Part shown: in pieces, positions 1 to 64,000 of the stretch
Position numbering within the stretch: the stretch's first letter is position 1
Layout: each line of letters opens with the position of its first letter
Source of the DNA: Streptomonospora alba
GTDB lineage: Bacteria; Actinomycetota; Actinomycetes; Streptosporangiales; Streptosporangiaceae
Length of the DNA stretch: 64,000 bases
Reading direction: 5' to 3'
NCBI RefSeq assembly: GCF_000826685.1
Contig: NZ_JROO01000031.1
Location: 1-64,000, forward strand
Position numbers and translations under genes: made by a program
The notes under the pieces: model-generated
What the model was told of the DNA's origin: nothing
What the model saw: the letters and a program-made list of their open reading frames with translations, nothing else
Database searches by the model: none

Positions 1-32
1 CCGGTGGGGTGGTGGCGGGAGACGGGAGGGAC

Positions 33-803
33 ATGAACACCGATACCGGCGGATCCGAGGAGAGCGGCGGTGCTGAGCCGAGCGGAGGCGCCTCCGGCGC
101 CGACCGGGCCGCTCGCGGCAGCCGGGTGCTGGACCTGGTCGAGGTGATGGACGTGCTGCGGCGCGAGTGCCCGTGGGACGCCGCCCAGACCCATTCCTCG
201 CTGGCCAAGTACCTCATCGAGGAGGCCTACGAGACTCTGGAGACCATCGAGCAGGGCGACCTGGCGACGCTGCGCGAGGAGCTGGGCGACGTGCTGCTGC
301 AGGTCGTTTTCCACTCCCGGGTGGCCGAGGAGCGCGGTGACGACGGCTTCACCGTCGACGACGTCGCCGCCGGCATCGTCGACAAGCTCACGCGTCGCCA
401 TCCTCATGTGTTCGGCGCCACCGAGGTCGAGGGAGCCGACGACGTGCGCGCGAACTGGGAGACCATCAAGGCCGCCGAGCGCGCCGAGAAGGGCCGCGGA
501 GCGTCGGTCCTGGAGGGCGTGCCCTTCGGCCAGCCCGCTGCGCTGCTCGCCTACGAGCTGCAGAAGCGGGCGGCGCGCAACGGCGTCCCCGAGGACCTGA
601 TCGGCGACGACGGAGAAGGCGGGGGTGCGCTGTTCGCCGGTGTGGCCGAGGAGCGCCGCAGCGGTGCCGACCCCGAGATGGACCTGCGCTCGGCCGCGCG
701 CCGCTTCGACGCGCGGGTGCGTGCGGCCGAGGGCCGTGCGCGGGACGACGGGCTCGACCCGCGTTCGCTGACTCCCGAGCAGTGGCGCGCCTACTGGGAG
801 TGA
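33..803 (+). CDS. mazG: MazG nucleoside triphosphate pyrophosphohydrolase
   Basis: MazG enzymes hydrolyse non-canonical or excess (d)NTPs to the monophosphate and pyrophosphate in the cytosol. The N-terminal half shows the family signature: ECPWDAAQTH, then LIEEAYET and an EELGDVLLQ block, an all-alpha ExxE...ExxD Mg2+-binding arrangement, followed by RRHPHVFG and the NWETIKAAE segment. ATG 33 is chosen because GGGAGG lies just upstream (24-30); an in-frame GTG at 9 is the alternative. The C-terminal ~75 residues are acidic and less conserved. The stop lies 7 nt from the stop of the convergent SEDS gene, so the two 3' ends leave no room for a terminator. Confidence 0.93.
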   Translation: MNTDTGGSEESGGAEPSGGASGADRAARGSRVLDLVEVMDVLRRECPWDAAQTHSSLAKYLIEEAYETLETIEQGDLATLREELGDVLLQVVFHSRVAEERGDDGFTVDDVAAGIVDKLTRRHPHVFGATEVEGADDVRANWETIKAAERAEKGRGASVLEGVPFGQPAALLAYELQKRAARNGVPEDLIGDDGEGGGALFAGVAEERRSGADPEMDLRSAARRFDARVRAAEGRARDDGLDPRSLTPEQWRAYWE

Positions 804-810
804 GTCGAGT

Positions 811-2250
811 TCACGGGGCTTGGAACAGCGCCCGGGTCGGCTGCGGACCGGCGTCGGGCATCCCGGCGGAGTCGCGCGCGGGCGCGGCCGAGCTCGGGCG
901 GCGCGCTGTGTCGCTGAGACGCAGCCACAGCCCCAGGATCATCCACGTCGACACCAGGGACGACCCGCCCGCCGACAGCAGCGGCGTGGTCATGCCCGTC
1001 ATCGGGATCAGCCGCGTCACGCCGCCCAGCACGACGAACGTCTGGAAGGCCAGCAGGAACGCGCTTCCGGACGCGGTGAGCTTGGCGAAGACGTCGCGCG
1101 AGACCAGGGCTGTGCGGTAGCCGCGCTCCGTCAGCAGCAACAGCGTCAGGAGCACGGCCGTAAGCCCGGCCAGCCCGAACTTCTCCCCGATGGAGATGAG
1201 GATCAGGTCGCTGTCGGAGGCGAAGAGCGTGGCCGTGCGCCCGTGTCCGAACCCGATGCCCGTCAGGCGGCCGTCGGCCAGCGCGAACAGGCCCTGCACG
1301 AGCTGGTGACTGCCGCCGACGGACTGGTAGACGTCCTGGTCGAAGGGGTCGAACCAGATGGTCACCCGTTGGCGCACGTGCCAGAAGACCGCCCAGGCCG
1401 CCACGGCGCCGGCGAGGAACATGGCCAGGCCGATGCCCACCCAGGATTTGCGGCGGGTGGCGGTGTAGAGCATCGCCAAGAAGACGGAGAACAGCACGAG
1501 CGAGGTGCCCAGGTCGCGGGTGCCCACCAGGAGCAGGAGGGCCACCGCCCAGGCCGCGGTCATCGGTCCCAGGTCGCGCATGTGCGGGAGGCTGAAGATC
1601 TTGACCGGGCCCACTCGCAGTTGGCGGGCGGCCAGCGACAGGACGTCGCGCTTGTGGCCGAGGTAGCCGGCCAGGAAGACGATCAGCAGGATCCGGGCGA
1701 ACTCGGAGGGCTGCACGGTGTAGCCGCCGAAGCCGATCCAGCGTCGCGCGCCGAAGACCTCGATGCCGACGACGGGCAGCATCGGCAGCATGATCAGCGC
1801 AAGACCGGCGGTGAGGGTGATGTAGCGGTAGCGCTGCAGAAGTGCGGGCCTGCGTATCGCGGCGAATACGGCGACGCAGGCGGCCATGCCCAGTGCGGTC
1901 CACAGCAGCTGGCGGTCGGATTCGGCCGGGCCGTCTCCTGCGGCGGTGTGCAGCCCCCAGATCACGGCCAGACCGATGCCGTTGAGCGCGGTGGCCAGCG
2001 GCAGGATCAGCGGGTCGGCCCAGGGGGTGAGGAAGCGCACGGCGATGTGGGCGGCGGCCGCAAGCCCGCCGAACGTGCACGTGTAAAGGGCGAACCGGTC
2101 GGGGACCCGGTCGTCGATCTGCAGCCCGGCCAGGCACAGGCACAGTGCGGTGAGTGCGACGGCGGCGACGGTCAGCACCAGTTCGGCGTTGCGCCGCCGC
2201 GCCGGGACGTTCGGCGGTGGAGCGCCCGCGCCGGGTGCTGGAGTGGCCAT
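811..2250 (-). CDS. SEDS family (FtsW/RodA/SpoVE) peptidoglycan glycosyltransferase
   Basis: 479-aa polytopic membrane protein with about 10-12 hydrophobic segments, the usual SEDS size. SEDS proteins polymerise lipid II into glycan strands together with a class B PBP. The segment TRDLGTSLVLF carries the conserved Asp-containing loop of the family, and the extracytoplasmic FDPFDQDVYQS loop and the C-terminal TTPLLSAGGSS motif are also typical. A Pro/Ala-rich cytoplasmic N-terminus precedes TM1. No PBP, FHA, PP2C or Ser/Thr kinase gene is adjacent, unlike the common actinobacterial rodA-pbpA cluster, so its PBP partner must be elsewhere. Whether it serves division, elongation or sporulation cannot be told from sequence. 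Confidence 0.9.
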   Translation of the reverse strand: MATPAPGAGAPPPNVPARRRNAELVLTVAAVALTALCLCLAGLQIDDRVPDRFALYTCTFGGLAAAAHIAVRFLTPWADPLILPLATALNGIGLAVIWGLHTAAGDGPAESDRQLLWTALGMAACVAVFAAIRRPALLQRYRYITLTAGLALIMLPMLPVVGIEVFGARRWIGFGGYTVQPSEFARILLIVFLAGYLGHKRDVLSLAARQLRVGPVKIFSLPHMRDLGPMTAAWAVALLLLVGTRDLGTSLVLFSVFLAMLYTATRRKSWVGIGLAMFLAGAVAAWAVFWHVRQRVTIWFDPFDQDVYQSVGGSHQLVQGLFALADGRLTGIGFGHGRTATLFASDSDLILISIGEKFGLAGLTAVLLTLLLLTERGYRTALVSRDVFAKLTASGSAFLLAFQTFVVLGGVTRLIPMTGMTTPLLSAGGSSLVSTWMILGLWLRLSDTARRPSSAAPARDSAGMPDAGPQPTRALFQAP

Positions 2251-2472
2251 TCCGTCTCGCCTCGAAGTCGCCGGTCGGTTCCGCTTTCCGCGTGGTGCGG
2301 CACGCGGCCGCCGAGGGGCGGGGTATGGGGGCGTGAGGGGAGGGGCACCGGTCGCGGTGGGTGGTTCTGGGCACTATAGGCGCGCGTGAGCGGCTTTCCC
2401 TACAGGCGCGACGGAAAACGCGGTTTCGGGCGTGTCTGCGGCGAACGCGCGCGAATCGCCGGCCGTGTCGGC

Positions 2473-3399
2473 TCAGTCGGCGGCGTCGGCGGCGGCGAAG
2501 TGCTCGGTGGTCGTAGCGGCGGTCCGGTGCTCGCGCCGTTCGATGCTGTGGGCGCGCAGCGACCAGCCGACGGCGCCCGCCCACACGAGGGCGACCGCGC
2601 AGTAGACGGCCAGGGAGGCGCCGGGGGAGGCTTCGACGGCTTCGCTGCCCATCAGCACGCGGGTGTTGGTGAAGACGATCAGCCCGCCCACCAGCGAGCC
2701 GAGCATGCGCGCGGGCACGTGGCTGGCGAGCCAGGCGGCGATCGGCGCGGCGAGCAGCCCGCCCAGCAGAAGCACCGCCACCCAGGTGATGTTGATGCCG
2801 GTGAAGCCCAGCCCGACGGCGAACCCGATGCTGCCCGCGACCACGACGGCCGATTCGCCCACGCTGATCGACCCGATGACCTTGCGCGGTTCCAGCCGCC
2901 CGCTGGCGAGTAGCGCCGAGGTCCCCACCGGGCCCCACCCGCCGCCTCCCGTGGAGTTCATGAAGCCGGCGAACAACCCGACGGGGGCGAGGAACACGGT
3001 GCGCAGCGGACGGCTGAGATCGGGCCGGGGCAGCTTGCGGAAGGTGAAGCGCGCGAGCAGGTAGGTGCCCAGAACGAGCAGGATCGTCGACATCAGCGGA
3101 CCGGCCGCATCGGTGGAGAGGCGGCTGAGGAAGACAGCGCCGGCGAACGATCCCGCGGCGCCGGGCACGGCGATGCGCCAGACCACCGCCCAGTCGACGT
3201 TGCCGAACCGCCAGTGGGCGAACCCCGAGGCGAATTGCGAGCCCACCTGGGAGAGGTTGACGGTGGCCGAGGCCAGCGCCGGGCTGGTGCCGATGACCAG
3301 CAGGGCGCTGGTGGTGCTGATCCCGTAGCCCATTCCCAGGCTGCCGTTGATCAGCTGCCCGAGAAGGCCGACGAAACCCAGGAGTACGAGGGTCTGCAT
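2473..3399 (-). CDS. TSUP (TauE/SafE) family membrane exporter
   Basis: 308-aa membrane protein of the TauE/SafE sulfite/sulfoacetate exporter-like family. It begins with the duplicated-half signature GFVGLLGQLINGSLGMGYG, and the second half repeats it as LFAGFMNSTGGGGWGPVGTS; about eight TM segments alternate between. The family moves small anions such as sulfite or organosulfonates; the substrate here is unknown because no sulfur-assimilation genes are adjacent. The C-terminus is a short charged and Ala-rich tail. Its promoter region contains an AT-rich island with repeats (3462-3485), so expression is probably regulated. Confidence 0.88.
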   Translation of the reverse strand: MQTLVLLGFVGLLGQLINGSLGMGYGISTTSALLVIGTSPALASATVNLSQVGSQFASGFAHWRFGNVDWAVVWRIAVPGAAGSFAGAVFLSRLSTDAAGPLMSTILLVLGTYLLARFTFRKLPRPDLSRPLRTVFLAPVGLFAGFMNSTGGGGWGPVGTSALLASGRLEPRKVIGSISVGESAVVVAGSIGFAVGLGFTGINITWVAVLLLGGLLAAPIAAWLASHVPARMLGSLVGGLIVFTNTRVLMGSEAVEASPGASLAVYCAVALVWAGAVGWSLRAHSIERREHRTAATTTEHFAAADAAD

Positions 3400-3461
3400 A
3401 GCGGGCGGCCTTCCGAGTTCCGGGTGTGCCCCCGGCCGGCAGCCGGGTGCGTCAGAGCAAC

Positions 3462-3485
3462 ACCTCTATTTATACCTCTTTGGTA
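3462..3485 (-). promoter_or_regulatory. Promoter/operator candidate of the TSUP gene
   Basis: In otherwise GC-rich DNA, the minus strand reads TATAAAT at 3474-3468, a good -10 element about 70 nt upstream of the TSUP start. The putative spacer carries an inverted repeat TACC-5-GGTA (3473-3485), and ACCTCT occurs twice 12 bp apart on the plus strand (3462, 3474). No clear -35 is visible. The spacing suits a repressor or a Rrf2/CymR-like sulfur regulator, but the regulator is a guess. Confidence 0.4.
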
Positions 3486-3499
3486 GGGATAGACGCCAT

Positions 3500-5277
<1,778 letters not shown>

Positions 5278-5288
5278 TCTGCCCGCTC

Positions 5289-6293
5289 ATGCCCGAGGTG
5301 CCAGAGGAGTCGAAGCGGTCGCGGAGCGCGAAGGCGCGGCCGCCGGCCTCTGGCGCCTCAGGCGGCGGCAGCGGCGGCCGGCGGGGCCGCGCCGGAGCGA
5401 AGGCGGAGAAGTCCGGCACGGGCGGCAGACGGAAGGCGGCCACGACGGGCGCGTCCGCCAAGGGCGGCTCCGCCGGCTCCGCGAAGACGGGCGGTGCCGC
5501 CAGGACCGCCAAGGGCGCGAACTCCACCGGTTCCGCGAAGACCACCGGTTCCGCGAAGACCGGCGGTGCCGCCAAGGGCGGCGGCACTGCGCAGGCCGGT
5601 AGGACCGGCGGCGCGGCCACGACCGGAAAGTCCGCCAAGGCCGGTGACGCGGCGGCGCCGAAGAAGGCCGCCCCCGGGAAGAAGAGTGCGTCGGGCTCGA
5701 AGGTGGTGCCGATCGACGCGGCGCCCTCGTCCAAGGGCCGCGGCGGCGCGGCCAAGGAGAAGGCGGAGGGCGGCCGCGCCAAGGGCGGCGGTTCCGCCGG
5801 GGGATCAGGCCGCGGCGGCGGAAGCGGCTCCGGTCCGCGCAGCGGTGGCACGTCCGGTTCCGGCGGCGGTTCGGGCTCCGGCGGCGGGCGCCCCCGCCCG
5901 GCTCTGACCAGCCGCGCCGCGATCCTCGCCCTGGTGATCTGCATGATCGCGCTCAGCCTGGCCTACCCGCTGCGGGAGTACCTGGCCCAGCGGGCGCGCA
6001 TCGCCGAGTTGCGCGAGGAGAAGGCCCAGACCGAGCAGGCCGTCGACGAGCTGCGGGAACGCCGCGAGCACCTGAAGGACCCCGCCTACATCGAGCGCGA
6101 GGCCCGCACCCGGTTGCACTACCAGTATCCGGACGAGCGCGCCTACGTCGTCGTCTCCGACGAGGACCAGCAGGATGCCGCCGCCGACGCCGGTTCCGGC
6201 GAGCCGTGGTTCACCCGCCTGTGGCAGTCGGTCCTGGAGGCCGACAGCCCGAAGCAGGAGCCGGAGATCCCCGAGGCCGAACCGACCGGCTGA
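5289..6293 (+). CDS. ftsB: FtsB/DivIC-type septum formation initiator with long disordered N-terminus
   Basis: 334 aa. The C-terminal third is a standard FtsB/DivIC module: one TM helix (ILALVICMIALSLAYPL, ~215-231), a coiled coil (REYLAQRARIAELREEKAQT onward) and the DPAYIEREARTRLHYQYP motif of the FtsB/FtsL/FtsQ divisome subcomplex. The preceding ~210 residues are low-complexity Gly/Ala/Ser/Lys with many AKxGGSAK-like repeats and would face the cytoplasm; they are far longer than in typical FtsB (about 100 aa). ATG 5289 is the only sensible start after eno. The tract is very basic, suggesting interaction with nucleic acid or acidic partners, which is inference. Linkage to eno, DUF501 and ppx is the conserved actinobacterial arrangement. 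Confidence 0.9.
   Translation: MPEVPEESKRSRSAKARPPASGASGGGSGGRRGRAGAKAEKSGTGGRRKAATTGASAKGGSAGSAKTGGAARTAKGANSTGSAKTTGSAKTGGAAKGGGTAQAGRTGGAATTGKSAKAGDAAAPKKAAPGKKSASGSKVVPIDAAPSSKGRGGAAKEKAEGGRAKGGGSAGGSGRGGGSGSGPRSGGTSGSGGGSGSGGGRPRPALTSRAAILALVICMIALSLAYPLREYLAQRARIAELREEKAQTEQAVDELRERREHLKDPAYIEREARTRLHYQYPDERAYVVVSDEDQQDAAADAGSGEPWFTRLWQSVLEADSPKQEPEIPEAEPTG
5524..5559 (+). repeat. Tandem 18-bp repeat inside ftsB
   Basis: Two perfect head-to-tail copies of an 18-bp unit (5524-5541 and 5542-5559) encode a repeated TGSAKT peptide in the disordered N-terminus. Being a multiple of three, copy-number change would keep frame and alter tail length. Confidence 0.8.
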
Positions 6294-6342
6294 CGGTGCG
6301 ATCGGGTTTCGCCGAGGCGCCGTCCCGCCGTGTGGACGCGGC

Positions 6343-6960
6343 TCAGTCGCCGATCTCGGCCTGCGGCGGCCCCTGGATGGTGTGGAAGCCCGGCGTGCCC
6401 GCAGCCAGCACCGTGCCGTCCCACAGCCGGCCGGCGGCCTCGCCGCGCGGCACCTGCGAGATCACCGGGCCGAACACGGCGGCGACGCGCGTGCCGTCGG
6501 GCGCCGCCGCGGCCAGGATCGGGCTGCCGACCTCGCCGCCGACGAGCCCGAGGCCCGTGGAATGGGAGGCGCGCAGCGCGCCGTCGTAGGAGTCGGCGAA
6601 GCCCGCCTGCGCGAGTTCGGCGGGCAGGCCGGCGTGGGCCAGCGCCTCCTCGAACCCCGTGATCCGCTCGCCCCCGCTGTGCTCGCGCGCAGCCCACAGC
6701 GCGTCGTAGAAGCGGCCCAGCGCGTCGTGCCCGTGTTCGACCTGCACCGCGGCGCAGATCCGGGCGGGGATCCACAGATAGCCTTCCGAGTCGCCTTCGG
6801 GATCGTCGTCGCGGCCCTCGTTGAGCACCGCCAGGCTCATCACCCGCCAGCGCAGGCTGATCGGACGCACGTGTGCGGCCTCCGCCAGCCACCGTGCGGT
6901 CAGGCGCGAGTAGGGGCAGGACGGGTCGAACCACAGATCCGCGGTCCAGGTGTCGGACAT
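6343..6960 (-). CDS. DsbA-family protein, Rv2466c-like mycothiol-dependent nitroreductase homologue
   Basis: 205-aa thioredoxin-fold protein with a DsbA helical insertion. It matches the actinobacterial Rv2466c family, which uses mycothiol as co-reductant: ADLWFDPSCPYSR (strand 1 and active site), LRWRVMSLAVLNE, GSPILAAAAPDG with the cis-Pro region, and FGPVISQVPRGEAAGRLWDG near the C-terminus. The active site reads CPYS, whereas the Mycobacterium enzyme has CPWC; the resolving cysteine is Ser here, which implies monothiol chemistry. It lies between ftsB and DUF501 on the opposite strand, an insertion into an otherwise co-directional cluster. Confidence 0.85.
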   Translation of the reverse strand: MSDTWTADLWFDPSCPYSRLTARWLAEAAHVRPISLRWRVMSLAVLNEGRDDDPEGDSEGYLWIPARICAAVQVEHGHDALGRFYDALWAAREHSGGERITGFEEALAHAGLPAELAQAGFADSYDGALRASHSTGLGLVGGEVGSPILAAAAPDGTRVAAVFGPVISQVPRGEAAGRLWDGTVLAAGTPGFHTIQGPPQAEIGD

Positions 6961-7066
6961 GGCTCCACCCTAGGGTGTGCCGCCTCTGCGCGCAGTGAAC
7001 GACGGACGCGGCGCGGCCCAGGTCGGGTGCGCGGCGGGTGCCGCCGGCGGCTACGCTGAGAGCGCG

Positions 7067-7669
7067 ATGACTTCCGCCGACCACACATCAGCCCCAGACC
7101 GCGTCGCCGACTCCGACGCCGCGGCGGTGCAGCGCCAATTGGGGCGCCCGCCGCGCGGCCTGCGGGCGGTGGCCCACCGCTGCCCGTGCGGGCTGCCCGA
7201 TGTGGTGCGCACGGCGCCGCGTCTGGAGGACGGCACGCCGTTCCCGACGCTTTACTACCTCACCTGCCCGCGCGCCGCCTCGGCCATCGGCACCCTGGAG
7301 GCCGGCGGACTGATGCGCCGGATGCAGGAGCGCCTGGCCGAGGACCCCGAGTTGGGCGCGGCCTACGAACGGGCGCACCGCGACTACCTGGAGGAGCGCG
7401 CCGAGCAGACCCGGCGCGACGCCTCCGCGCCGCTGCCCGAGGGCATGCAGAGCGCAGGCGGCATGCCCGAGCGGGTCAAGTGCCTGCACGCGCTGGTCGC
7501 CCACGAGCTGGCGCGGCCGGGCGCCAATCCCCTCGGCGGTGAGGCGCTGGATTCGCTGCCCGAGTGGTGGGCAGAGGGGCCCTGCGTGTGCGCCGGCCGG
7601 GACGGCGGCGGCAGCGCGGCGGGCGACCCGCACTCAGCAGACGACGACACCGAGGGGACGACCAGGTGA
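7067..7669 (+). CDS. DUF501 domain-containing protein
   Basis: 200 aa. DUF501 is a conserved actinobacterial family of unknown function that lies between ftsB and ppx. Visible motifs are HRCPCGLPDVVRTAPRL, PFPTLYYLTCPRA and MPERVKCLHALVAHELA; the spaced Cys/His residues (CPCG, TCP, KCLH, AHE) look like a metal site, which is inference. ATG 7067 is chosen over earlier in-frame codons because homology begins a short Ala/Asp-rich tail later. Its stop overlaps the ppx start (GTGA, 7666-7669), so the two are translationally coupled. Confidence 0.88.
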   Translation: MTSADHTSAPDRVADSDAAAVQRQLGRPPRGLRAVAHRCPCGLPDVVRTAPRLEDGTPFPTLYYLTCPRAASAIGTLEAGGLMRRMQERLAEDPELGAAYERAHRDYLEERAEQTRRDASAPLPEGMQSAGGMPERVKCLHALVAHELARPGANPLGGEALDSLPEWWAEGPCVCAGRDGGGSAAGDPHSADDDTEGTTR

Positions 7670-8691
7670 CCACCGTGGCCGCCGTGGACTGCGGCACCAA
7701 CTCCATCCGCTTGCTCATCTCGGCGCTGATCGGGATGGAGGACGAGGAAGTCGAACTCGTCGACCTCGAACGGCGCATGGAGGTGGTCCGCCTGGGCCAG
7801 GGAGTGGACCGCACCGGCGCGTTCGCCCCCGAGGCGCTGGAGCGCACGTTCGCCGCCCTGAGCGAGTACGCCGACCTGATGCGCGAGAACGGCGTGGAGT
7901 TCGGCCCGGAGTCGGTGCGCATGGTGGCCACCAGCGCCACCCGCGACGTGCGCAACCGCGGCGAGTTCGTCGAGGGCGTGCGCGGGATCATCGGCGTGGA
8001 GCCCGAGGTGATCACCGGCGACGAGGAGGCGGAGCTGTCCTTCATCGGCGCGACGGCCGAGTTGGAGGACGAGGACACCGGCTTCGACCCTCCGTTCCTG
8101 ATCGTCGACATCGGAGGCGGGTCCACCGAGTTCGTGCTGGGCCGGCCCGATCCACGCGGCGCCCCCGACGACGCCGGGCCGGTGCGCGCGGCCCGCTCGG
8201 TCGACATCGGCTGCGTGCGCCTCGCCGAGCGCCACCTCACCGACGACCCGCCCACGGCCGAGCAGGTGGCCGCGGCCACGGCCGACATCGACGCCGCGCT
8301 GGAGGAGGCCGCGGGGTCGGTGCCGCTGGAGGAGACGGCCTCGCTGGTGTGCGTGGCAGGCACCGCGACCACTGTCGCGGGCATCGCCATGGATCTGCCC
8401 GAGTACGACCCCGAGCGGATCCACCACGCCTGGGTTCCGGCTGCGCGGGTGCACGAGATCTCCCAGGAGCTCCTGGGGATGGACCACGACCGGCGGGCGG
8501 CGATCGGCGTCATGCACCCCGGCCGCGTGGACGTGATCGGCGCGGGCGCGCTCATCCTCTCCCGCGTGGTGGCCCGCACCGGAGCGAGCGGGTTCGTGGC
8601 CAGCGAGCACGACATCCTCGACGGGATCGCCTGGGGCCTGTGCCTCGGCGCGCCGGAGGGGAGCGCACACGGCGCCGCGGACACGCCGTAG
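7666..8691 (+). CDS. ppx: Exopolyphosphatase / guanosine pentaphosphatase (Ppx/GppA)
   Basis: 341 aa, the short two-domain actinobacterial Ppx type. It belongs to the actin-like ASKHA phosphatases and cleaves terminal phosphate from polyphosphate or pppGpp. Motifs in order: AAVDCGTNSIRLL (phosphate 1), RMVATSATRDVRNR, ITGDEEAELSFIGA (catalytic Glu region), LIVDIGGGSTEFVLG (phosphate 2), CVAGTATTVAGIA and DVIGAGALILSRV (adenosine-type motif). GTG 7666 overlaps the DUF501 stop, and GAGGGG lies upstream. Actinobacterial homologues may hydrolyse only short-chain polyP; the substrate preference here is not visible from sequence. Confidence 0.92.
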   Translation: MTTVAAVDCGTNSIRLLISALIGMEDEEVELVDLERRMEVVRLGQGVDRTGAFAPEALERTFAALSEYADLMRENGVEFGPESVRMVATSATRDVRNRGEFVEGVRGIIGVEPEVITGDEEAELSFIGATAELEDEDTGFDPPFLIVDIGGGSTEFVLGRPDPRGAPDDAGPVRAARSVDIGCVRLAERHLTDDPPTAEQVAAATADIDAALEEAAGSVPLEETASLVCVAGTATTVAGIAMDLPEYDPERIHHAWVPAARVHEISQELLGMDHDRRAAIGVMHPGRVDVIGAGALILSRVVARTGASGFVASEHDILDGIAWGLCLGAPEGSAHGAADTP

Positions 8692-8824
8692 TCCGCCCGG
8701 GGCCGTCGGCGGCGGTGACGCGCCGCTTTGGGCCGCCGATCGCCGCGCTGCGCTGGGGTGGAGCGGCGCCGTTCGTGTGACCTCGACCGGAGTCCCCGGT
8801 GAGACGCGTCACCTGCGATCTGGC

Positions 8825-8842
8825 GCGTGAATCCATTCACAA
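8825..8842. promoter_or_regulatory. Rex-like operator, distal
   Basis: GCGTGAATCCATTCACAA matches the actinobacterial Rex pattern TTGTGAA-N4-TTCACAA at 12 of 14 defined positions, with a perfect right half. Rex is an NADH/NAD+ sensing repressor of respiratory genes. Confidence 0.6.
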
Positions 8843-8928
8843 GGTCTCTGACCTGCATGAATGCGTCGCAGGGTCGGTATTTCATGGTCTAAACCTGTAC
8901 GGCTCCTCGCTTTAATGTTACGAGGGGC

Positions 8929-8946
8929 TTGTGAAAGAATGCACAA
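8929..8946. promoter_or_regulatory. Rex-like operator, proximal
   Basis: TTGTGAAAGAATGCACAA fits TTGTGAA-N4-TTCACAA with one mismatch. Flanking C and G extend the outer palindrome to 6+6 bp. It lies 152 nt before the ndh start, directly downstream of a -10-like TTTAAT, where a bound repressor would block initiation. Confidence 0.65.
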
Positions 8947-9098
8947 GCAAGGCGAGATAGAGGGACCCTCGGCTCCCTTGGCAAAGAAGAGCATTCTTTC
9001 CGTTGAAAGCCGATCGGGAACATGCCAGTCAACGAAGACTTACCGAACTTCGCGCCTCGGACTGGGGGCGCGGAACGGGACTCAGGGGCGGATGCGCG

Positions 9099-10478
9099 AT
9101 GACCGAAGGCAGGAACTACCGCCTGGTGCACGGCGGCGGTGACGAGGACCAGATCCCGCACGTACTCGTCGTCGGCGGCGGGTACCTGGGGATGTACACC
9201 GCGAAGCGGCTGGAGAAGCAGCTGGGGCCGGGCGAAGCCCGCATCACCATCGTCGACCCCAACTCCTACATGACCTACCAGCCGTTCCTCCCGGAGATCG
9301 CGGCGGGCAGCATCTCCCCGCGCCACGTCGTCGTTCCGCTGCGCGACGTCTTCGACCGGGTGCGCGTGCTCACCGGGCGCGTCATCCACGTGGACCACGC
9401 CAACCGCTCGGTCGACTTCGAGCCCGTGGTCGGCGAACCGCGCAGGATCGCCTACGACCACATCGTGATGGCCGCAGGCGCCGTCTCCCGCACGCTGCCC
9501 ATCCCCGGGCTGGCCGAGTGGGGGATCGGCATCAAGACGGTCGAGGAGGCCGTTTACCTGCGCAACCACGTGCTGGACCAGCTGAACATCGCCGACTCCA
9601 CCGACGATCCCGAGATCCGGCGCAAGGCGCTCAACTTCGTCTTCGTCGGCGGCGGCTTCGCCGGTGCCGAGGCGATCGCCGAGCTGGAGGACCTGGCCCG
9701 CGACGCCACGCGCATCTACTCCTCCATCGACGTCGACGACCTGAACTTCTACCTGGTCGAGGCCGCCGACAAGATCCTGCCCGAGGTGGGCCCCGACGTC
9801 GGTGAGAGGACGCTGAACCAGCTGAAGCGGCGCGGGATCGACGTGCGGCTGTCCACCTTCCTGGAGTCGGCCGTCGACCAGCGGATCAAGCTCAGCGACG
9901 GCGCCGAGTTCGACGCGGGAACCCTGGTGTGGACCGCAGGCGTCAAGCCCAGCCCCGTCGTGCAGGCGGGGGACCTGCCGCTGGGGCCCAAGGGCCACAT
10001 CGACACCAGCGAGTACCTCACCGTCAACGGTGTGGAGAACGCCTTCGCCGGCGGCGACAACGCCCAGGTGCCCGACGGCAAGGGCGGCTTCTACCCGCCC
10101 AACGCCCAGAACGCGGTGCGCCAGGCCCCGGTGCTGGCCGACAACGTCATCGCCGCGCTGCGCGGCCGGGAGATGACCCCCTACGTGCACGGCAACCTGG
10201 GCGCCGTGGCCGGACTCGGCCTGCACAAGGGCGCCGCCCAGCTGTTCGGCAGGATCAAGCTGACCGGCAGGCTCGCCTGGTACGCCCACCGCGCCTACCA
10301 CCTCTACGCGGTGCCGACCTTCAACCGGAAGGCGCGCGTCCTGGCCGACTGGATCGTCGGCTTCATCCTGCGGCGCGACTACGCCGCGCTGCCGGAGATG
10401 CAGGAGCCGCGCCAGGCCTTCGAGGAGGCGGCCAAGCCCCAGGTGGAGAACGGGCAGCTGCTGCGCCGCGTCAGCTGA
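9099..10478 (+). CDS. ndh: Type II NADH:quinone dehydrogenase (NDH-2)
   Basis: 459-aa single-subunit FAD enzyme that oxidises NADH and reduces menaquinone at the membrane without pumping protons. It has two Rossmann motifs: HVLVVGGGYLGMYTAKRLEK for FAD near the N-terminus and NFVFVGGGFAGAEAIAELE for NADH in the middle. The FAD-contacting AFAGGDNAQVPD segment and the NAQNAVRQAPVLADN quinone-site helix follow. The C-terminal part is amphipathic with Arg/Tyr clusters, fitting monotopic membrane attachment. ATG 9099 is preferred; SD-like AGGGGCGGA lies upstream. Two Rex-like boxes suggest repression at low NADH/NAD+ and induction when NADH accumulates. Confidence 0.94.
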   Translation: MTEGRNYRLVHGGGDEDQIPHVLVVGGGYLGMYTAKRLEKQLGPGEARITIVDPNSYMTYQPFLPEIAAGSISPRHVVVPLRDVFDRVRVLTGRVIHVDHANRSVDFEPVVGEPRRIAYDHIVMAAGAVSRTLPIPGLAEWGIGIKTVEEAVYLRNHVLDQLNIADSTDDPEIRRKALNFVFVGGGFAGAEAIAELEDLARDATRIYSSIDVDDLNFYLVEAADKILPEVGPDVGERTLNQLKRRGIDVRLSTFLESAVDQRIKLSDGAEFDAGTLVWTAGVKPSPVVQAGDLPLGPKGHIDTSEYLTVNGVENAFAGGDNAQVPDGKGGFYPPNAQNAVRQAPVLADNVIAALRGREMTPYVHGNLGAVAGLGLHKGAAQLFGRIKLTGRLAWYAHRAYHLYAVPTFNRKARVLADWIVGFILRRDYAALPEMQEPRQAFEEAAKPQVENGQLLRRVS

Positions 10479-10497
10479 GGCGGCGGCGCGTCGAGCC

Positions 10498-10528
10498 ACG
10501 GCCGGTCCCCGACGGGGGCCGGCCGTTT
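10498..10528 (+). terminator. Intrinsic terminator of ndh
   Basis: A 13-bp GC-rich stem (10498-10510 / 10514-10526, one G.U pair) with a 3-nt loop, ending in TTT, 20 nt after the ndh stop. Confidence 0.85.
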
Positions 10529-10700
10529 CCATCGTGTGCGGACCCGTGTGCGCCGCGGCCGCGTCGCCGCGACCGGTCGCGACCCTTCGGTCGCCGTGGC
10601 CGGGCGGCGTGCGAATCGGCCACCTGCACCGTACGGAGGGGCCGTTTCGTCCGTCGCCAGGCCGAAGCAGCGCGAATCCCGCTGAATCGGCCATCCCCGG

Positions 10701-10706
10701 TATGAT
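10701..10706 (+). promoter_or_regulatory. tRNA promoter -10 element
   Basis: TATGAT lies exactly 7 nt upstream of the first base of the tRNA, so transcription could begin at or very near the mature 5' end. No good -35 hexamer is visible. Confidence 0.6.
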
Positions 10707-10712
10707 GGTGCC

Positions 10713-10786
10713 GCCCTCGTAGCCCAATGGTAGAGGCAGGCCCCCTAAAAGGGTCACAAGTGTCGGTTCGAGTCCGACCGGGGGTA
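10713..10786 (+). tRNA. Class I tRNA with UAA anticodon (tRNA-Leu(UAA)-like, identity uncertain)
   Basis: A full cloverleaf folds in 74 nt: acceptor 10713-10719/10779-10785 (with G1.U72 and U5.G68), D stem GCC/GGC with GG in the loop, anticodon stem GGCCC/GGGTC, 6-nt variable region (10756-10761), T stem GTCGG/CCGAC around TTCGAGT, discriminator A followed by CC but not CCA. The 7-nt anticodon loop is CCTAAAA, so bases 34-36 are UAA, but position 33 is C, not the near-universal U. True tRNA-Leu(UAA), such as Streptomyces BldA, is class II with a long variable arm; this one is not. It may be a specialised or decaying tRNA. Confidence 0.75.
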
Positions 10787-10795
10787 CCGCTTCGT

Positions 10796-10823
10796 GCCCA
10801 GCGGCGCACGTCCGGTGCTGGGC
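10796..10823 (+). terminator. Hairpin downstream of the tRNA
   Basis: GCCCAGC (10796-10802) pairs with GCTGGGC (10817-10823) ten bases after the tRNA end. There is no U-tract, so it may be a terminator or a 3' processing hairpin. Confidence 0.45.
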
Positions 10824-11410
10824 GCCGTCGAGCGGCGGCGCACAGCACGTCGGCACGCCCGCACGGCGCTTCGTCCCGCCCCTCGCCCCCGGCCCGGCAT
10901 CGCCGTGGCCGAAGCCGGTCGCCGCCGCGTTCGGCCGTTGACAGCGGTCCACGCGTGGGATTGGATTCTTCGCGTGCCGACTGCCGCCGGGGATGGATGC
11001 GGCTCGCGGGCGGCACCCGGACCGCCGAAGGGGATGATCGTGTGAGCAGCCGTTCCACAGGCGCCGCCTGACCCCTGCGAAGCCGCGCGCCGTCCCCGCT
11101 TTCCACGGTGCCCCGCACAGCAAGGGCCTGTTCGCCCCGTGCCGTCCTCGAAGGCGGCGCTGTGTATCGTGCCGCCGCCTTTTCGCACACCGCTCGCATC
11201 GCCCCGCGCCGTCGAGCGCGGCCGCGCCGGTGTGCTCCGGCCCTGATCCCGCCGCGACGCAGCCGGTGAGCAGGGGCGACGCGCCTTCGCCGAACCGCCG
11301 ATCGACGAGTTCCCGCGCACCCGCCCCGGCGCCTCCGCGCCGTCGACGCCGTGCGCGCTCGTCGCCCAGTCACCGCGGCAGCGGATTCACCACACTCGGA
11401 GTACGCAGAC
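10824..11410. other. Gene-free spacer between tRNA and the F420/hemerythrin gene
   Basis: About 590 bp. Open frames here on either strand have no recognisable domains. The only signal is TTGACA at 10937 with a weak -10 (TTGGAT) 17 bp on, pointing rightward, too far upstream to be an obvious promoter for the next gene. Confidence 0.4.
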
Positions 11411-12271
11411 ATGACCGACGAGCAGACCTATGACCACACAGGCATCGACGACTTCAACAGCGCGGTCATCGAGGAGTTCCGCGCCAACGGCGGCCGCGTC
11501 GGCGGGATGTTCGAAGGCGCCCGCCTCCTGCTGCTGACCACCACCGGCGCGCGGACCGGCATCCGCCGCACCGTGCCTGTGGCCTATCTGCCCGACGGCG
11601 AGCGGACTCTGATCATCGCCTCCGCCGGCGGCGGTCCCCGCCACCCGGCGTGGTTCCACAACCTGCGCGCCGAACCGCGGGTCACCGTCGAGAACGGGGT
11701 CTTCGCCGTCGAGGCCGACGCCGTCGTGCTGGAAGGCGAAGAGCGCGACGCCGTGTTCGCCCGCGCCGCCGAAGCCGACCCCGGCTGGGCCGAGTACCAA
11801 GCCGAGACCGAACGCACCATTCCCGTCGTCGCCCTCAACCCCGTCAGCGGAGAGGCCGTCGAACAGCGCCTGGGCAAGGGGCTGATCGCCGTGCACGACG
11901 CGTTCCGCCGCGAACTGGCCATGGTCCGCGACGAGATCGCGCGCTCGGGTCCGGGACTCGGCGCCCAGTTGCGCATCAACTGCCTGACCGTCTGCCAGGG
12001 ACTGGCCTACCACCACACCATGGAGGACACCGGGATGTTCCCGGCCCTGGCCGAGGCCCGTCCCGAGCTCGCCGACGTCATCGCCCGCCTGGGCGAGGAG
12101 CACACGCGCGTCGAGACCCTGCTGGAGCAGCTCCGAATCCAGCTCGACGGCGCCGCCCCGGACCCGGCCGCCGTGCAGTCGGAGGTCGAGCGGCTCACCA
12201 CCGAACTGGAGGCTCACCTCGCCTACGAGGAGGAGCAGCTGGTCCCGATCCTCGACACCATGACACCGTGA
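11411..12271 (+). CDS. Deazaflavin (F420)-dependent nitroreductase fused to a hemerythrin HHE domain
   Basis: 286 aa in two domains. Residues ~10-140 resemble the Ddn/FDR split-barrel family: NSAVIEEFRANGGRVGG, LLLLTTTGARTGI, PVAYLPDGERTLIIAS, HPAWFHNLRAEPRVTVE. Such proteins use F420H2 to reduce quinones or nitro compounds. Residues ~150-283 are a four-helix HHE cation-binding domain with His/Glu ligand candidates in IAVHDAF, YHHTMEDTGMFP, GEEHTRVE and EAHLAYEEEQLVP, expected to hold a di-iron O2- or NO-reactive site. The fusion suggests F420H2-driven redox chemistry at the di-iron centre, which is inference. fbiC for F420 synthesis lies at 29.0 kb. ATG 11411 starts at the family N-terminus. 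Confidence 0.85.
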   Translation: MTDEQTYDHTGIDDFNSAVIEEFRANGGRVGGMFEGARLLLLTTTGARTGIRRTVPVAYLPDGERTLIIASAGGGPRHPAWFHNLRAEPRVTVENGVFAVEADAVVLEGEERDAVFARAAEADPGWAEYQAETERTIPVVALNPVSGEAVEQRLGKGLIAVHDAFRRELAMVRDEIARSGPGLGAQLRINCLTVCQGLAYHHTMEDTGMFPALAEARPELADVIARLGEEHTRVETLLEQLRIQLDGAAPDPAAVQSEVERLTTELEAHLAYEEEQLVPILDTMTP

Positions 12272-12353
12272 GAAGCCGCCGCCGGCGACCGCGCCCCTGA
12301 CCGGCGCCGGGCGGAAGGCGCGGCCTCCGGCCGGCGGCCGCGGGGCTGAAACG

Positions 12354-12524
12354 CACTCGCACCGGGACCACCCGTGTGTCGTGGTCGTGCAGCACCGCAA
12401 GGCAGGCGGACATGTCGTCCGGATCGCTGGTGAACACCACCGCCTCGGCGTGCTTCATCGCGGTCCATGCCACTGGGGCGGCCACGGCGTCCGGGCGCTT
12501 CGTGGGCGGAAGCTCGGCGGTTCC
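12354..12524 (-). pseudogene. Remnant of a PIN-domain (VapC-like) protein, C-terminal end only
   Basis: On the minus strand this stretch encodes ~57 residues resembling the end of actinobacterial PIN-domain proteins: KRPDAVAAPVAWTAMKHAEA, VVFTSDPDDMSACLAVL and RVVPV. The TSDPDD motif and the DAV helix before it correspond to the last acidic residues and strand of the PIN fold. No N-terminal half with its first Asp is present, and no antitoxin gene is adjacent, so I read it as a decayed toxin fragment. The flanking ~200 bp on each side hold no gene. Confidence 0.45.
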
Positions 12525-12743
12525 CAAGGCGGCGCCGGTGCGCCGAAGCGGAGGAAGTGACCATCTCGCAAGGGGAACAGTGCAGTCCTTCAGCAGAGGG
12601 CTCAAGGAATGAGGAAGCCCTGGGGCGGGCCGCCACGCGTGGACGAAGACGAGACGTCCCGGGAGCGTTCCCGCTGCCCCTCCTGCCACTCCTCGGTCCG
12701 GAACCACCGCTGATCGGCGGGGATCGATGCGGGGCACGGCGCG

Positions 12744-14546
12744 TCATGTTCCTCGCTCCATCAGCAGTTGCAGGTGCGTGAACAGCCGCTGGGTCGGGTC
12801 GGAGAGGTCGATGCCGCTGACCGACTCGGCCCGGCGGACCCTGTAGCGCAGGGTGTTGGGATGGATGTGCAGGCGGGATGCCGCGGTGCGGACGTCGCCG
12901 AAGTCCTCCAGGTAGGCCAGAAGCGACGTCACCAGGTCCGACCCCTGGGCGGCGTCGTGCTCGGCCAGAGCGCTGACGCGCGGGTCGCGCAGGGCCGGAG
13001 TGCCGCGCAGGTAGGCCAGGGTCTCGCTGATGAGCACGTGGGTGCGCACGTCGGACATCGTGGCGACGTCCATGGCCAGGTCGCGCCCCATGGCGTCCAG
13101 GATGCGGTCGGCTTCGGCACGGGAGTCGGGGATGGCGGCCAGCGAGTCCACCGGCGAGCCCACCGCGCCCTGCACCGTGACGCCCAGGGTGGCGCGGGCC
13201 GCCTCCACCGTCTTGCGGGTCAGCGCCAGTACCGCCGATTCCGCCGAGCTGCGGGCGGATTCGGCCGTGGAGTCCGCTCCGCCCGAGCCTGCTCGGGAGA
13301 TGTCGGGCATGAGGACGTAGATCCGTCCGCCCACGAGCGTGACCAGCGACGTGCGGCGGTAGGCGGCGGTGTGCACGGTGATCAGGTCCACCAGCCGCCG
13401 CCGGTTCAGCTCCCGGCCGGAACGGTCGGTGTCCTCGGCGCGGGCGGACTCGCCCCGACCGCCGGTGCCCGGCGCGCCGGCCGGCGACAGCGCGAACGCC
13501 GCCACCAGTGCGGGGCGGTCGGCGTCGACCTCGATGGTGTCGGCCAGCGCCGCCGCCTCGATGCTGCCTTCCAGCAGGCTCGCCAGCAGGTCGTCGCGCA
13601 GCCGCAGCCCCACCGTCGCCTCGGTGCGGTGGCGCACCAAGTGCAGCGCCGCCATCCGGGCAGCGCCCAGCAGCGCCTCCTCGGCGTCCTCGGCGAACGG
13701 CTCGGAGCCCTCCTGCACCCAGATCGTGCCCAGCGGCTGGGTGCCCGCGTGGATGCCCACCGCCAAGCGCCGCCGGATGCCCAGCTGCGGGTGCTCGTCG
13801 ATGCGCACCACCTCCTCGCCGGCGCGCAGCCGGGAGAACACCCCCCACTCGCGCAGCAGGGCGAGATACTGCTCGGGGCCGCGGCGTCCCAGCACCGACA
13901 GCCGGCGCAGCTCATCGGCCTCCTCGCCGCTGGAGTGGGCCAGGACCCGGCTCGCCGCGTCCTCTATGGTCACCAGCCCGCCGGTCAGCGCAGAGATCGT
14001 CTGGGCCAGCGAGTAGAGGTCGCCGGCCGACTCGCCCAGATCGGCCTCTGCGGTCAGGCGGGCGTCGTCGAGCACGCTGCGGCACAGCGACTGCAACTGG
14101 TCCCAGCGCACTTCGGGCCGCACCCCCAGCAGCGCCACCCCGGCATCGCTGGCCTCGCTGCGCAGCAGCGCCACCTCGTCGCCGCCGCGGCGCACCTTCG
14201 CGGCGGCGCCCCAGCCCTGCGGCGGCGGGTAGGCGGGCTCGTCGGAGTGCACCTTCACCGCAACGGCCGCCGCGCCGCGCCGCGCGGCCGCGCGCACCAG
14301 GTGCCGGGCGGCGCTGCCCCGCGCGCCGATCAGCAGGACCAGGTCGCCGGCGAACGCCTCGGCCTCGTCCTCGGGGTCGACGATGACCACGTTGTCCACC
14401 CGCACATCCAGGCCCGCCGGCGCAGCGAGCACGTCCACGAGCGGGTCGCCCACCGCCAGCAGCAGCCTGCGCAGCGGGATACCCGTGCTCTCGCCTGCGG
14501 CGTCGGCTGCCGCGGATGCGCCGTAGGGCTCTGAGGGAACGTCCAT
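12744..14546 (-). CDS. PucR family transcriptional regulator, likely of proline utilisation
   Basis: 600 aa. The N-terminal ~150 residues look like the purine-catabolism/PucR ligand domain (DVLAAPAGLDVRVDNVVIVD), the middle (~170-300) is GAF-like, and the C-terminus carries the PucR helix-turn-helix: DVRTAASRLHIHPNTLRYRV with downstream DLSDPTQRLFTHLQLLME. It is divergent from pruA-putB, and PucR-type activators adjacent to proline catabolic genes are usual in actinobacteria, so it probably senses proline or P5C. ATG 14546 is chosen; an in-frame TTG at 14588 would add 14 residues. The divergent promoter region has two inverted-repeat sets. Confidence 0.88.
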   Translation of the reverse strand: MDVPSEPYGASAAADAAGESTGIPLRRLLLAVGDPLVDVLAAPAGLDVRVDNVVIVDPEDEAEAFAGDLVLLIGARGSAARHLVRAAARRGAAAVAVKVHSDEPAYPPPQGWGAAAKVRRGGDEVALLRSEASDAGVALLGVRPEVRWDQLQSLCRSVLDDARLTAEADLGESAGDLYSLAQTISALTGGLVTIEDAASRVLAHSSGEEADELRRLSVLGRRGPEQYLALLREWGVFSRLRAGEEVVRIDEHPQLGIRRRLAVGIHAGTQPLGTIWVQEGSEPFAEDAEEALLGAARMAALHLVRHRTEATVGLRLRDDLLASLLEGSIEAAALADTIEVDADRPALVAAFALSPAGAPGTGGRGESARAEDTDRSGRELNRRRLVDLITVHTAAYRRTSLVTLVGGRIYVLMPDISRAGSGGADSTAESARSSAESAVLALTRKTVEAARATLGVTVQGAVGSPVDSLAAIPDSRAEADRILDAMGRDLAMDVATMSDVRTHVLISETLAYLRGTPALRDPRVSALAEHDAAQGSDLVTSLLAYLEDFGDVRTAASRLHIHPNTLRYRVRRAESVSGIDLSDPTQRLFTHLQLLMERGT

Positions 14547-14550
14547 GGCC

Positions 14551-14563
14551 GTCCATTGTGGAC
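14551..14563. promoter_or_regulatory. Palindrome GTCCA-TTG-TGGAC in the pucR/pruA intergenic region
   Basis: A perfect 5-3-5 palindrome immediately upstream of the pucR start, a candidate autoregulatory site. Confidence 0.4.
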
Positions 14564-14571
14564 CATCGTGC

Positions 14572-14620
14572 TTTGTCTCATCGGCCAAAAGCGCTCGGGG
14601 AATCGTGGCTTTCGAGACAA
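14572..14620. promoter_or_regulatory. Paired TTGTCTC/GAGACAA half-sites between pucR and pruA
   Basis: TTGTCTC (14573-14579) and its exact complement GAGACAA (14614-14620) face each other with centres 41 bp apart, close to four helical turns. They sit between the divergent starts, upstream of a TAGGTT (-10-like) at 14644, as expected for an activator binding two sites. Confidence 0.4.
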
Positions 14621-14683
14621 GGTGTACCCGGGGACCCGTCTTCTAGGTTTGTCCGGTTCCACCGATTCACCGAGGGAGGGCCC

Positions 14684-16309
<1,626 letters not shown>

Positions 16310-16350
16310 GACAGCGGCGGCCCCGTCCACCCGACCAGGGCCAGGACGGC

Positions 16351-16391
16351 CCCGCCGGGCCCGCGGCCCGAACGGGCGCGGGCCCGGCGGG
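16351..16391 (+). terminator. Strong intercistronic hairpin between pruA and putB
   Basis: A perfect 15-bp GC stem (16351-16365 / 16377-16391) whose 11-nt loop can pair further (CCCG/CGGG). No U-tract follows. It may cause partial termination or stabilise the upstream message, making pruA more abundant than putB. Confidence 0.6.
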
Positions 16392-16456
16392 CCTCAGCAG
16401 AGCAGCGCCGCCGGGCCGCGACCGGGTCGGCGGGCACGAGGAGAACGAGGTCACAC

Positions 16457-17383
16457 ATGCTTCGTACGACACTGCTGGCCGCGGCGCGGTCGCGTGCCTG
16501 CCGCACGCTTGTGGAGCGCGCGCCCGTCACCCGCGGGCTGGTGTCCAAGTACGTCGCCGGCTCCACCCTGGAGCGGGCGCTGCCGGTCGTCGAGCAGCTC
16601 ACCGCCGACCGCCTGGTCACGCTGGACCACCTGGGGGAGGACACGACCGACACGTCCCAGGCCCAGGACACCGTCGACGCCTACAGCCGGTTGCTGTCCG
16701 AGCTGGACCGGGCGGGCGTCGCCGACCGCGCCGAGGTCTCGGTGAAGCTGTCCGCGGTGGGCCAGTTCCTGCCGCAGGACGGCGAGAAGATCGCCCTGGA
16801 GAACGCCCGGCGGATCTGCGAGGCCGCCGCGCGGGCGGGCACCACCGTCACCCTGGACATGGAGGACCACACCACCGTGGACTCCACGCTGTCCATCCTG
16901 ACCGAGCTGCGCGTCGACTTCCCGTGGGTGGGCGCGGTCCTGCAGGCCTACCTGCACCGTACGGAGGGCGACTGCCGCGACCTCGCAGGCGCCGGTTCGC
17001 GGGTGCGGCTGTGCAAGGGCGCTTACGACGAGCCCGCTTCGGTGGCCTACCGCGGCAAGGGCGAGGTCGACCGCTCCTACGTCCGCTGCCTGCGTGTGCT
17101 CATGGAGGGGGAGGGCTACCCGATGGTGGCCTCGCACGACCCCCGGCTGGTGTCGATCGCCGGCGTGCTGGCCGACGCCGGCGGCCGCGGCCCCGGCGAC
17201 TACGAGCACCAGATGCTCTACGGAATCCGGGAGAACGAGCAGCGGCGCATCGCCTCCGAGGGACGGCGCATGCGCGTCTACGTGCCCTACGGCGACGAGT
17301 GGTACGGCTACTTCATGCGCCGCCTGGCCGAGCGCCCGGCCAACGTGGCCTTCTTCGCCCGCTCGCTGCTCACCAAGAGCTGA
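16457..17383 (+). CDS. putB: Proline dehydrogenase (FAD)
   Basis: 308-aa TIM-barrel flavoenzyme oxidising proline to P5C and passing electrons to quinone. Signatures: RAEVSVKLSAVGQFL, TTVTLDMEDHTTVDSTL, GAVLQAYLHRTEGDC, VRLCKGAYDEPASVAY, the EHQMLYGIRENEQRRI block, and the C-terminal RVYVPYGDEWYGYFMRRLAERPANV containing the conserved substrate-binding YxxRRxxE motif. The length matches monofunctional actinobacterial PRODH. ATG 16457 has GAGGAGAACGAGG upstream. It works with PruA encoded just before it; together they convert proline to glutamate. Confidence 0.95.
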   Translation: MLRTTLLAAARSRACRTLVERAPVTRGLVSKYVAGSTLERALPVVEQLTADRLVTLDHLGEDTTDTSQAQDTVDAYSRLLSELDRAGVADRAEVSVKLSAVGQFLPQDGEKIALENARRICEAAARAGTTVTLDMEDHTTVDSTLSILTELRVDFPWVGAVLQAYLHRTEGDCRDLAGAGSRVRLCKGAYDEPASVAYRGKGEVDRSYVRCLRVLMEGEGYPMVASHDPRLVSIAGVLADAGGRGPGDYEHQMLYGIRENEQRRIASEGRRMRVYVPYGDEWYGYFMRRLAERPANVAFFARSLLTKS

Positions 17384-17759
17384 CCTCCGCCGAGCGGAGT
17401 CTGATCGCGCCGCCGGTCCGGGAGGCACCCCGCCGGCCTTCCGGACCGGAGGCCGTACCGCAGCCCGCCGTCCGCGCTGCCGCGCACCCGTCCTGCGCGC
17501 GGCCGGCGGCCGCCGGGCTGCGCGGCGGGGCGCCCGACCGGGGCAGGGGCGCCCCGCTTCGCCGTTCGGGCCCGGGCGCGTGCGCCCTGCGACCCGCCGA
17601 CCACGAGTCTTCCCCCGGGCGAGGAGGGCTCGGGCGCCTGTGCGCTCCGGCGCCGGAGGATGGTGATTCCGAGCTGTGATGGTCGGTGGGAACCGGGCGG
17701 CGGTCCCGTACGTTACGTTAGCGGCAGACACGTCACGCCCTGGAAAGGCTTGCTCAGAC
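17384..17759. other. Intergenic region between putB and the Bax-inhibitor-like gene
   Basis: 376 bp of very GC-rich sequence with overlapping inverted repeats around 17490-17540 but no clean terminator and no gene. The last 50 bp before the next gene are less GC-rich and include TACGTT (-10-like) near 17709. Confidence 0.4.
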
Positions 17760-18650
17760 ATGGCGATGAGGAGTTCGAACCCCGTTCTCAAGCGGGCGAT
17801 GCGGTCCGGCAAGGCCGGATACGGTCAGGCGCCGTACGGCCAGGGCGCCCCGTATCAGGCCGGCCACCCGTCGCCCCAGCCCGGATACGGCTACCCCCAG
17901 CCCGGCTCCCCGCAGCCGGGAGCGCCGCAGGCCCCCTCCGCAGGGGAGCGGATGACCATCGACGACGTGGTGGTGCGCACCGCGATGTCGCTGGGTGTGG
18001 TCGTGCTGACCGCGGCGCCCACCTACTTCCTGGCCGTGTCGGGCAGTGCCCTCGGTATGGGACTGGCGCTGATCGGTGCCCTCGGCGGGCTGGTGCTGGG
18101 GCTGGTGATCGCGTTCAAGCAGTCCACCAACCCGGCGCTGATCCTGACCTACGCCGCCCTGCAAGGCCTGCTCGTCGGGGGTCTCAGCGGCATCTTCGAG
18201 ATGTCGCTGATGAGCCAGAACGGCATGCCCATGGGCGAGCTGGTGACACAGGCGGTCGTCGGCACCCTGTTCGCCGCCGGGTCGGTGCTGGCCGTCTACA
18301 AGCTCCGGATCATCCGGGTGACCAACACCTTCGTCAAGGTGGTCACCGCCGCCACCATGGGCCTCGTGCTGCTGCTGATGGTCAACTTCGTGGCGGCGAT
18401 GTTCATGGGCGGCGGCGGCCTCGGCCTGCGCGAGCCCTCGTGGCTGGGCCTGGGCATCTCGCTGCTGGCGGTCACCCTGGCCGCCGCCATGCTGATGATC
18501 GAGTTCCGCCAGGTCGAGGACGCGCTGAACATGGGGCTGCCCCGCAAGTACTCCTGGCAGCTCGCGTTCGGCCTGACCGTCACGCTCGTCTGGCTCTACA
18601 TCGAGATCCTGCGCCTGCTCTGGATTCTGAAGTCGCTCTTCAGCGAGTAG
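17760..18650 (+). CDS. Bax inhibitor-1/YccA family membrane protein
   Basis: 296 aa. The N-terminal ~60 residues are disordered and rich in Gly, Pro, Tyr and Gln (YGQAPYGQG, PQPGYGYPQPG); then seven hydrophobic helices follow from ~65 on. The order fits the bacterial Bax-I branch (PF12811-like). FKQSTNPALILTYAALQGLLVGGLSG and GLPRKYSWQLAFGLTVTLVWLYIEILRLL are typical. Eukaryotic and YetJ relatives are pH-gated Ca2+ channels; function in actinobacteria is unknown. ATG 17760 is selected with GGAAAGG upstream; ATG 17766 is possible. It is followed by a very strong bidirectional terminator. Confidence 0.88.
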   Translation: MAMRSSNPVLKRAMRSGKAGYGQAPYGQGAPYQAGHPSPQPGYGYPQPGSPQPGAPQAPSAGERMTIDDVVVRTAMSLGVVVLTAAPTYFLAVSGSALGMGLALIGALGGLVLGLVIAFKQSTNPALILTYAALQGLLVGGLSGIFEMSLMSQNGMPMGELVTQAVVGTLFAAGSVLAVYKLRIIRVTNTFVKVVTAATMGLVLLLMVNFVAAMFMGGGGLGLREPSWLGLGISLLAVTLAAAMLMIEFRQVEDALNMGLPRKYSWQLAFGLTVTLVWLYIEILRLLWILKSLFSE

Positions 18651-18722
18651 TCGGCGGGTGGTCCGACGGATAAGGCCCGCGACGCCCGATCCCGGACCCC
18701 CGCGCAGCGGGTACCGAAACAC

Positions 18723-18757
18723 CGACGCCCCGCCCGGTCCGACCGGGCGGGGCGTCG
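18723..18757. terminator. Bidirectional terminator hairpin
   Basis: A perfect 16-bp stem (18723-18738 / 18742-18757) with a 3-nt loop between the convergent Bax-inhibitor-like and DUF4287 genes; it can serve both. Confidence 0.85.
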
Positions 18758-18797
18758 CCGTGCTCACAGTGCCGGCGCCGGCGCGGGGGTGCGGAGT

Positions 18798-19055
18798 TCA
18801 TCGGCTGCTGCTGGTGCGCTGATCGGGAACGGGTGTGCGGTTGCGGCGGCGCCGGTCGTACTCCTGGACGATCGCCTGAGCGTAGCCGTGACTGAGGTTG
18901 TACTCGTCGGCCAGCCAGTTGGTGCGCTCCAGGCAGCGGGTGAGACCGGGGCCCTTCTCCAGAGTGTCGAACCACTCGCTGAGTTCGCGGCCGGTGACGG
19001 TCGGGATTCTTTCGATCAAGCGCGCGTGCATCTCCGGCGAGTGGGTTACCGACAT
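18798..19055 (-). CDS. DUF4287 domain-containing protein
   Basis: 85 aa, small and soluble. It contains the DUF4287 core: an ARLIERIPTVTGRELSEWFD helix pair then GLTRCLERTNWLADEYNLSHG and YAQAIVQEYD. The family is often associated with DUF5655 and binds nothing known. ATG 19055 is preferred to GTG 19061 since GGAGG (19062-19066 on the minus strand) would overlap the latter. The C-terminal tail is Arg-rich. No operon partner; it stands between two terminator-like hairpins. Confidence 0.8.
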   Translation of the reverse strand: MSVTHSPEMHARLIERIPTVTGRELSEWFDTLEKGPGLTRCLERTNWLADEYNLSHGYAQAIVQEYDRRRRNRTPVPDQRTSSSR

Positions 19056-19116
19056 TGGCACCTCCGTAGGTGAGTGGCACTTACCTGCGACACTGCACCA
19101 GCATCACGGTTTGGAC

Positions 19117-19137
19117 AAGACCTCCGGGCGGTCTTTT
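19117..19137 (+). terminator. Rightward terminator-like hairpin
   Basis: AAGACC-7-GGTCTT followed by TT; the plus-strand orientation has the U-rich tail. It would stop readthrough into the thiolase 3' end from upstream antisense transcription; no plus-strand gene precedes it closely. Confidence 0.45.
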
Positions 19138-19299
19138 ACCCCGCTGATTTGTCGGTCCCGCGTCCCGGTTCGGCCACCGGCCGTTCACCTCCGATACACC
19201 CGCCGGCGCGCACTCCCCGCCGCCGCGCCTGTGGCGGCCGGAGGCGGAACGCGCCCCCGGCCGCCCCTGCCGCGCCGGTAGGCGCCGCGATTCGCCCGG

Positions 19300-20523
19300 T
19301 CAGTTCAGGCGCTCGAAGACGGCCGCCATGCCCTGGCCGCCGCCCACGCACATGGTCTCCAGGCCGAAGGTCTTGTCGTGGAAGTCCAGGCCGTTGAGCA
19401 GTGTGCCGGTGATGCGGGCGCCGGTCATGCCGAACGGGTGGCCGACCGCGATCGCACCGCCGTTGACGTTGAGCTGGGAGTCGATGTCGATGCCCAGTTC
19501 GTCGGCGGCGGGCAGCACCTGCGCGGCGAAGGCCTCGTTGATCTCGACGAGGTCGACGTCGCCGATGCTCATGTTCGCCCGGGAGAGCGCCTGGCGCGAG
19601 GCTTCGACCGGGCCCAGGCCCATGATCTCCGGGGACAGCGCGCTCACGCCGGTGGAGACGATGCGTGCGATGGGGGTCAGGCCCAGCTGGGCGGCCTTGG
19701 TGTCGCTCATGATCACCAGCGCGGCGGCGCCGTCGTTGAGCGGGCAGGCGTTGCCGGCCGTCACGGTGCCGTCCGGGCGGAAGACCGGCTCCAGCTTGGA
19801 GACCTTCTCGTAGGTGGTCCCCCGGCGAGGGCCGTCGTCGGTCTCGGCGACCGTGCCGTCGGGTGCGGTGACCGGGGTGATCTCGCGGTCCCAGAATCCG
19901 TTGTCGATGGAGCGCTCGGCCAGGTTCTGCGAGCGCACGCCGAACTCGTCCTGGCGCTGGCGCGAGACGCCGCGGATCTGGGCGACGTTCTCGGCGGTCT
20001 GGCCCATGGAGATGTAGACGTCGGGCAGCCGGTCGTCCTGGCGGGGATCGCGCCACGCCTCGGCGCCGCCCTCGGCGCGCTTGGCCGTGCGCTCCTCGGC
20101 TTCGGCGAACACCGGGTTCTTGGTGTCGGGCAGCGAGTCGCTGTTGCCCTTGGTGAAGCGGCTGACCATCTCCACGCCGGCCGAGACGAACACGTCGCCC
20201 TCGCCGGCCTTGATGGCGTGGTAGGCCATGCGGGTGGTCTGCAGCGAGGAGGAGCAGTAGCGGGTCAGCGTGGTGCCGGGGACGGTGTCCAGGCCGAGCT
20301 GGACGGCGACGATCCGGGCGAGGTTGTTGCCCTGCTCGCCGCCGGGCAGCCCGCAGCCCAGCATGAGGTCGTCGATGCCGGCGGGGTCCAGCTGCGGGAC
20401 CTTGGCCAGCGCGGCGGAGACGATCTGGGCGGTGATGTCGTCGGGGCGGATGTCCTTGAGGGAGCCTTTGAACGCGCGTCCGATCGGCGAACGCGCGGTT
20501 GCGACGATGACGGCTTCGGGCAT
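19300..20523 (-). CDS. Acetyl-CoA C-acyltransferase (thiolase)
   Basis: 407 aa. Thiolase superfamily, degradative type: nucleophile Cys in LTRYCSSSLQT, substrate-positioning VEINEAFAAQ (NEAF), catalytic His in AIAVGHPFGMTGAR, and the second Cys in ETMCVGGGQGMA. It cleaves 3-ketoacyl-CoA in beta-oxidation or condenses acetyl-CoA in reverse; chain preference cannot be seen. ATG 20521-20523. The 63-bp gap to the upstream SGNH gene carries an 18-bp TetR-type palindrome at 20552-20569, so acyl-CoA-responsive repression is likely. Confidence 0.93.
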   Translation of the reverse strand: MPEAVIVATARSPIGRAFKGSLKDIRPDDITAQIVSAALAKVPQLDPAGIDDLMLGCGLPGGEQGNNLARIVAVQLGLDTVPGTTLTRYCSSSLQTTRMAYHAIKAGEGDVFVSAGVEMVSRFTKGNSDSLPDTKNPVFAEAEERTAKRAEGGAEAWRDPRQDDRLPDVYISMGQTAENVAQIRGVSRQRQDEFGVRSQNLAERSIDNGFWDREITPVTAPDGTVAETDDGPRRGTTYEKVSKLEPVFRPDGTVTAGNACPLNDGAAALVIMSDTKAAQLGLTPIARIVSTGVSALSPEIMGLGPVEASRQALSRANMSIGDVDLVEINEAFAAQVLPAADELGIDIDSQLNVNGGAIAVGHPFGMTGARITGTLLNGLDFHDKTFGLETMCVGGGQGMAAVFERLN

Positions 20524-20551
20524 GTCGCGGCCTTTCTGGTACGAGGCGGTT

Positions 20552-20569
20552 ACCGACCAGTAGGTCGGT
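20552..20569. promoter_or_regulatory. TetR-type operator of the thiolase gene
   Basis: ACCGACCAGTAGGTCGGT: 7-bp arms around AGTA, perfectly symmetric, 29 bp upstream of the thiolase start. The ACCGACC...GGTCGGT form is common for actinobacterial TetR repressors of fatty acid degradation. No such regulator gene is next to it. Confidence 0.7.
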
Positions 20570-20586
20570 CGCTGTGATACCCGACG

Positions 20587-21690
20587 TTAGCCTGTCGCGG
20601 AGCTTTCGCTCACCTCCGGGGCCGTATAGCCGGGCGCCTGCTGACCGCTACCCGCCGTCGCGGCGGCGCTATCACCGCCGACGCCCTCGTCAGCCGCCTG
20701 CGGTGCCTCCACGCGGTCCTTCGGGGCCGTGCTGCGCGGCCGCCGGACGAGCGCCGCCCACCGGCCCCGCGGCCCCCGCTCGCGGCCGTCCACGCGGGTC
20801 CGGCTGACCTCGCTGCCGCCCGCCTCGGCGGCCTCCACCGCGGCCCGGTGCACCGGCAGCGGTTGCCGGTCCGAGGCGGCGGCGGGCTGCTCCGCGGGCT
20901 CGGGCAGCAGGTCCAGCGCCGCACACGCCGACGGCAGCACCGCGGCCGCGGCGTAGGCGTAGCCCTTCGCCGAAGGGTGGAATCGGTCCGGACCGAAAAA
21001 CTCCTCAGGTCGGGCCAAAAAGTCGGAAGCGAGCAGGTCGCTCAGCGACACGGTCCTGCCGCCCTCCTCGACGACCGCGATCGTCTGGGCGGCGGCCAGC
21101 TGGCGCGAGGCTCGGCGCACGATGGAGCGCAGCGGCTGCCCGATCGGCTGGACGGTGCCCAGGTCCGGGCAGGTGCCCACCACTACCGCGGTGCCCGCGC
21201 CGACGAGTTCGCGCACGACCTCGCGCAGGTGTCCCACCGCATCGACCGGGCGCTGCCGGCGGATGACGTCGTTGGCGCCGATGAAGATGACCGCGAGGTC
21301 GGGCGGGTTGCTGCGCAGCCGGTCCAGCTGCCTCGACAGGTGAGCCGAGGTGGCGCCGGTACGGGCCACACGGCGCAGCCGCACCGGGCGGTCGGCCACG
21401 GCGGCGATGCCCGAGGCCAGCATGCTGCCCGGCGTCTGGCCGGACTCGGCGACGGCGAAGCCCACCGCGGTGGAGTCGCCCATCATCGCGAACCGGATCG
21501 GCTCGCCCTCGCCCTGCCCGTAGATCCCGTTGACGCGGGGCGCCTGCCACCGGGTGAATCCCACGGCCTTCACCGCCTGGCGAGCCTGCAGGTACAGCAG
21601 ACCGACGGTCGAGGCCCCCAGCAGGGTCAGCCCCCCTCCGAACGCGGTGGCCGTGGCGATCCGCCGGGCACCTGCGGCGCGCAGCACCAT
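20587..21690 (-). CDS. SGNH/GDSL hydrolase with N-terminal membrane segment
   Basis: 367 aa. An N-terminal hydrophobic helix (TATAFGGGLTLLGASTVGLLY) probably anchors or exports it. The SGNH blocks follow: block I FAMMGDSTAVGFAV (nucleophile Ser), block II Gly in RTGATSAHL, block III FIGANDV, block V DRFHPSAKGY (Asp-x-x-His). The last ~100 residues are disordered and charged. Substrate unknown: esterase or lipase-like. ATG 21690 with GGAGG upstream is preferred to GTG 21711. Thiolase - SGNH hydrolase - CBS adjacency recurs in actinobacteria. Confidence 0.88.
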   Translation of the reverse strand: MVLRAAGARRIATATAFGGGLTLLGASTVGLLYLQARQAVKAVGFTRWQAPRVNGIYGQGEGEPIRFAMMGDSTAVGFAVAESGQTPGSMLASGIAAVADRPVRLRRVARTGATSAHLSRQLDRLRSNPPDLAVIFIGANDVIRRQRPVDAVGHLREVVRELVGAGTAVVVGTCPDLGTVQPIGQPLRSIVRRASRQLAAAQTIAVVEEGGRTVSLSDLLASDFLARPEEFFGPDRFHPSAKGYAYAAAAVLPSACAALDLLPEPAEQPAAASDRQPLPVHRAAVEAAEAGGSEVSRTRVDGRERGPRGRWAALVRRPRSTAPKDRVEAPQAADEGVGGDSAAATAGSGQQAPGYTAPEVSESSATG

Positions 21691-22019
21691 ATCCGCCTCC
21701 CTGCAACGCACGGTCGGGTATCACGACCCGCCCGCCGGGCCCGCCCGCGCGCTGCGAGCGGCGGCTTCCCGGCGACGGGACCTGCACCCGCTGGAACGGC
21801 GTTCTGACAAGCGGTGTTCCCGTCGGCGCGAAGGTTCACATCCTGTACGGTGCCGCGCCTCCGAAGTGTCACCGCGGCGTCAGTGGGGTAGCACTACCGC
21901 CCCGCGGCAGCGGAAGCCGAAGACGTCGGAACTCCCTGCTCGGGCGGGGCGCGCGGCAGGATGCCTCCGGTTACAGTCGGGTCAGCGGCGGTCCGCCCCC
22001 GATCGGGCGCGGGCGGTCC

Positions 22020-22035
22020 TCAGCAACGTTGCTGA
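22020..22035. promoter_or_regulatory. 16-bp perfect palindrome upstream of cystathionine beta-synthase
   Basis: TCAGCAACGTTGCTGA, fully symmetric, ends 19 nt before the CBS start codon; a candidate operator or short leader hairpin. Confidence 0.5.
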
Positions 22036-22054
22036 ACGTGAGAGGGGCACAGGA

Positions 22055-23422
22055 ATGCGGGTGCACAACACCCTGATCGACCTCGTAGGGGACACCCCCC
22101 TGCTGCGGATGAACAAGGTGACCAGCGGGGTCTCTCCGACGGTTCTGGCCAAGGTCGAGTACTTCAACCCCGGCGGATCGGTCAAGGACCGGATCGCACT
22201 GCGCATGGTCGAGGAGGCCGAGAAGAGCGGCGCACTGCGCCCCGGCGGAACCATCGTGGAGCCCACCTCGGGCAACACCGGCGTGGGCCTGGCCATCGTG
22301 GCCGCCGAAAAGGGCTACCGCTGCGTTTTCGTCTGCCCGGACAAGGTCGGCAACGACAAGCTCGCGGTGCTGCGGGCCTACGGCGCCGAGGTCGTGGTGT
22401 GCCCGACCACCGTCGCCCCCGACCACCCCGACTCCTACTACTCGGTCTCCGAGCGCATGGCCGAGACCGTCCCGGGGGCGTGGAAGCCCAACCAGTACGC
22501 CAACCAGGCCAACCCCGAGTCGCACTACCGCTCCACCGGCCCGGAGATCTGGGAGCAGACCGAGGGCCGGATCACCCACTTCGTGTGCGGGATCGGCACC
22601 GGCGGCACCATCACCGGGGCCGGACGCTACCTCAAGGAGGTCTCCGAGGGCCGGGTGAAGATCATCGGCGCCGACCCCGAGGGTTCGGTCTACTCCGGCG
22701 GTAGCGGGCGCCCCTACCTCGTCGAGGGCGTGGGCGAGGACATCTGGCCCGAGACCTACGACCCCTCGGTGTGCGACGAGGTCGTCCCGGTCAGCGACAA
22801 GGAGTCGTTCCTGATGACCCGGCGCCTGGCCCGCGACGAGACGCTGCTGGTGGGCGGCTCCTGCGGGCTCGCGGTGGTCGCCGCGCTGCGCGTGGCCGAG
22901 CGGGCGGGACCCGACGACGTCATCGTGGTGCTGCTGCCCGACGGCGGTCGCGGCTACCTGGGCAAGATCTTCAACGACGAGTGGATGGCCGATTTCGGTT
23001 TCCTGGCCGAGGAGACCGGCGAACCCACCGCGGGCGACGTGCTCGCGGCCAAGGGGAGCGAACTGCCCGAGTTCGTGCACATCCACCCGCACGAGACCGT
23101 AGGCACCGCCGTGTCGGTCATGCGCGAGTACAGCGTGTCGCAGGTGCCGGTGATGAAGGAGGAACCGCCGGTCATGGCCGCCGAGGTCGTGGGCGCGCTC
23201 GCCGAGCGCGACGTGCTCGACGCGCTGTTCAACCAGCGGGCGCAGTTGGAGGAGCCGGTCGAGCGGCATATGGGCCCGCCGCTGCCGGTGGTCGGCTCCG
23301 GCGAGCCGGTCAGCCGCTGCGTCGAGCTGCTGCAGCAGGCCGGCGCGGTCGTGGTGCTGATGGACGGCAAGCCCTCCGGCGTGGTGACCCGCCAGGACGT
23401 GCTCAAGCACCTGTCGGGCTGA
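22055..23422 (+). CDS. cbs: Cystathionine beta-synthase with C-terminal CBS domain pair
   Basis: 455 aa. PLP enzyme joining serine and homocysteine into cystathionine (reverse transsulfuration). Fold II motifs: GDTPLLRMN, EYFNPGGSVKDRIALRM with the Schiff-base Lys, PTSGNTGVGLA, GIGTGGTITGAGRYLKE and LLPDGGRGYLGKIFND. Residues ~320-455 hold two CBS motifs (HPHETVGTAVSVMREYSVSQ and VSRCVELLQQAGAVVVLMDG), the regulatory module that in other enzymes binds adenosyl ligands. ATG 22055 with AGAGGGG upstream. The 364-bp divergent gap to the SGNH gene carries a 16-bp palindrome. Confidence 0.95.
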   Translation: MRVHNTLIDLVGDTPLLRMNKVTSGVSPTVLAKVEYFNPGGSVKDRIALRMVEEAEKSGALRPGGTIVEPTSGNTGVGLAIVAAEKGYRCVFVCPDKVGNDKLAVLRAYGAEVVVCPTTVAPDHPDSYYSVSERMAETVPGAWKPNQYANQANPESHYRSTGPEIWEQTEGRITHFVCGIGTGGTITGAGRYLKEVSEGRVKIIGADPEGSVYSGGSGRPYLVEGVGEDIWPETYDPSVCDEVVPVSDKESFLMTRRLARDETLLVGGSCGLAVVAALRVAERAGPDDVIVVLLPDGGRGYLGKIFNDEWMADFGFLAEETGEPTAGDVLAAKGSELPEFVHIHPHETVGTAVSVMREYSVSQVPVMKEEPPVMAAEVVGALAERDVLDALFNQRAQLEEPVERHMGPPLPVVGSGEPVSRCVELLQQAGAVVVLMDGKPSGVVTRQDVLKHLSG

Positions 23423-23603
23423 ACCGCGAGACGACGGCGGGGGCGGTGCGCGTACGGCGCCGCCCCCGCCGCCTGCGGCCGTCGGGAGCGGCCGTGCTGC
23501 CTGCGGCCCGCGCCGTCGGCGGCGGGATGCCAGAATGGCGGTTTCAGCGCAGGTCGGAGTCGCCGAAGGACACGGCGGAGATCCGCGATCACAAGGAGCA
23601 CGG

Positions 23604-24398
23604 GTGGGCTTGTTCAACCAGGGCGGCGACGACGCATCGGGCGGCGGAGAGAAGCCGCAGGACGCGGCGCCGCTGCTCGACCGCGCGGCGGCGATGTTCG
23701 ACTCCGGCGACTACGCCGCGGCCGAGCCGCTGTTCGTCGAGGCGATCCGGATCCTGGGACAGCGGCCCGCGAACGGTGCCGAGGAGGCGGCCGAGCTCAC
23801 CTTCCAGGTGATCGCTGTGCACATGATGCTCGCCCGGACCCGCGAGGCGCTCGGCGACGACGACGGAGCGCAGGGTGCGGCGATGGTCGCCGAATCCGCG
23901 GTGCGCGACCTCGTCGACGTGGACCGATTGGACGACGTCGCTCAGCGCGCGCCCGATCTCGCCCGCGAGTACCTGTCCATCGCCGACTTCCTCGCGGCTG
24001 TGGCGGTGAAGACGATGTTCGCGCGCCTGGACGACGACTCCCTGGGCGAGTCCGAACTGGAGGGCCGCCTGCGGTGGACGGGCAACGCGGTGGGGGCGTT
24101 CGCCCTGGCGGCCCAGGGCGACCCGAAGCCTGATGTGTGCACGGGACTGGGCCGGGTGCTGGTGCGGCACGCGCTGGTGGCGCTGACGGCGAACCGGCCG
24201 CAGGAGGCCCTGGACCACCTCGATCAGGCGATGGGGCTCATGCCCGATTACGAGCCGCAGCAGCGGTGGTTCGGCACCGTCCGCGAAGCCCTCGACTCGA
24301 TCGAGGCGGTCGATCCCGGCATGCTCGACAGTCTGGCGCCCGACTCCGACCTCGCCCGCTTCCGCCGCGGCGAGGTGACGGGCCCCGGCCAGGCCTGA
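23604..24398 (+). CDS. TPR-like protein of unknown function
   Basis: 264 aa, all-helical and soluble by composition. LLDRAAAMFDSGDYAAAEPLFVEAIRIL and HALVALTANRPQEALDHLDQAM look like tetratricopeptide repeats, with degenerate helices between. No catalytic motif, signal peptide or TM segment. GTG 23604 is chosen because AAGGAG (23592-23597) lies 6 nt before it; upstream in-frame codons lack an SD. It follows cbs by 181 bp and ends at a small hairpin with flanking direct repeats. TPR proteins are adaptors; the partner is unknown. Confidence 0.7.
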   Translation: MGLFNQGGDDASGGGEKPQDAAPLLDRAAAMFDSGDYAAAEPLFVEAIRILGQRPANGAEEAAELTFQVIAVHMMLARTREALGDDDGAQGAAMVAESAVRDLVDVDRLDDVAQRAPDLAREYLSIADFLAAVAVKTMFARLDDDSLGESELEGRLRWTGNAVGAFALAAQGDPKPDVCTGLGRVLVRHALVALTANRPQEALDHLDQAMGLMPDYEPQQRWFGTVREALDSIEAVDPGMLDSLAPDSDLARFRRGEVTGPGQA

Positions 24399-24408
24399 AG
24401 GAGGCCGG

Positions 24409-24478
24409 GGCGCTGCGCGCCGCGTGCTTTCCGGTCTCCCGCCTCCGCCCCGAGCGGAGGCGCTACGCGCCGCGTGCT
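24409..24478. repeat. 20-bp direct repeats flanking a hairpin
   Basis: GGCGCTGCGCGCCGCGTGCT (24409-24428) recurs with one change at 24459-24478, exactly 50 bp on. Between them, GCCTCCGC/GCGGAGGC (24441-24448 / 24454-24461) form an 8-bp stem, probably the terminator of the TPR gene. Confidence 0.6.
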
Positions 24479-24515
24479 GATTGGGCGACATCAGGCATAA
24501 ACTGGACATCCCCTC

Positions 24516-24530
24516 GTTACCGACCAGTAG
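24516..24530 (+). promoter_or_regulatory. Half-site identical to the thiolase operator arm
   Basis: GTTACCGACCAGTAG is identical to 20549-20563 at the thiolase promoter, but the second arm is degenerate here. It lies directly before the acyltransferase start, so the same TetR-type regulator may bind weakly. Confidence 0.4.
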
Positions 24531-24532
24531 AT

Positions 24533-25243
24533 ATGGGGATACGGGTGTCACGACTGGTGTCCTGGATCCTGCGCGGACTGTGGTCGTGGGCACGGCGTCA
24601 TGCCGATATCCGTGCCGACTCGCGCGCGGCGCGCCGCTTCGCCGCCTATGGAACGGGCACCTCGATCGCCTTCCCGCCCGCGACCGTCTTCGGCGAGCCG
24701 TGGATCGCGCTGGGCGCGCACACGCTGGTGGGCGCCGACATCACGCTGACGGCGGGCATGGTGCCCGGCCAGGAGCTGGGCACCGGCGGGCTGCTGATCC
24801 GCATCGGTGACGGATGCACGATCGGGCGCGGCTCCCACGTGGTCGCCCACTGCTCGATCGAGCTGGGAGACGACGTGTTCACCGGGCCCTACGTCTACAT
24901 CACCGACCAGAACCACGTCTACACCGACGTCGACGTCCCTGTAGGCCGCCAGTGGCCCGCCGACGACCCGGTACGCATCGGCGACGGCACCTGGATCGGT
25001 GCCAACGCCGTCGTGCTGCCCGGTGTGCGCCTGGGCCGCAACTGCGTGGTGGCCGCCGGGTCCGTGGTGCGTCCGGGCGACTATCCCGACCACAGTGTCG
25101 TCGCGGGCATCCCCGGCAAGATCGTGCGCCGCTACCACCCGGAGGCCGGCTGGGTTCCTCCGCTGCGCAGCGGCGCGTCCGAAGGAGACGAAAGCGCTTC
25201 GGCGCACGTGAACGGCGGCAGCATGGCGCCGCCGGAGGTCTGA
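24533..25243 (+). CDS. Acyltransferase with left-handed beta-helix (hexapeptide repeats)
   Basis: 236 aa. A short hydrophobic/basic N-terminus (VSRLVSWILRGLWSWARR) precedes a LbH domain with hexapeptide turns: IALGAHTLVGADI, IGDGCTIGRGSHV, IELGDDVFTGPYVYITDQNHVY, IGDGTWIGANAVVLPGVRLG, CVVAAGSVV. The His of DQNH and the C-terminal DHSVVAGIPGKIVRRY are typical of CysE/NodL/LacA-type O-acetyltransferases of the WcaF kind, which modify sugars or lipids using acetyl-CoA. ATG 24533 is given; GTG 24545 with GGGGAT upstream is a real alternative. The C-terminal ~35 residues are disordered. Confidence 0.82.
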   Translation: MGIRVSRLVSWILRGLWSWARRHADIRADSRAARRFAAYGTGTSIAFPPATVFGEPWIALGAHTLVGADITLTAGMVPGQELGTGGLLIRIGDGCTIGRGSHVVAHCSIELGDDVFTGPYVYITDQNHVYTDVDVPVGRQWPADDPVRIGDGTWIGANAVVLPGVRLGRNCVVAAGSVVRPGDYPDHSVVAGIPGKIVRRYHPEAGWVPPLRSGASEGDESASAHVNGGSMAPPEV

Positions 25244-25320
25244 GCCGCCGCCCGGATCACCGACCGCACCGTCGCACGGGCGTTCCCGGCACCGTGGGCC
25301 TCGGGGCCGCAGACCGGGGC

Positions 25321-26325
25321 TCAACCGGCGGCCGGATCGCCTCCTGCGGTGTCGGAGCCGGAGCCGGAGCCGTCCGCGGCCGGGCGGCCGGGGCGTGGCG
25401 CCGCGGCCGCCCGCGTGGCAATGAGCGCACCGCCTGCCCACAGCAGGTCCGCGGCGGTCATGACCAGGCGCGACAGGGCGGCGACGACCAGCGCGGAGCC
25501 GGGGTCGAGGACCGGCGCCAGGCCCACCACCAGCACCAACTCGCGCACACCCAGGCCGGCGGGGGCGAAGACGACCAGCAAGCCCAGCGTCCACGCCAGC
25601 GCATAGGCTCCGGCGGCGACCGGCAGCGCGCGGGCGTCCTGACCGCCGCCCGCGGCGGCGACGAGCACCCACACGTGCAGGGAAAGCGGGATCCAGGCGA
25701 CCAGCGACCACCCCAGGGCGCCCGCCATGCCGCGCCCGGAGACGCGCTCCACCTCGGCCGCCTGCGCCTGCCGGAAGCGGCGCGCCGGCCGCATGGCCGT
25801 GTTGATCAGCGCGGTCACCACGCGCGGATGCAGCAGGGCGAGCAGAACCGGAGCCACCGCCAGCACCCACCACCACCGGCGAGCCGCGTCGGCGCTGACG
25901 AAAGGCAGGGTGCCGGCGGCCACCGCGAGGTTCACGGTCAGCGTCACGGCCACCGCCAGCACCGTCGCGGCGATGCCGCGCCGCCGGGCGACGTCGTGGT
26001 CGCGGGCCAGCTCGACCTGGGCCACGAACGCCCACACCGACCCCGGCAGATACTTGCCGAGCTGCCCCAGGAACATCACCCGCGCGGCCGTGCCGACCGG
26101 GAGCCGGGACCCCAGCCCCGCGAGGATCGATCGCCAGGCCATCATCTGCGCTCCGAGACCGGCCAGCGCGGCCGGCAGCGAGGCGCCCACCGCCCACGGC
26201 GACAGCGCCGCCAGCGCTTCGCGTGCCTCCTCCCACCGGCTGTACAGAGCGATCCCGGCACACGCCAGCACGACCACGACGACGACCAGGCGCACCCACC
26301 GGTTGGCGCGAAGGCGGTTCAGCAC
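25321..26325 (-). CDS. Lysylphosphatidylglycerol synthase-type/UPF0104 membrane protein
   Basis: 334 aa with about eight TM helices and the family motifs GQLGKYLPGSVWAFVAQVELAR (~88-109) and FAPAGLGVRELVLVVGL (~255-271). These mark the integral-membrane flippase-like domain seen in MprF and AglD relatives, without the soluble aminoacyl transferase domain; it likely moves or binds a lipid-linked molecule. The C-terminus is a disordered Pro/Ala/Gly/Ser tail. GTG 26325 is the only start before the first TM. It converges with the acyltransferase gene, with 77 bp between stops. Confidence 0.83.
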   Translation of the reverse strand: MLNRLRANRWVRLVVVVVVLACAGIALYSRWEEAREALAALSPWAVGASLPAALAGLGAQMMAWRSILAGLGSRLPVGTAARVMFLGQLGKYLPGSVWAFVAQVELARDHDVARRRGIAATVLAVAVTLTVNLAVAAGTLPFVSADAARRWWWVLAVAPVLLALLHPRVVTALINTAMRPARRFRQAQAAEVERVSGRGMAGALGWSLVAWIPLSLHVWVLVAAAGGGQDARALPVAAGAYALAWTLGLLVVFAPAGLGVRELVLVVGLAPVLDPGSALVVAALSRLVMTAADLLWAGGALIATRAAAAPRPGRPAADGSGSGSDTAGGDPAAG

Positions 26326-26467
26326 CCCGCCAGCCTAGTCCCGCAGACGCCGCCGGAACCGCGTCGTCTGGGCGCGGACGGCCGGTTGCCGTAAGCGGCT
26401 GTGCAAGCGGTGGGTCGCTGCGATACTCGTCGTACCGGACGCTCCAGCAGACCGGAGGACCGCTGCC

Positions 26468-26866
26468 ATGACGCGCATCGCCGACGACGATCCCCGATGG
26501 ACCCGACACGACGGCGGATCGGGGCACTACGGAGCCGAGTGGGCATCGGACGACCACGCGGCCGCAGTCGCCTACTGGGACGTCCTGGACGGGACGGGGC
26601 GCCGCGTGCACTCCTACCTGTTCGCCGACCCCGGGCGTCTCATCGGTTGCCGGGAGATCGCCGATCAGCTGGGCCTCGATCCCGAGGGGACCAAAAATGC
26701 GGCCAATGTGGTCGCCGGATCGCTGAACGGTGCGGGCGCGGCGTCCAAGGCGGCGAAACGCTCGCTTCCCTTCCGCTGGTGGGAGAAGTCCGGCGGCGCG
26801 GAATACGCGGTCAAGCACGAGGTCGCCGCCCTGTTCCACGAGGCCGTGGAGCCGGGCGAGGCGTAG
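26468..26866 (+). CDS. DUF6416-like actinobacterial hypothetical protein
   Basis: 132 aa. The start MTRIADDDPRWTRHDGG, a central winged-helix-like segment (RRVHSYLFADPGRLIGCREIADQLGLD) and the LPFRWW and VAALFHEA end resemble a small actinobacterial family I know as DUF6416; the match is from memory and moderate. The middle may be a DNA-binding winged helix. ATG 26468 with CGGAGGA at 26453 is clear. It is divergent from the flippase-like gene and stands alone. Confidence 0.6.
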   Translation: MTRIADDDPRWTRHDGGSGHYGAEWASDDHAAAVAYWDVLDGTGRRVHSYLFADPGRLIGCREIADQLGLDPEGTKNAANVVAGSLNGAGAASKAAKRSLPFRWWEKSGGAEYAVKHEVAALFHEAVEPGEA

Positions 26867-26997
26867 CGAGTGCTCTCGATAACCGTCCGAGGCCGGCCGC
26901 TGCAGCGGCCTCCGCGGCGGGGAACGCATGCGGGAAGCGCGTGGGCGCCTGCGTCGGGCACGTGTGCAGCGACGATCGGCCGGCCGTGGAGCGCCGC

Positions 26998-27927
26998 CTA
27001 TTCCCGTGCGAGTCCCGCGAGGAACGCTTCGATCGCCTCGGTGACCGCCTCCGGGCTGGTCATGTGGGCCGGGTGCGGGGCGTCGAGGCGTTTGGGGGTG
27101 CGGTTGGGGGAGGGGGCCGCGAGTTCGTGGGCGGCCTGGGCGGCCATGATCGCGGGAAGGAGCGCGGGGGCGCCGGGCAGCGGGGGGAAGGCTCCGTGGG
27201 CGACCATCGTCAGGGACGGGACCCGCGGGTCGGCGGTCAGGCGGTGGAGGTCGTAGGCGGCGAGGTCGGCCGTTATCGCCCGTACGGCGCGCGGGCCCGG
27301 GCGCAGCGAGACCAGGCGGTCGTCGCGCACCGATCCGCGCAGCGCGGTGGCCTCCACGACCGCGCCCGGCAGCCCCGAGGCGCCGGTCCGGTAACTGGCC
27401 ACCAGCCGGTCGAACACCTCGGCGGGCATCGGCGAGCAGGTGGCGACCAGGTGGTCGACGAGGAACGCGCGGGCCACCGCGGTGTTGGCCGCGGCCTGCT
27501 CGAAACCGATCCCCAAGCGCTCGGCGACCACGCCCGCACGCGGCCAGCAGTGGCCGTCGACGCTCACCGCCGCCGTCAGGTCCGCGCGCCGTGTGGCGAA
27601 CAGGGCGGACACCACGCCCCCGAAGCCGTAGCCCGCCACCACCGGGGCGCGCATCCCGAACCGCTCGACCACGCGGCCCAGATCGGCGACGCAGCCCTCG
27701 ACGGTCCAGTCGCCGTCGGCCGAGTGTCCGTGACCGCGCAGGTCGTAGGTGTAAACGGGGTGCCGAGCAGCCAGCAGCCCGGCCACCGGCTCCCACTCCT
27801 CCAGGGTGCCGCCCAGCCCGTGCAGCAGGACCAGTGGCGTTCCGGCGCCGTCGCGCCCGCGCACGGCGAGGCTCGGGGCGTCCGGACCGCCCTCGACGAC
27901 CGCATCCCAGGGCGGCGCAGTCGGCAT
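26998..27927 (-). CDS. Alpha/beta hydrolase-fold protein lacking the nucleophile serine
   Basis: 309 aa. Clear alpha/beta hydrolase fold: oxyanion VLLHGLGGTLEEWEP, strand 4 YTYDLRGHGHSA, strand 5 elbow, and C-terminal His candidate in LDAPHPAHMTSPEAV. The elbow that should be G-x-S-x-G reads GYGFGG, so the nucleophile is Gly. The protein is full length and otherwise intact, so it may be a non-hydrolytic member (binding protein or cofactor-free lyase-like) rather than a decaying esterase. ATG 27927 follows GGAGGTGG. No operon partner. Confidence 0.83.
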   Translation of the reverse strand: MPTAPPWDAVVEGGPDAPSLAVRGRDGAGTPLVLLHGLGGTLEEWEPVAGLLAARHPVYTYDLRGHGHSADGDWTVEGCVADLGRVVERFGMRAPVVAGYGFGGVVSALFATRRADLTAAVSVDGHCWPRAGVVAERLGIGFEQAAANTAVARAFLVDHLVATCSPMPAEVFDRLVASYRTGASGLPGAVVEATALRGSVRDDRLVSLRPGPRAVRAITADLAAYDLHRLTADPRVPSLTMVAHGAFPPLPGAPALLPAIMAAQAAHELAAPSPNRTPKRLDAPHPAHMTSPEAVTEAIEAFLAGLARE

Positions 27928-28157
27928 CGGGCACCACCTCCTGCATCGTCCGCGACGCCGCGCGCCGCGCCGTCCGCTCTGCGGCGGCCACGCACGGAAC
28001 GCTAATCGGCGCTGCTGCCGCCCGCCTGACAGATCGCTGATGCGGGGGGCGTGCGGGGTCCGCCGGGGCCGTGCGGACCGCGATTACGGGACGACAGGTT
28101 CCGCGGGCACCTCCCGCGGCCTCCAGCGCCTTCTCCCGTAGGCTGTGGCGCGTGGGA

Positions 28158-28865
28158 ATGCCTGATGTCGTCGCCTTCGCCGGTCACCAAGTCCATGTCT
28201 GCCGCTACCGCGAGGCCAACACGCTGCTGCGCTGGCTCGGTGCGGACCTGCGCGGACAGACCGTGCTGGACGTCGCGGGGGGCGACGGCTACTGGGCCGG
28301 CCAGGCCCGGCGCCGCGGGGCCAAGGCCGTCTCCGTCGACCTGGCCCGCTCCAAGATGCTGCGGGGCGCCAGACTGCGCCACGCGCCGGAACTCGTGGAG
28401 GGCGACGCGCTGCGGATGCCGTTGCGCGCCGCATCGGTCGACAAGGTGCTGTCCATCTGCGCGATCGAGCACTTCGACGACGGCCCGGCGGCGCTGGCCG
28501 AGATGGCGCGGGTCCTCAAGCCCGGCGGCGAGCTGGTGATGTCGGCCGACTGCCTGTCCCGCCGCGACCGCTGGCCGCACCTGTTCGCCGCGCACAGCCG
28601 CCGCTACCACGTCAAGCGGACCTACACCCACGAGTCGCTCACCGGCCTGCTCGACTCGCTGGGCCTGGAGGTGCTCGCCCACAGGTACCAGTTCCGCGGC
28701 CCGCTGGCCGAGCGCACCTACCTGTCGGTCTCGGCCCGCGGCGGCCGGGTCGGCTTCAACGCCGCCGCCCCGCTGGTTCCGCTGATCGCACTCGGCGACG
28801 CCCGCAGCCCCAACACCCGCGGCAGCATCGTGCTGATCCGCGCCCGCAAGCGCGACTCCGGCTGA
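28158..28865 (+). CDS. Class I SAM-dependent methyltransferase
   Basis: 235 aa of the UbiE/Methyltransf_11 type. SAM-binding motif I is TVLDVAGGDGYWAGQA, acidic motif II VSVDLARSKM, then VEGDALRMPLRAASVDKVLSICAIEHFDD and LKPGGELVMSADCLS. Substrate unknown. ATG 28158 is chosen; GTG 28152 is six bases upstream, and TAGGCT at 28138 could be a -10 giving an almost leaderless message. It is the gene before fbiC, 165 bp apart, but nothing ties it to F420 synthesis. Confidence 0.85.
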   Translation: MPDVVAFAGHQVHVCRYREANTLLRWLGADLRGQTVLDVAGGDGYWAGQARRRGAKAVSVDLARSKMLRGARLRHAPELVEGDALRMPLRAASVDKVLSICAIEHFDDGPAALAEMARVLKPGGELVMSADCLSRRDRWPHLFAAHSRRYHVKRTYTHESLTGLLDSLGLEVLAHRYQFRGPLAERTYLSVSARGGRVGFNAAAPLVPLIALGDARSPNTRGSIVLIRARKRDSG

Positions 28866-29030
28866 GGTCCGCTGCTTCCGGCACACCCCTGTGCGCGCCG
28901 ACGACCGGCGACGCAGTGAAGGCCGGTGCCGCCGGGCCCATCGGCGGGCGCGGCGTGGGGTCGGGCACACCCCGGCGCATCCGGCGGGGCGGACTGGGGC
29001 GCGGGTCGGGGCCGCCGTATCGTGCGAGCC

Positions 29031-31658
29031 ATGACTCGTGCCGGACCCCGGAACAGCGAACCCGACGAATCCGCCCCCGCGCCCTCGGCCATGCGCCGCG
29101 CGCTGGCCCGTGCCCGCGACGGTAAGACCCTCGATCCCGCCGAAGCCGAAGTCCTGCTGCACGCGCGCGGCGACGACCTCGACGCGCTCCTGGACCACGC
29201 CGGCCGCGTCCGCGACGCGGGCCTGGAGGCCGCGGGCCGCCCCGGCGTCGTCACCTACAGCCGCAAGGTGTTCATCCCCCTCACCCGGCTGTGCCGCGAC
29301 CGCTGCCACTACTGCACCTTCGCCACCGCCCCCGGCCACCTCGACGCCCCCTTCCTCTCGCCCGACGAGGTGCTGGAGACCGCGCGCCAGGGCGCCGCTA
29401 TGGGCTGCAAGGAGGCGCTGTTCACCCTCGGAGACCGCCCCGAGGACCGCTGGCAGCAGGCCGCCCAGTGGCTGGACGAGCGCGGCTACGAGGACACCCT
29501 CTCCTACGTCCGCGCCATGGCGATCATGGTGCTTGAGGAGACCGGTCTGCTGCCCCACCTCAACCCCGGCGTGCTGAGCTGGTCGGACTTCCAGCGGCTC
29601 AAGCCCGTCGCGCCCTCCATGGGCATGATGCTGGAGACCACCTCGGAACGGCTGTTCACCGAGCGCGGCCAACCGCACTACGGCAGCCCCGACAAGGACC
29701 CGGCGGTGCGGCTGCGCGTGCTGGAGGACGCCGGCCGCTGCACGGTCCCCTTCACCACCGGCGTGCTCATCGGCATCGGCGAGACCACCGCAGAACGCGC
29801 CGACTCGATCTTCGCCATGCGCCGGGCGGCGCGCGAGTACGGGGCGGTCCAAGAGGTCATCGTGCAGAATTTCCGGGCCAAGCCCGACACCGCGATGATG
29901 CACCGCCCCGACACCGAACTGGCCGAGTTGGCCGCCACCATCGCCGTAACCCGCCTGGTCATGGGCACCAAGGCGCGCGTGCAGGCACCGCCCAACCTCA
30001 TCGGCGACGAGTACGCGCTCATGCTGCGCGCGGGCATCGACGACTGGGGCGGCGTCTCGCCGCTCACACCCGACCACGTCAACCCCGAGCGCCCCTGGCC
30101 CCAGATCGAGGAGCTGTCCCAGCGCACCGCCGAGGCGGGATTCCGGTTGCGGGAGCGGCTGACCGTCTACCCCGAGTACGTCCGCCAGGGGGAGCCGTGG
30201 CTGGATCCGCGCGTGCTGGGCCACGTGGCCGCGCTCGCGGACCCGGAAACCGGCCTGGCCCGCGAGGACGCCGAGGTCGTCGGGCGGCCCTGGCAGGAGC
30301 CCGAGCCCCAGCAGACCTCCAGCGGCCGGACCGACCTGCACACGGCGATCGACACCCAAGGCCGCACCGCCGAGCGCCGCGGTGACTTCGACGCCGTCTA
30401 CGGCGACTGGGACGAACTGCGAGAGCGCATTCCCCGCCCCGAGTTGGGCGTCGGCGCGCCGCGCCGATTCGACCCCGAGATCCGCGACGCGCTCCGGCAC
30501 GCCGAACGCGACCCGGCCGGGCTCGACGACGAGGAGTCGCTGGCGCTGCTGCACGCCCACGGTCCCGAGTTGGAGGAGCTGGCCGGCCTGGCCGACCGGG
30601 TGCGCCGCGACGCGGTCGGCGACGACGTGACCTTCGTCGTCACCCGCAACATCAACTTCACCAACGTCTGCTACACTGGCTGCCGCTTCTGCGCCTTCGC
30701 CCAGCGCCGCAACGACGCCGACGCCTTCACCCTCTCGCTGGACCAGGTCGCCGACCGCGCCGCCGAGGCCTGGGAGGCCGGCGCCGACGAGGTGTGCATG
30801 CAGGGCGGCATCCACCCCGACCTTCCCGGCAGCGCCTATTTCGACCTCGCCCGCGCGGTCAAGGAGCGTGTGCCCGGTATCCACGTGCACGCGTTCAGCC
30901 CGATGGAGGTCGTCAACGGCGCCGCCCGCACCGACACGTCGGTGCGGGCGTGGCTGGAGCGGGCGCGCGATGCCGGGGTCGACTCGCTGCCGGGCACAGC
31001 CGCCGAGATCCTCGACGACGACGTCCGCTGGGTCCTGACCAAGGGCAAGCTGCCCGCCTCGGCGTGGATCGACGTCGTCACCACAGCTCACGACCTGGGC
31101 ATCCCCACCACCTCGACGATGATGTACGGACACGTGGACACCCCCGGCCACTGGGTCGCCCACATCAAGCTGCTGCGCTCGCTGCAGCTTCGCTCCCTGG
31201 AGCGCAACGGCCGCCCGGGGTTCACCGAGTTCGTGCCGCTGCCGTTCGTGCACACCAGCGCGCCGATCTACCTGGCCGGGCTGGCGCGCACCGGCCCCAC
31301 CGTGCGTGAGAACCGCGCAGTGCACGCGCTGGCGCGGCTGCTGCTGCACGGCACCATCGACAACATCCAGTGCTCGTGGGTGAAGATGGCCGAGGACACC
31401 TGCCGCGAGTTGCTCGCGGGCGGGGTCAACGACGTCGGCGGCACGCTGATGGAGGAGACGATCAGCCGCATGGCCGGCTCCGACAACGGCTCCTTCAAGA
31501 CGATCAGCGACATCCGCGCCCTGGTGGAGCCCACCGGACGTCCGCTGCGCCAGCGCACCACCCTGTACGGGCGCGTCCCGCCCGAGCGCCGCGAGATCGC
31601 CGAGGCCAACGACGGCGTGGCCGCGAGCATCCGCGGAACGCGCCTGCCCGTGGTGTGA
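29031..31658 (+). CDS. fbiC: FO synthase, CofG-CofH fusion (FbiC)
   Basis: 875 aa. Makes the deazaflavin FO from tyrosine and the ribityl-uracil intermediate of flavin synthesis, committing to coenzyme F420. Two radical-SAM domains: CofG-like, with [10 protein letters not shown] near residue 85, and CofH-like, with [10 protein letters not shown] near residue 547; each CxxxCxxC binds a 4Fe-4S cluster. Other anchors: [41 protein letters not shown], then [42 protein letters not shown] and [17 protein letters not shown]. Full length for actinobacterial FbiC. TATCGT at 29018 lies 7 nt before ATG, so the message may be leaderless. Confidence 0.97.
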
Positions 31659-31683
31659 GCGTCGGGTATCGGCGAGTAGCGGA

Positions 31684-31712
31684 GGCGCGCGGGGATTCCG
31701 GCCCCGCGCGCC
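31684..31712 (+). terminator. Terminator hairpin of fbiC
   Basis: Perfect 11-bp GC stem (31684-31694 / 31702-31712) with a 7-nt loop, 25 nt after the fbiC stop; no U-tract. Confidence 0.7.
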
Positions 31713-31988
31713 GCCGCCTCCACTGACCGCGCCGTGTCTGCGAGCGCCCTGCCGCGCTTCTCAGGCTCCCTGCGCTGTTCCCAGTCCAGGCCCCTGCCCC
31801 GGCCTGGGCCGGTAACGCCTCGCCCCGGTCCTGCCGAGTACCTGTGAAAGCGGACGGAGAGAGATCCGGACGCTCATCAGCCCGCGGTCGGCGCGGACGG
31901 TTTCGCGAGGGCCGCAGGCACCGGGGACGCTCCGGTGCGGAACTCGGTGAAGGCAAGCGGAGGCGACCAGGATGCTGAGAGGCGCCAA

Positions 31989-32466
31989 GTGGCAGGTGAG
32001 AGCAGCAGACGCGCAGGACCTCGGGAAGCCGCGCGCGACCCGCACGTGTTCGAGAAGTTCTACCGGCGGCACGTCGACAGGATCACCAGGTTCGTGGCAC
32101 GCCGGGTCGACGACCTGCACACCGCGGCGGATCTGACCGCAGACGTCTTCTTGGCGGCGATCCGCTCCGCGGAGGCCTTCCGCCCCGAGAAGGGGAACGA
32201 AGAGGCCTGGCTGTTCGGGATCGCGCGCAACGTGGTCTCGGCCGAGCGCCGACGCGCCGCGCGGGAAGCCGACAGCGCCGGCCGCGTGGCCGGCCGCCGA
32301 CTGCTGGACTCCGACGACATCGCCCGCATGGAGGAGCGCATCCACGCCGAGGACCAGGCGCGCCGGCTGCTGGGAGCGATGGCCGCGCTGCCCGACGGCG
32401 AACGGCAGGTGATCGAACTCGTCGCGGTCGACCGGCTCAGCGTCACCGAGGCCGCGGCGGCGCTGG
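31989..32466 (+). pseudogene. Truncated RNA polymerase sigma-70 (ECF-type) gene
   Basis: The frame encodes sigma region 2 (FEKFYRRHVDRITRFVARRV, HTAADLTADVFLAAI, EAWLFGIARNVVSAERRR) and enters region 4 (ALPDGERQVIELVAVDRLSV) but loses homology after TEAAAALG, halfway through the helix-turn-helix. Downstream the frame continues as unrelated Arg/Gly-rich translation until a stop at 33222. The recognition helix is missing, so it cannot bind a -35 element. GTG 31989, with GAGAGG upstream, is the likely old start. A deletion seems to have joined it to the tail of a following gene. Confidence 0.7.
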
Positions 32467-32907
32467 GAAGAGAAGCCCGGCGGCGGGGTGCAGGTGACGG
32501 TCGACGACATGGCGTTCGACAAGGAGCAGCAGGAGGCGCTGGCGGCGGAACTGGAGGATGCGGGCGTCCACGTCGAGATCAGGGATCCCGAACCGGGCAC
32601 GAGGTGTGCGCGCGACGAGAGGTACAGCACCTCGACGACCCTGATGCCCACGAAGGTCGTCGACGGCGAGGAGGATGTGGAGGCGCTCGGCGTGTCCTGG
32701 TACTCCGACGGGTCCGACCGGTCCCGCGGGGCGGACGCGTCGGAGTACCGCACCCGGATCGACCTGACCGGCGACCACTCGCTCGTCATCGAGAACGTCG
32801 TTCCGAACGAGGGCATGCGGCACCGCCCCACGTTCCTCCCCGTCGAGGGCGCGCCTCCCGCGTGCGACCCGGTCCCCTACGACGCGCACTGGAGGATCGA
32901 CGAGTAG
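32467..32907 (+). pseudogene. C-terminal fragment of a hypothetical gene fused to the sigma remnant
   Basis: In another frame from the sigma fragment, the DNA encodes EEKPGGGVQVTVDDMAFDKE and about 125 further residues ending PYDAHWRIDE. It resembles the exported C-terminal half of small proteins encoded directly downstream of sigma factors in actinobacteria, but its start, N-terminus and TM segment are absent. GTG 32488 could initiate a 139-aa fragment, without an SD. No function known. The breakpoint is about 32465. Confidence 0.6.
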
Positions 32908-33045
32908 CCGCCCGCAGGGCGGGTCGCCGGCGCGGGTGCGGCGGCAGGGGATCGCCTGAGGCGCTCCGCCGCACCCGCGGGTACCCGGCCCGGCGGCCGG
33001 GGGCGCCGTCCGGACCGGGGAGCGAGGACGGAAAACGGCGTGTGA

Positions 33046-33088
33046 CGGCGGCCGGTCCCCGGGTGCGGGGTGTGGGGACCGGCCGCCG
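33046..33088 (+). terminator. Hairpin downstream of the sigma/hypothetical remnant
   Basis: A perfect 15-bp stem (33046-33060 / 33074-33088) with a 13-nt G-rich loop, marking the original end of this transcription unit. Confidence 0.7.
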
Positions 33089-33107
33089 CATTCGGCGGAC
33101 TCAGGAC

Positions 33108-33158
33108 CGCCCGGCGCGGCTCCGCTGCGCGCTGCGCGGCGGAGCCGCGCCGGGCGGC
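33108..33158 (-). terminator. Terminator hairpin of the chitinase gene
   Basis: A perfect 19-bp stem (33108-33126 / 33140-33158) with a 13-nt loop, 26 nt beyond the chitinase stop. Confidence 0.8.
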
Positions 33159-33184
33159 GGTCGCCGTCTGCCCGGTCTGCCCGG

Positions 33185-34261
33185 TCAGCCCGTTCCCAGC
33201 CGGGCGCCGAGCGCATCGGCGTAGGCGTAGCCGTTGGTGGCGTCCCAGTTGATCGACCACGTCATCGCACCGCCGATGGGCCCGTAGGGCTCGCTCGGGG
33301 TGAAGGAGCCGCAGTTGCGCCCCTCTTCGAGGCAGTCCAGGGCGCGGACGACGTTGTCGGTCGGCTGGTATCCGCCGCCGGCCGCGTCGGGCGTGGCGGG
33401 CAGCCCCAGCCCCACCTGGTCGGGACGCAGTCCCAGCTCCAGCTGGATGCAGGCCTGGGAGGTCAGGAAGTCGACGCTGCCCTGCGAGTAGACCTGCTGG
33501 TCGCAGCCCAGCATGGAACCGGAGTTGTAGTACTGCATGTTGACGATGGTCAGGATGTCGCCGATGTTCTCGGCGAGCTGGTAATAGGCGTAGCTGGGCG
33601 CCTGGAAGTCGATGGTCTGCGGCGCCATCGTGATGATGAGGTCCGCGCCGGCCTTGTCCCGCAGCGAGCGCAGCGCCTCCTCCATGTACTGGGCGTTCAT
33701 GCCGTGTTCGAGGTCGATGTCGACGCCGTCGAACCCGTACTCCTGCATCAGCGCGTAGGCGGTGTCGGCGAAGTTGGCCGCCTCGGCGGAGTTGGTGACG
33801 TCCACATGGCCGTTCTGGCCCCCGATGGACAGCACGACCTTGCGGCCCTCGGCCTGGACGGCGGCGACGTCGTTCTTGAACTGCTGGTCGGTGTAGCCGC
33901 CCAGTTCGCCTTCGGCGACGTCGAAGGTGATGCCTCCGGGGGAGGCGGTGTTGCCCGCGAAGGCCACCGCGATCATGTTGTAGGCGGAGGGGACTTCGCT
34001 GATCGGCATCGTGGTGGAGCCGTTGTCGAAGTTGTGCCAGTAGCCGGTGAGCCACTGGCCGTCTGCCGCCGCGGCAGGGGCGGCGGAGGCGGGCTCGGGT
34101 CCGTCGAGGACGGCGGGGGCGGCGACCGCGACGACTCCGAGCGTGGCGACCGCGGCGGTTCCGGCCAGTACCGCGGACATTCCCGGGAGGCGGGAGAGCA
34201 GGCCGGCGGTACGGCCGCGGCGGCCGTGTCGGGGAGGTCGGGGGTGTCGGGGAGCGGTCAC
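33185..34261 (-). CDS. Secreted glycoside hydrolase family 18 chitinase
   Basis: 358 aa. The N-terminus is a long basic signal (RHGRRGR...) with a hydrophobic core (AVLAGTAAVATLGVVAVAAPAV). The GH18 barrel follows: LTGYWHNFDNG, RKVVLSIGGQNG, and the catalytic DxxDxDxE as GFDGVDIDLEHG, then ITMAPQTIDF, NMQYYNSGSMLGCD and AMTWSINWDATNG. It hydrolyses beta-1,4 GlcNAc links extracellularly. No chitin-binding or FnIII domain is present; it is catalytic-only and compact. GTG 34261 is chosen because AAGGAG is 5 nt upstream. A good promoter is visible at 34372-34401. Confidence 0.94.
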   Translation of the reverse strand: MTAPRHPRPPRHGRRGRTAGLLSRLPGMSAVLAGTAAVATLGVVAVAAPAVLDGPEPASAAPAAAADGQWLTGYWHNFDNGSTTMPISEVPSAYNMIAVAFAGNTASPGGITFDVAEGELGGYTDQQFKNDVAAVQAEGRKVVLSIGGQNGHVDVTNSAEAANFADTAYALMQEYGFDGVDIDLEHGMNAQYMEEALRSLRDKAGADLIITMAPQTIDFQAPSYAYYQLAENIGDILTIVNMQYYNSGSMLGCDQQVYSQGSVDFLTSQACIQLELGLRPDQVGLGLPATPDAAGGGYQPTDNVVRALDCLEEGRNCGSFTPSEPYGPIGGAMTWSINWDATNGYAYADALGARLGTG

Positions 34262-34371
34262 GAGGGCTCCTTCCAGATCAATGCGTCCGTGAGCGGGGAA
34301 AGGACGCAAACCCGGGCGTTCGGGGGCCGGGTTCGCTCTCGGTGTCGGGACCCGCACTTGAAGTGTTAAGA

Positions 34372-34401
34372 AACCTAGGAGTCCCCGTGCGGTCCCGTCA
34401 A
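34372..34401 (-). promoter_or_regulatory. Sigma-70-type promoter of the chitinase gene
   Basis: On the minus strand TTGACG (34401-34396) and TAGGTT (34377-34372) are 18 bp apart, with transcription expected near 34365, about 100 nt before the start. An 11-nt palindrome CACTTGAAGTG (34355-34365) covers the predicted start point, a possible operator. Confidence 0.6.
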
Positions 34402-34616
34402 CAGATCAGGAAGGATTATTTCCAAAAACACCGGGTATCCGGCGCGGTGCGGTTCGCACACGCGCTGCCCGAGCGATCCGGGAGGCGCCGGAGCACTCCG
34501 GACGAGCGGGGCAGGCCGACCGAAAGAAAACTTCATCGGCGAGTGCGCCGACGAATCCTTCCTTTTACCTGCGGGTAAGTGGTTCCGTTCGGTGCGCGCG
34601 TGGGAAGGCTGCGGCC

Positions 34617-34892
34617 ATGGACCTCCCCACAGAAGCCGGGCCGCACCGCTTACCCGCGAGCGGCTGCGGCAGCGTCAAGGGCGTGAACCGCGCGCACGCC
34701 GTCGTCGACACCTCCGCCGCCCGCTTCCGCAAGTCGACCTACTCCTTCAGGGAGAACTGCGTCGAAGTCGCGAACGAGTCGAGCACGGGAGTCGCCGTCC
34801 GCGACTCCGTGAACACGGCTGCGGGCCACCTCGCCTTCTCCGCCGCGGCGTGGGCCGCCCTCCTCGGTCTCGTGAAGGCGGGGAGGATCTAG
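34617..34892 (+). CDS. DUF397 domain-containing protein
   Basis: 91 aa. The C-terminal ~55 residues match DUF397: FRKSTYSFRENCVEVANES, GVAVRDSVN, and LAFSAAAWAALLGLVKAG. In mycelial actinomycetes these small proteins usually sit beside a Scr1/DUF5753 XRE-type regulator and act in regulatory pairs; that partner is absent here. ATG 34617 is supported by GGAAGG 8 nt upstream; GTG 34683 would give a more typical 69 aa. Confidence 0.82.
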   Translation: MDLPTEAGPHRLPASGCGSVKGVNRAHAVVDTSAARFRKSTYSFRENCVEVANESSTGVAVRDSVNTAAGHLAFSAAAWAALLGLVKAGRI

Positions 34893-34894
34893 GT

Positions 34895-35017
34895 GTGATG
34901 TCCCGGGAGGTTGCGGCTGGCGGCAGTGCGGCCGGGTTGGACGCGGTGATCGCCGAGATCGACCGGCCGGCGGCCCTGCCCGAGGTCCGCGCGGTCGGCG
35001 AGACCGGCCTGGCCTAG
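34895..35017 (+). CDS. Small open frame following DUF397, uncertain
   Basis: 40 codons beginning GTG ATG TCC, two bases after the DUF397 stop. The peptide contains GLDAVIAEIDRPAALPEVRA and no known domain. It may be a coupled small protein or the remnant of a regulator. Confidence 0.25.
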   Translation: MMSREVAAGGSAAGLDAVIAEIDRPAALPEVRAVGETGLA

Positions 35018-35034
35018 GTGACGGCGCTTTCCCC

Positions 35035-35097
35035 CGTTGATCTTGTACCTACGGTCACATGTGATCGCTCACAATGACCGTAGGTACAAGATCAACG
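35035..35097. repeat. 63-nt nearly perfect inverted-repeat element
   Basis: A 23-bp arm (35035-35057) is exactly complementary to 35075-35097. The 17-nt centre holds a second palindrome TGTGA-TCGC-TCACA (35060-35073), so the element can fold into one long hairpin or cruciform. GC content is lower than in neighbours (GATCTTGTACCTACGG in the arm). There is no U-tract and no target-site duplication. It lies between DUF397 and DUF1266 genes. Confidence 0.85.
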
Positions 35098-35163
35098 CTA
35101 ATGCGGAGGTCCGGGATCGGATCGGCTGTCCTAGACGGTATGTAGGGCGGGTTCAGGGCCCGC

Positions 35164-35976
35164 TCAGATGCGGAAGGGAAGGTGCAGCCACGGGCTCTGC
35201 GGGTGCGACATCATCAGGTGGTGCACCTCCAGCGGCGCCGTGTACCAGTGGCCGAACTCGCCGTTGTCGAAGTGCAGGCAGCGCCCCAGGATGTAGGCCG
35301 CCGAGAAGTCCGCCCACGTGGCGTAGTGCCGGCGCGCCTGCTCGCTCGCCTGCACCGCGTACCACTGCGAGGTGTGCATGTCGGCGTAGCCGCACTGCAC
35401 ACCCCACCGCGCCATGTTCGCGCCGCGGCCGAAGTCCCAGGCCTTGATCGAGGGGACGATCCCGCCGGGCGGCAGCAGGCCGTCGGCCGCGAACCGCTGC
35501 TCGTAGTGCAGGATCAGGCCGGCCAGATCCACCGACTGCCGGTAGGCGGCCTCGTCGAGGCCGTGCTGCCAGCACATCTGGGCGATGCCGTCGCGCCAGA
35601 CCCCCGGATCGATGGGCTGCTGGATCGCCTGTGACGAAACCCTGCGCAGCTCCAGCAGCACACTGGCGGGGAAATTGCTGTCCCTGTCGCTGATCAGCGA
35701 TTCCGTCTGCTGCCGCCAGCCGTCGGGAGATTCGATCCCCCAGTCCTCGCGCAGACCGGCCCGCTTCTGTTCGGGCGAGCAGCAGGAACAGCCGGCAGGA
35801 TGGTTCCACGGTGCGTCGTTGGCGACCTGGATGTGCACGGCGCACGCATAGGCGTGGGCGAGAGGGCCGTGGAACGGGCCGTTGGGGTCCGCGTTCAACC
35901 CGAGTCCGTTGCGCTGCACCGTGCCCCCTGTCCAACAGCCGACGCAAGCCGGAGCGCCGGCACTCGAATCGACCAC
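35164..35976 (-). CDS. DUF1266 domain-containing protein
   Basis: 270 aa from the GTG at 35976. The C-terminal half has the DUF1266 core: IKAWDFGRGANMARWGVQCGY, ARRHYATWADFSAAYILGR. The N-terminal part is rich in cysteines (ACVGCW; HPAGCSCCSPEQ), possibly a metal site. A TATACC on the minus strand (35988-35983) is 6 nt before GTG 35976, so translation may be leaderless; an upstream GTG (36048) would add 24 residues but has no SD. Function of the family is unknown. Confidence 0.72.
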   Translation of the reverse strand: MVDSSAGAPACVGCWTGGTVQRNGLGLNADPNGPFHGPLAHAYACAVHIQVANDAPWNHPAGCSCCSPEQKRAGLREDWGIESPDGWRQQTESLISDRDSNFPASVLLELRRVSSQAIQQPIDPGVWRDGIAQMCWQHGLDEAAYRQSVDLAGLILHYEQRFAADGLLPPGGIVPSIKAWDFGRGANMARWGVQCGYADMHTSQWYAVQASEQARRHYATWADFSAAYILGRCLHFDNGEFGHWYTAPLEVHHLMMSHPQSPWLHLPFRI

Positions 35977-36130
35977 GGGCCCGGTATACCACGCCACAAG
36001 CCGGGGGCACACCCGGGGAGCAGGCGCCGTATCTCCAAAGCCCTGCACACGCAGGGGATTCCGGCGTTCGCAGCCCCTGTCCCGACGCCTCTCGGGCGGG
36101 GGCAGAGCCGATCTGCACCTCCGGCACCGG

Positions 36131-36613
36131 CTAACCGCGTTGCTCGGACGTCGGTGGAACCGCCGCGGCCGGGGTCTCCATCGGCTGGATGCGGGCGGTC
36201 GCGGTGCCGGTGGCCAGGAGCCGGTCCTCGGCGTCGGTGAGACGTCCGGAAAGGAAGCAGACCTCCCTGCCGCGCTTGACCACCTCGCCGTGCCCGAGGA
36301 TCCGGCCCGGCCGTGCCGGGCGCAGGAACTGGACCTGGAGGTCCAGCGTCGGCGCGAAGTAGCCGGGCGGCAGGGTGGCGACCAGCGCCGGACCCATCGT
36401 GTCGTCCAGCATCGCGGCCAGGAACCCGCCCTGGACGGTGCCCGCGGGGTTGAGGAACCGCTCGCCGGCGTCGAACGCGAGGTCCAGGGTTCCGGATTCG
36501 GGGTCGACGTCCACGACCTCCCACCCCAACGTCACCGCGGCAGGCGGAGTCGGCACCCGCCCTGCCTGGATGTCCCAGAAGACGCCCTCGCGGGGTTGTT
36601 CACGTCGGTCCAT
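36131..36613 (-). CDS. PaaI-type hotdog thioesterase
   Basis: 160 aa. Single hotdog fold: LGWEVVDVDPESGTLDLAFD, the active-site helix FLNPAGTVQGGFLAAMLDDTMG and strand THPATLDLQ-like LQVQFLRPARPG. Proteins of this type hydrolyse aryl- or acyl-CoA thioesters; substrate unknown. ATG 36613 is chosen because a longer ATG at 36643 touches the sdaA terminator hairpin (36642-36682). It is downstream of sdaA on the same strand but probably separate. Confidence 0.8.
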   Translation of the reverse strand: MDRREQPREGVFWDIQAGRVPTPPAAVTLGWEVVDVDPESGTLDLAFDAGERFLNPAGTVQGGFLAAMLDDTMGPALVATLPPGYFAPTLDLQVQFLRPARPGRILGHGEVVKRGREVCFLSGRLTDAEDRLLATGTATARIQPMETPAAAVPPTSEQRG

Positions 36614-36641
36614 GTCCGACAGTGAACCAGCCGGGTGGGAC

Positions 36642-36682
36642 ATCCGCCGGGTCCGCCGGTCCGGCGGCCGCAGCCGGCGGAT
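36642..36682 (-). terminator. Terminator of the gcvT-gcvH-glyA-sdaA operon
   Basis: ATCCGCCGG/CCGGCGGAT outer stem (36642-36650 / 36674-36682) with an inner GCCGG-T-CCGGC palindrome, 7 nt after the sdaA stop. Confidence 0.65.
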
Positions 36683-36688
36683 CCACCT

Positions 36689-38098
36689 TCAGCACTCGAT
36701 GACGTTGACCGCCAGTCCGCCCCTGCTGGTCTCCTTGTACTTGTCCATCATGTCCCGGCCGGTGTCGCGCATGGTCTGGATGACCTTGTCGAGGGAGACG
36801 AAGTGGCTGCCGTCGCCGCGCAGGGCGATGCGGGCCGCGCTGATCGCCTTGATCGAGGCCAGGGCGTTGCGCTCGATGCAGGGGACCTGGACCAGGCCGC
36901 CGATGGGGTCGCAGGTCAGACCCAGGTTGTGCTCCATGGCGATCTCGGCGGAGTTCTCGATCTGGGCCGGAGTGGCGCCCCAGGCCTCGGCGAGGCCCGC
37001 CGCGGCCATCGACGACGCCGAGCCGACCTCGCCCTGGCAGCCGACCTCGGCACCGGAGATCGAGGCGTTGTGCTTGTAGAGGATGCCGATCGCCCCCGCT
37101 GCGAGCAGGAACCGGATCGCACCCTCGTCGCCCGCGCCCTGGGTGAAGTGCACGTAGTAGTGCAGCACCGCGGGGATGATGCCGGCCGCGCCGTTGGTGG
37201 GGGCGGTGACCACACGGCCGCCCGCGGCGTTCTCCTCGTTGACGGCGAGGGCGTACAGAGTGATCCAGTCGGTGCCCCGCATGGGGTCGCCCGGGTCGCT
37301 GTGGTCGGGCCCGGACAGGCCCTCGGCCTCGCAGTGGCCGCCGAGCTGGCGGTACAGCCGCGGCGCCCGCCGCGTGACCTTCAGGCCGCCGGGCAGGGTG
37401 CCCTCGGTGCTCACGCCCCGGCGCACACACGCGCGCATGGCCCGCCAGATCTCCAGTAGCCCCTCGCGGATCTCGGCGGCGGAGCGGCCGAACGCCCGCT
37501 CGTTGGCGAGCATGACCGAGCTGATGGACATGCCGGTCTCGCGGCAGATCTCCAGCAGTTCGGCGGCGGAGGCGAACGGGTAGGGCTGCGGGGTGTCGTC
37601 GGCGGTGATCCGGTCCGCGCCCACCGCCTTCTCGTCGACGACGAAGCCCCCGCCCACCGAGTAGTAGATGTGCGCCCGCAGTTCGTTCCCGGCGGAGTCC
37701 TCGGCGACGAAGCGCATCCCGTTGGGATGGCCGGGCAGCGTCTCCTTGCGGCGGAACTCCAGGTGGGTCTCGGGGTCGAAGGCGACCGCGTGCCCGCCCT
37801 CCAGCGCCAGCCGGTGCTGCGTGCGCACACGGTCCACCATCGCGGGCGCCGCGTCGATGTCGACGCCCTCGGGCGTCTCGCCGAGCAGGCCGAGGACGAC
37901 GGCGCGGTCGCTGCCGTGCCCCTTTCCGGTCAGCGCGAGCGAGCCGTAGAGCTCGACGCGAACCGCGGCGGTCCGCTCCAGCAGCCCGGACTCCGCCAAC
38001 CCTTCGGCGAACCGGTGGGCGGCCCGCATCGGTCCGACCGTGTGCGAACTCGACGGGCCGATGCCGATCGTGAACAGATCGAAAACGCTGATTGCCAT
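36689..38098 (-). CDS. sdaA: L-serine ammonia-lyase (serine dehydratase), single chain
   Basis: 469 aa. 4Fe-4S enzyme deaminating serine to pyruvate and ammonia. The beta-domain at the N-terminus ([22 protein letters not shown]) and the alpha-domain ([18 protein letters not shown]) are fused. Cluster ligand candidates are in GCQGEVGSA and [16 protein letters not shown]. The last residue is Cys (NVIEC), as in type II enzymes where the terminal Cys occupies the active site. ATG 38098 with GGAGGG upstream. It is the last gene of the glycine-riboswitch operon, 103 bp after glyA, completing glycine to serine to pyruvate. Confidence 0.95.
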
Positions 38099-38201
38099 GG
38101 TCCTGCCCTCCTAGCGGGCACAGGAGCGATGTTGGTGTTCGGTGCGGCCGGGACGCAATGCGCCACGCCCCGGCCGCACCAGGAGGGCAGGATCCCGCCC
38201 T

Positions 38202-39473
38202 CTACAGCTCCGGGTAGAGCGGGTGCTTGCGCACCAGAGCCTCGACGCGGCCGCGCAGCGCGGCGGCGTCGTATTCGGGCTTGAGCGCTTCGGCGATGAT
38301 GTCGGAGACCTCGGTGAAGTCCTCGTCGCCGAACCCGCGCGTGGCCAGCGCAGGTGTGCCGATGCGCAGCCCCGAGGTCACCATGGGCGGCCGCGGGTCG
38401 TCGGGCACCGCGTTGCGGTTGACGGTGATGCCGATCTCGTGCAGCCGGTCCTCGGCCTCCTTGCCGTTGAGCTGGCAGTTCACCAGGTCAACGAGCACAA
38501 GATGGACGTCTGTTCCGCCGCTGAGCACCCGCACGCCGTTCTGCACCGCGTCCTCGCGCATCAGCCGCTCGGCCAGGATCCGCGCGCCGGAGACGGTGCG
38601 CCGCTGCCGGTCGGCGAAGTCGTCGCCCGCGGCGACCTTCAGCGCGACGGCCTTGCCCGCGATCACGTGCTCCAGCGGCCCGCCCTGCATACCGGGGAAC
38701 ACGGCCGAGTTGATCTTCTTGCCGTACTCTTCCTTGCACAGGATGAGCCCGCCGCGCGGGCCGCCGAGCGTCTTGTGCGTGGTGGTGGTCACCACGTCGG
38801 CGTGCGGTACCGGGTTGGGGTGCACCCCCGCGGCCACCAGTCCGGCGAAGTGCGCCATGTCCACCATGAACAGTGCGTCGACCTCGTCGGCGATCGCGCG
38901 GAAGCGCGCGAAGTCGAGCTCGCGTGGGTAGGCCGACCACCCGGCGACGATCATCTTCGGCCGGTGCTCCTTGGCCAGCGCCGCGACCTCGTCGTAGTCG
39001 ACGGTGCCGTCCTCGGGGCGCACGTGGTAGGCGACCGCGTTGAGGATCTTGCCGGAGTAGTTCAGCTTCATGCCGTGGGTCAGGTGCCCGCCGTGGGCCA
39101 GGTCCAGGCCCAGGATGGTGTCGCCCGGCTTGAGCAGCGAGAAGTACACCGCGGTGTTGGCCTGGGCGCCCGAGTGCGGCTGCACGTTGGCGTGCTCCGC
39201 GCCGAACAGCTCCTTGGCGCGGTCGATCGCGAGCTGCTCGACCACGTCGACGTGCTCGCAACCCCCGTAGTAGCGCTTGCCGGGGTAGCCCTCGGCGTAC
39301 TTGTTGGTCAGGACCGTGCCCTGGGCCTCCAGCACCGCCTGCGGAGCGAAGTTCTCCGAGGCGATCATCTCCAGGGTGTCGCGCTGCCGGCTCAGCTCAG
39401 CGCCGACGGCTGCGGCGACCTCGGGATCGAGCTGGTCGAGGGTCTGGTCGAGCAGATTCCGCTGAGAGGGCAT
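38202..39473 (-). CDS. glyA: Serine hydroxymethyltransferase
   Basis: 423 aa. PLP enzyme exchanging glycine + methylene-THF with serine + THF. Motifs: [60 protein letters not shown], and the PLP Lys in [15 protein letters not shown]; the C-terminal [14 protein letters not shown] is typical. Only 4 nt separate its ATG from the gcvH stop, so translation is coupled. In this operon it would fix the methylene-THF released by glycine cleavage into serine, for SdaA to deaminate. Confidence 0.97.
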
Positions 39474-39477
39474 GTGA

Positions 39478-39858
39478 TTAACCTTCGCCTTCGGTCAACT
39501 GCGTGTACTGCTCCGGAGAGAGCAGCTCGGACGGTTCCTCGGTGACCTCCACCTTGAATAGCCACCCCTGGCCGTAGGGATCGGTCCCGATGACCTCGGG
39601 ATTGTCCACCGCTGCCTGGTTGACGTCGACGACTTCGCCGTTCACCGGTGCGTACAGGTCGCTGACGGACTTGGTGGACTCCACCTCCCCGCAGGTCTCG
39701 CCGGCGGCGACGGTCGCGCCCGTCTCCGGCGGCTCGACGTAGACGATGTCGCCGAGTGCTTCGGCGGCGAAGGCGGTGATGCCGATCGTGGCAACACCGT
39801 CGTTGATCGCCACCCACTCGTGCTCGCTCGTGTAGTTCAGCTCCGCGGGAACGCTCAA
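39478..39858 (-). CDS. gcvH: Glycine cleavage system H protein
   Basis: 126 aa. The lipoyl carrier of the glycine cleavage complex: [34 protein letters not shown], the lipoylated Lys in [20 protein letters not shown], and [15 protein letters not shown] 39858 is used as start: GGAGAG sits 5 nt upstream and the reading begins MSVPAELN. A 17-nt palindrome is 33-49 bp before it. The gcvP decarboxylase subunit is not in the window. Confidence 0.95.
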
Positions 39859-39890
39859 TTCAACTCTCCAGGAGGTCGTCGTTGTCCGGG

Positions 39891-39907
39891 TATGGCGCGG
39901 CGCCATA
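39891..39907. promoter_or_regulatory. Palindrome upstream of gcvH
   Basis: TATGGCGCGGCGCCATA, 8-1-8 and fully symmetric, in the 169-bp gap between gcvT and gcvH; either an operator for an internal promoter or an mRNA hairpin. Confidence 0.45.
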
Positions 39908-40027
39908 GGCGTGTGGCCGTCCGACCGGGTCGGCGTGTGGACCGCACGGCGGTTCCACCCGCGTCGAATTCTGCCGCTTCGGCCTGCGGCCCCGCACGCG
40001 GTGTGCGCGGTTCGGGTCGGCGGAAGC

Positions 40028-41149
40028 TCAGCGCCCCCGCTGGTAGAAGGGCAGGTCGACGACATCGACGGCCTCGGCGCGGCCGCGCACGTCCACGGCG
40101 GTCTCGCCGGTGGAGGGATCGGCGCCGCTGTCGATGTAGGCCATGGCGACGGGCTTGCCCAGCGTGGGCGAGGGCGCCCCGCTGGTGACCACGCCAACGG
40201 GCTCGCCGCCGAGCAGCACGGGGTTGCCCTTGCGCAGCGGACGGCGGCCGCGGGCCACCAGGCCCACCAGGCGGCGCCGCGGGCCGGAGTCGGCGACGCG
40301 CTGGAGCGCATCGCGGCCCACGAAATCGCCCGGCTTGTCCAGTTTGACGACGCGCCCCAGATTGGCGTCGAAGGGGGTGGTCCCGGTGTCGAGTTCGTTG
40401 CCGTAGAGCGGCATCCCGGCTTCGAGCCGCAGCGTGTCGCGTGCGGACAGCCCGGCGGGAACCAGGCCGTGCGGCTCGCCGGACTCCAGCAGGGCCGCCC
40501 ACACGGCGGGCGCGGCGTCGCCGGGGGTGAGGAAGATCTCGAAGCCGTCCTCGCCGGTGTAGCCGGTCCGGGCCAGCAGCGCCGGGTACCCCGCGACATC
40601 GTGGGAGTAGCCCGCGAAGTACTTGATCGTGCTCAGGTCGGCGTCGGTGAGGGGCGCGAGGATCTCGGCGGCGGCCGGGCCCTGCACGGCGATCAGGGCG
40701 TAGTCGGGGGAGCGGTCCTCGACCAGGGCGTCGAAGCCCGCCGCGCGTTCGCTGAGCGCGGCCAGGACGGTCTCGGCGTTGGCCGCGTTGGCCACCACCA
40801 TGTACTCGTCCTCGGTGAGCCGGTAGACGATGAGGTCGTCGAGGACGCCGCCGTCGGCGTCGGTGATCATGGTGTAGCGGGCGCGGCCCGGGGTCACCTT
40901 CGACAGGTGGCCCGCCAGGGCGTAGTCGAGCATGTCGGCGGCCTGGGGGCCGCTGACGGCGATCTCGCCCATGTGCGAGAGGTCGAAGAGACCGGCGGTC
41001 TCGCGCACGGCCGTGTGCTCGGCGCGCTCGCCGCCGTAGCGCAGCGGCATCTCCCAGCCTGCGAAGTCGACCAGGGTGGCCCCGGCCCGTTCGTGGACGG
41101 CGTGCAGCGGTGTGGTTCGCAGTGCCGATCCCTGGTCCGGCGCAGTCAT
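40028..41149 (-). CDS. gcvT: Glycine cleavage system T protein (aminomethyltransferase)
   Basis: 373 aa. Transfers the methylene carbon from H-protein-bound aminomethyl to THF, releasing ammonia. Landmarks: [77 protein letters not shown] and [22 protein letters not shown] 41149 follows GGGAGTGAGA and is the first gene after a tandem glycine riboswitch. It heads the operon gcvT-gcvH-glyA-sdaA. Confidence 0.97.
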
Positions 41150-41161
41150 TCTCACTCCCGA

Positions 41162-41200
41162 GAGGATGGACGTCGTTTCGTCACAGGCGTTGCCATCCTC
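41162..41200 (-). promoter_or_regulatory. Hairpin in the riboswitch expression platform
   Basis: GAGGATGG (minus 41200-41193) and CCATCCTC (41169-41162) can pair across a 23-nt loop just upstream of the gcvT SD. The 5' arm overlaps the end of the second aptamer, so glycine binding could decide whether this stem forms. Confidence 0.55.
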
Positions 41201-41387
41201 CCCCTCTGTCATGGTGCCTGAGAGCTTCGCCGCGCGGACGCGGTTTGCACCTTCGGCGAGGGGCCCGACGCCCCTGCTTTCCAGAGTGGTCTCGACCGTA
41301 CGGTCCACAGCGCCTGAGAGGTTCTCTGGGGAGGAATTGCTCCTTCGGCGGCCCGCGCCGGCTGCACGGACTCTCTCCCGTACGGAT
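41197..41387 (-). promoter_or_regulatory. Tandem glycine riboswitch
   Basis: Both aptamers are readable on the minus strand: aptamer 1 has GGGAGAGAGTCC, GCCGAAGGAGCAATTCC and CAGAGAACCTCTCAGG, with a CCGTAC/GTACGG P1 stem (about 41387-41298). Aptamer 2 has CACTCTGGAAAGCAG, CGCCGAAGGTGCAAACC, and GAAGCTCTCAGGCACC then ATGACAGAGGGGG (about 41292-41197). These conserved blocks are the gcvT-type glycine riboswitch, normally an ON switch for glycine catabolism. Confidence 0.93.
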
Positions 41388-41402
41388 TCAACGACCGATT
41401 CC

Positions 41403-41408
41403 AGGCTA
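41403..41408 (-). promoter_or_regulatory. Candidate -10 element of the gcv operon
   Basis: TAGCCT on the minus strand, about 16 nt before the first aptamer P1 stem. No convincing -35 at standard spacing. Confidence 0.35.
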
Positions 41409-41510
41409 ACAGCGCGGCCTTCGAGCGAACAGACAAGGGCACGCGAAACGCCCCGGTCAACGTGTCGACCAGCGGTAACGCGCGGCTATGGGGCGGGGCG
41501 GCGCGACGCA

Positions 41511-41546
41511 CGAGGGCCGCCGGCGCTTACGCGGCGGCGGCCCTCG
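41511..41546 (-). terminator. Terminator of the DAHP synthase gene
   Basis: A perfect 12-bp stem (41511-41522 / 41535-41546) with a 12-nt loop, 29 nt past the stop on the minus strand. Confidence 0.75.
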
Positions 41547-41574
41547 AACGGGTTCCGATGTGCTGTGCCGACCG

Positions 41575-42630
41575 CTACACCGAGCGGCGCTTGCGCACCG
41601 CCTCGGCCAGCTTGCCGAGCACCTGCTCGGTGGTCGACCAGTCCATGCACTTGTCGGTGATGGAGCGGCCGTAGACCAGGTCGGCCGGGTCGCTCAGCTC
41701 CTGGGCGCCCTCCTCGATGAAGCTCTCCAGCATCACACCCACGACGCCGCGCTGGCCGTCGGCCACCTGGGCGGCGATCGCCTCGGCGACGCCGGGCTGG
41801 CGGGTGTGGTCCTTGCCGCTGTTGGCGTGGCTGGAGTCGATCATCAGCCGCCGCGGCAGCCCGGAGCCCTCGATCGCGTCCAGCGCCGAGGAGACGTTCG
41901 CCGCGTCGTAGTTGGGGCCCGTACGCCCGCCCCGCAGGATGACGTGGCAGTCGGGGTTGCCCGCGGTGACCACGACCGAACCCGCCCCGGCGGGGTCGAC
42001 GCCGAAGAAGGTGTGCGAGGCCGCCGAGGCCCCGCAGGCGTCCACGGCCACCTGGACGTCGCCGTCGGTGCCGTTCTTGAAGCCCACCGGCATGCTCAGG
42101 CCGCTGCCGAGCTGGCGGTGCACCTGGCTCTCGGTCGTACGGGCGCCGATGGCCCCCCAGGCGACCGCATCGGCGATGTACTGCGGCGTGATGGGGTCGA
42201 GGAACTCGGTGCTGGCCGGAACGCCGATGGAGCCGATGTCCAGCAGCAGCTTGCGGGCGGTGCGCAAGCCGCGGTGCACGTCGTAGCTCTCGTCCAGGCC
42301 GGGGTCGTTGATCAGCCCCTTCCAGCCCAGCGTGGTGCGCGGCTTCTCGAAGTAGACGCGCATCACCACGCACAGATCCTCGCTGACCGACGGGATCAGC
42401 GCCTTGAGCCGCTGGGCGTAGTCGACCGCGGCCTCGGGGTCGTGCACCGAGCAGGGCCCCACGATGACCAGCAGGCGGTCGTCGGCCCCGTCGAGCACCC
42501 GCTTGACCTCGGCGCGGGCGTCCTCGACGAGCGCCGCGCGCTCCGGCCCCATCGGGAGCTCGGCCAGCAGGTCCTTGGGCGCGATCAGCGGTTGGTAGCT
42601 GGCGACGCGCGTGTCGTTGGTGTTGGGCAT
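41575..42630 (-). CDS. aroG: Class I 3-deoxy-7-phosphoheptulonate (DAHP) synthase
   Basis: 351 aa. First step of the shikimate pathway: PEP + erythrose-4-P to DAHP. Type I-alpha (AroFGH) motifs: VIVGPCSVHDPEAAVDYA, MRVYFEKPRTTLGWKGLIND, VAWGAIGARTTESQVHR, GFKNGTDGDVQVAVD, MIDSSHANSGKDH and VYGRSITDKCMDW. Many actinobacteria use the plant-like class II enzyme, so this is a second or alternative isoenzyme. The N-terminal arm before residue 40 could carry feedback inhibition. ATG 42630; AGAAGG just upstream. Confidence 0.93.
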   Translation of the reverse strand: MPNTNDTRVASYQPLIAPKDLLAELPMGPERAALVEDARAEVKRVLDGADDRLLVIVGPCSVHDPEAAVDYAQRLKALIPSVSEDLCVVMRVYFEKPRTTLGWKGLINDPGLDESYDVHRGLRTARKLLLDIGSIGVPASTEFLDPITPQYIADAVAWGAIGARTTESQVHRQLGSGLSMPVGFKNGTDGDVQVAVDACGASAASHTFFGVDPAGAGSVVVTAGNPDCHVILRGGRTGPNYDAANVSSALDAIEGSGLPRRLMIDSSHANSGKDHTRQPGVAEAIAAQVADGQRGVVGVMLESFIEEGAQELSDPADLVYGRSITDKCMDWSTTEQVLGKLAEAVRKRRSV

Positions 42631-44041
<1,411 letters not shown>

Positions 44042-44152
44042 GGCACCGAGCCGGCCCCCGGCCGGAGCCCCCGCAGCGGCGGCGCCCGCCGGTCCCGGGG
44101 TTAGGCTCGGTTTTCGAACCAGCGGCGGAGCGAGCGCAGAGCGAGGAGAACC

Positions 44153-44344
44153 ATGCGGGTCAACGTCGATTTCGACCTGTGCGAGAGCAACGCGGTGTGC
44201 ATGGGCGTGGTTCCGGAGGTCTTCGAGGTACGCGAGGACGACTTCCTCTACGTGCTGCAGGACGAGCCTCCCGAGGAGCTGCGGGCCGAGGTCCAGGAGG
44301 CCGCCCGCATGTGCCCCAAGCAGGCGATCACGATCGAGGGCTGA
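44153..44344 (+). CDS. Small ferredoxin (3Fe-4S type)
   Basis: 63 aa. Typical actinobacterial P450-type ferredoxin: NVDFDLCESNAVCMGVVPEVFEV with Cys at 10 and 16, where the second cluster-ligand position is not Cys, and MCPKQAITIEG with Cys 54, leaving three ligands for a 3Fe-4S cluster. It carries electrons to a monooxygenase. ATG 44153 with GAGGAGAA upstream. Its last 17 bp overlap the 3' end of the convergent ferredoxin reductase gene. Confidence 0.92.
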   Translation: MRVNVDFDLCESNAVCMGVVPEVFEVREDDFLYVLQDEPPEELRAEVQEAARMCPKQAITIEG

Positions 44345-45545
44345 CTTCGGCCAGCGCGTCCTGCCAGGTGGTGGGCTCGCTCAGGAGCCGCCGGTAGCGC
44401 ATCACCTTCGGCGTGGAGCGCAGTCCCAGCACGCCCACCAGCATCCCGGCCCGGCCGAGGAACGCTACGAACTTGCGGTCCTCGGCCGAGCCGTGCACGA
44501 TCTCGGCGGTGTCGGCGGGCGCCGCCTGCCCCAGCAGTTGGATCTTCATTCCGTACTGGTCGGACCAGAAGTAGGGGACCGGCGTATACGGCGTACCGGT
44601 GCCGTCGCCCGCCAGCAGGTTGGCCACGGTGGCGGCGGCCTGCTCGCCGGCGTTGGTCCAGTGCTCCAGACGCACCAGGCCGCCGTAGCGCCTGTGCGGC
44701 CAGGCCGCGACGTCGCCCGCCGCGTACACCCCGGGCACCGCCGTGCGGCAGTACTCGTCGCAGAGCACGCCGCCGGTCTCGGCGGCCAGCTCCACCCCCG
44801 ATCCCTCAAGCCAGTCGGTGTTGGGCAGCGCGCCCAGGCCCGCCACCACCAGCGAAGTCTCGATCGCGTCGCCGTCGCTGAGCCGGACGCGCTCCACGCG
44901 CCCCCGGCCCTCGAAACCGGTCACGCCCACGCCCAGCCGGACGTCGACGCCCTGGTCGCGGTGCAGCTCGGTGAACACACCGCCGACCCGGGGGTCGATC
45001 ACCCTCGTCAGCGGGGTGGCAGCGGCCTCCACCAGAACGACGTCCAGCCCGGCGGCGCGGGCGCTGGAGGCGACCTCGGCGCCGATGAAGCCGGCGCCCA
45101 CGACCACGACGCGTTCAGCGGTCGTGAACGCGTCGCGCACCGCTTCGGCGTCCTCGACGGTGCGCAGCACGTGGACGCCGTCCAGCGCGGTGTCGGGGCG
45201 GCGTGCGCGGGCACCGGTGGCGACGACAAGGCGATCGGCGGTCACCGAAGAGCCGTCGTCGAGTTCGACCGCGCGTTCGCGCGGCCGCAGCCGCTGCGCG
45301 CGCCGGCCCAGGCGCACGTCGAGGTCCAGCGCCTCGAACGAGGGGCCGTCGCGCAGGGCCACGCCGACCGGCGCGCCCTTGCCGGTGAGGAACTCCTTGG
45401 ACAACGGAGGGCGGGAGTAGGGGCGGTGCTCCTCCTCGCCGATCATCGTGATGCGGCCGTCGAACCCGGCCTCACGCAGGGATTCGGCCGTGTGCAACCC
45501 GGCCATGCCCGCTCCGGCGATCGCGACGTCGCGGATCTCGCCCAT
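44328..45545 (-). CDS. NAD(P)H-dependent ferredoxin reductase, FAD-containing
   Basis: 405 aa. BphA4/PdR-type reductase: FAD motif VAIAGAGMAGLHTAESLRE, PPLSKEFLTG, NAD(P) motif VVVVGAGFIGAEVASSARA, the AAGDVAAWPHRRYG flavin segment and C-terminal QYGMKIQLLGQA. The NAD(P) loop continues LVEAAATPL, with acidic E favouring NADH. ATG 45545 with GAAGGGC upstream. Its 3' end overlaps the ferredoxin gene by 17 bp on the opposite strand; the two products are natural partners for a P450 not encoded here. Confidence 0.92.
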   Translation of the reverse strand: MGEIRDVAIAGAGMAGLHTAESLREAGFDGRITMIGEEEHRPYSRPPLSKEFLTGKGAPVGVALRDGPSFEALDLDVRLGRRAQRLRPRERAVELDDGSSVTADRLVVATGARARRPDTALDGVHVLRTVEDAEAVRDAFTTAERVVVVGAGFIGAEVASSARAAGLDVVLVEAAATPLTRVIDPRVGGVFTELHRDQGVDVRLGVGVTGFEGRGRVERVRLSDGDAIETSLVVAGLGALPNTDWLEGSGVELAAETGGVLCDEYCRTAVPGVYAAGDVAAWPHRRYGGLVRLEHWTNAGEQAAATVANLLAGDGTGTPYTPVPYFWSDQYGMKIQLLGQAAPADTAEIVHGSAEDRKFVAFLGRAGMLVGVLGLRSTPKVMRYRRLLSEPTTWQDALAEVSPRS

Positions 45546-45727
45546 CTGCCGCCCTTCGTCGAACGTCGGCGTGCGGGGCCGCGGCGCACGGCCCCGTCTG
45601 CTCGAAACATAGCCCGGAGCGTCCGGATTCCGCCTGCGGCGCCCGTTTCCTTCCGCTTCCCTGCCGCGCCGGGCCCTTCCAGTGGACGGATCCGGCTCCG
45701 ATGCGGAACCGCAGGCGGGTGCGCCGG

Positions 45728-46690
45728 TCAGATCGACCGCAACCGTCCCACCGTCTCGCCGCCGCCCCGCACCTCGGACGCTCTCAGCTCGCCTACCGCA
45801 TCGACGTCGGCGCCGACGGCCTCCAGCGCGTCGAGGACCGCGATGGTGCGGGCCCGGAACAGCGGGTCGCCGTCGCTCATCTTGACCGCCGCCACCTCGC
45901 CGGTGGGCGCGGCCACGGCCAGGACCCCTTCGGCGCCCATCTTGGCCACCGCACCCGGCAGCCGCCGCATCAGCAGGGTGTCGATCCGCCCCTCGCCGGC
46001 GACGTTCTCGGGGAACTCCCGCATGGCCTCCAGCACCCGCGACTCGGCCGAGGACTCCGGCGCGCGCGCCATCGCCTGCAGCCCGCGCGCCAAGCCGGCC
46101 AGGGAGACGGCCGGCTGCGGCGCTCCGCACCCGTCCACGGTGGTGTGGGCGACGGATTCGCCGCACATCTCCTCGATCACCTGGCGTACCAGCTCCTGCA
46201 CCGGGTGGCCGGGTTCGAGATAGTCGCCGATGCTCCATTCGCGGGCTATGCAGGCGGCGAGCATGGCGGCGTGCTTGCCTGAGCAGTTCATCAGCAGCCG
46301 GGTGGGTGTGCCCCCCGCCCTGAGCAGCCGGTCGTGTTCGCTGCGGTCCAGCGGCCAGTCGGCCGGACAGTGCAGCGCATCGGCGTCGAGCCCGGCTTCG
46401 GCCAGCATGCCCACCACCGTCTTGACGTGGTGGGGCTCGCCGCTGTGGCTGCCGGCGGCGATCGCGGTCTGCGGGGGTTCGAGCCCGGCGCCGGCGCGCA
46501 GCGCGGCCGCCGCTTGGAAGGGCTTGGCGGACGAGCGCGGCAGCATAGGGGCGTGGGCGTCCCCCCGTGCGTAGCCGATCTCACCCTTCGAGCTCAGTCC
46601 CACTGCCGTGCCGAAGTGCACCCCCTCACCGAATCCCGACCGGACCACCTCGATCAGCGGGACATACTGCGGCTGCGGGTTACGGGGCAT
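45728..46690 (-). CDS. Asparaginase II family protein (Rhizobium-type)
   Basis: 320 aa of the PF06089 family, unrelated to classic E. coli asparaginases. It has YVPLIEVVRSGFGEGVHFG, LPRSSAKPFQAAAAL with the Ser-Ser-Lys, SGEPHHV, LLMNCSGKHAAMLAACIARE, TVDGCGAPQPAVSLAGLA. It likely deamidates L-asparagine, though some relatives have amidase activity on other substrates. ATG 46690 with AAGGAG upstream. It is divergent from the exonuclease gene and not in an operon. Confidence 0.88.
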   Translation of the reverse strand: MPRNPQPQYVPLIEVVRSGFGEGVHFGTAVGLSSKGEIGYARGDAHAPMLPRSSAKPFQAAAALRAGAGLEPPQTAIAAGSHSGEPHHVKTVVGMLAEAGLDADALHCPADWPLDRSEHDRLLRAGGTPTRLLMNCSGKHAAMLAACIAREWSIGDYLEPGHPVQELVRQVIEEMCGESVAHTTVDGCGAPQPAVSLAGLARGLQAMARAPESSAESRVLEAMREFPENVAGEGRIDTLLMRRLPGAVAKMGAEGVLAVAAPTGEVAAVKMSDGDPLFRARTIAVLDALEAVGADVDAVGELRASEVRGGGETVGRLRSI

Positions 46691-46830
46691 GGGCACTCCT
46701 TGGTCAGGGGAAGCTCGTGCTTCGGGCGGCGCGGCCCGCGGCGCGGCCCGGCGGGGCCGCTGGTTCAACGCCTCTGAGGGCGCTCGTCTTCCTCCGCGTG
46801 TCGTAGTGTCGGCCCGCGGGAGGTGCCGCG

Positions 46831-47796
46831 ATGACGATCGGACGGGGGCTGGACGAGGTGCTGGACGCCGAACCCGACGCCGGACGGATGGTCCGGATGG
46901 GGTCTGTGACCCGCCGCCGGAGCGCCGCCCGCAGCGCGCGCGAACTCGAGTACGCCGTAGTCGACGTGGAGACTACCGGGCTCTACCCCGGCGAGGGCGC
47001 CCGGATCTGCGAGATCGCGGTGGTGCGGATGCGCGGCGACGGCACGCTGCTGCGGGAGTTCAGCACGCTGGTCGACCCGGGCGTGGCGATCACCGGCCAG
47101 GAGTTCCACGGCATCGGTGCCAGCGACGTCGTGGGCGCACCCAAGGCCGCCGAGCTGGTGGGCGTCCTGCAAGGGCTGTTCTCCGGCGCGGTGCTGGTCG
47201 GCCACAAGCTCGACTTCGAGGGCCGCTTCCTGGCCTCGGAACTGCTGCCCGTGGGACTGCCGGGAAGTCTGCCGGGATTGTGCACACTGCTGGCGCTTCG
47301 GTCGCAGGTGGACCTGCCCCGCTACTCGCTGCCGCGGGCCACCCACGCTCTCAGCGGCCACTGGCCCACCGCCCAGCACACCGCGCTGGGCGACGCCCGC
47401 GCCTGCGCCCAGCTGCTGGCCGAGCTGCTGGCCAACGCCCCGGGCACACTGCGTTACACCGGACCCGAGCCTGTCGAATTGGATTCGGGCGAACCGGATC
47501 CGGGGCCGATGAAGCCGCGTACCCCCTACGCGTCCACGCCCACAGCCGTCGCGCTGCGCGGCCATCCCGAGCGCCCGCCGGCGGCGTGGCCGCGCCGCTG
47601 GCGCAGGCTGGAACTGGACCCGCGCGACTGCGGGGGCCGCTTCAGCGCCGAGCAGCGCGCGGCCGCCCAGCGCGAGGCGGAGTACCGCAGCGCGGCACGG
47701 GAGGCTGCGGCCGCATCCGCGGCGCTGACCGCGGCGGTGGCCGCCACCGGCGCCGCGCGCCTGGTGGGACGCCGCCTGCGCTCGCTGCTGCCCTGA
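46831..47796 (+). CDS. DEDDh 3'-5' exonuclease (DnaQ/epsilon-like)
   Basis: 321 aa. Exonuclease domain ~40-205: ExoI YAVVDVETTGLYPGEG (DE), ExoII VGHKLDFEGRFLASEL, ExoIII HTALGDARACAQLLAEL (H...D). The rest is basic and helical, ending in an Ala-rich region with a GRRLRSLLP tail. It may proofread or process DNA/RNA; actinobacteria have several such paralogues. ATG 46831 with GGGAGGTG upstream; TAGTGT at 46804 could be a -10. Confidence 0.88.
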   Translation: MTIGRGLDEVLDAEPDAGRMVRMGSVTRRRSAARSARELEYAVVDVETTGLYPGEGARICEIAVVRMRGDGTLLREFSTLVDPGVAITGQEFHGIGASDVVGAPKAAELVGVLQGLFSGAVLVGHKLDFEGRFLASELLPVGLPGSLPGLCTLLALRSQVDLPRYSLPRATHALSGHWPTAQHTALGDARACAQLLAELLANAPGTLRYTGPEPVELDSGEPDPGPMKPRTPYASTPTAVALRGHPERPPAAWPRRWRRLELDPRDCGGRFSAEQRAAAQREAEYRSAAREAAAASAALTAAVAATGAARLVGRRLRSLLP

Positions 47797-47847
47797 ACCG
47801 CGGCGCGTCTGGGACGCTCGCCGCCGCCTGTGAGCACCGGCCGGGGC

Positions 47848-48042
47848 TCAGATCCCGGACAGCGCCAGGAAGAAGGCGATGATCAGCGCGCTGCCGCCCA
47901 CAGCGGTAAGCGCGGCACGGCCGGTCTCGGTCAGCCGGGCTCGGACCAGCTGGGGTGCGCCGCTGGGCTGGAAGCGCGGGACGCGGTTGGACATCGCGAT
48001 GGCCACCAAGGCGGCGCCGGCCAGGATCAGCAGCAGGGACAC
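47848..48042 (-). CDS. Small two-TM membrane protein
   Basis: 64 aa, too short to be conspicuous. GTG 48042 with GGAGGAA upstream. TM1 is LLLILAGAALVAIAM and TM2 ALTAVGGSALIIAFFLAL, separated by a basic-polar loop (NRVPRFQPSGAPQLVRARLTE). No family recognised. It is downstream of the TetR gene on the same strand after 130 bp and converges with the exonuclease gene. Confidence 0.65.
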   Translation of the reverse strand: MSLLLILAGAALVAIAMSNRVPRFQPSGAPQLVRARLTETGRAALTAVGGSALIIAFFLALSGI

Positions 48043-48172
48043 GGGGGGTTCCTCCGGGGGCGGGAGACCTGGGCGGTGCCCGATTCTGCCGCACCCCGCG
48101 GCCTGTCGCGTTCCCGGTATGCGGCCCGCGGCCGGTTCCGGTCGCGCCGCTATAACCCGGGGTGTGCGGGGT

Positions 48173-48805
48173 TCACAGGGCGTCACCGCAAGCGCCCGCC
48201 GTGGCGGCACCCAGGGCACGCAGAGTGAACGCCGACACCAGCCGACCGGCGTCGTCGGGGGTGGTCTCGCCGCGCAGCAGCGGTACGCGTTGCGCGCCCA
48301 GCATCGCCAGCACGAGGCGGGCCACGGGATCCACCGGCGCCGCGGCGAACTCGCCGTCGGCCACGCCTTGGCGCAGGATGCCGGTGAGCAGGCGCTGCAT
48401 CGGCGCGACGTGGTCGGCGAGGGCCTGGTAGGCGTCGGGCCCCAGGCTGGCTCCCAGCTCGGCGGCCGCGGGGTGGGGGTGTTCGGCCAGCGCCTCGACC
48501 TGTAGGCGGATGAAGGCCTCCAGCCGCTGAGCGGCCCCCGCTCCCTCGGGCAGTTCGCGGTGGAAGCGGTCGACGAAGCCGGCGGTGGCCTGCTCGGTGA
48601 ACGCCAGCAGCAGCGCGGGCTTGTCGGGGAAGTAGTTGTAGAGCACGGTGCGGGTGATGCCCGCCGCGGCCGCCACATCGGTCATGGAGATCTCGTCGAT
48701 GCCCTGGGCACGCGTGAGTGAGGCCACCGCGTCGAGGATGCGCTCGCGGGTCTGAGCGCGGTGCGCGGCGATGGTCGGCGCCGAGATCTTGGGCATGGTT
48801 CCCAT
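48173..48805 (-). CDS. TetR family transcriptional regulator
   Basis: 210 aa. N-terminal HTH: TRERILDAVASLTRAQG, EISMTDVAAAAGITRTVLYNYFPDKPALL. The ligand domain (~70-200) is all-helical and typical. It follows the heme oxygenase gene by 77 bp on the same strand and probably represses the pair through the 19-bp palindrome at 49647-49665; heme or iron as the effector is inference. ATG 48805 is annotated; ATG 48796 is equally possible. Confidence 0.88.
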   Translation of the reverse strand: MGTMPKISAPTIAAHRAQTRERILDAVASLTRAQGIDEISMTDVAAAAGITRTVLYNYFPDKPALLLAFTEQATAGFVDRFHRELPEGAGAAQRLEAFIRLQVEALAEHPHPAAAELGASLGPDAYQALADHVAPMQRLLTGILRQGVADGEFAAAPVDPVARLVLAMLGAQRVPLLRGETTPDDAGRLVSAFTLRALGAATAGACGDAL

Positions 48806-48882
48806 GGTGTCACGCGGGCCCGGGGGCGCGTCTTCGTCGGCGGTGGAGGAGGCCGGGCGTCCTCCGCGGGGCGCCGCGGCGA

Positions 48883-49611
48883 TCAGACGGCGGCGTCGGC
48901 GGCGAAGGAGGCGCCGAGGTCGGCCAGCACGGCCATGTTGAGCCGGTAGGCCAGCCGCGTTTCGTCTACGACGTGCTCGCGTGCCGCCGCGTCCAGCTCC
49001 AGCTCCAGCGCGTCGAGCTGCGCGCGGTAGCGCGCCTTGAACCGCGGCAGACTGCCCAGGGCGGAGAAGTCGTAGAAGGCGGTGCCGCCGCGCTGGTCCA
49101 GCCCGTAGGCGCGTTCCGCCACCCGGCGGATGAACTGCCCGCCGGAGAGGTCGCCGAGGTAGCGGGTGTAGTGATGGGCCACATAGCCCGCGGGGTCCTC
49201 GGCGGTGCGCTCGATGCGCTCCGTGTAGGCGCGGGTGGGGGCTGTGGGGGCGATGCGCTCGCGCCAGTCGGCGCCGTAGAGGGCGGTCAGGTCGCGCTCC
49301 AGGGCCGGAACACGGAACAGCTCGGGGTGGACGACGCGGCCGGCGACGGGGTCGGCGGCCAGCGAACGGCCCACCTCCTCCAGCGCAGCGTAGGCGAAGT
49401 AGTGCTGGGCGACCATCGCCGCGTAGCTTTCGCGGGGCAGTGCGCCCTCCAGCAGAGCGCGGCTGAAGCCGTGCTGCTCGGCGTCCTCGTGTGCCGACCA
49501 GGTGGCCCGCTTCAACCGTTCGGAGAACGGCGCGTCCGCTGCCTCGTCGGCGTCGCGGCGGGTGCCGCGGTCGGGGTCCTCGGTGGGGTGGCGGCCGGCT
49601 TCAGTGGGCAC
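48883..49611 (-). CDS. Heme oxygenase (biliverdin-producing)
   Basis: 242 aa. Opens heme with O2 and reducing power to biliverdin, CO and Fe2+. Core motifs: LKRATWSAHEDAEQHGFSR with the proximal His, YFAYAALEEVGRSL, the distal helix RYLGDLSGGQFIRRVAERAYG (GDLSGGQ), and FYDFSALGSLPRFKARYRAQL. The first ~28 residues are disordered. GTG 49611 is supported by AGGAGG. It is probably co-transcribed with the TetR gene; the electron donor could be the ferredoxin/reductase pair 4 kb away, which is inference. Confidence 0.93.
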   Translation of the reverse strand: MPTEAGRHPTEDPDRGTRRDADEAADAPFSERLKRATWSAHEDAEQHGFSRALLEGALPRESYAAMVAQHYFAYAALEEVGRSLAADPVAGRVVHPELFRVPALERDLTALYGADWRERIAPTAPTRAYTERIERTAEDPAGYVAHHYTRYLGDLSGGQFIRRVAERAYGLDQRGGTAFYDFSALGSLPRFKARYRAQLDALELELDAAAREHVVDETRLAYRLNMAVLADLGASFAADAAV

Positions 49612-49646
49612 ATGCCCTCCTATGTCGCCTTTCGTCCCGATCGGGA

Positions 49647-49665
49647 TGCTGACATGATGTCAGCA
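49647..49665. promoter_or_regulatory. 19-bp operator of the heme oxygenase-TetR unit
   Basis: TGCTGACATGATGTCAGCA, 9-1-9 and perfectly symmetric, 36 bp before the heme oxygenase start. On the minus strand, TTGAAC (49682-49677) and CATCAT (49659-49654) are 17 bp apart, so the palindrome covers the presumed -10. Confidence 0.72.
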
Positions 49666-49901
49666 CGCTGGAAGTCGTTCAAGAGCGAGATGACACCGTG
49701 TCGACAAAGCATGCTGGCGGAGGGCGGGTAGCCTGGGTTCGCACGCAGGTGCGATCGAGCGCACCGAAGGTGCGGTGCCCCAGCCGCCGCTTGCCCCCTC
49801 TCGTGCAATCCCGCTAGCGACAACACGTGCAGGCAATTATCGTTTGACTGCCGCAACGGCTGACGACGTGCACCGCGCACCGGTCGACGTAGAGGCGATG
49901 T

Positions 49902-51166
49902 GTGGATACAAGGAACCCAGGATCCGATTCCGTGACCATGACCGATACCGAGCAACCGTGGCCGGCCGACGCCGGCCGCGCTGCTGAGGCCGTCATGGAG
50001 CGGCAGTCCCCCTCCACCGCCGAGGCGGTCGACGTGCTCCTCGTCGAGGACGACGCCCAAGACGCGTTCCTGGTCGAGGAACTCCTCGCCGACGCCGCAC
50101 TGGACACCCGTATCACATGGGTGAGCACTCTCGCCCAGGCCCGCGAGTACTTCGCCGGGTTCCGAGGCTGTGTCCTGCTCGACCTCAACCTCCCCGACGC
50201 CCGGGGCATGGAACTGCTGCGCGAGGTCCTCACCACCGCGTCCTCGGCGGCCGTCGTGGTGCTGACCGGCTTCAACGACGAGCACGAGGGCATCGCCGCC
50301 GTCGCCGCCGGCGCCCAGGACTACCTGGTCAAGGGCCACGTCGACGGCTCGCTGCTGGCGCGCAGCCTGCGCTACTCCGTCGAGCGCCAGCGTGCCGACG
50401 AGAACGCCCGCCAGCTGCGCGAGGCCGAACTCTACGCTCGCGAGAACATGCGCCTGGAGCGCGGCCTGCTGCCCCAGGTGCTGCTGGACAGCTCCCCGCT
50501 GAGCCACCGCTCCTTCTACCGGCCCGGCCGCAAGCGAGCCCTGGTCGGCGGCGACTTCTACGACGCCGTGCAGAAGGGCGGCACCACCTACGTCCTGTGC
50601 GGCGACGTCAGCGGCCACGGCCCCGACGAGGCCGCGCTCGGAGTCAGCCTGCGCATCGCCTGGCGCGCCCTGGTCATGGGTGGAGTGGCCGAGGAGGAGC
50701 TGCTGCCGGCGCTGGAGGAGATCCTCATCAGCGAGAGGGCACAGGAGGAGATGTACGCCACCCTGTGCCAGGTCAGCCTCGACTCCGGCAGCGAGGACGC
50801 CAGGATCCGGCTGTTCGGGCATCCGCCGCCGCTGGTCCTGCAGGAGGGCGGGGTCGAGGAGGTCCCCGTCGCGCCCCGCCCGCCGCTCGGCGTCTTCCCC
50901 GACCGCGAGACCGAGGTCGAACGCTTCCGGCTGCCCCGCGGGGCCACCCTGATGCTCTACACCGACGGCCTGGTCGACGCCTACGACGGCAGGCCGCCGG
51001 ACCGCCTGGAGGTCGGCGGCCTGCGCCGCATGGTCGGCGACCTGCTGGCGCGCGGCACCTCGATCGTCGACCTGCCCGAGCACCTGGTCGACGAGGCAGA
51101 GCACTACAACGGGGGTCCGCTGCAGGACGACGTCGCCATGCTGCTGATCACGCACGAGGAGCGGCA

Positions 51167-51170
<4 letters not shown>
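49902..51170 (+). CDS. Response regulator fused to a PP2C (RsbU/SpoIIE) phosphatase
   Basis: 422 aa. Receiver domain ~43-160: VDVLLVEDDAQDAF, phospho-Asp in VLLDLNLPDARGMELL, VVVLTGF and DYLVKGHVDG. A coiled linker (RQLREAELYARENMRLERGLLPQ) leads to a PP2C domain ~220-418 with ALVGGDFYDAV, LCGDVSGHGPDEAALG and MLYTDGLVDAYDG metal-binding Asp residues. It would dephosphorylate an anti-sigma antagonist or similar when its receiver is phosphorylated. GTG 49902 (AGAGG upstream); GTG 49932 and ATG 49938 are in frame too. Its stop overlaps the kinase start. Confidence 0.92.
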
Positions 51171-52980
<1,810 letters not shown>

Positions 52981-52984
<4 letters not shown>

Positions 52985-53427
52985 GCGAGGTCAACTTGGT
53001 GCATGCCATAGAGGTGCTGCTGGTCGAGGACGACCCCGGCGACGTCCTGATGACCAAGGAGGCGTTCCAGGAGCACAAGGTGGGCAACCGCCTGCACGTG
53101 GTGTCCGACGGCGTGGAGGCGCTGCGCTTCCTGCGGCGTGAAGGCGAGTACGCCGACGCACCCAAGCCGCACCTGGTCCTGCTCGACCTCAATCTGCCCC
53201 GCAAGGACGGGCGCGAGGTCCTCGAAGAGGTCAAAAGAGACGAGGAGCTCTCCCACATCCCGATCGTGGTGCTGACCACCTCCGAGGCGGAAGAGGACAT
53301 ACTGCGCAGCTACCGCCTGCACGCCAACGCCTACGTCGCCAAGCCCGTCGATTTCGAGCAGTTCATCCGCGTCGTCCGGCAGATCGACGACTTCTTCGTC
53401 ACCGTGGTGCGCCTGCCCAACGGGTGA
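52981..53427 (+). CDS. Single-domain Rcp1-type response regulator
   Basis: 148 aa, receiver only. EVLLVEDDPGDVLMTKEAFQ, phospho-Asp in LVLLDLNLPRKDGREVLEEV, IPIVVLTTS, and Lys in AYVAKPVDFEQFIRVVRQID. Rcp1-like proteins are the cognate acceptors of kinases with this HisKA subtype and have no output domain, so they act by protein-protein contact or as phosphate sinks. Its ATG overlaps the kinase stop (ATGA). Third gene of the coupled operon. Confidence 0.94.
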
Positions 53428-53492
53428 ACGCGTCCGCACCCGGCCCGGCCGGGGCACGGCGGGAGGCGCCGTCCTGGGCTAACGTGGTGATC

Positions 53493-54026
53493 ATGAGCCT
53501 GCCAGATCCCCTCGACCCCACAGGCCCCTACCGCGTGTCGGTGGTGTGCCTGGGCAACATCTGCCGGTCGCCGATCGCCGAGAAGGTCCTCACCGCCGAG
53601 CTCGAACGCGCGGGCATGGCCGACGAGGTGGTCGTGGACAGCTCCGGCACCGGCGGCTGGCACATCGGTTCGGGCATGGACCCGCGGGCGGCCGCCACGC
53701 TGCGCGCCCACGGTTATCCGACCCACCACACCGCGCGCCGGTTCGACCCCGCCTGGTTCGCCGACCGCGACCTGATCCTCGCGATGGACCTGGACAACCT
53801 GGACGAGCTGGTGCAGCTCGCCCCCGAACCGGCGGTGGTGGGGGACCGGCTGCGGCTCTTCCGGACCTTCGCGCCCGAAGGCGGCGGCAGCCCCAATCCC
53901 GAGGTTCCCGACCCCTACTACGGCGGCGACGACGGCTTCACCACCGTGCTGAGCATGGTCCAGGCGGCTGCCAAGGGCCTCACCGCCGAACTCGCCGGCC
54001 GCTTCGGTCCCGGAGCCGGGCGCTGA
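53493..54026 (+). CDS. Low-molecular-weight protein-tyrosine phosphatase
   Basis: 177 aa. P-loop near the N-terminus: VSVVCLGNICRSPIAEKVL (CX5R), and catalytic Asp in VPDPYYGGDDGFTTV. It dephosphorylates Tyr-phosphorylated proteins. ATG 53493 is preferred; TAACGT at 53480 lies 7 nt before, so the mRNA may be leaderless. It is 65 bp downstream of the response regulator but not obviously part of that operon. Confidence 0.92.
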   Translation: MSLPDPLDPTGPYRVSVVCLGNICRSPIAEKVLTAELERAGMADEVVVDSSGTGGWHIGSGMDPRAAATLRAHGYPTHHTARRFDPAWFADRDLILAMDLDNLDELVQLAPEPAVVGDRLRLFRTFAPEGGGSPNPEVPDPYYGGDDGFTTVLSMVQAAAKGLTAELAGRFGPGAGR

Positions 54027-54172
54027 TCACTCCCGCGAGTCGAGGACGAACGGGCGTCCGCGGGGACGGGTGCGTCGCGGCCTCGCGGATGTCGGCTTCC
54101 GCAGTCATGCCGTCACCGTGCGCACATGGACCACGGTCGGGCCAGTCGGATTCGTGTGGCCCGTGACCGCGC

Positions 54173-54859
54173 TCAGGCGCCGGCGTGGCGGGATTCCAGG
54201 GCCAGCAGCGCGCGCTTGGCCTCCACCCCGCCCGAGTAGGGGCCGGGGTCGTCCGGGTAGCCCTCGGCGACGACGCGGTGGCAGGGAAGGAACAGGCACA
54301 GCGGGTTCTCGGCGAGCGTGCTGGCGACGGCGCGGCGGGCGTTGGGCCTGCCGATGCGCGCGGCCAAGTCCCCCAGCGCGATGGTGGAGCCGTAGGGCAC
54401 GTCCAGCAGCGAACGCAGCACCACGCGCCCGAAGTCGCCGGTCAGCCGCAGGTCCAGCGGGACGGCGAAGGCGGTCCGCCGTCCCGCGAAGTAGGCGTTG
54501 ATCTCCCGGCGCACCGGCTCCAGGTGGGCGTCGTGCGGCACGATGTTGGGCGAGACCGCGCGTTCGAGCCGGTCGACCACCGTTTCCTCGGGGCCGAAGG
54601 AGCACGCCGCCAGTCCCGCCTCGGTCATCGCGCAGAACAGGAAGCCCACCGGGGTCTCCGCCACTCCGGTGACGACGTCGAAGGGGACGCCGCGCGCCTC
54701 CACCGGTGATGCGGCGGGGTCGGGGAGCCCTCCGCCGCGGCCTTCCGCGGCCCCCGGGGACGTGGCGCGGACGAGGGCGTCGATGTCGTCCGCGCCGGGG
54801 CCCGATCCGTCGGTTCCCTCGAAATCGGCGTAAAGGTCGCCGTGCCACGTGCCGGCCAT
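54173..54859 (-). CDS. ogt: Methylated-DNA-[protein]-cysteine S-methyltransferase
   Basis: 228 aa. Repairs O6-methylguanine by suicidal transfer to Cys. C-terminal domain: DVPYGSTIALGDLAARIGRPNARRAVA, the active-site LFLPCHRVVAEG with PCHR, and YPDDPGPYSGGVEAKRALLALE. The N-terminal RNase H-like domain (~58-140) is present; before it is an extra ~55-residue acidic Gly-rich stretch of no known function. ATG 54859 with GGGAGG upstream. No alkA or ada gene is adjacent. Confidence 0.93.
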   Translation of the reverse strand: MAGTWHGDLYADFEGTDGSGPGADDIDALVRATSPGAAEGRGGGLPDPAASPVEARGVPFDVVTGVAETPVGFLFCAMTEAGLAACSFGPEETVVDRLERAVSPNIVPHDAHLEPVRREINAYFAGRRTAFAVPLDLRLTGDFGRVVLRSLLDVPYGSTIALGDLAARIGRPNARRAVASTLAENPLCLFLPCHRVVAEGYPDDPGPYSGGVEAKRALLALESRHAGA

Positions 54860-54900
54860 GGTCCTCCCGCGTCTCGCGTGCCGGGACCGAGGATGCCACG

Positions 54901-54935
54901 GTGCCCCGCGGCTGTCGCTTCGGCGGGCGGGGCAC
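54901..54935 (-). terminator. Terminator of the DUF2269-like gene
   Basis: GTGCCCCGC (54901-54909) pairs with GCGGGGCAC (54927-54935), 7 nt past the stop on the minus strand. Confidence 0.6.
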
Positions 54936-54942
54936 GGCGAAT

Positions 54943-55503
54943 TCAGCGGGAGGCGTTCGCGGAAGCGCGCATGAACGTCCCGGGACGCCGCGTTGCGCCC
55001 GCAGGCCGGGTGCCCTGCCGGGAGCGGATACGGCCGAAGGGCTTGACGGTCGACAACAGGGTGACCGCCACCAGCACCGACAGGGCCACGGAGAGGGCGA
55101 CGACGTGGCTGAGGCGGTCGGCGTAGGCGGGCAGCACCGTGCCGCCGCGTGTCGCCTCGGCCAGGTCGGCCGTCGCCGGCATCAGCCGCAGGTTGCTGCC
55201 GACGACCAGGACCGCCGTCAGCGCGAGTTTGGCGGTCACCCAGTAGTGCCGGAACAGCCCCCAGGGCGTGCCCAGCGCGCAGACCAGCCCCGAGGCGAGC
55301 GCGGTCAGGCTCAGTACGGGCACCAGCAGCCAGCCCAGTGTGGCGGCCGATCCGTAGAGCGCGCCCGCGCGCTGAGGGGCGTCGGCGGCCAGCCCGGCGG
55401 CCACCAGCGTCAGGACGCCGGCGTGCACGCCGAGCCAGCCCACCGAGACGACGACGTGCACACTCAGCAGCGCCTTGCGGGGCAGGCCGGTCCGCAGCCT
55501 CAC
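54943..55503 (-). CDS. DUF2269-like membrane protein
   Basis: 186 aa with four TM helices: LLSVHVVVSVGWLGVHAGVL, ATLGWLLVPVLSLTALASGLV, YWVTAKLALTAVLVV and VVALSVALSVLVAVTLL. Histidines in the first helix and the WLG motif resemble DUF2269/CopD-type small membrane proteins that may bind metal or heme. GTG 55503 overlaps the stop of the upstream SHOCT gene (55500-55503), so the two are coupled. The last ~25 residues are basic. Confidence 0.7.
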   Translation of the reverse strand: MRLRTGLPRKALLSVHVVVSVGWLGVHAGVLTLVAAGLAADAPQRAGALYGSAATLGWLLVPVLSLTALASGLVCALGTPWGLFRHYWVTAKLALTAVLVVGSNLRLMPATADLAEATRGGTVLPAYADRLSHVVALSVALSVLVAVTLLSTVKPFGRIRSRQGTRPAGATRRPGTFMRASANASR

Positions 55504-55838
55504 CTGCGGTCGCCCCCTCGCTCCCCGGGCGTCCAGTTCAGGACGCTGGCCCGCTCCAGGAACTCGTCGACGGTGATGTCGCCGCGGGCGAAGCGCTCGG
55601 CGAGCACCGTGCGGGCGGCGTGTTCGGGCGGCTCGGGCGCCGCCGCCCACGGCGGGCGGCGGCCCTTGGACCGCAGGAACCACAGGTAGGCCAGCAGGCC
55701 CAGCAGGAGCAGTACGAGCAGCATGGCGGCTCCGATCATCGGCGGGAACGGCGGACCGTGGTGGAAGCGGGCGGCGGGATCGGCGGAGAGGGCCGTTTCG
55801 GCGGCGAGGCCGGCCGCCGCCGTCAGTGCTGTAGCCAT
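55500..55838 (-). CDS. SHOCT domain membrane protein
   Basis: 112 aa from ATG 55838 (ATG 55865 would add nine residues). One TM segment (MIGAAMLLVLLLLGLLAYLWFL), then a SHOCT motif: ARTVLAERFARGDITVDEFLERASVL. SHOCT is a short oligomerisation-like motif at protein ends. Extracytoplasmic N-terminal part is short and contains HHGPP, possibly metal-binding. It starts a two-gene unit with the DUF2269-like gene. Confidence 0.72.
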   Translation of the reverse strand: MATALTAAAGLAAETALSADPAARFHHGPPFPPMIGAAMLLVLLLLGLLAYLWFLRSKGRRPPWAAAPEPPEHAARTVLAERFARGDITVDEFLERASVLNWTPGERGGDRR

Positions 55839-55865
55839 GCCCCAAGCCTGCGCCGCCGCCCCCAT

Positions 55866-56396
55866 GCCGCGCGTCGCCCGTGGAGCGGCGATCGCGCTAC
55901 GCGCTGCGCACCACGCCGCCTACGCCCCGGAGCCGACACCGCCGCATCGCGAGGCCGGGGGAGCACAGGAGCGATGTGCCGCGGCCACATCCGCGCGGTG
56001 GCCGACCGTGGTCCGCCCGCCCATGTCCCCCGGCGCCGAACGAGGCGCAGGGGAGGACGTGCGCCGCACATCACCGGCCCCCGCGCCGCCCTTCCGCGAC
56101 CGGCGGCGCAGCAGTACCGGGGGCCACCGCAGGGCGATCGTCCGCCGCCGCGTTCAGGGGAGCCGCACGCCCCTCGCCCGCCACCGCCTCCGGTGGAGAC
56201 GCTGCGCGACGGCCGGCCTCCGTGCGACCGGGAACGGCGGCGGCGGGGAGCGCGCACATGGCCGGTGCGGAAGATGTATGTCCCGCCGACATGTGAAACG
56301 GGTCACCGCGGACCTAGTTTCGTGGTCAGCCACCCTGCCGTCCGGACGGGCCCTCAGGTACCCGGCCCGGACCCGCACATCCCCTTGGAGACCCCC
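55866..56396. other. Gene-free region upstream of the liv operon
   Basis: About 530 bp. The open frames have no recognisable domain and match composition-driven readings. GATGTG-7-CACATC (55973-55991) is a small inverted repeat. The last 120 bp, with lower GC around 56270-56320, probably hold the liv promoter, but no hexamer pair is convincing. Confidence 0.4.
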
Positions 56397-57584
56397 ATGC
56401 ACCCATTCCCCCGAGGGGGCCTTGCCGCGGCCGTGCTGTGCACCGGCGCCCTGCTGGCCACCTCCTGCGGTTCACCCGGCTCCACAGCCGCCGGCGAGGA
56501 GGGCGGCCCCGTCAAGGTCGGCGTCGTCTACTCCTCCTCCGGCCCGCTGGCCACCTACGGCGAGCAGTACTTCCAGGGCTTCCAGGCCGGCCTGGACTAC
56601 GCCACCGACGGCACCATGGAAATCGACGGCCGCCCCGTCGAGGTCACCGAGATGGACGACGCGGGAGACCCCGCGACCGCGGTCTCGGCCGCCCGCGAGC
56701 TGGTCGGCGACGGCCACACCATCCTGGCCGGGTCCACCTCCTCCGGTGTGGCGGTGCAGGTCGCCCCCGTCGCCAAGCAGAACGAGGTCCTGTTCGTCTC
56801 CGGCGCCGCGGCCACCGACGCCATCACCGGTAAGAACGACTACACGTTCCGCTCGGGCCGGCAGACCTACCAGGACATCCTCACCGCCGCCACGTTCATG
56901 GACGATCCCGACGGCGCCGACGTCACCGTCTTCGCCCAGCAGAACGCCTTCGGCCAGGACAACGTCGACGCGGTCACCGCGGTGCTGGAGGAGAAGGGCG
57001 CCGACGTCGAGTCCGTCCTCGCGCCGCCGGACTCCACCGACCTGACCCCCTTCGCCGAGCAGGCCAAGCAGGCCGATCCCGATCTGCTGTTCGTGGCCTG
57101 GGCCGGCGAGACCGCCTCGGCGATGTGGAAGTCGCTGGACCAGCAGGGCGTGCTGGACTCGACCGACGTGGTCACCGGCCTGGACATCAAGGCCTCCTAC
57201 CCGGTCTTCGGGCAGAGCAAGGACAAGATCGGCTTCCTGTCGCACTACTTCGACGGCGCGGCCGGCACCGGCGTCGCCGAAGAGATGCGCACCCGTGTGG
57301 AGGAAGCCGGCGGCACCGTCGACCTGTTCACCCCCGACGGCTTCACCGCCGCGCAGATGGTGGTCCGCGCCGCCTCGCAGGGCGACGGCGTCCAGGACCG
57401 CATCTCCGCACTGGAGGACTGGACCTTCGACGGGGTCAAGGGTGAGCTGACGGTGCGCGCCGACGACCACGCGCTGCTCCAGCCGATGTACCAGGCGCGG
57501 CTGACAGGGTCGGGCGACGACGCCGAACCCGAACTGGTCGAGACCGTTCCGGCCGAGGACGTCGAGCCCCCGGTGAGCGGGTAG
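56397..57584 (+). CDS. livK: Branched-chain amino acid-type ABC transporter substrate-binding lipoprotein
   Basis: 395 aa. Lipoprotein signal with lipobox LLATSC (Cys 24). Type I periplasmic-binding fold: VKVGVVYSSSGPLATYGEQYFQGFQAGLDYA, DDAGDPATAVSAARELV, GSTSSGVAVQVAPVA, FGQDNVDAVTAVLEE, and GELTVRADDHALLQPMYQ. The LIV family takes branched-chain amino acids, amides or urea; the ligand cannot be read here. ATG 56397 with TTGGAG upstream. First gene of a K-G-F-H-M operon. Confidence 0.92.
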   Translation: MHPFPRGGLAAAVLCTGALLATSCGSPGSTAAGEEGGPVKVGVVYSSSGPLATYGEQYFQGFQAGLDYATDGTMEIDGRPVEVTEMDDAGDPATAVSAARELVGDGHTILAGSTSSGVAVQVAPVAKQNEVLFVSGAAATDAITGKNDYTFRSGRQTYQDILTAATFMDDPDGADVTVFAQQNAFGQDNVDAVTAVLEEKGADVESVLAPPDSTDLTPFAEQAKQADPDLLFVAWAGETASAMWKSLDQQGVLDSTDVVTGLDIKASYPVFGQSKDKIGFLSHYFDGAAGTGVAEEMRTRVEEAGGTVDLFTPDGFTAAQMVVRAASQGDGVQDRISALEDWTFDGVKGELTVRADDHALLQPMYQARLTGSGDDAEPELVETVPAEDVEPPVSG

Positions 57585-57590
57585 TCGGCG

Positions 57591-58382
57591 ATGCCCACTG
57601 CACCCACCCGCGCAGGCGCCGCAACGGAATCGGAACCCGCGCCCGCTCTGGAGCTGCAGGACCTGTCATGGGCGGTGGGCGGCGCCGTCATCGTCGACGG
57701 CGTCGCCCTGGCCGCGCGCAGCGGTGAGTTCGTCGCCCTGATCGGTCCCAACGGCGCCGGCAAGACCTCACTGTTCAACCTGGTCTCCGGCCTGACCCGG
57801 CCCACGCGCGGCCGCGTGCTGCTGAGCGGGGCCGACGTCACCCGAGAACGCCCCTACCAGCGCACCCGCCGCGGACTGGGCCGCACCTTCCAGACCTCAA
57901 GCGTCTTCGCCGACCTCAGCGTCGAGGAGAACGTGGGCCTGGCCGCCCAGGCGCGCACCGGCGACTCGCACCGCTTCTGGCGCCGCGCGGCCTCGGCGTC
58001 GGGCCCGCGCACCGCCGAGGTGCTGGAGCTGGTGCGGCTTGCGCACCGCAGCGGCGCCGAGGCCGGCGGGCTGTCCCACGGCGACAAACGCAAGCTGGAA
58101 CTGGCACTGCTGCTGGCGCGCGGGCCGGAGCTGATCCTGCTGGACGAGCCCATGGCCGGGGTCAGCGCGGGGGAGGTCGGCGAGCTGACCGGCGTCATCC
58201 GCGACGTCCAGCGCGAGCGGCGCTGCACCGTGCTCATGGTGGAGCACCACATGGAGGTGCTGCTGGAGCTGGCCGACCGGCTGGCCGTGATGCACCACGG
58301 TGCGCTGCTGGCCTTTGCCGCCCCCGAAACCGCCATGGCCGACCCGCAGGTTCAGGCCGCCTATCTGGGAGAGCCGCTGTGA
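57591..58382 (+). CDS. livG: ABC transporter ATP-binding protein, LivG type
   Basis: 263 aa. Walker A GPNGAGKTSLFNLVSG, LivG-type GLGRTFQTSSVFADLSVEEN, signature GLSHGDKRKLELALLLA (a variant of LSGGQ), Walker B LILLDEPMAGVS and VLMVEHHMEVL with the switch His. Energises uptake with LivF. It starts 6 nt after livK and its stop overlaps the livF start by four bases (58379-58382). Confidence 0.93.
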   Translation: MPTAPTRAGAATESEPAPALELQDLSWAVGGAVIVDGVALAARSGEFVALIGPNGAGKTSLFNLVSGLTRPTRGRVLLSGADVTRERPYQRTRRGLGRTFQTSSVFADLSVEENVGLAAQARTGDSHRFWRRAASASGPRTAEVLELVRLAHRSGAEAGGLSHGDKRKLELALLLARGPELILLDEPMAGVSAGEVGELTGVIRDVQRERRCTVLMVEHHMEVLLELADRLAVMHHGALLAFAAPETAMADPQVQAAYLGEPL

Positions 58383-59163
58383 CCGCCGCACCCGGTGACG
58401 CGCCCGCCGGCGCCGAGAGCGGAGCCGGCGACGACGCTCCGCTGCTGCGCGTGCGCGACCTGCACGTATGGATCGAGGGCTCCCACATCCTGCAGGGTGT
58501 GGACCTGGCCGTGCCCTCCAGCGGCGTCACCGCCCTGCTGGGCCGCAACGGTGTGGGCAAGACGACGGCGGTCAAGGCCGTGCTGGGGCTGGTGCCGCGC
58601 ACGGGCGAGGTGCTCCTGGAGGGACGGGACGTCTCCGCACGCCCCACCCACGAGATCACCCGCTCGGGCGTGGGGTATGTGCCCGAGGACCGGGGCGTGT
58701 TCCACGGGCTGACCGTCGCGGAGAACCTGCGGCTGGCCGAGCGGCCCCGGAGCCGCCCCCGCTACTCGCTGGTCCACGAGTTGTTCCCCGAGCTCGAGCA
58801 GCGCGCCGCCCAGCCGGCCGGCACCCTCTCGGGCGGCCAGCAGCAGATGCTGGCGATCGGCCGCGCTCTGCTGAACGAGAACCGGCTGCTGGTGGTCGAC
58901 GAGCCCACCAAGGGCCTGGCGCCCCGCGTCGCGTGGTGGCCGAGGTCGCCGACGCGGTGGCGCGTGCCGCCGCCGAGGCCCCGGTGCTGCTGGTCGAGCA
59001 GAACCTCGCGCTGGTGCGCCGCGTCGCCGACGGCGCCGTCGTGCTGGACGCGGGCCGCGTCGTGCACACAGGCGGGGCCGCCGCGCTGCTGGAGGACGCC
59101 GAACGCACCCGGGCACTGCTCGGAGTCTCGCGGGCACCCGGCGCCGAGAAGGGAGAGCGATGA
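58379..59163 (+). pseudogene. livF: ABC transporter ATP-binding protein, LivF type, frameshifted
   Basis: Homology starts in frame with GTG 58379 (LLRVRDLHVWIEGSHILQGV, Walker A LLGRNGVGKTTAVKAVLG, TLSGGQQQMLAIGRALL, Walker B LLVVDEPTKGLAPR), then jumps frame around 58925-58936 and continues as VVAEVADAVARAAAEAPVLL, VEQNLALVRRVADGAVVLD to a TGA overlapping livH. The total 785 bp is two bases over a multiple of three; a 2-nt insertion in CGCGTCGCGTGG explains it. All conserved residues on both sides are intact. Either a recent lesion or a sequence error. Confidence 0.85.
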
Positions 59164-60056
59164 GCACCGTCGTGCTGCTGCTGGCCACCGGGCTGGGTCT
59201 GGGAGCTCTGTACTTCCTCGTCGCCTCGGGGCTGTCGCTGATCTTCGGTCTGATGGACGTGCTCAACTTCGCCCACGGCGCGTTTCTGACCGTGGGCGGC
59301 TACGCCGCCTGGTGGGCCTCGGTTCACCTGTCCTGGGCCGCGGGCGGCGGCTGGGGGTTCCTGGCCGCGGTGGCGTTCGGAACCGCTGCGGGAACCGTCG
59401 CCGCGCTGCTGGTGGAGTTGCTGGTGATCCGGCCGCTGTACGGACACCACCGCGAGCAGATCCTGGTGACCGTCGGACTGAGCCTGGCCGTACCCGCGCT
59501 CGTGCAGGGCATCTGGGGCGCCGACCCGCTGACGTTCCCCCGTCCCGACATCGCCCAGGGCACCGTGGGGGTGCTGGGCGCCGCCGTTCCCCGCGACTGG
59601 CTGCTGCTGGTGGCCGTGGCCGCCGCCGTGCTGGCCGGCCTGCTGCTGTTCGTCCGCCGCACCCGCTACGGGCTGATCGTGCGCGCCGGAGTGGAGGACC
59701 GCGCCATGGTCACCGCCCTGGGCATCGACGTGCGCACGGCGTTCACGCTGGTCTTCGCGATCGGCGGCGCCGCCGCCTCGCTGGCCGGCGCACTGGGCGG
59801 GCTGTACTTCGGCGTGGTCACACCCACCCAGGGCGTATCGCTGCTCATCTTCGCCTTCATCGTGGTCGTGATCGGCGGCACCGCCTCCATCACCGGCTGC
59901 GCCGCCGCCTCGGTCACCGTCGCGATGATCCAGCAGTTCGCCAACTACTACACCGTCGCCGGTCTCGGGGACATCGCGGTGGTGGCCGTGCTGGCCGCTG
60001 TGCTGCTGACCCGGCAGGGCGGGCTGACCAAGAAGACAGCAGAGAGGGTGGCGTGA
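59160..60056 (+). CDS. livH: ABC transporter permease, LivH type
   Basis: 298 aa with about eight TM helices. Characteristic LivH segments: ALYFLVASGLSLIFGLMDVLNFAHGAFLTVGGY, RRTRYGLIVRAGVEDRAMVTALGI (cytoplasmic coupling loop), AGALGGLYFGVVTPTQG and FIVVVIGGTASITG. ATG 59160 overlaps the livF TGA (ATGA). Intact. Confidence 0.93.
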   Translation: MSTVVLLLATGLGLGALYFLVASGLSLIFGLMDVLNFAHGAFLTVGGYAAWWASVHLSWAAGGGWGFLAAVAFGTAAGTVAALLVELLVIRPLYGHHREQILVTVGLSLAVPALVQGIWGADPLTFPRPDIAQGTVGVLGAAVPRDWLLLVAVAAAVLAGLLLFVRRTRYGLIVRAGVEDRAMVTALGIDVRTAFTLVFAIGGAAASLAGALGGLYFGVVTPTQGVSLLIFAFIVVVIGGTASITGCAAASVTVAMIQQFANYYTVAGLGDIAVVAVLAAVLLTRQGGLTKKTAERVA

Positions 60057-61257
60057 GCATGGACACCCCGCAGACCACCGCCGCCGCGCCCGCGGACGGC
60101 ACGGGGCACAGCACCGGCTCCGCCCAGCGGGGCGCCGAACCCGCGGCTCCGGGCGATGCTCCGCAGGGCGCGCCCGGAGCCGGCGGAGGGCGGCGCCGGC
60201 GCCTGCCGCGCTGGGCGGTGCCGGTGGCCGCCGTCGTGCTGCTGGCGATCCTGCCGTTCTCGACGCTGCCCGTACCCGGAATCCTCGAGGGGCCGATCAA
60301 CAGCCCCGCCACCCTGCAGCTCCTGGCCACGTGCCTGGTCTTCGCGGGGCTGGCCACCAGCTACGACCTGCTCTACGGACGGCTGGGGCTGCTGTCCTTC
60401 GGCCACGCCCTCTACTTCGCGTCCGGCGCCTATTTCGCTGCGCTGCTGATGGACACGGCCGGACTGCCGCTCGCTGTCGCGGCGCCTGCTGCGGTGGCCG
60501 GCGGCACGCTGCTGGCGCTGGTGCTGGGAGCCGTCTCGCTGCGGGTGTCCGGAATAGCGTTGGCGATGGTCACCCTCGCCTTCGCCCAGGCAGGATCGAT
60601 CCTGGTCATACGCGACCCGGGACGTGCGACCGGCGGCGAGGAGGGCCTGCCGCTGCGGACCGAACCGGTGCCCGACGCGCTGGTCGGCGTGTTCAACACC
60701 GCCAACGTGTACTGGCTGGCCGCCGGGTACGCGGTGCTGGCCGCCGCGACGGTGTGGTGGCTGGACGCCACACCCACAGGGCGGGTGTGGCGCGGCATCC
60801 GCGCCAACGAGCGGCGCGTGGCCGTCCTCGGCGTCAACCCCTACCCCTACAAGCTGGCCGCCTTCACGGTGGCCGGTGCGCTGGCCTCGACGGGAGGGGC
60901 GGCCTACCTGGTCGTCTCCGGTGGGGTGACCCCCGTGGTGACCACCGCGGAGTTCACCTGACCCTGCTGGTCATGGTCGCCCTGGGCGGGGCGGGCACCC
61001 GGTGGGGCCCGATCCTGGGCGCCGTGCTCTACACCTACCTCGACCACCGGTTGCTGGACGTGGCCGCTGCCGAGGGGTTCGAACGGCTGCCCGCCGTGCT
61101 GCAGGCGCCGTTGTCGCAGCCGCTGTTCATCCTGGGCATGCTGTTCGTGGTCATGGTGTACTTCTTCCCGGGTGGACTGGCCGCCCTCCCCGGCCGTATG
61201 CGCGCCGCACTCGACAGCAGGCGGCGCGGTCGCGCGGGCGGCGCAGCACCGCGTTGA
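60053..61257 (+). pseudogene. livM: ABC transporter permease, LivM type, frameshifted
   Basis: Begins at GTG 60053 overlapping the livH stop. A 50-residue disordered N-terminus precedes ~9 TM helices: GLATSYDLLYGRLGLLSFGHALYFASGAYF, RDPGRATGGEEGLPL, GRVWRGIRANERRVAVLGVNPYPYKLAAF. The frame ends at TGA 60959 after TTAEFT, but LTLLVMVALGGAGTRWGPI and LGAVLYTYLDHRLL, the expected LivM C-terminus, continue in another frame to 61257. A single missing C near 60956-60958 (CACC for CACCC) explains it. Otherwise intact; real lesion or sequencing error. Confidence 0.85.
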
Positions 61258-61337
61258 CACCGCCCGCGCCCGGCCCCGCCGAGCGCCGGCGCCTCGTCGA
61301 CACCGCAGCATCCCCCGATCCGCCCTCAGGAGGCACC

Positions 61338-62237
61338 GTGACCCCGCAGACCGCACAGGAGTACCGCGAACTGCGCGTCCCCGTCGCCGGAGGCGGGCTC
61401 GCCGCGCTGCACTGGCCCGCCGACGCGCCCGTCGGCGAAGCGCCGGTGCTGGCCGTCCACGGCATCACGGCCAACGCCCTGTCCTTCGGCGCCGTGGCAG
61501 CCCGTCTCGCCCCGCGCACCGCCGTCATCGCCCCCGACCTGCGCGGGCGCGGAGGCAGCGGGCACCTGCCCGCCCCCTACGGCGTCGGAGCGCACGTCGA
61601 CGACCTGGTGGCGGTGCTCGACCACCTGGGCGTCGAGCGCGCCGTGCTCGCCGGCCACTCCATGGGCGCCTTCGTCTCCTGCGTGGCAGCGGAGCGCCAC
61701 CCGGACCGGTTCGCCGCCGCCCTGCTCGTCGACGGCGGCCACGGGCTCGCGGTCCCGCCGGGCACCGACGTCGAGTCCGTCATCGGGCCCGCTATGGCGC
61801 GGCTGCGCATGGAGTTCGCCGACCGCGAGGCCTACCGCGGCTTCTGGCGCGCCCACCCGGCCTTCGGCGGGGAGCTCTCCGCGGAGGTCGACGCCTACAT
61901 CCAGCGCGACCTGGTCGGCGCCGAGCCGCACATGCGCTCGGCCTGCGCCGAGGAGGCGGTACGCACCGACGGAACGCAGATCCTCGGCGACGCCGAGGTG
62001 CTGGAGGCGGTCCGCCGCCTGCCCTGCCCCGCCCGCCTGCTGTGGGCGCCGCGCGGCCTGATGGACGAGGAACCCGGCCTCTACACCCCTGAGCGTCTGG
62101 AACCGCTGATGGAGACGGACGTGGCCGTCGAGCACGTGCCCGACACCAACCACTACAGCCTGCTGTTCGACCCCGCCGCCGCGCAGCTCGTGGCCGACCG
62201 CGCACTCGACCTGCAGCGGGCGGTGTCCGAGGGCTGA
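61338..62237 (+). CDS. Alpha/beta hydrolase
   Basis: 299 aa. VLAVHGITANALSFGAV (oxyanion), IAPDLRGRGGSG, nucleophile elbow LAGHSMGAFVSCVAAE with Ser, Asp/His candidates near RGLMDEEPG and DTNHYSLLF. Intact catalytic set, unlike the 27-kb hydrolase. Substrate unknown; esterase or haloperoxidase-like. GTG 61338 with AGGAGG upstream. It follows livM by 80 bp and may be read through from the liv operon. Confidence 0.87.
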   Translation: MTPQTAQEYRELRVPVAGGGLAALHWPADAPVGEAPVLAVHGITANALSFGAVAARLAPRTAVIAPDLRGRGGSGHLPAPYGVGAHVDDLVAVLDHLGVERAVLAGHSMGAFVSCVAAERHPDRFAAALLVDGGHGLAVPPGTDVESVIGPAMARLRMEFADREAYRGFWRAHPAFGGELSAEVDAYIQRDLVGAEPHMRSACAEEAVRTDGTQILGDAEVLEAVRRLPCPARLLWAPRGLMDEEPGLYTPERLEPLMETDVAVEHVPDTNHYSLLFDPAAAQLVADRALDLQRAVSEG

Positions 62238-62452
62238 CGGGCGCAGGGCCGGCCCCCTTCAAGGAACCTCCGGGAACGCCGGGCGCCGGTCACCGAAGGG
62301 GTCGCGGAACGGGACTGTGAGCGCGGTACGCGTGTGCCCGCCCCTCGCCTACCGAAGGCGCGGTGCGTCACGTGCTTTCCGCGTGTCGCCTGATGGCCGC
62401 GAGAACTCGCGATAGGCGGCACACGGAGGACGCCTCGCCAGGGCGCGGTCGT
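62238..62452. other. Convergent intergenic spacer
   Basis: 215 bp between the hydrolase and the GAF-PucR gene; ordinary GC-rich sequence, no strong hairpin or gene seen. Confidence 0.4.
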
Positions 62453-64000
62453 TCACCGGTCGCGCTCGGCCTCTTCCGACGCGGCCAGGCCGCCCTCCAG
62501 CAGCGCGTGCAGCCGCAGCGCCAGCTGGATCTCCAGCGCGCGGCCCGGCTCGTGCCAGTCGGGGCCCACCAGCCGCCCGACACGCTCCAGGCGCTGAGCG
62601 ACGGTGTTGACGTGGACGTGCAGCTCGTCCTTTGCGCGCGACATGCTGCCGCCGCACGCGAAGTAGGCGCGCAGCGTCTCCACGAGTGCGGTCTCGCGGC
62701 GGCGGTCGTAGTCGATCAGCGAGCCCAGCACAGAGTCGACGAACCCTGCCACGTCGCGGTCGCCTCCCAGCAGCAGCCCGAGGAACCCCAGGTCCTCGGG
62801 CGAGGCGACGTCGCCCGAACGGCCCAGCGCCACAAGCGTCCGCAGGCAGCGCCGCGCTTCGGAGAAGCGGGCCGCGTACGCCGGCAGCTCCGCCGCGGGT
62901 CCGGCGGCGCCGCCGGTCACCTCGGTGTTGACCGCCGCGGCCAGGGTGTCGGCCGCGCTGCGGCCCACCTCGGCCGGGTGCGACCCGGGCAGCACCAGCA
63001 CGGTCGTGCCCGACCGGGTGCCGGCCAGCCCGCCCGGCGTCTCGGCCAGGTGCATCGCCGCCGAGCGCAGCCGTCCTGGGTGGGCGCCCGGCGCCTCGGC
63101 GACCACCACGACGTGTTCGGACTCCAGGTCCGCTCCCAGCCGCTCAGCGCGGCGGCGCAACGTGTCGGGGTCGCGCTCGGGTGCGTCCAGCACGGCGTCG
63201 AGCAGGTCGCCGCGCACCCGGTTCTCCGCCTCGCTGGCCGAGCGGCGCATCACCAGCAGCAGGGCGATCACCATGGCGGCGCGCTCCAGGATGCGCTGGT
63301 CGGCGGCGTCGAGGTCGACCCCCTCCAGCACCACCGCGCCCAGCGCCTCGCCGCCGGCCACCGCGGCCGCCACCCACCCGGTGCCGGTGCGCACCGCGCG
63401 CCCGCTGGACTGGGAGGCGCCCACCGCCTCGGCGAGCGCGGGGGCGGCCAGGCGCTCGGCGTGCACCGAGGCGTCGTAGACGGTGACGGCACCTCCCAGC
63501 ACGGCGCTGACGGCGGCCTCGACCTCTTCCACCCCGCCTCCGCGCAGCACCAGGTCGGTGAGCCGGTCGTGGGCGTCGGCGGCGCGCTCCACAGCCCCGC
63601 TGTGCTCGGTCAGGCGCTGGTTGACCTCGTTGAGCTCCTCCAGCGCCTCCCGCGTGCCCGCCAGCAGGTTGGCGCTGTCGATGGCGATGGAGGCGTGGGT
63701 CGCCAGCGACCCCAGCAGCGCCACCTCGGCGTGGGAGAAGGGGCGCTCGCGCCGGTTGGCGGCGAACAGCACCCCGATGACCCGCCCGTTGAGCTGCAAG
63801 GGCACGCCCAGGATGGCCACCAGGCCCTCGTCGAGGACGCCGCCGTCGATGGCGTCGGTGTGCTCGAAGCGGCTGTCGGCGAAGTAGTTCGCGGTGACAT
63901 ACGGCAGCGCCGTTTCGGCGACCAGTCCGCCGAGCCCCTCGCCCGGGCCCAGCCGCAGCTGCTGGAACCTCGCCGAAACCGATCCGGAGGTCACCCGCAT
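62453..64000 (-). CDS. GAF domain-containing PucR-type regulator, 5' end beyond window
   Basis: 515 codons visible; the window starts inside a GAF domain (GPGEGLGGLVAETALPYVTANY, AILGVPLQLNGRVIGVLFAANR), so the true N-terminus lies past 64000. A helical linker, a second sensor-like region, then the PucR HTH: GGSMSRAKDELHVHVNTVAQRLERVGRLVG near the end and a C-terminal LALRLHALLEGG. It likely activates or represses a catabolic or transport operon; the liv operon to its left is a candidate target by position only. Confidence 0.85.
   Translation of the reverse strand: MRVTSGSVSARFQQLRLGPGEGLGGLVAETALPYVTANYFADSRFEHTDAIDGGVLDEGLVAILGVPLQLNGRVIGVLFAANRRERPFSHAEVALLGSLATHASIAIDSANLLAGTREALEELNEVNQRLTEHSGAVERAADAHDRLTDLVLRGGGVEEVEAAVSAVLGGAVTVYDASVHAERLAAPALAEAVGASQSSGRAVRTGTGWVAAAVAGGEALGAVVLEGVDLDAADQRILERAAMVIALLLVMRRSASEAENRVRGDLLDAVLDAPERDPDTLRRRAERLGADLESEHVVVVAEAPGAHPGRLRSAAMHLAETPGGLAGTRSGTTVLVLPGSHPAEVGRSAADTLAAAVNTEVTGGAAGPAAELPAYAARFSEARRCLRTLVALGRSGDVASPEDLGFLGLLLGGDRDVAGFVDSVLGSLIDYDRRRETALVETLRAYFACGGSMSRAKDELHVHVNTVAQRLERVGRLVGPDWHEPGRALEIQLALRLHALLEGGLAASEEAERDR

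Follow-up and report, generated by a model that had tools for sequence, protein, structure and literature searches.

The stretch of DNA analysed here, called the window, is 64,000 nucleotides long and holds one tRNA gene, which ARAGORN read at 10713-10788 as a tRNA-Leu with anticodon taa (Table 1). The Rfam tRNA model RF00005 matched 10713-10786 over its full length with 46.5 bits (E 7e-9), the cut-off used being 29 bits, and the minimum-energy fold was a complete cloverleaf. Folding energy was unremarkable (z -0.86; 37 of 200 shuffled sequences folded equally well or better). The acceptor stem, GCCCUCG/CGGGGGU, has seven pairs including G1.U72 and U5.G68, the D stem has three, and the T arm is standard. 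The anticodon loop reads C32 C33 U34 A35 A36 A37 A38. In the gene, A73 is followed by CC and then by G, so that the CCA end is incompletely encoded. A preliminary description, made from the letters of the window, had reported a cloverleaf combining UAA with a short variable region, C33 and G1.U72, and ARAGORN, Rfam and the sequence bore out all of these. The molecule therefore has the anticodon of a leucine tRNA but neither the long variable arm (at least 10 nt) of a textbook class II tRNA-Leu, its own variable region being 6 nt, nor the U33 of an ordinary elongator tRNA.

Table 1. Features at the tRNA locus, in coordinates of the window.
Feature	Position	Strand	Basis
FAD/NAD-dependent oxidoreductase, NADH-dehydrogenase-like (our label), upstream neighbour	9099..10478	+	ORF
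TATGAT, -10-like box, putative promoter, ending 6 nt before G1	10701..10706	+	sequence, conservation
tRNA-Leu(UAA), class I, G1 to A73	10713..10786	+	ARAGORN (extends to 10788 with CC), Rfam, fold, covariation
D arm GCCCAATGGTAGAGGC: three pairs, mismatch, AA, GG-N-A; class II tRNA-Leu D-arm frame	10722..10737	+	sequence, D-arm table
Anticodon arm GGCCC-CCUAAAA-GGGUC	10739..10755	+	sequence, covariation at 5/5 stem pairs (22 chosen sequences)
C33 replacing U33	10745..10745	+	sequence
Anticodon UAA	10746..10748	+	sequence, ARAGORN
Variable region ACAAGU, 6 nt, last base U48	10756..10761	+	sequence

The preliminary description had also seen a perfect -10 box at the exact distance from the gene, and had taken the gene to be transcribed. 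The distance was right, but TATGAT matches TATAAT at only five of six positions. As to transcription, a promoter scan found no -10/-35 pair upstream of the tRNA; it is nevertheless made likelier by the presence of TATGAT at the identical distance in 59 of 149 loci with a class I UAA tRNA (some genomes are counted twice in this set, which holds 106 distinct sequences over the first 72 bases). Counted over distinct pairs of gene and upstream sequence, TATGAT stood at six bases in 48 of 133 and a looser TA...T box in another 31, and 47 of the 85 distinct pairs with U33 lacked even a loose box at that place. No -10-like box was found at six bases from any of the other 54 tRNAs of the genome from which the window comes (hereafter the source genome). 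The box is a putative promoter element, and what speaks for it is its conservation. If it is a promoter, transcripts would start at or near G1, with almost no 5' leader.

The oxidoreductase reading frame, which was matched by 13 NCBIfam models, none above its own cut-off, is separated from the tRNA by 234 bp. Among the matches listed, 61 of 119 loci had a homologue upstream in the same orientation, at a median distance of 238 bp; of the remaining loci, 34 had less than 2.5 kb of upstream sequence and 24 had no oxidoreductase homologue. Judged by gene order, the place of the tRNA is an orthologous one, marked by this shared neighbour.

The source genome assembly (5.91 Mb, 110 contigs, 97.5% complete) contains 56 tRNA matches above the Rfam cut-off, 55 of which are read by ARAGORN. 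A class II tRNA-Leu(UAA), for which the preliminary description had proposed a search, was not found among these 56 matches, nor was any other second UAA tRNA. Because the assembly is 97.5% complete and in 110 contigs, the absence of another UAA tRNA is likely, not certain. The window tRNA is thus very probably the UUA-reading tRNA-Leu of this genome, the counterpart of Streptomyces bldA. Three leucine isoacceptors of the source genome, UAA, UAG and CAA, are class I (76 nt by ARAGORN, with variable regions of 6, 5 and 5 nt), and two, GAG and CAG, are class II (86 nt, with variable regions of 16 and 15 nt). As UAG and CAA also have the short shape, it is not confined to the window gene. Both of these carry U33, and C33 occurs only in the UAA member. 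The non-ribosomal or specialised tRNA suggested in the preliminary description finds little room here, given that this is the sole UAA tRNA found and that two more leucine isoacceptors are class I. The match for which ARAGORN made no call, L078, and a second sequence, L080 (near C2:217589-217658 and C57:24134-24205), are tRNA-Val(GAC)-like pieces with altered 5' halves and intact anticodon and T arms. They are possibly attachment-site copies of integrated elements.

A similar set was found in Pseudonocardia dioxanivorans CB1190, all 46 tRNA matches of which were read: leucine CAA, UAA and UAG belong to class I and GAG and CAG to class II, and the class I members have a D arm nearly identical to that of the window tRNA. 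In Nocardiopsis eucommiae (14 stretches read, covering 15 of 60 matches), the short form is that of UAA and UAG, whereas CAA, CAG and GAG are class II. A DNA search with the window tRNA matched 41 of 60 genomes, the source genome included. The gene was found in all five other members of the genus searched, at 98.7-100% identity, and in 33 of 37 genomes of the family, the source genome again counted. For the four family members left without a match (G021, G034, G007 and G019), further searching yielded a UAG tRNA in G034 and no convincing UAA tRNA in G007 and G019, which are 92% and 91% complete; G021 is considered below. In G038, which belongs to another family, a UAA tRNA is present at a contig end. 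Two odd copies were encountered along the way. One genome has, besides the full gene, a partial class I UAA tRNA (G018:C132:4340-4379; query bases 37-76, 88%), which could be an attachment-site remnant or the 3' half of another tRNA. In Pseudonocardia endophytica, a second UAA tRNA-like sequence with an altered 5' half (L125) accompanies a normal class I gene.

The class I form is widespread in the phylum. A pattern scan of contigs, in which position 33 was allowed as C or U only, gave at least 119 stretches, all from Actinomycetota by their record titles; among the matches listed were Nocardiopsis, Thermobifida fusca, Streptosporangium, Nonomuraea, Actinomadura, Pseudonocardia, Saccharothrix, Blastococcus, Geodermatophilus, Jiangella and an Acidimicrobiia MAG. 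In a set of 394 Actinomycetes genomes that includes the source genome, the class I UAA pattern was present in 182 and the class II pattern in 61. Only four genomes, all of family f27, matched both, and their class II matches were rejected as false, ARAGORN finding no tRNA there. Neither pattern was matched in 155 of the 394, so the patterns miss some forms. At the places fetched, ARAGORN read a tRNA-Leu(taa) in all 30 cases of class I (74-78 nt) and in 17 of 21 of class II (82-89 nt); it confirmed six of seven further class I places. The seventh, L333, matches the class I pattern without an ARAGORN call, and its genome (G091) has a second match.

Within the set of 394, the window's family (41 genomes) matched the class I pattern throughout and the class II pattern nowhere; in family f20, which we take to be Streptomyces-like from its bldA-type tRNA, all 39 matched class II and none class I. 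A locus from a record titled Streptomyces sp. NP160 (L207) has a class I UAA tRNA, whereas the sampled Streptomyces-like family has class II only; the record may be misnamed. Among 246 genomes sampled across the phylum, the class I pattern was found in 31, of which 11 belong to class Actinomycetes, 17 to f60 and f89, and three look weak. Families f60 and f89 lie outside class Actinomycetes, and the figure of 17 out of their 29 genomes is one of pattern matches alone. Across the 149 class I UAA loci, the variable region is 5 nt long in 100 and 6 nt in 49.

How could a leucine tRNA do without its long arm? In E. coli, according to a review of tRNA identity, the determinants for LeuRS are A73, the A15-U48 pair, G18G19, A20a and contacts between D and T loops, and the long variable arm is not among them (PMC9976931). 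The window tRNA carries A73, A15-U48, G18G19 and A20a. In the 149 loci, A73, A15-U48 and GG-N-A were each present in 147, and TTC.A in all. Moreover, the window-type D arm, GCCCAA.GGCAGAGGC, is framed like that of class II, GCGGAA.GGCAGACGC. In both, three pairs are followed by a mismatch and AA, and after G18G19 there is one base more than in ordinary class I tRNAs such as those for Lys and Asn. This class II-like frame leads us to favour descent from a class II leucine tRNA that lost its arm, rather than convergence. We also asked whether class I tRNA-Leu goes together with an additional or special LeuRS, and dropped the idea for want of any simple correlation across relatives. In the source genome a single LeuRS gene exceeds the family cut-off, four relatives (G007, G016, G036 and G037) have two LeuRS-like genes of different form, and a shorter and a long form of LeuRS both co-occur with the class I UAA tRNA (for example in G000 and G040).

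Position 33 divides the class I UAA tRNAs, C33 being present in 56 and U33 in 93 of the 149 loci (30 and 76, respectively, of the 106 distinct sequences). Named holders of C33 are Nocardiopsis, Allonocardiopsis, Thermobifida (T. fusca at locus L223), 10 of 14 Actinomadura, Actinoallomurus, Trebonia and related MAGs; Actinomadura madurae, pelletieri, macrotermitis and nitritigenes carry U33. The preliminary description had proposed to compare orthologues for conservation of C33. It had also held that orthologues with ordinary U33 and a clear canonical isotype would speak against the odd readings of this tRNA, and the 93 U33 loci, with UAA and leucine identity bases, are such orthologues. G1.U72 occurs in 25 of the 56 C33 loci, against 4 of the 93 with U33, and is lineage-typical.

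The codon to be read, UUA, is very rare. In the source genome, five TTA were counted in 43,014 core codons (264 kb sampled), four of them in one doubtful open reading frame. Counts were two in 72,542 sampled codons for G021 (400-kb sample) and three in 34,802 for G010, and only one of eight Fisher comparisons of TTA frequency gave p below 0.05 (0.024, uncorrected). The two TTA codons of G021 lie one in a C-terminal tail and one in a doubtful open reading frame. This genome, of the same family, is 8.3 Mb in 30 contigs and 100% complete, and no UAA tRNA was found in it, either among its 54 tRNA matches, all read by ARAGORN, or with a second DNA query; its leucine tRNAs are CAA, UAG, CAG and GAG. 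A UUA reader is therefore apparently dispensable there, and can be lost. We considered whether TTA is depleted in G021 beyond its base composition, but about one TTA is expected when TTG is scaled by CTA/CTG, so that there is no sign of such depletion.

The meaning of UUA was examined in the coding sequences of the window and the 119 loci, by aligning TTA codons having at least five homologues; the counts that follow hold among the matches listed. In this small test the majority residue was Leu in 10 of 17 columns, Thr in four, Phe in one and Val in one, and one was mixed. Counted by residue (n=488), Thr (39.8%) and Leu (39.5%) were level, because a single site in an ndh-like gene (L147, L177, L182 and L228, from four related genomes), which accounts for the four Thr columns, weighs heavily. 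In genomes with C33, Leu was the majority in five of six TTA columns, and two of the six lay in well conserved stretches, where Leu was found in 51 of 55 (L129) and 8 of 8 (L151) homologues. For comparison, columns of TTG, read by the CAA isoacceptor, had Leu at 216 of 288 positions.

We consider it highly probable that the window gene encodes a working tRNA-Leu(UAA) which reads the rare codon UUA and corresponds to bldA, in a class I form common in Actinomycetota. The tRNA itself is real and is conserved, and it is probably expressed. Going by its sequence, it should decode as bldA does, though it is not a textbook class II tRNA. We infer the following scheme. The gene would have a promoter to itself, transcripts would begin at G1 or close by, and a nucleotidyltransferase would complete the CCA. 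LeuRS would read A73 and the core formed by D and T loops instead of a long arm; since the enzyme would ignore the arm, an armed ancestor could have lost it without losing leucine identity. The mature tRNA would then be charged with leucine and read UUA. In tRNAs generally, C33 weakens the turn of the anticodon loop. The change from U33 to C33 in the lineage of the source genome would probably have weakened UUA reading, which may be tolerated because UUA is almost unused.

A variant of this scheme, and in fact a special case of it, gives weak reading a purpose. C33, perhaps together with a separate promoter, would keep UUA decoding low or dependent on growth phase, and so throttle a few genes. 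C33 is indeed fixed in 56 of the 149 loci, in molecules whose stems are compensated, UUA is very rare in the source genome, and Streptomyces employs the codon in this way (PMC4255298). The same review, however, mentions that the developmental role of bldA may be limited to Streptomycineae, and that outside this group TTA is sometimes found within conserved growth genes; besides, no gene under UUA control was found here, and rarity of UUA at 71-73% GC can be explained without selection. We therefore regard a throttling function as rather unlikely.

That the tRNA works outside the ribosome, for instance as an amino-acid donor for an enzyme making peptides or lipids, appears very improbable. C33 is unusual in elongators and G1.U72 uncommon, which would fit such a role. 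But G18G19 and TTC.A, on which folding of the core depends, are retained, U33 orthologues exist, this is the sole tRNA found in the source genome that is capable of reading UUA, and no tRNA-dependent enzyme was present among the four neighbouring genes searched.

A decaying gene, also proposed in the preliminary description, could be suspected from C33, G1.U72 and U5.G68, and from an Rfam score below that of nearly all other tRNAs of the source genome. The stems of relatives indicate otherwise. We aligned 22 class I UAA tRNAs chosen by hand for diversity (11 with C33 and 11 with U33; one poorly aligned Lentzea row was retained). In this set, 98.6% of pair cells were standard, so that the stem decay between relatives expected of a pseudogene was not seen among these chosen sequences; 14 of 20 pairs had changes on both sides, and none of 500 shuffles of the set reached either value. 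Given such compensated variation, C33 has the look of a trait that is being maintained rather than of decay. Together with the near-identity of the gene throughout the genus, the conserved upstream box and the lack of any replacement UAA tRNA found in the source genome, this leaves decay scarcely credible. Least plausible of all is a loop shifted by one base, giving U33 and an anticodon AAA that reads Phe UUU: some C33 loci, L045, L048 and L113 among them, are indeed called tRNA-Phe(aaa) by ARAGORN, but the shift would keep only two of five stem pairs in the window, the unshifted anticodon stem has double changes at all five pairs of the 22-sequence set, and the source genome already has a normal tRNA-Phe(GAA).

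Under the preferred reading, that of a working class I tRNA-Leu(UAA), two things are surprising: how widely the class I form is spread through the phylum, and the fixation of C33. A phylum with up to three of five leucine isoacceptors in class I would amount to a natural experiment in the requirements of LeuRS, and such tRNAs would mislead pipelines that assume a long arm or U33. Class II bldA of Streptomyces can be set against the class I UAA tRNAs found elsewhere, and C33 against U33 where the genes occupy one orthologous place; these comparisons open the tuning of UUA decoding to direct tests. One may go further and propose that much of the phylum rebuilt some of its leucine tRNAs in armless form, which would break the class II rule for bacterial leucine tRNAs, and that in one branch C33 later became fixed as a brake on UUA reading, the codon becoming slow or nearly unassigned and its reader being lost in at least one relative, G021. 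As a whole we find this unlikely.

The class II rule is current in the literature. A tRNA-seq pipeline counts Ser, Leu and Tyr as the bacterial type II tRNAs (PMC6297222), and the identity review describes the long variable arm as shared by cytosolic tRNAs-Leu (PMC9976931). No paper was found in the open literature that presents class I tRNA-Leu as characteristic of Actinomycetota, most subscription journals lying outside the scope of the search; in what was searched, bacterial class I tRNA-Leu is mentioned only in passing. A review of actinobacterial development covers bldA and the rare UUA codon, and its pertinent passages leave aside which class the UAA tRNA belongs to in other genera (PMC4255298). 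Short-looped leucine tRNAs can nevertheless be traced in mycobacteria. One report describes a tRNA cluster with a UAG tRNA-Leu having a short variable loop (PMC6582537), and another gives long loops for Leu-2, -3 and -5 of M. tuberculosis (PMC11541572), from which we infer that the remaining leucine tRNAs of that species are short-looped. The passages concerned make no claim of a general trait and discuss neither UAA nor C33.

Compared with other tRNAs of unusual shape, the window tRNA differs from the allo-tRNAs, a few 9/3 forms of which have leucine anticodons (PMC7609411). These are likewise unusually shaped bacterial tRNAs, but have 8/4 or 9/3 acceptor and T stems, whereas those of the window tRNA are an ordinary 7/5. 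With the class I UAG and CAA tRNA-Leu of its own lineage it shares the type of D arm and A73; their variable regions, of 5 nt, also end in U48, but they carry U33. With Streptomyces bldA it has in common the UAA anticodon, the codon UUA, A73 and the D-arm frame, and also that only one type of UAA tRNA was seen in each genome, the four false overlaps aside. The bldA-like genes, however, belong to class II, ARAGORN giving 84-86 nt at L232, L327 and L328 (which we take to be bldA from their sequence and the family pattern), and the window gene is class I, with its 6-nt variable region, C33 and G1.U72.
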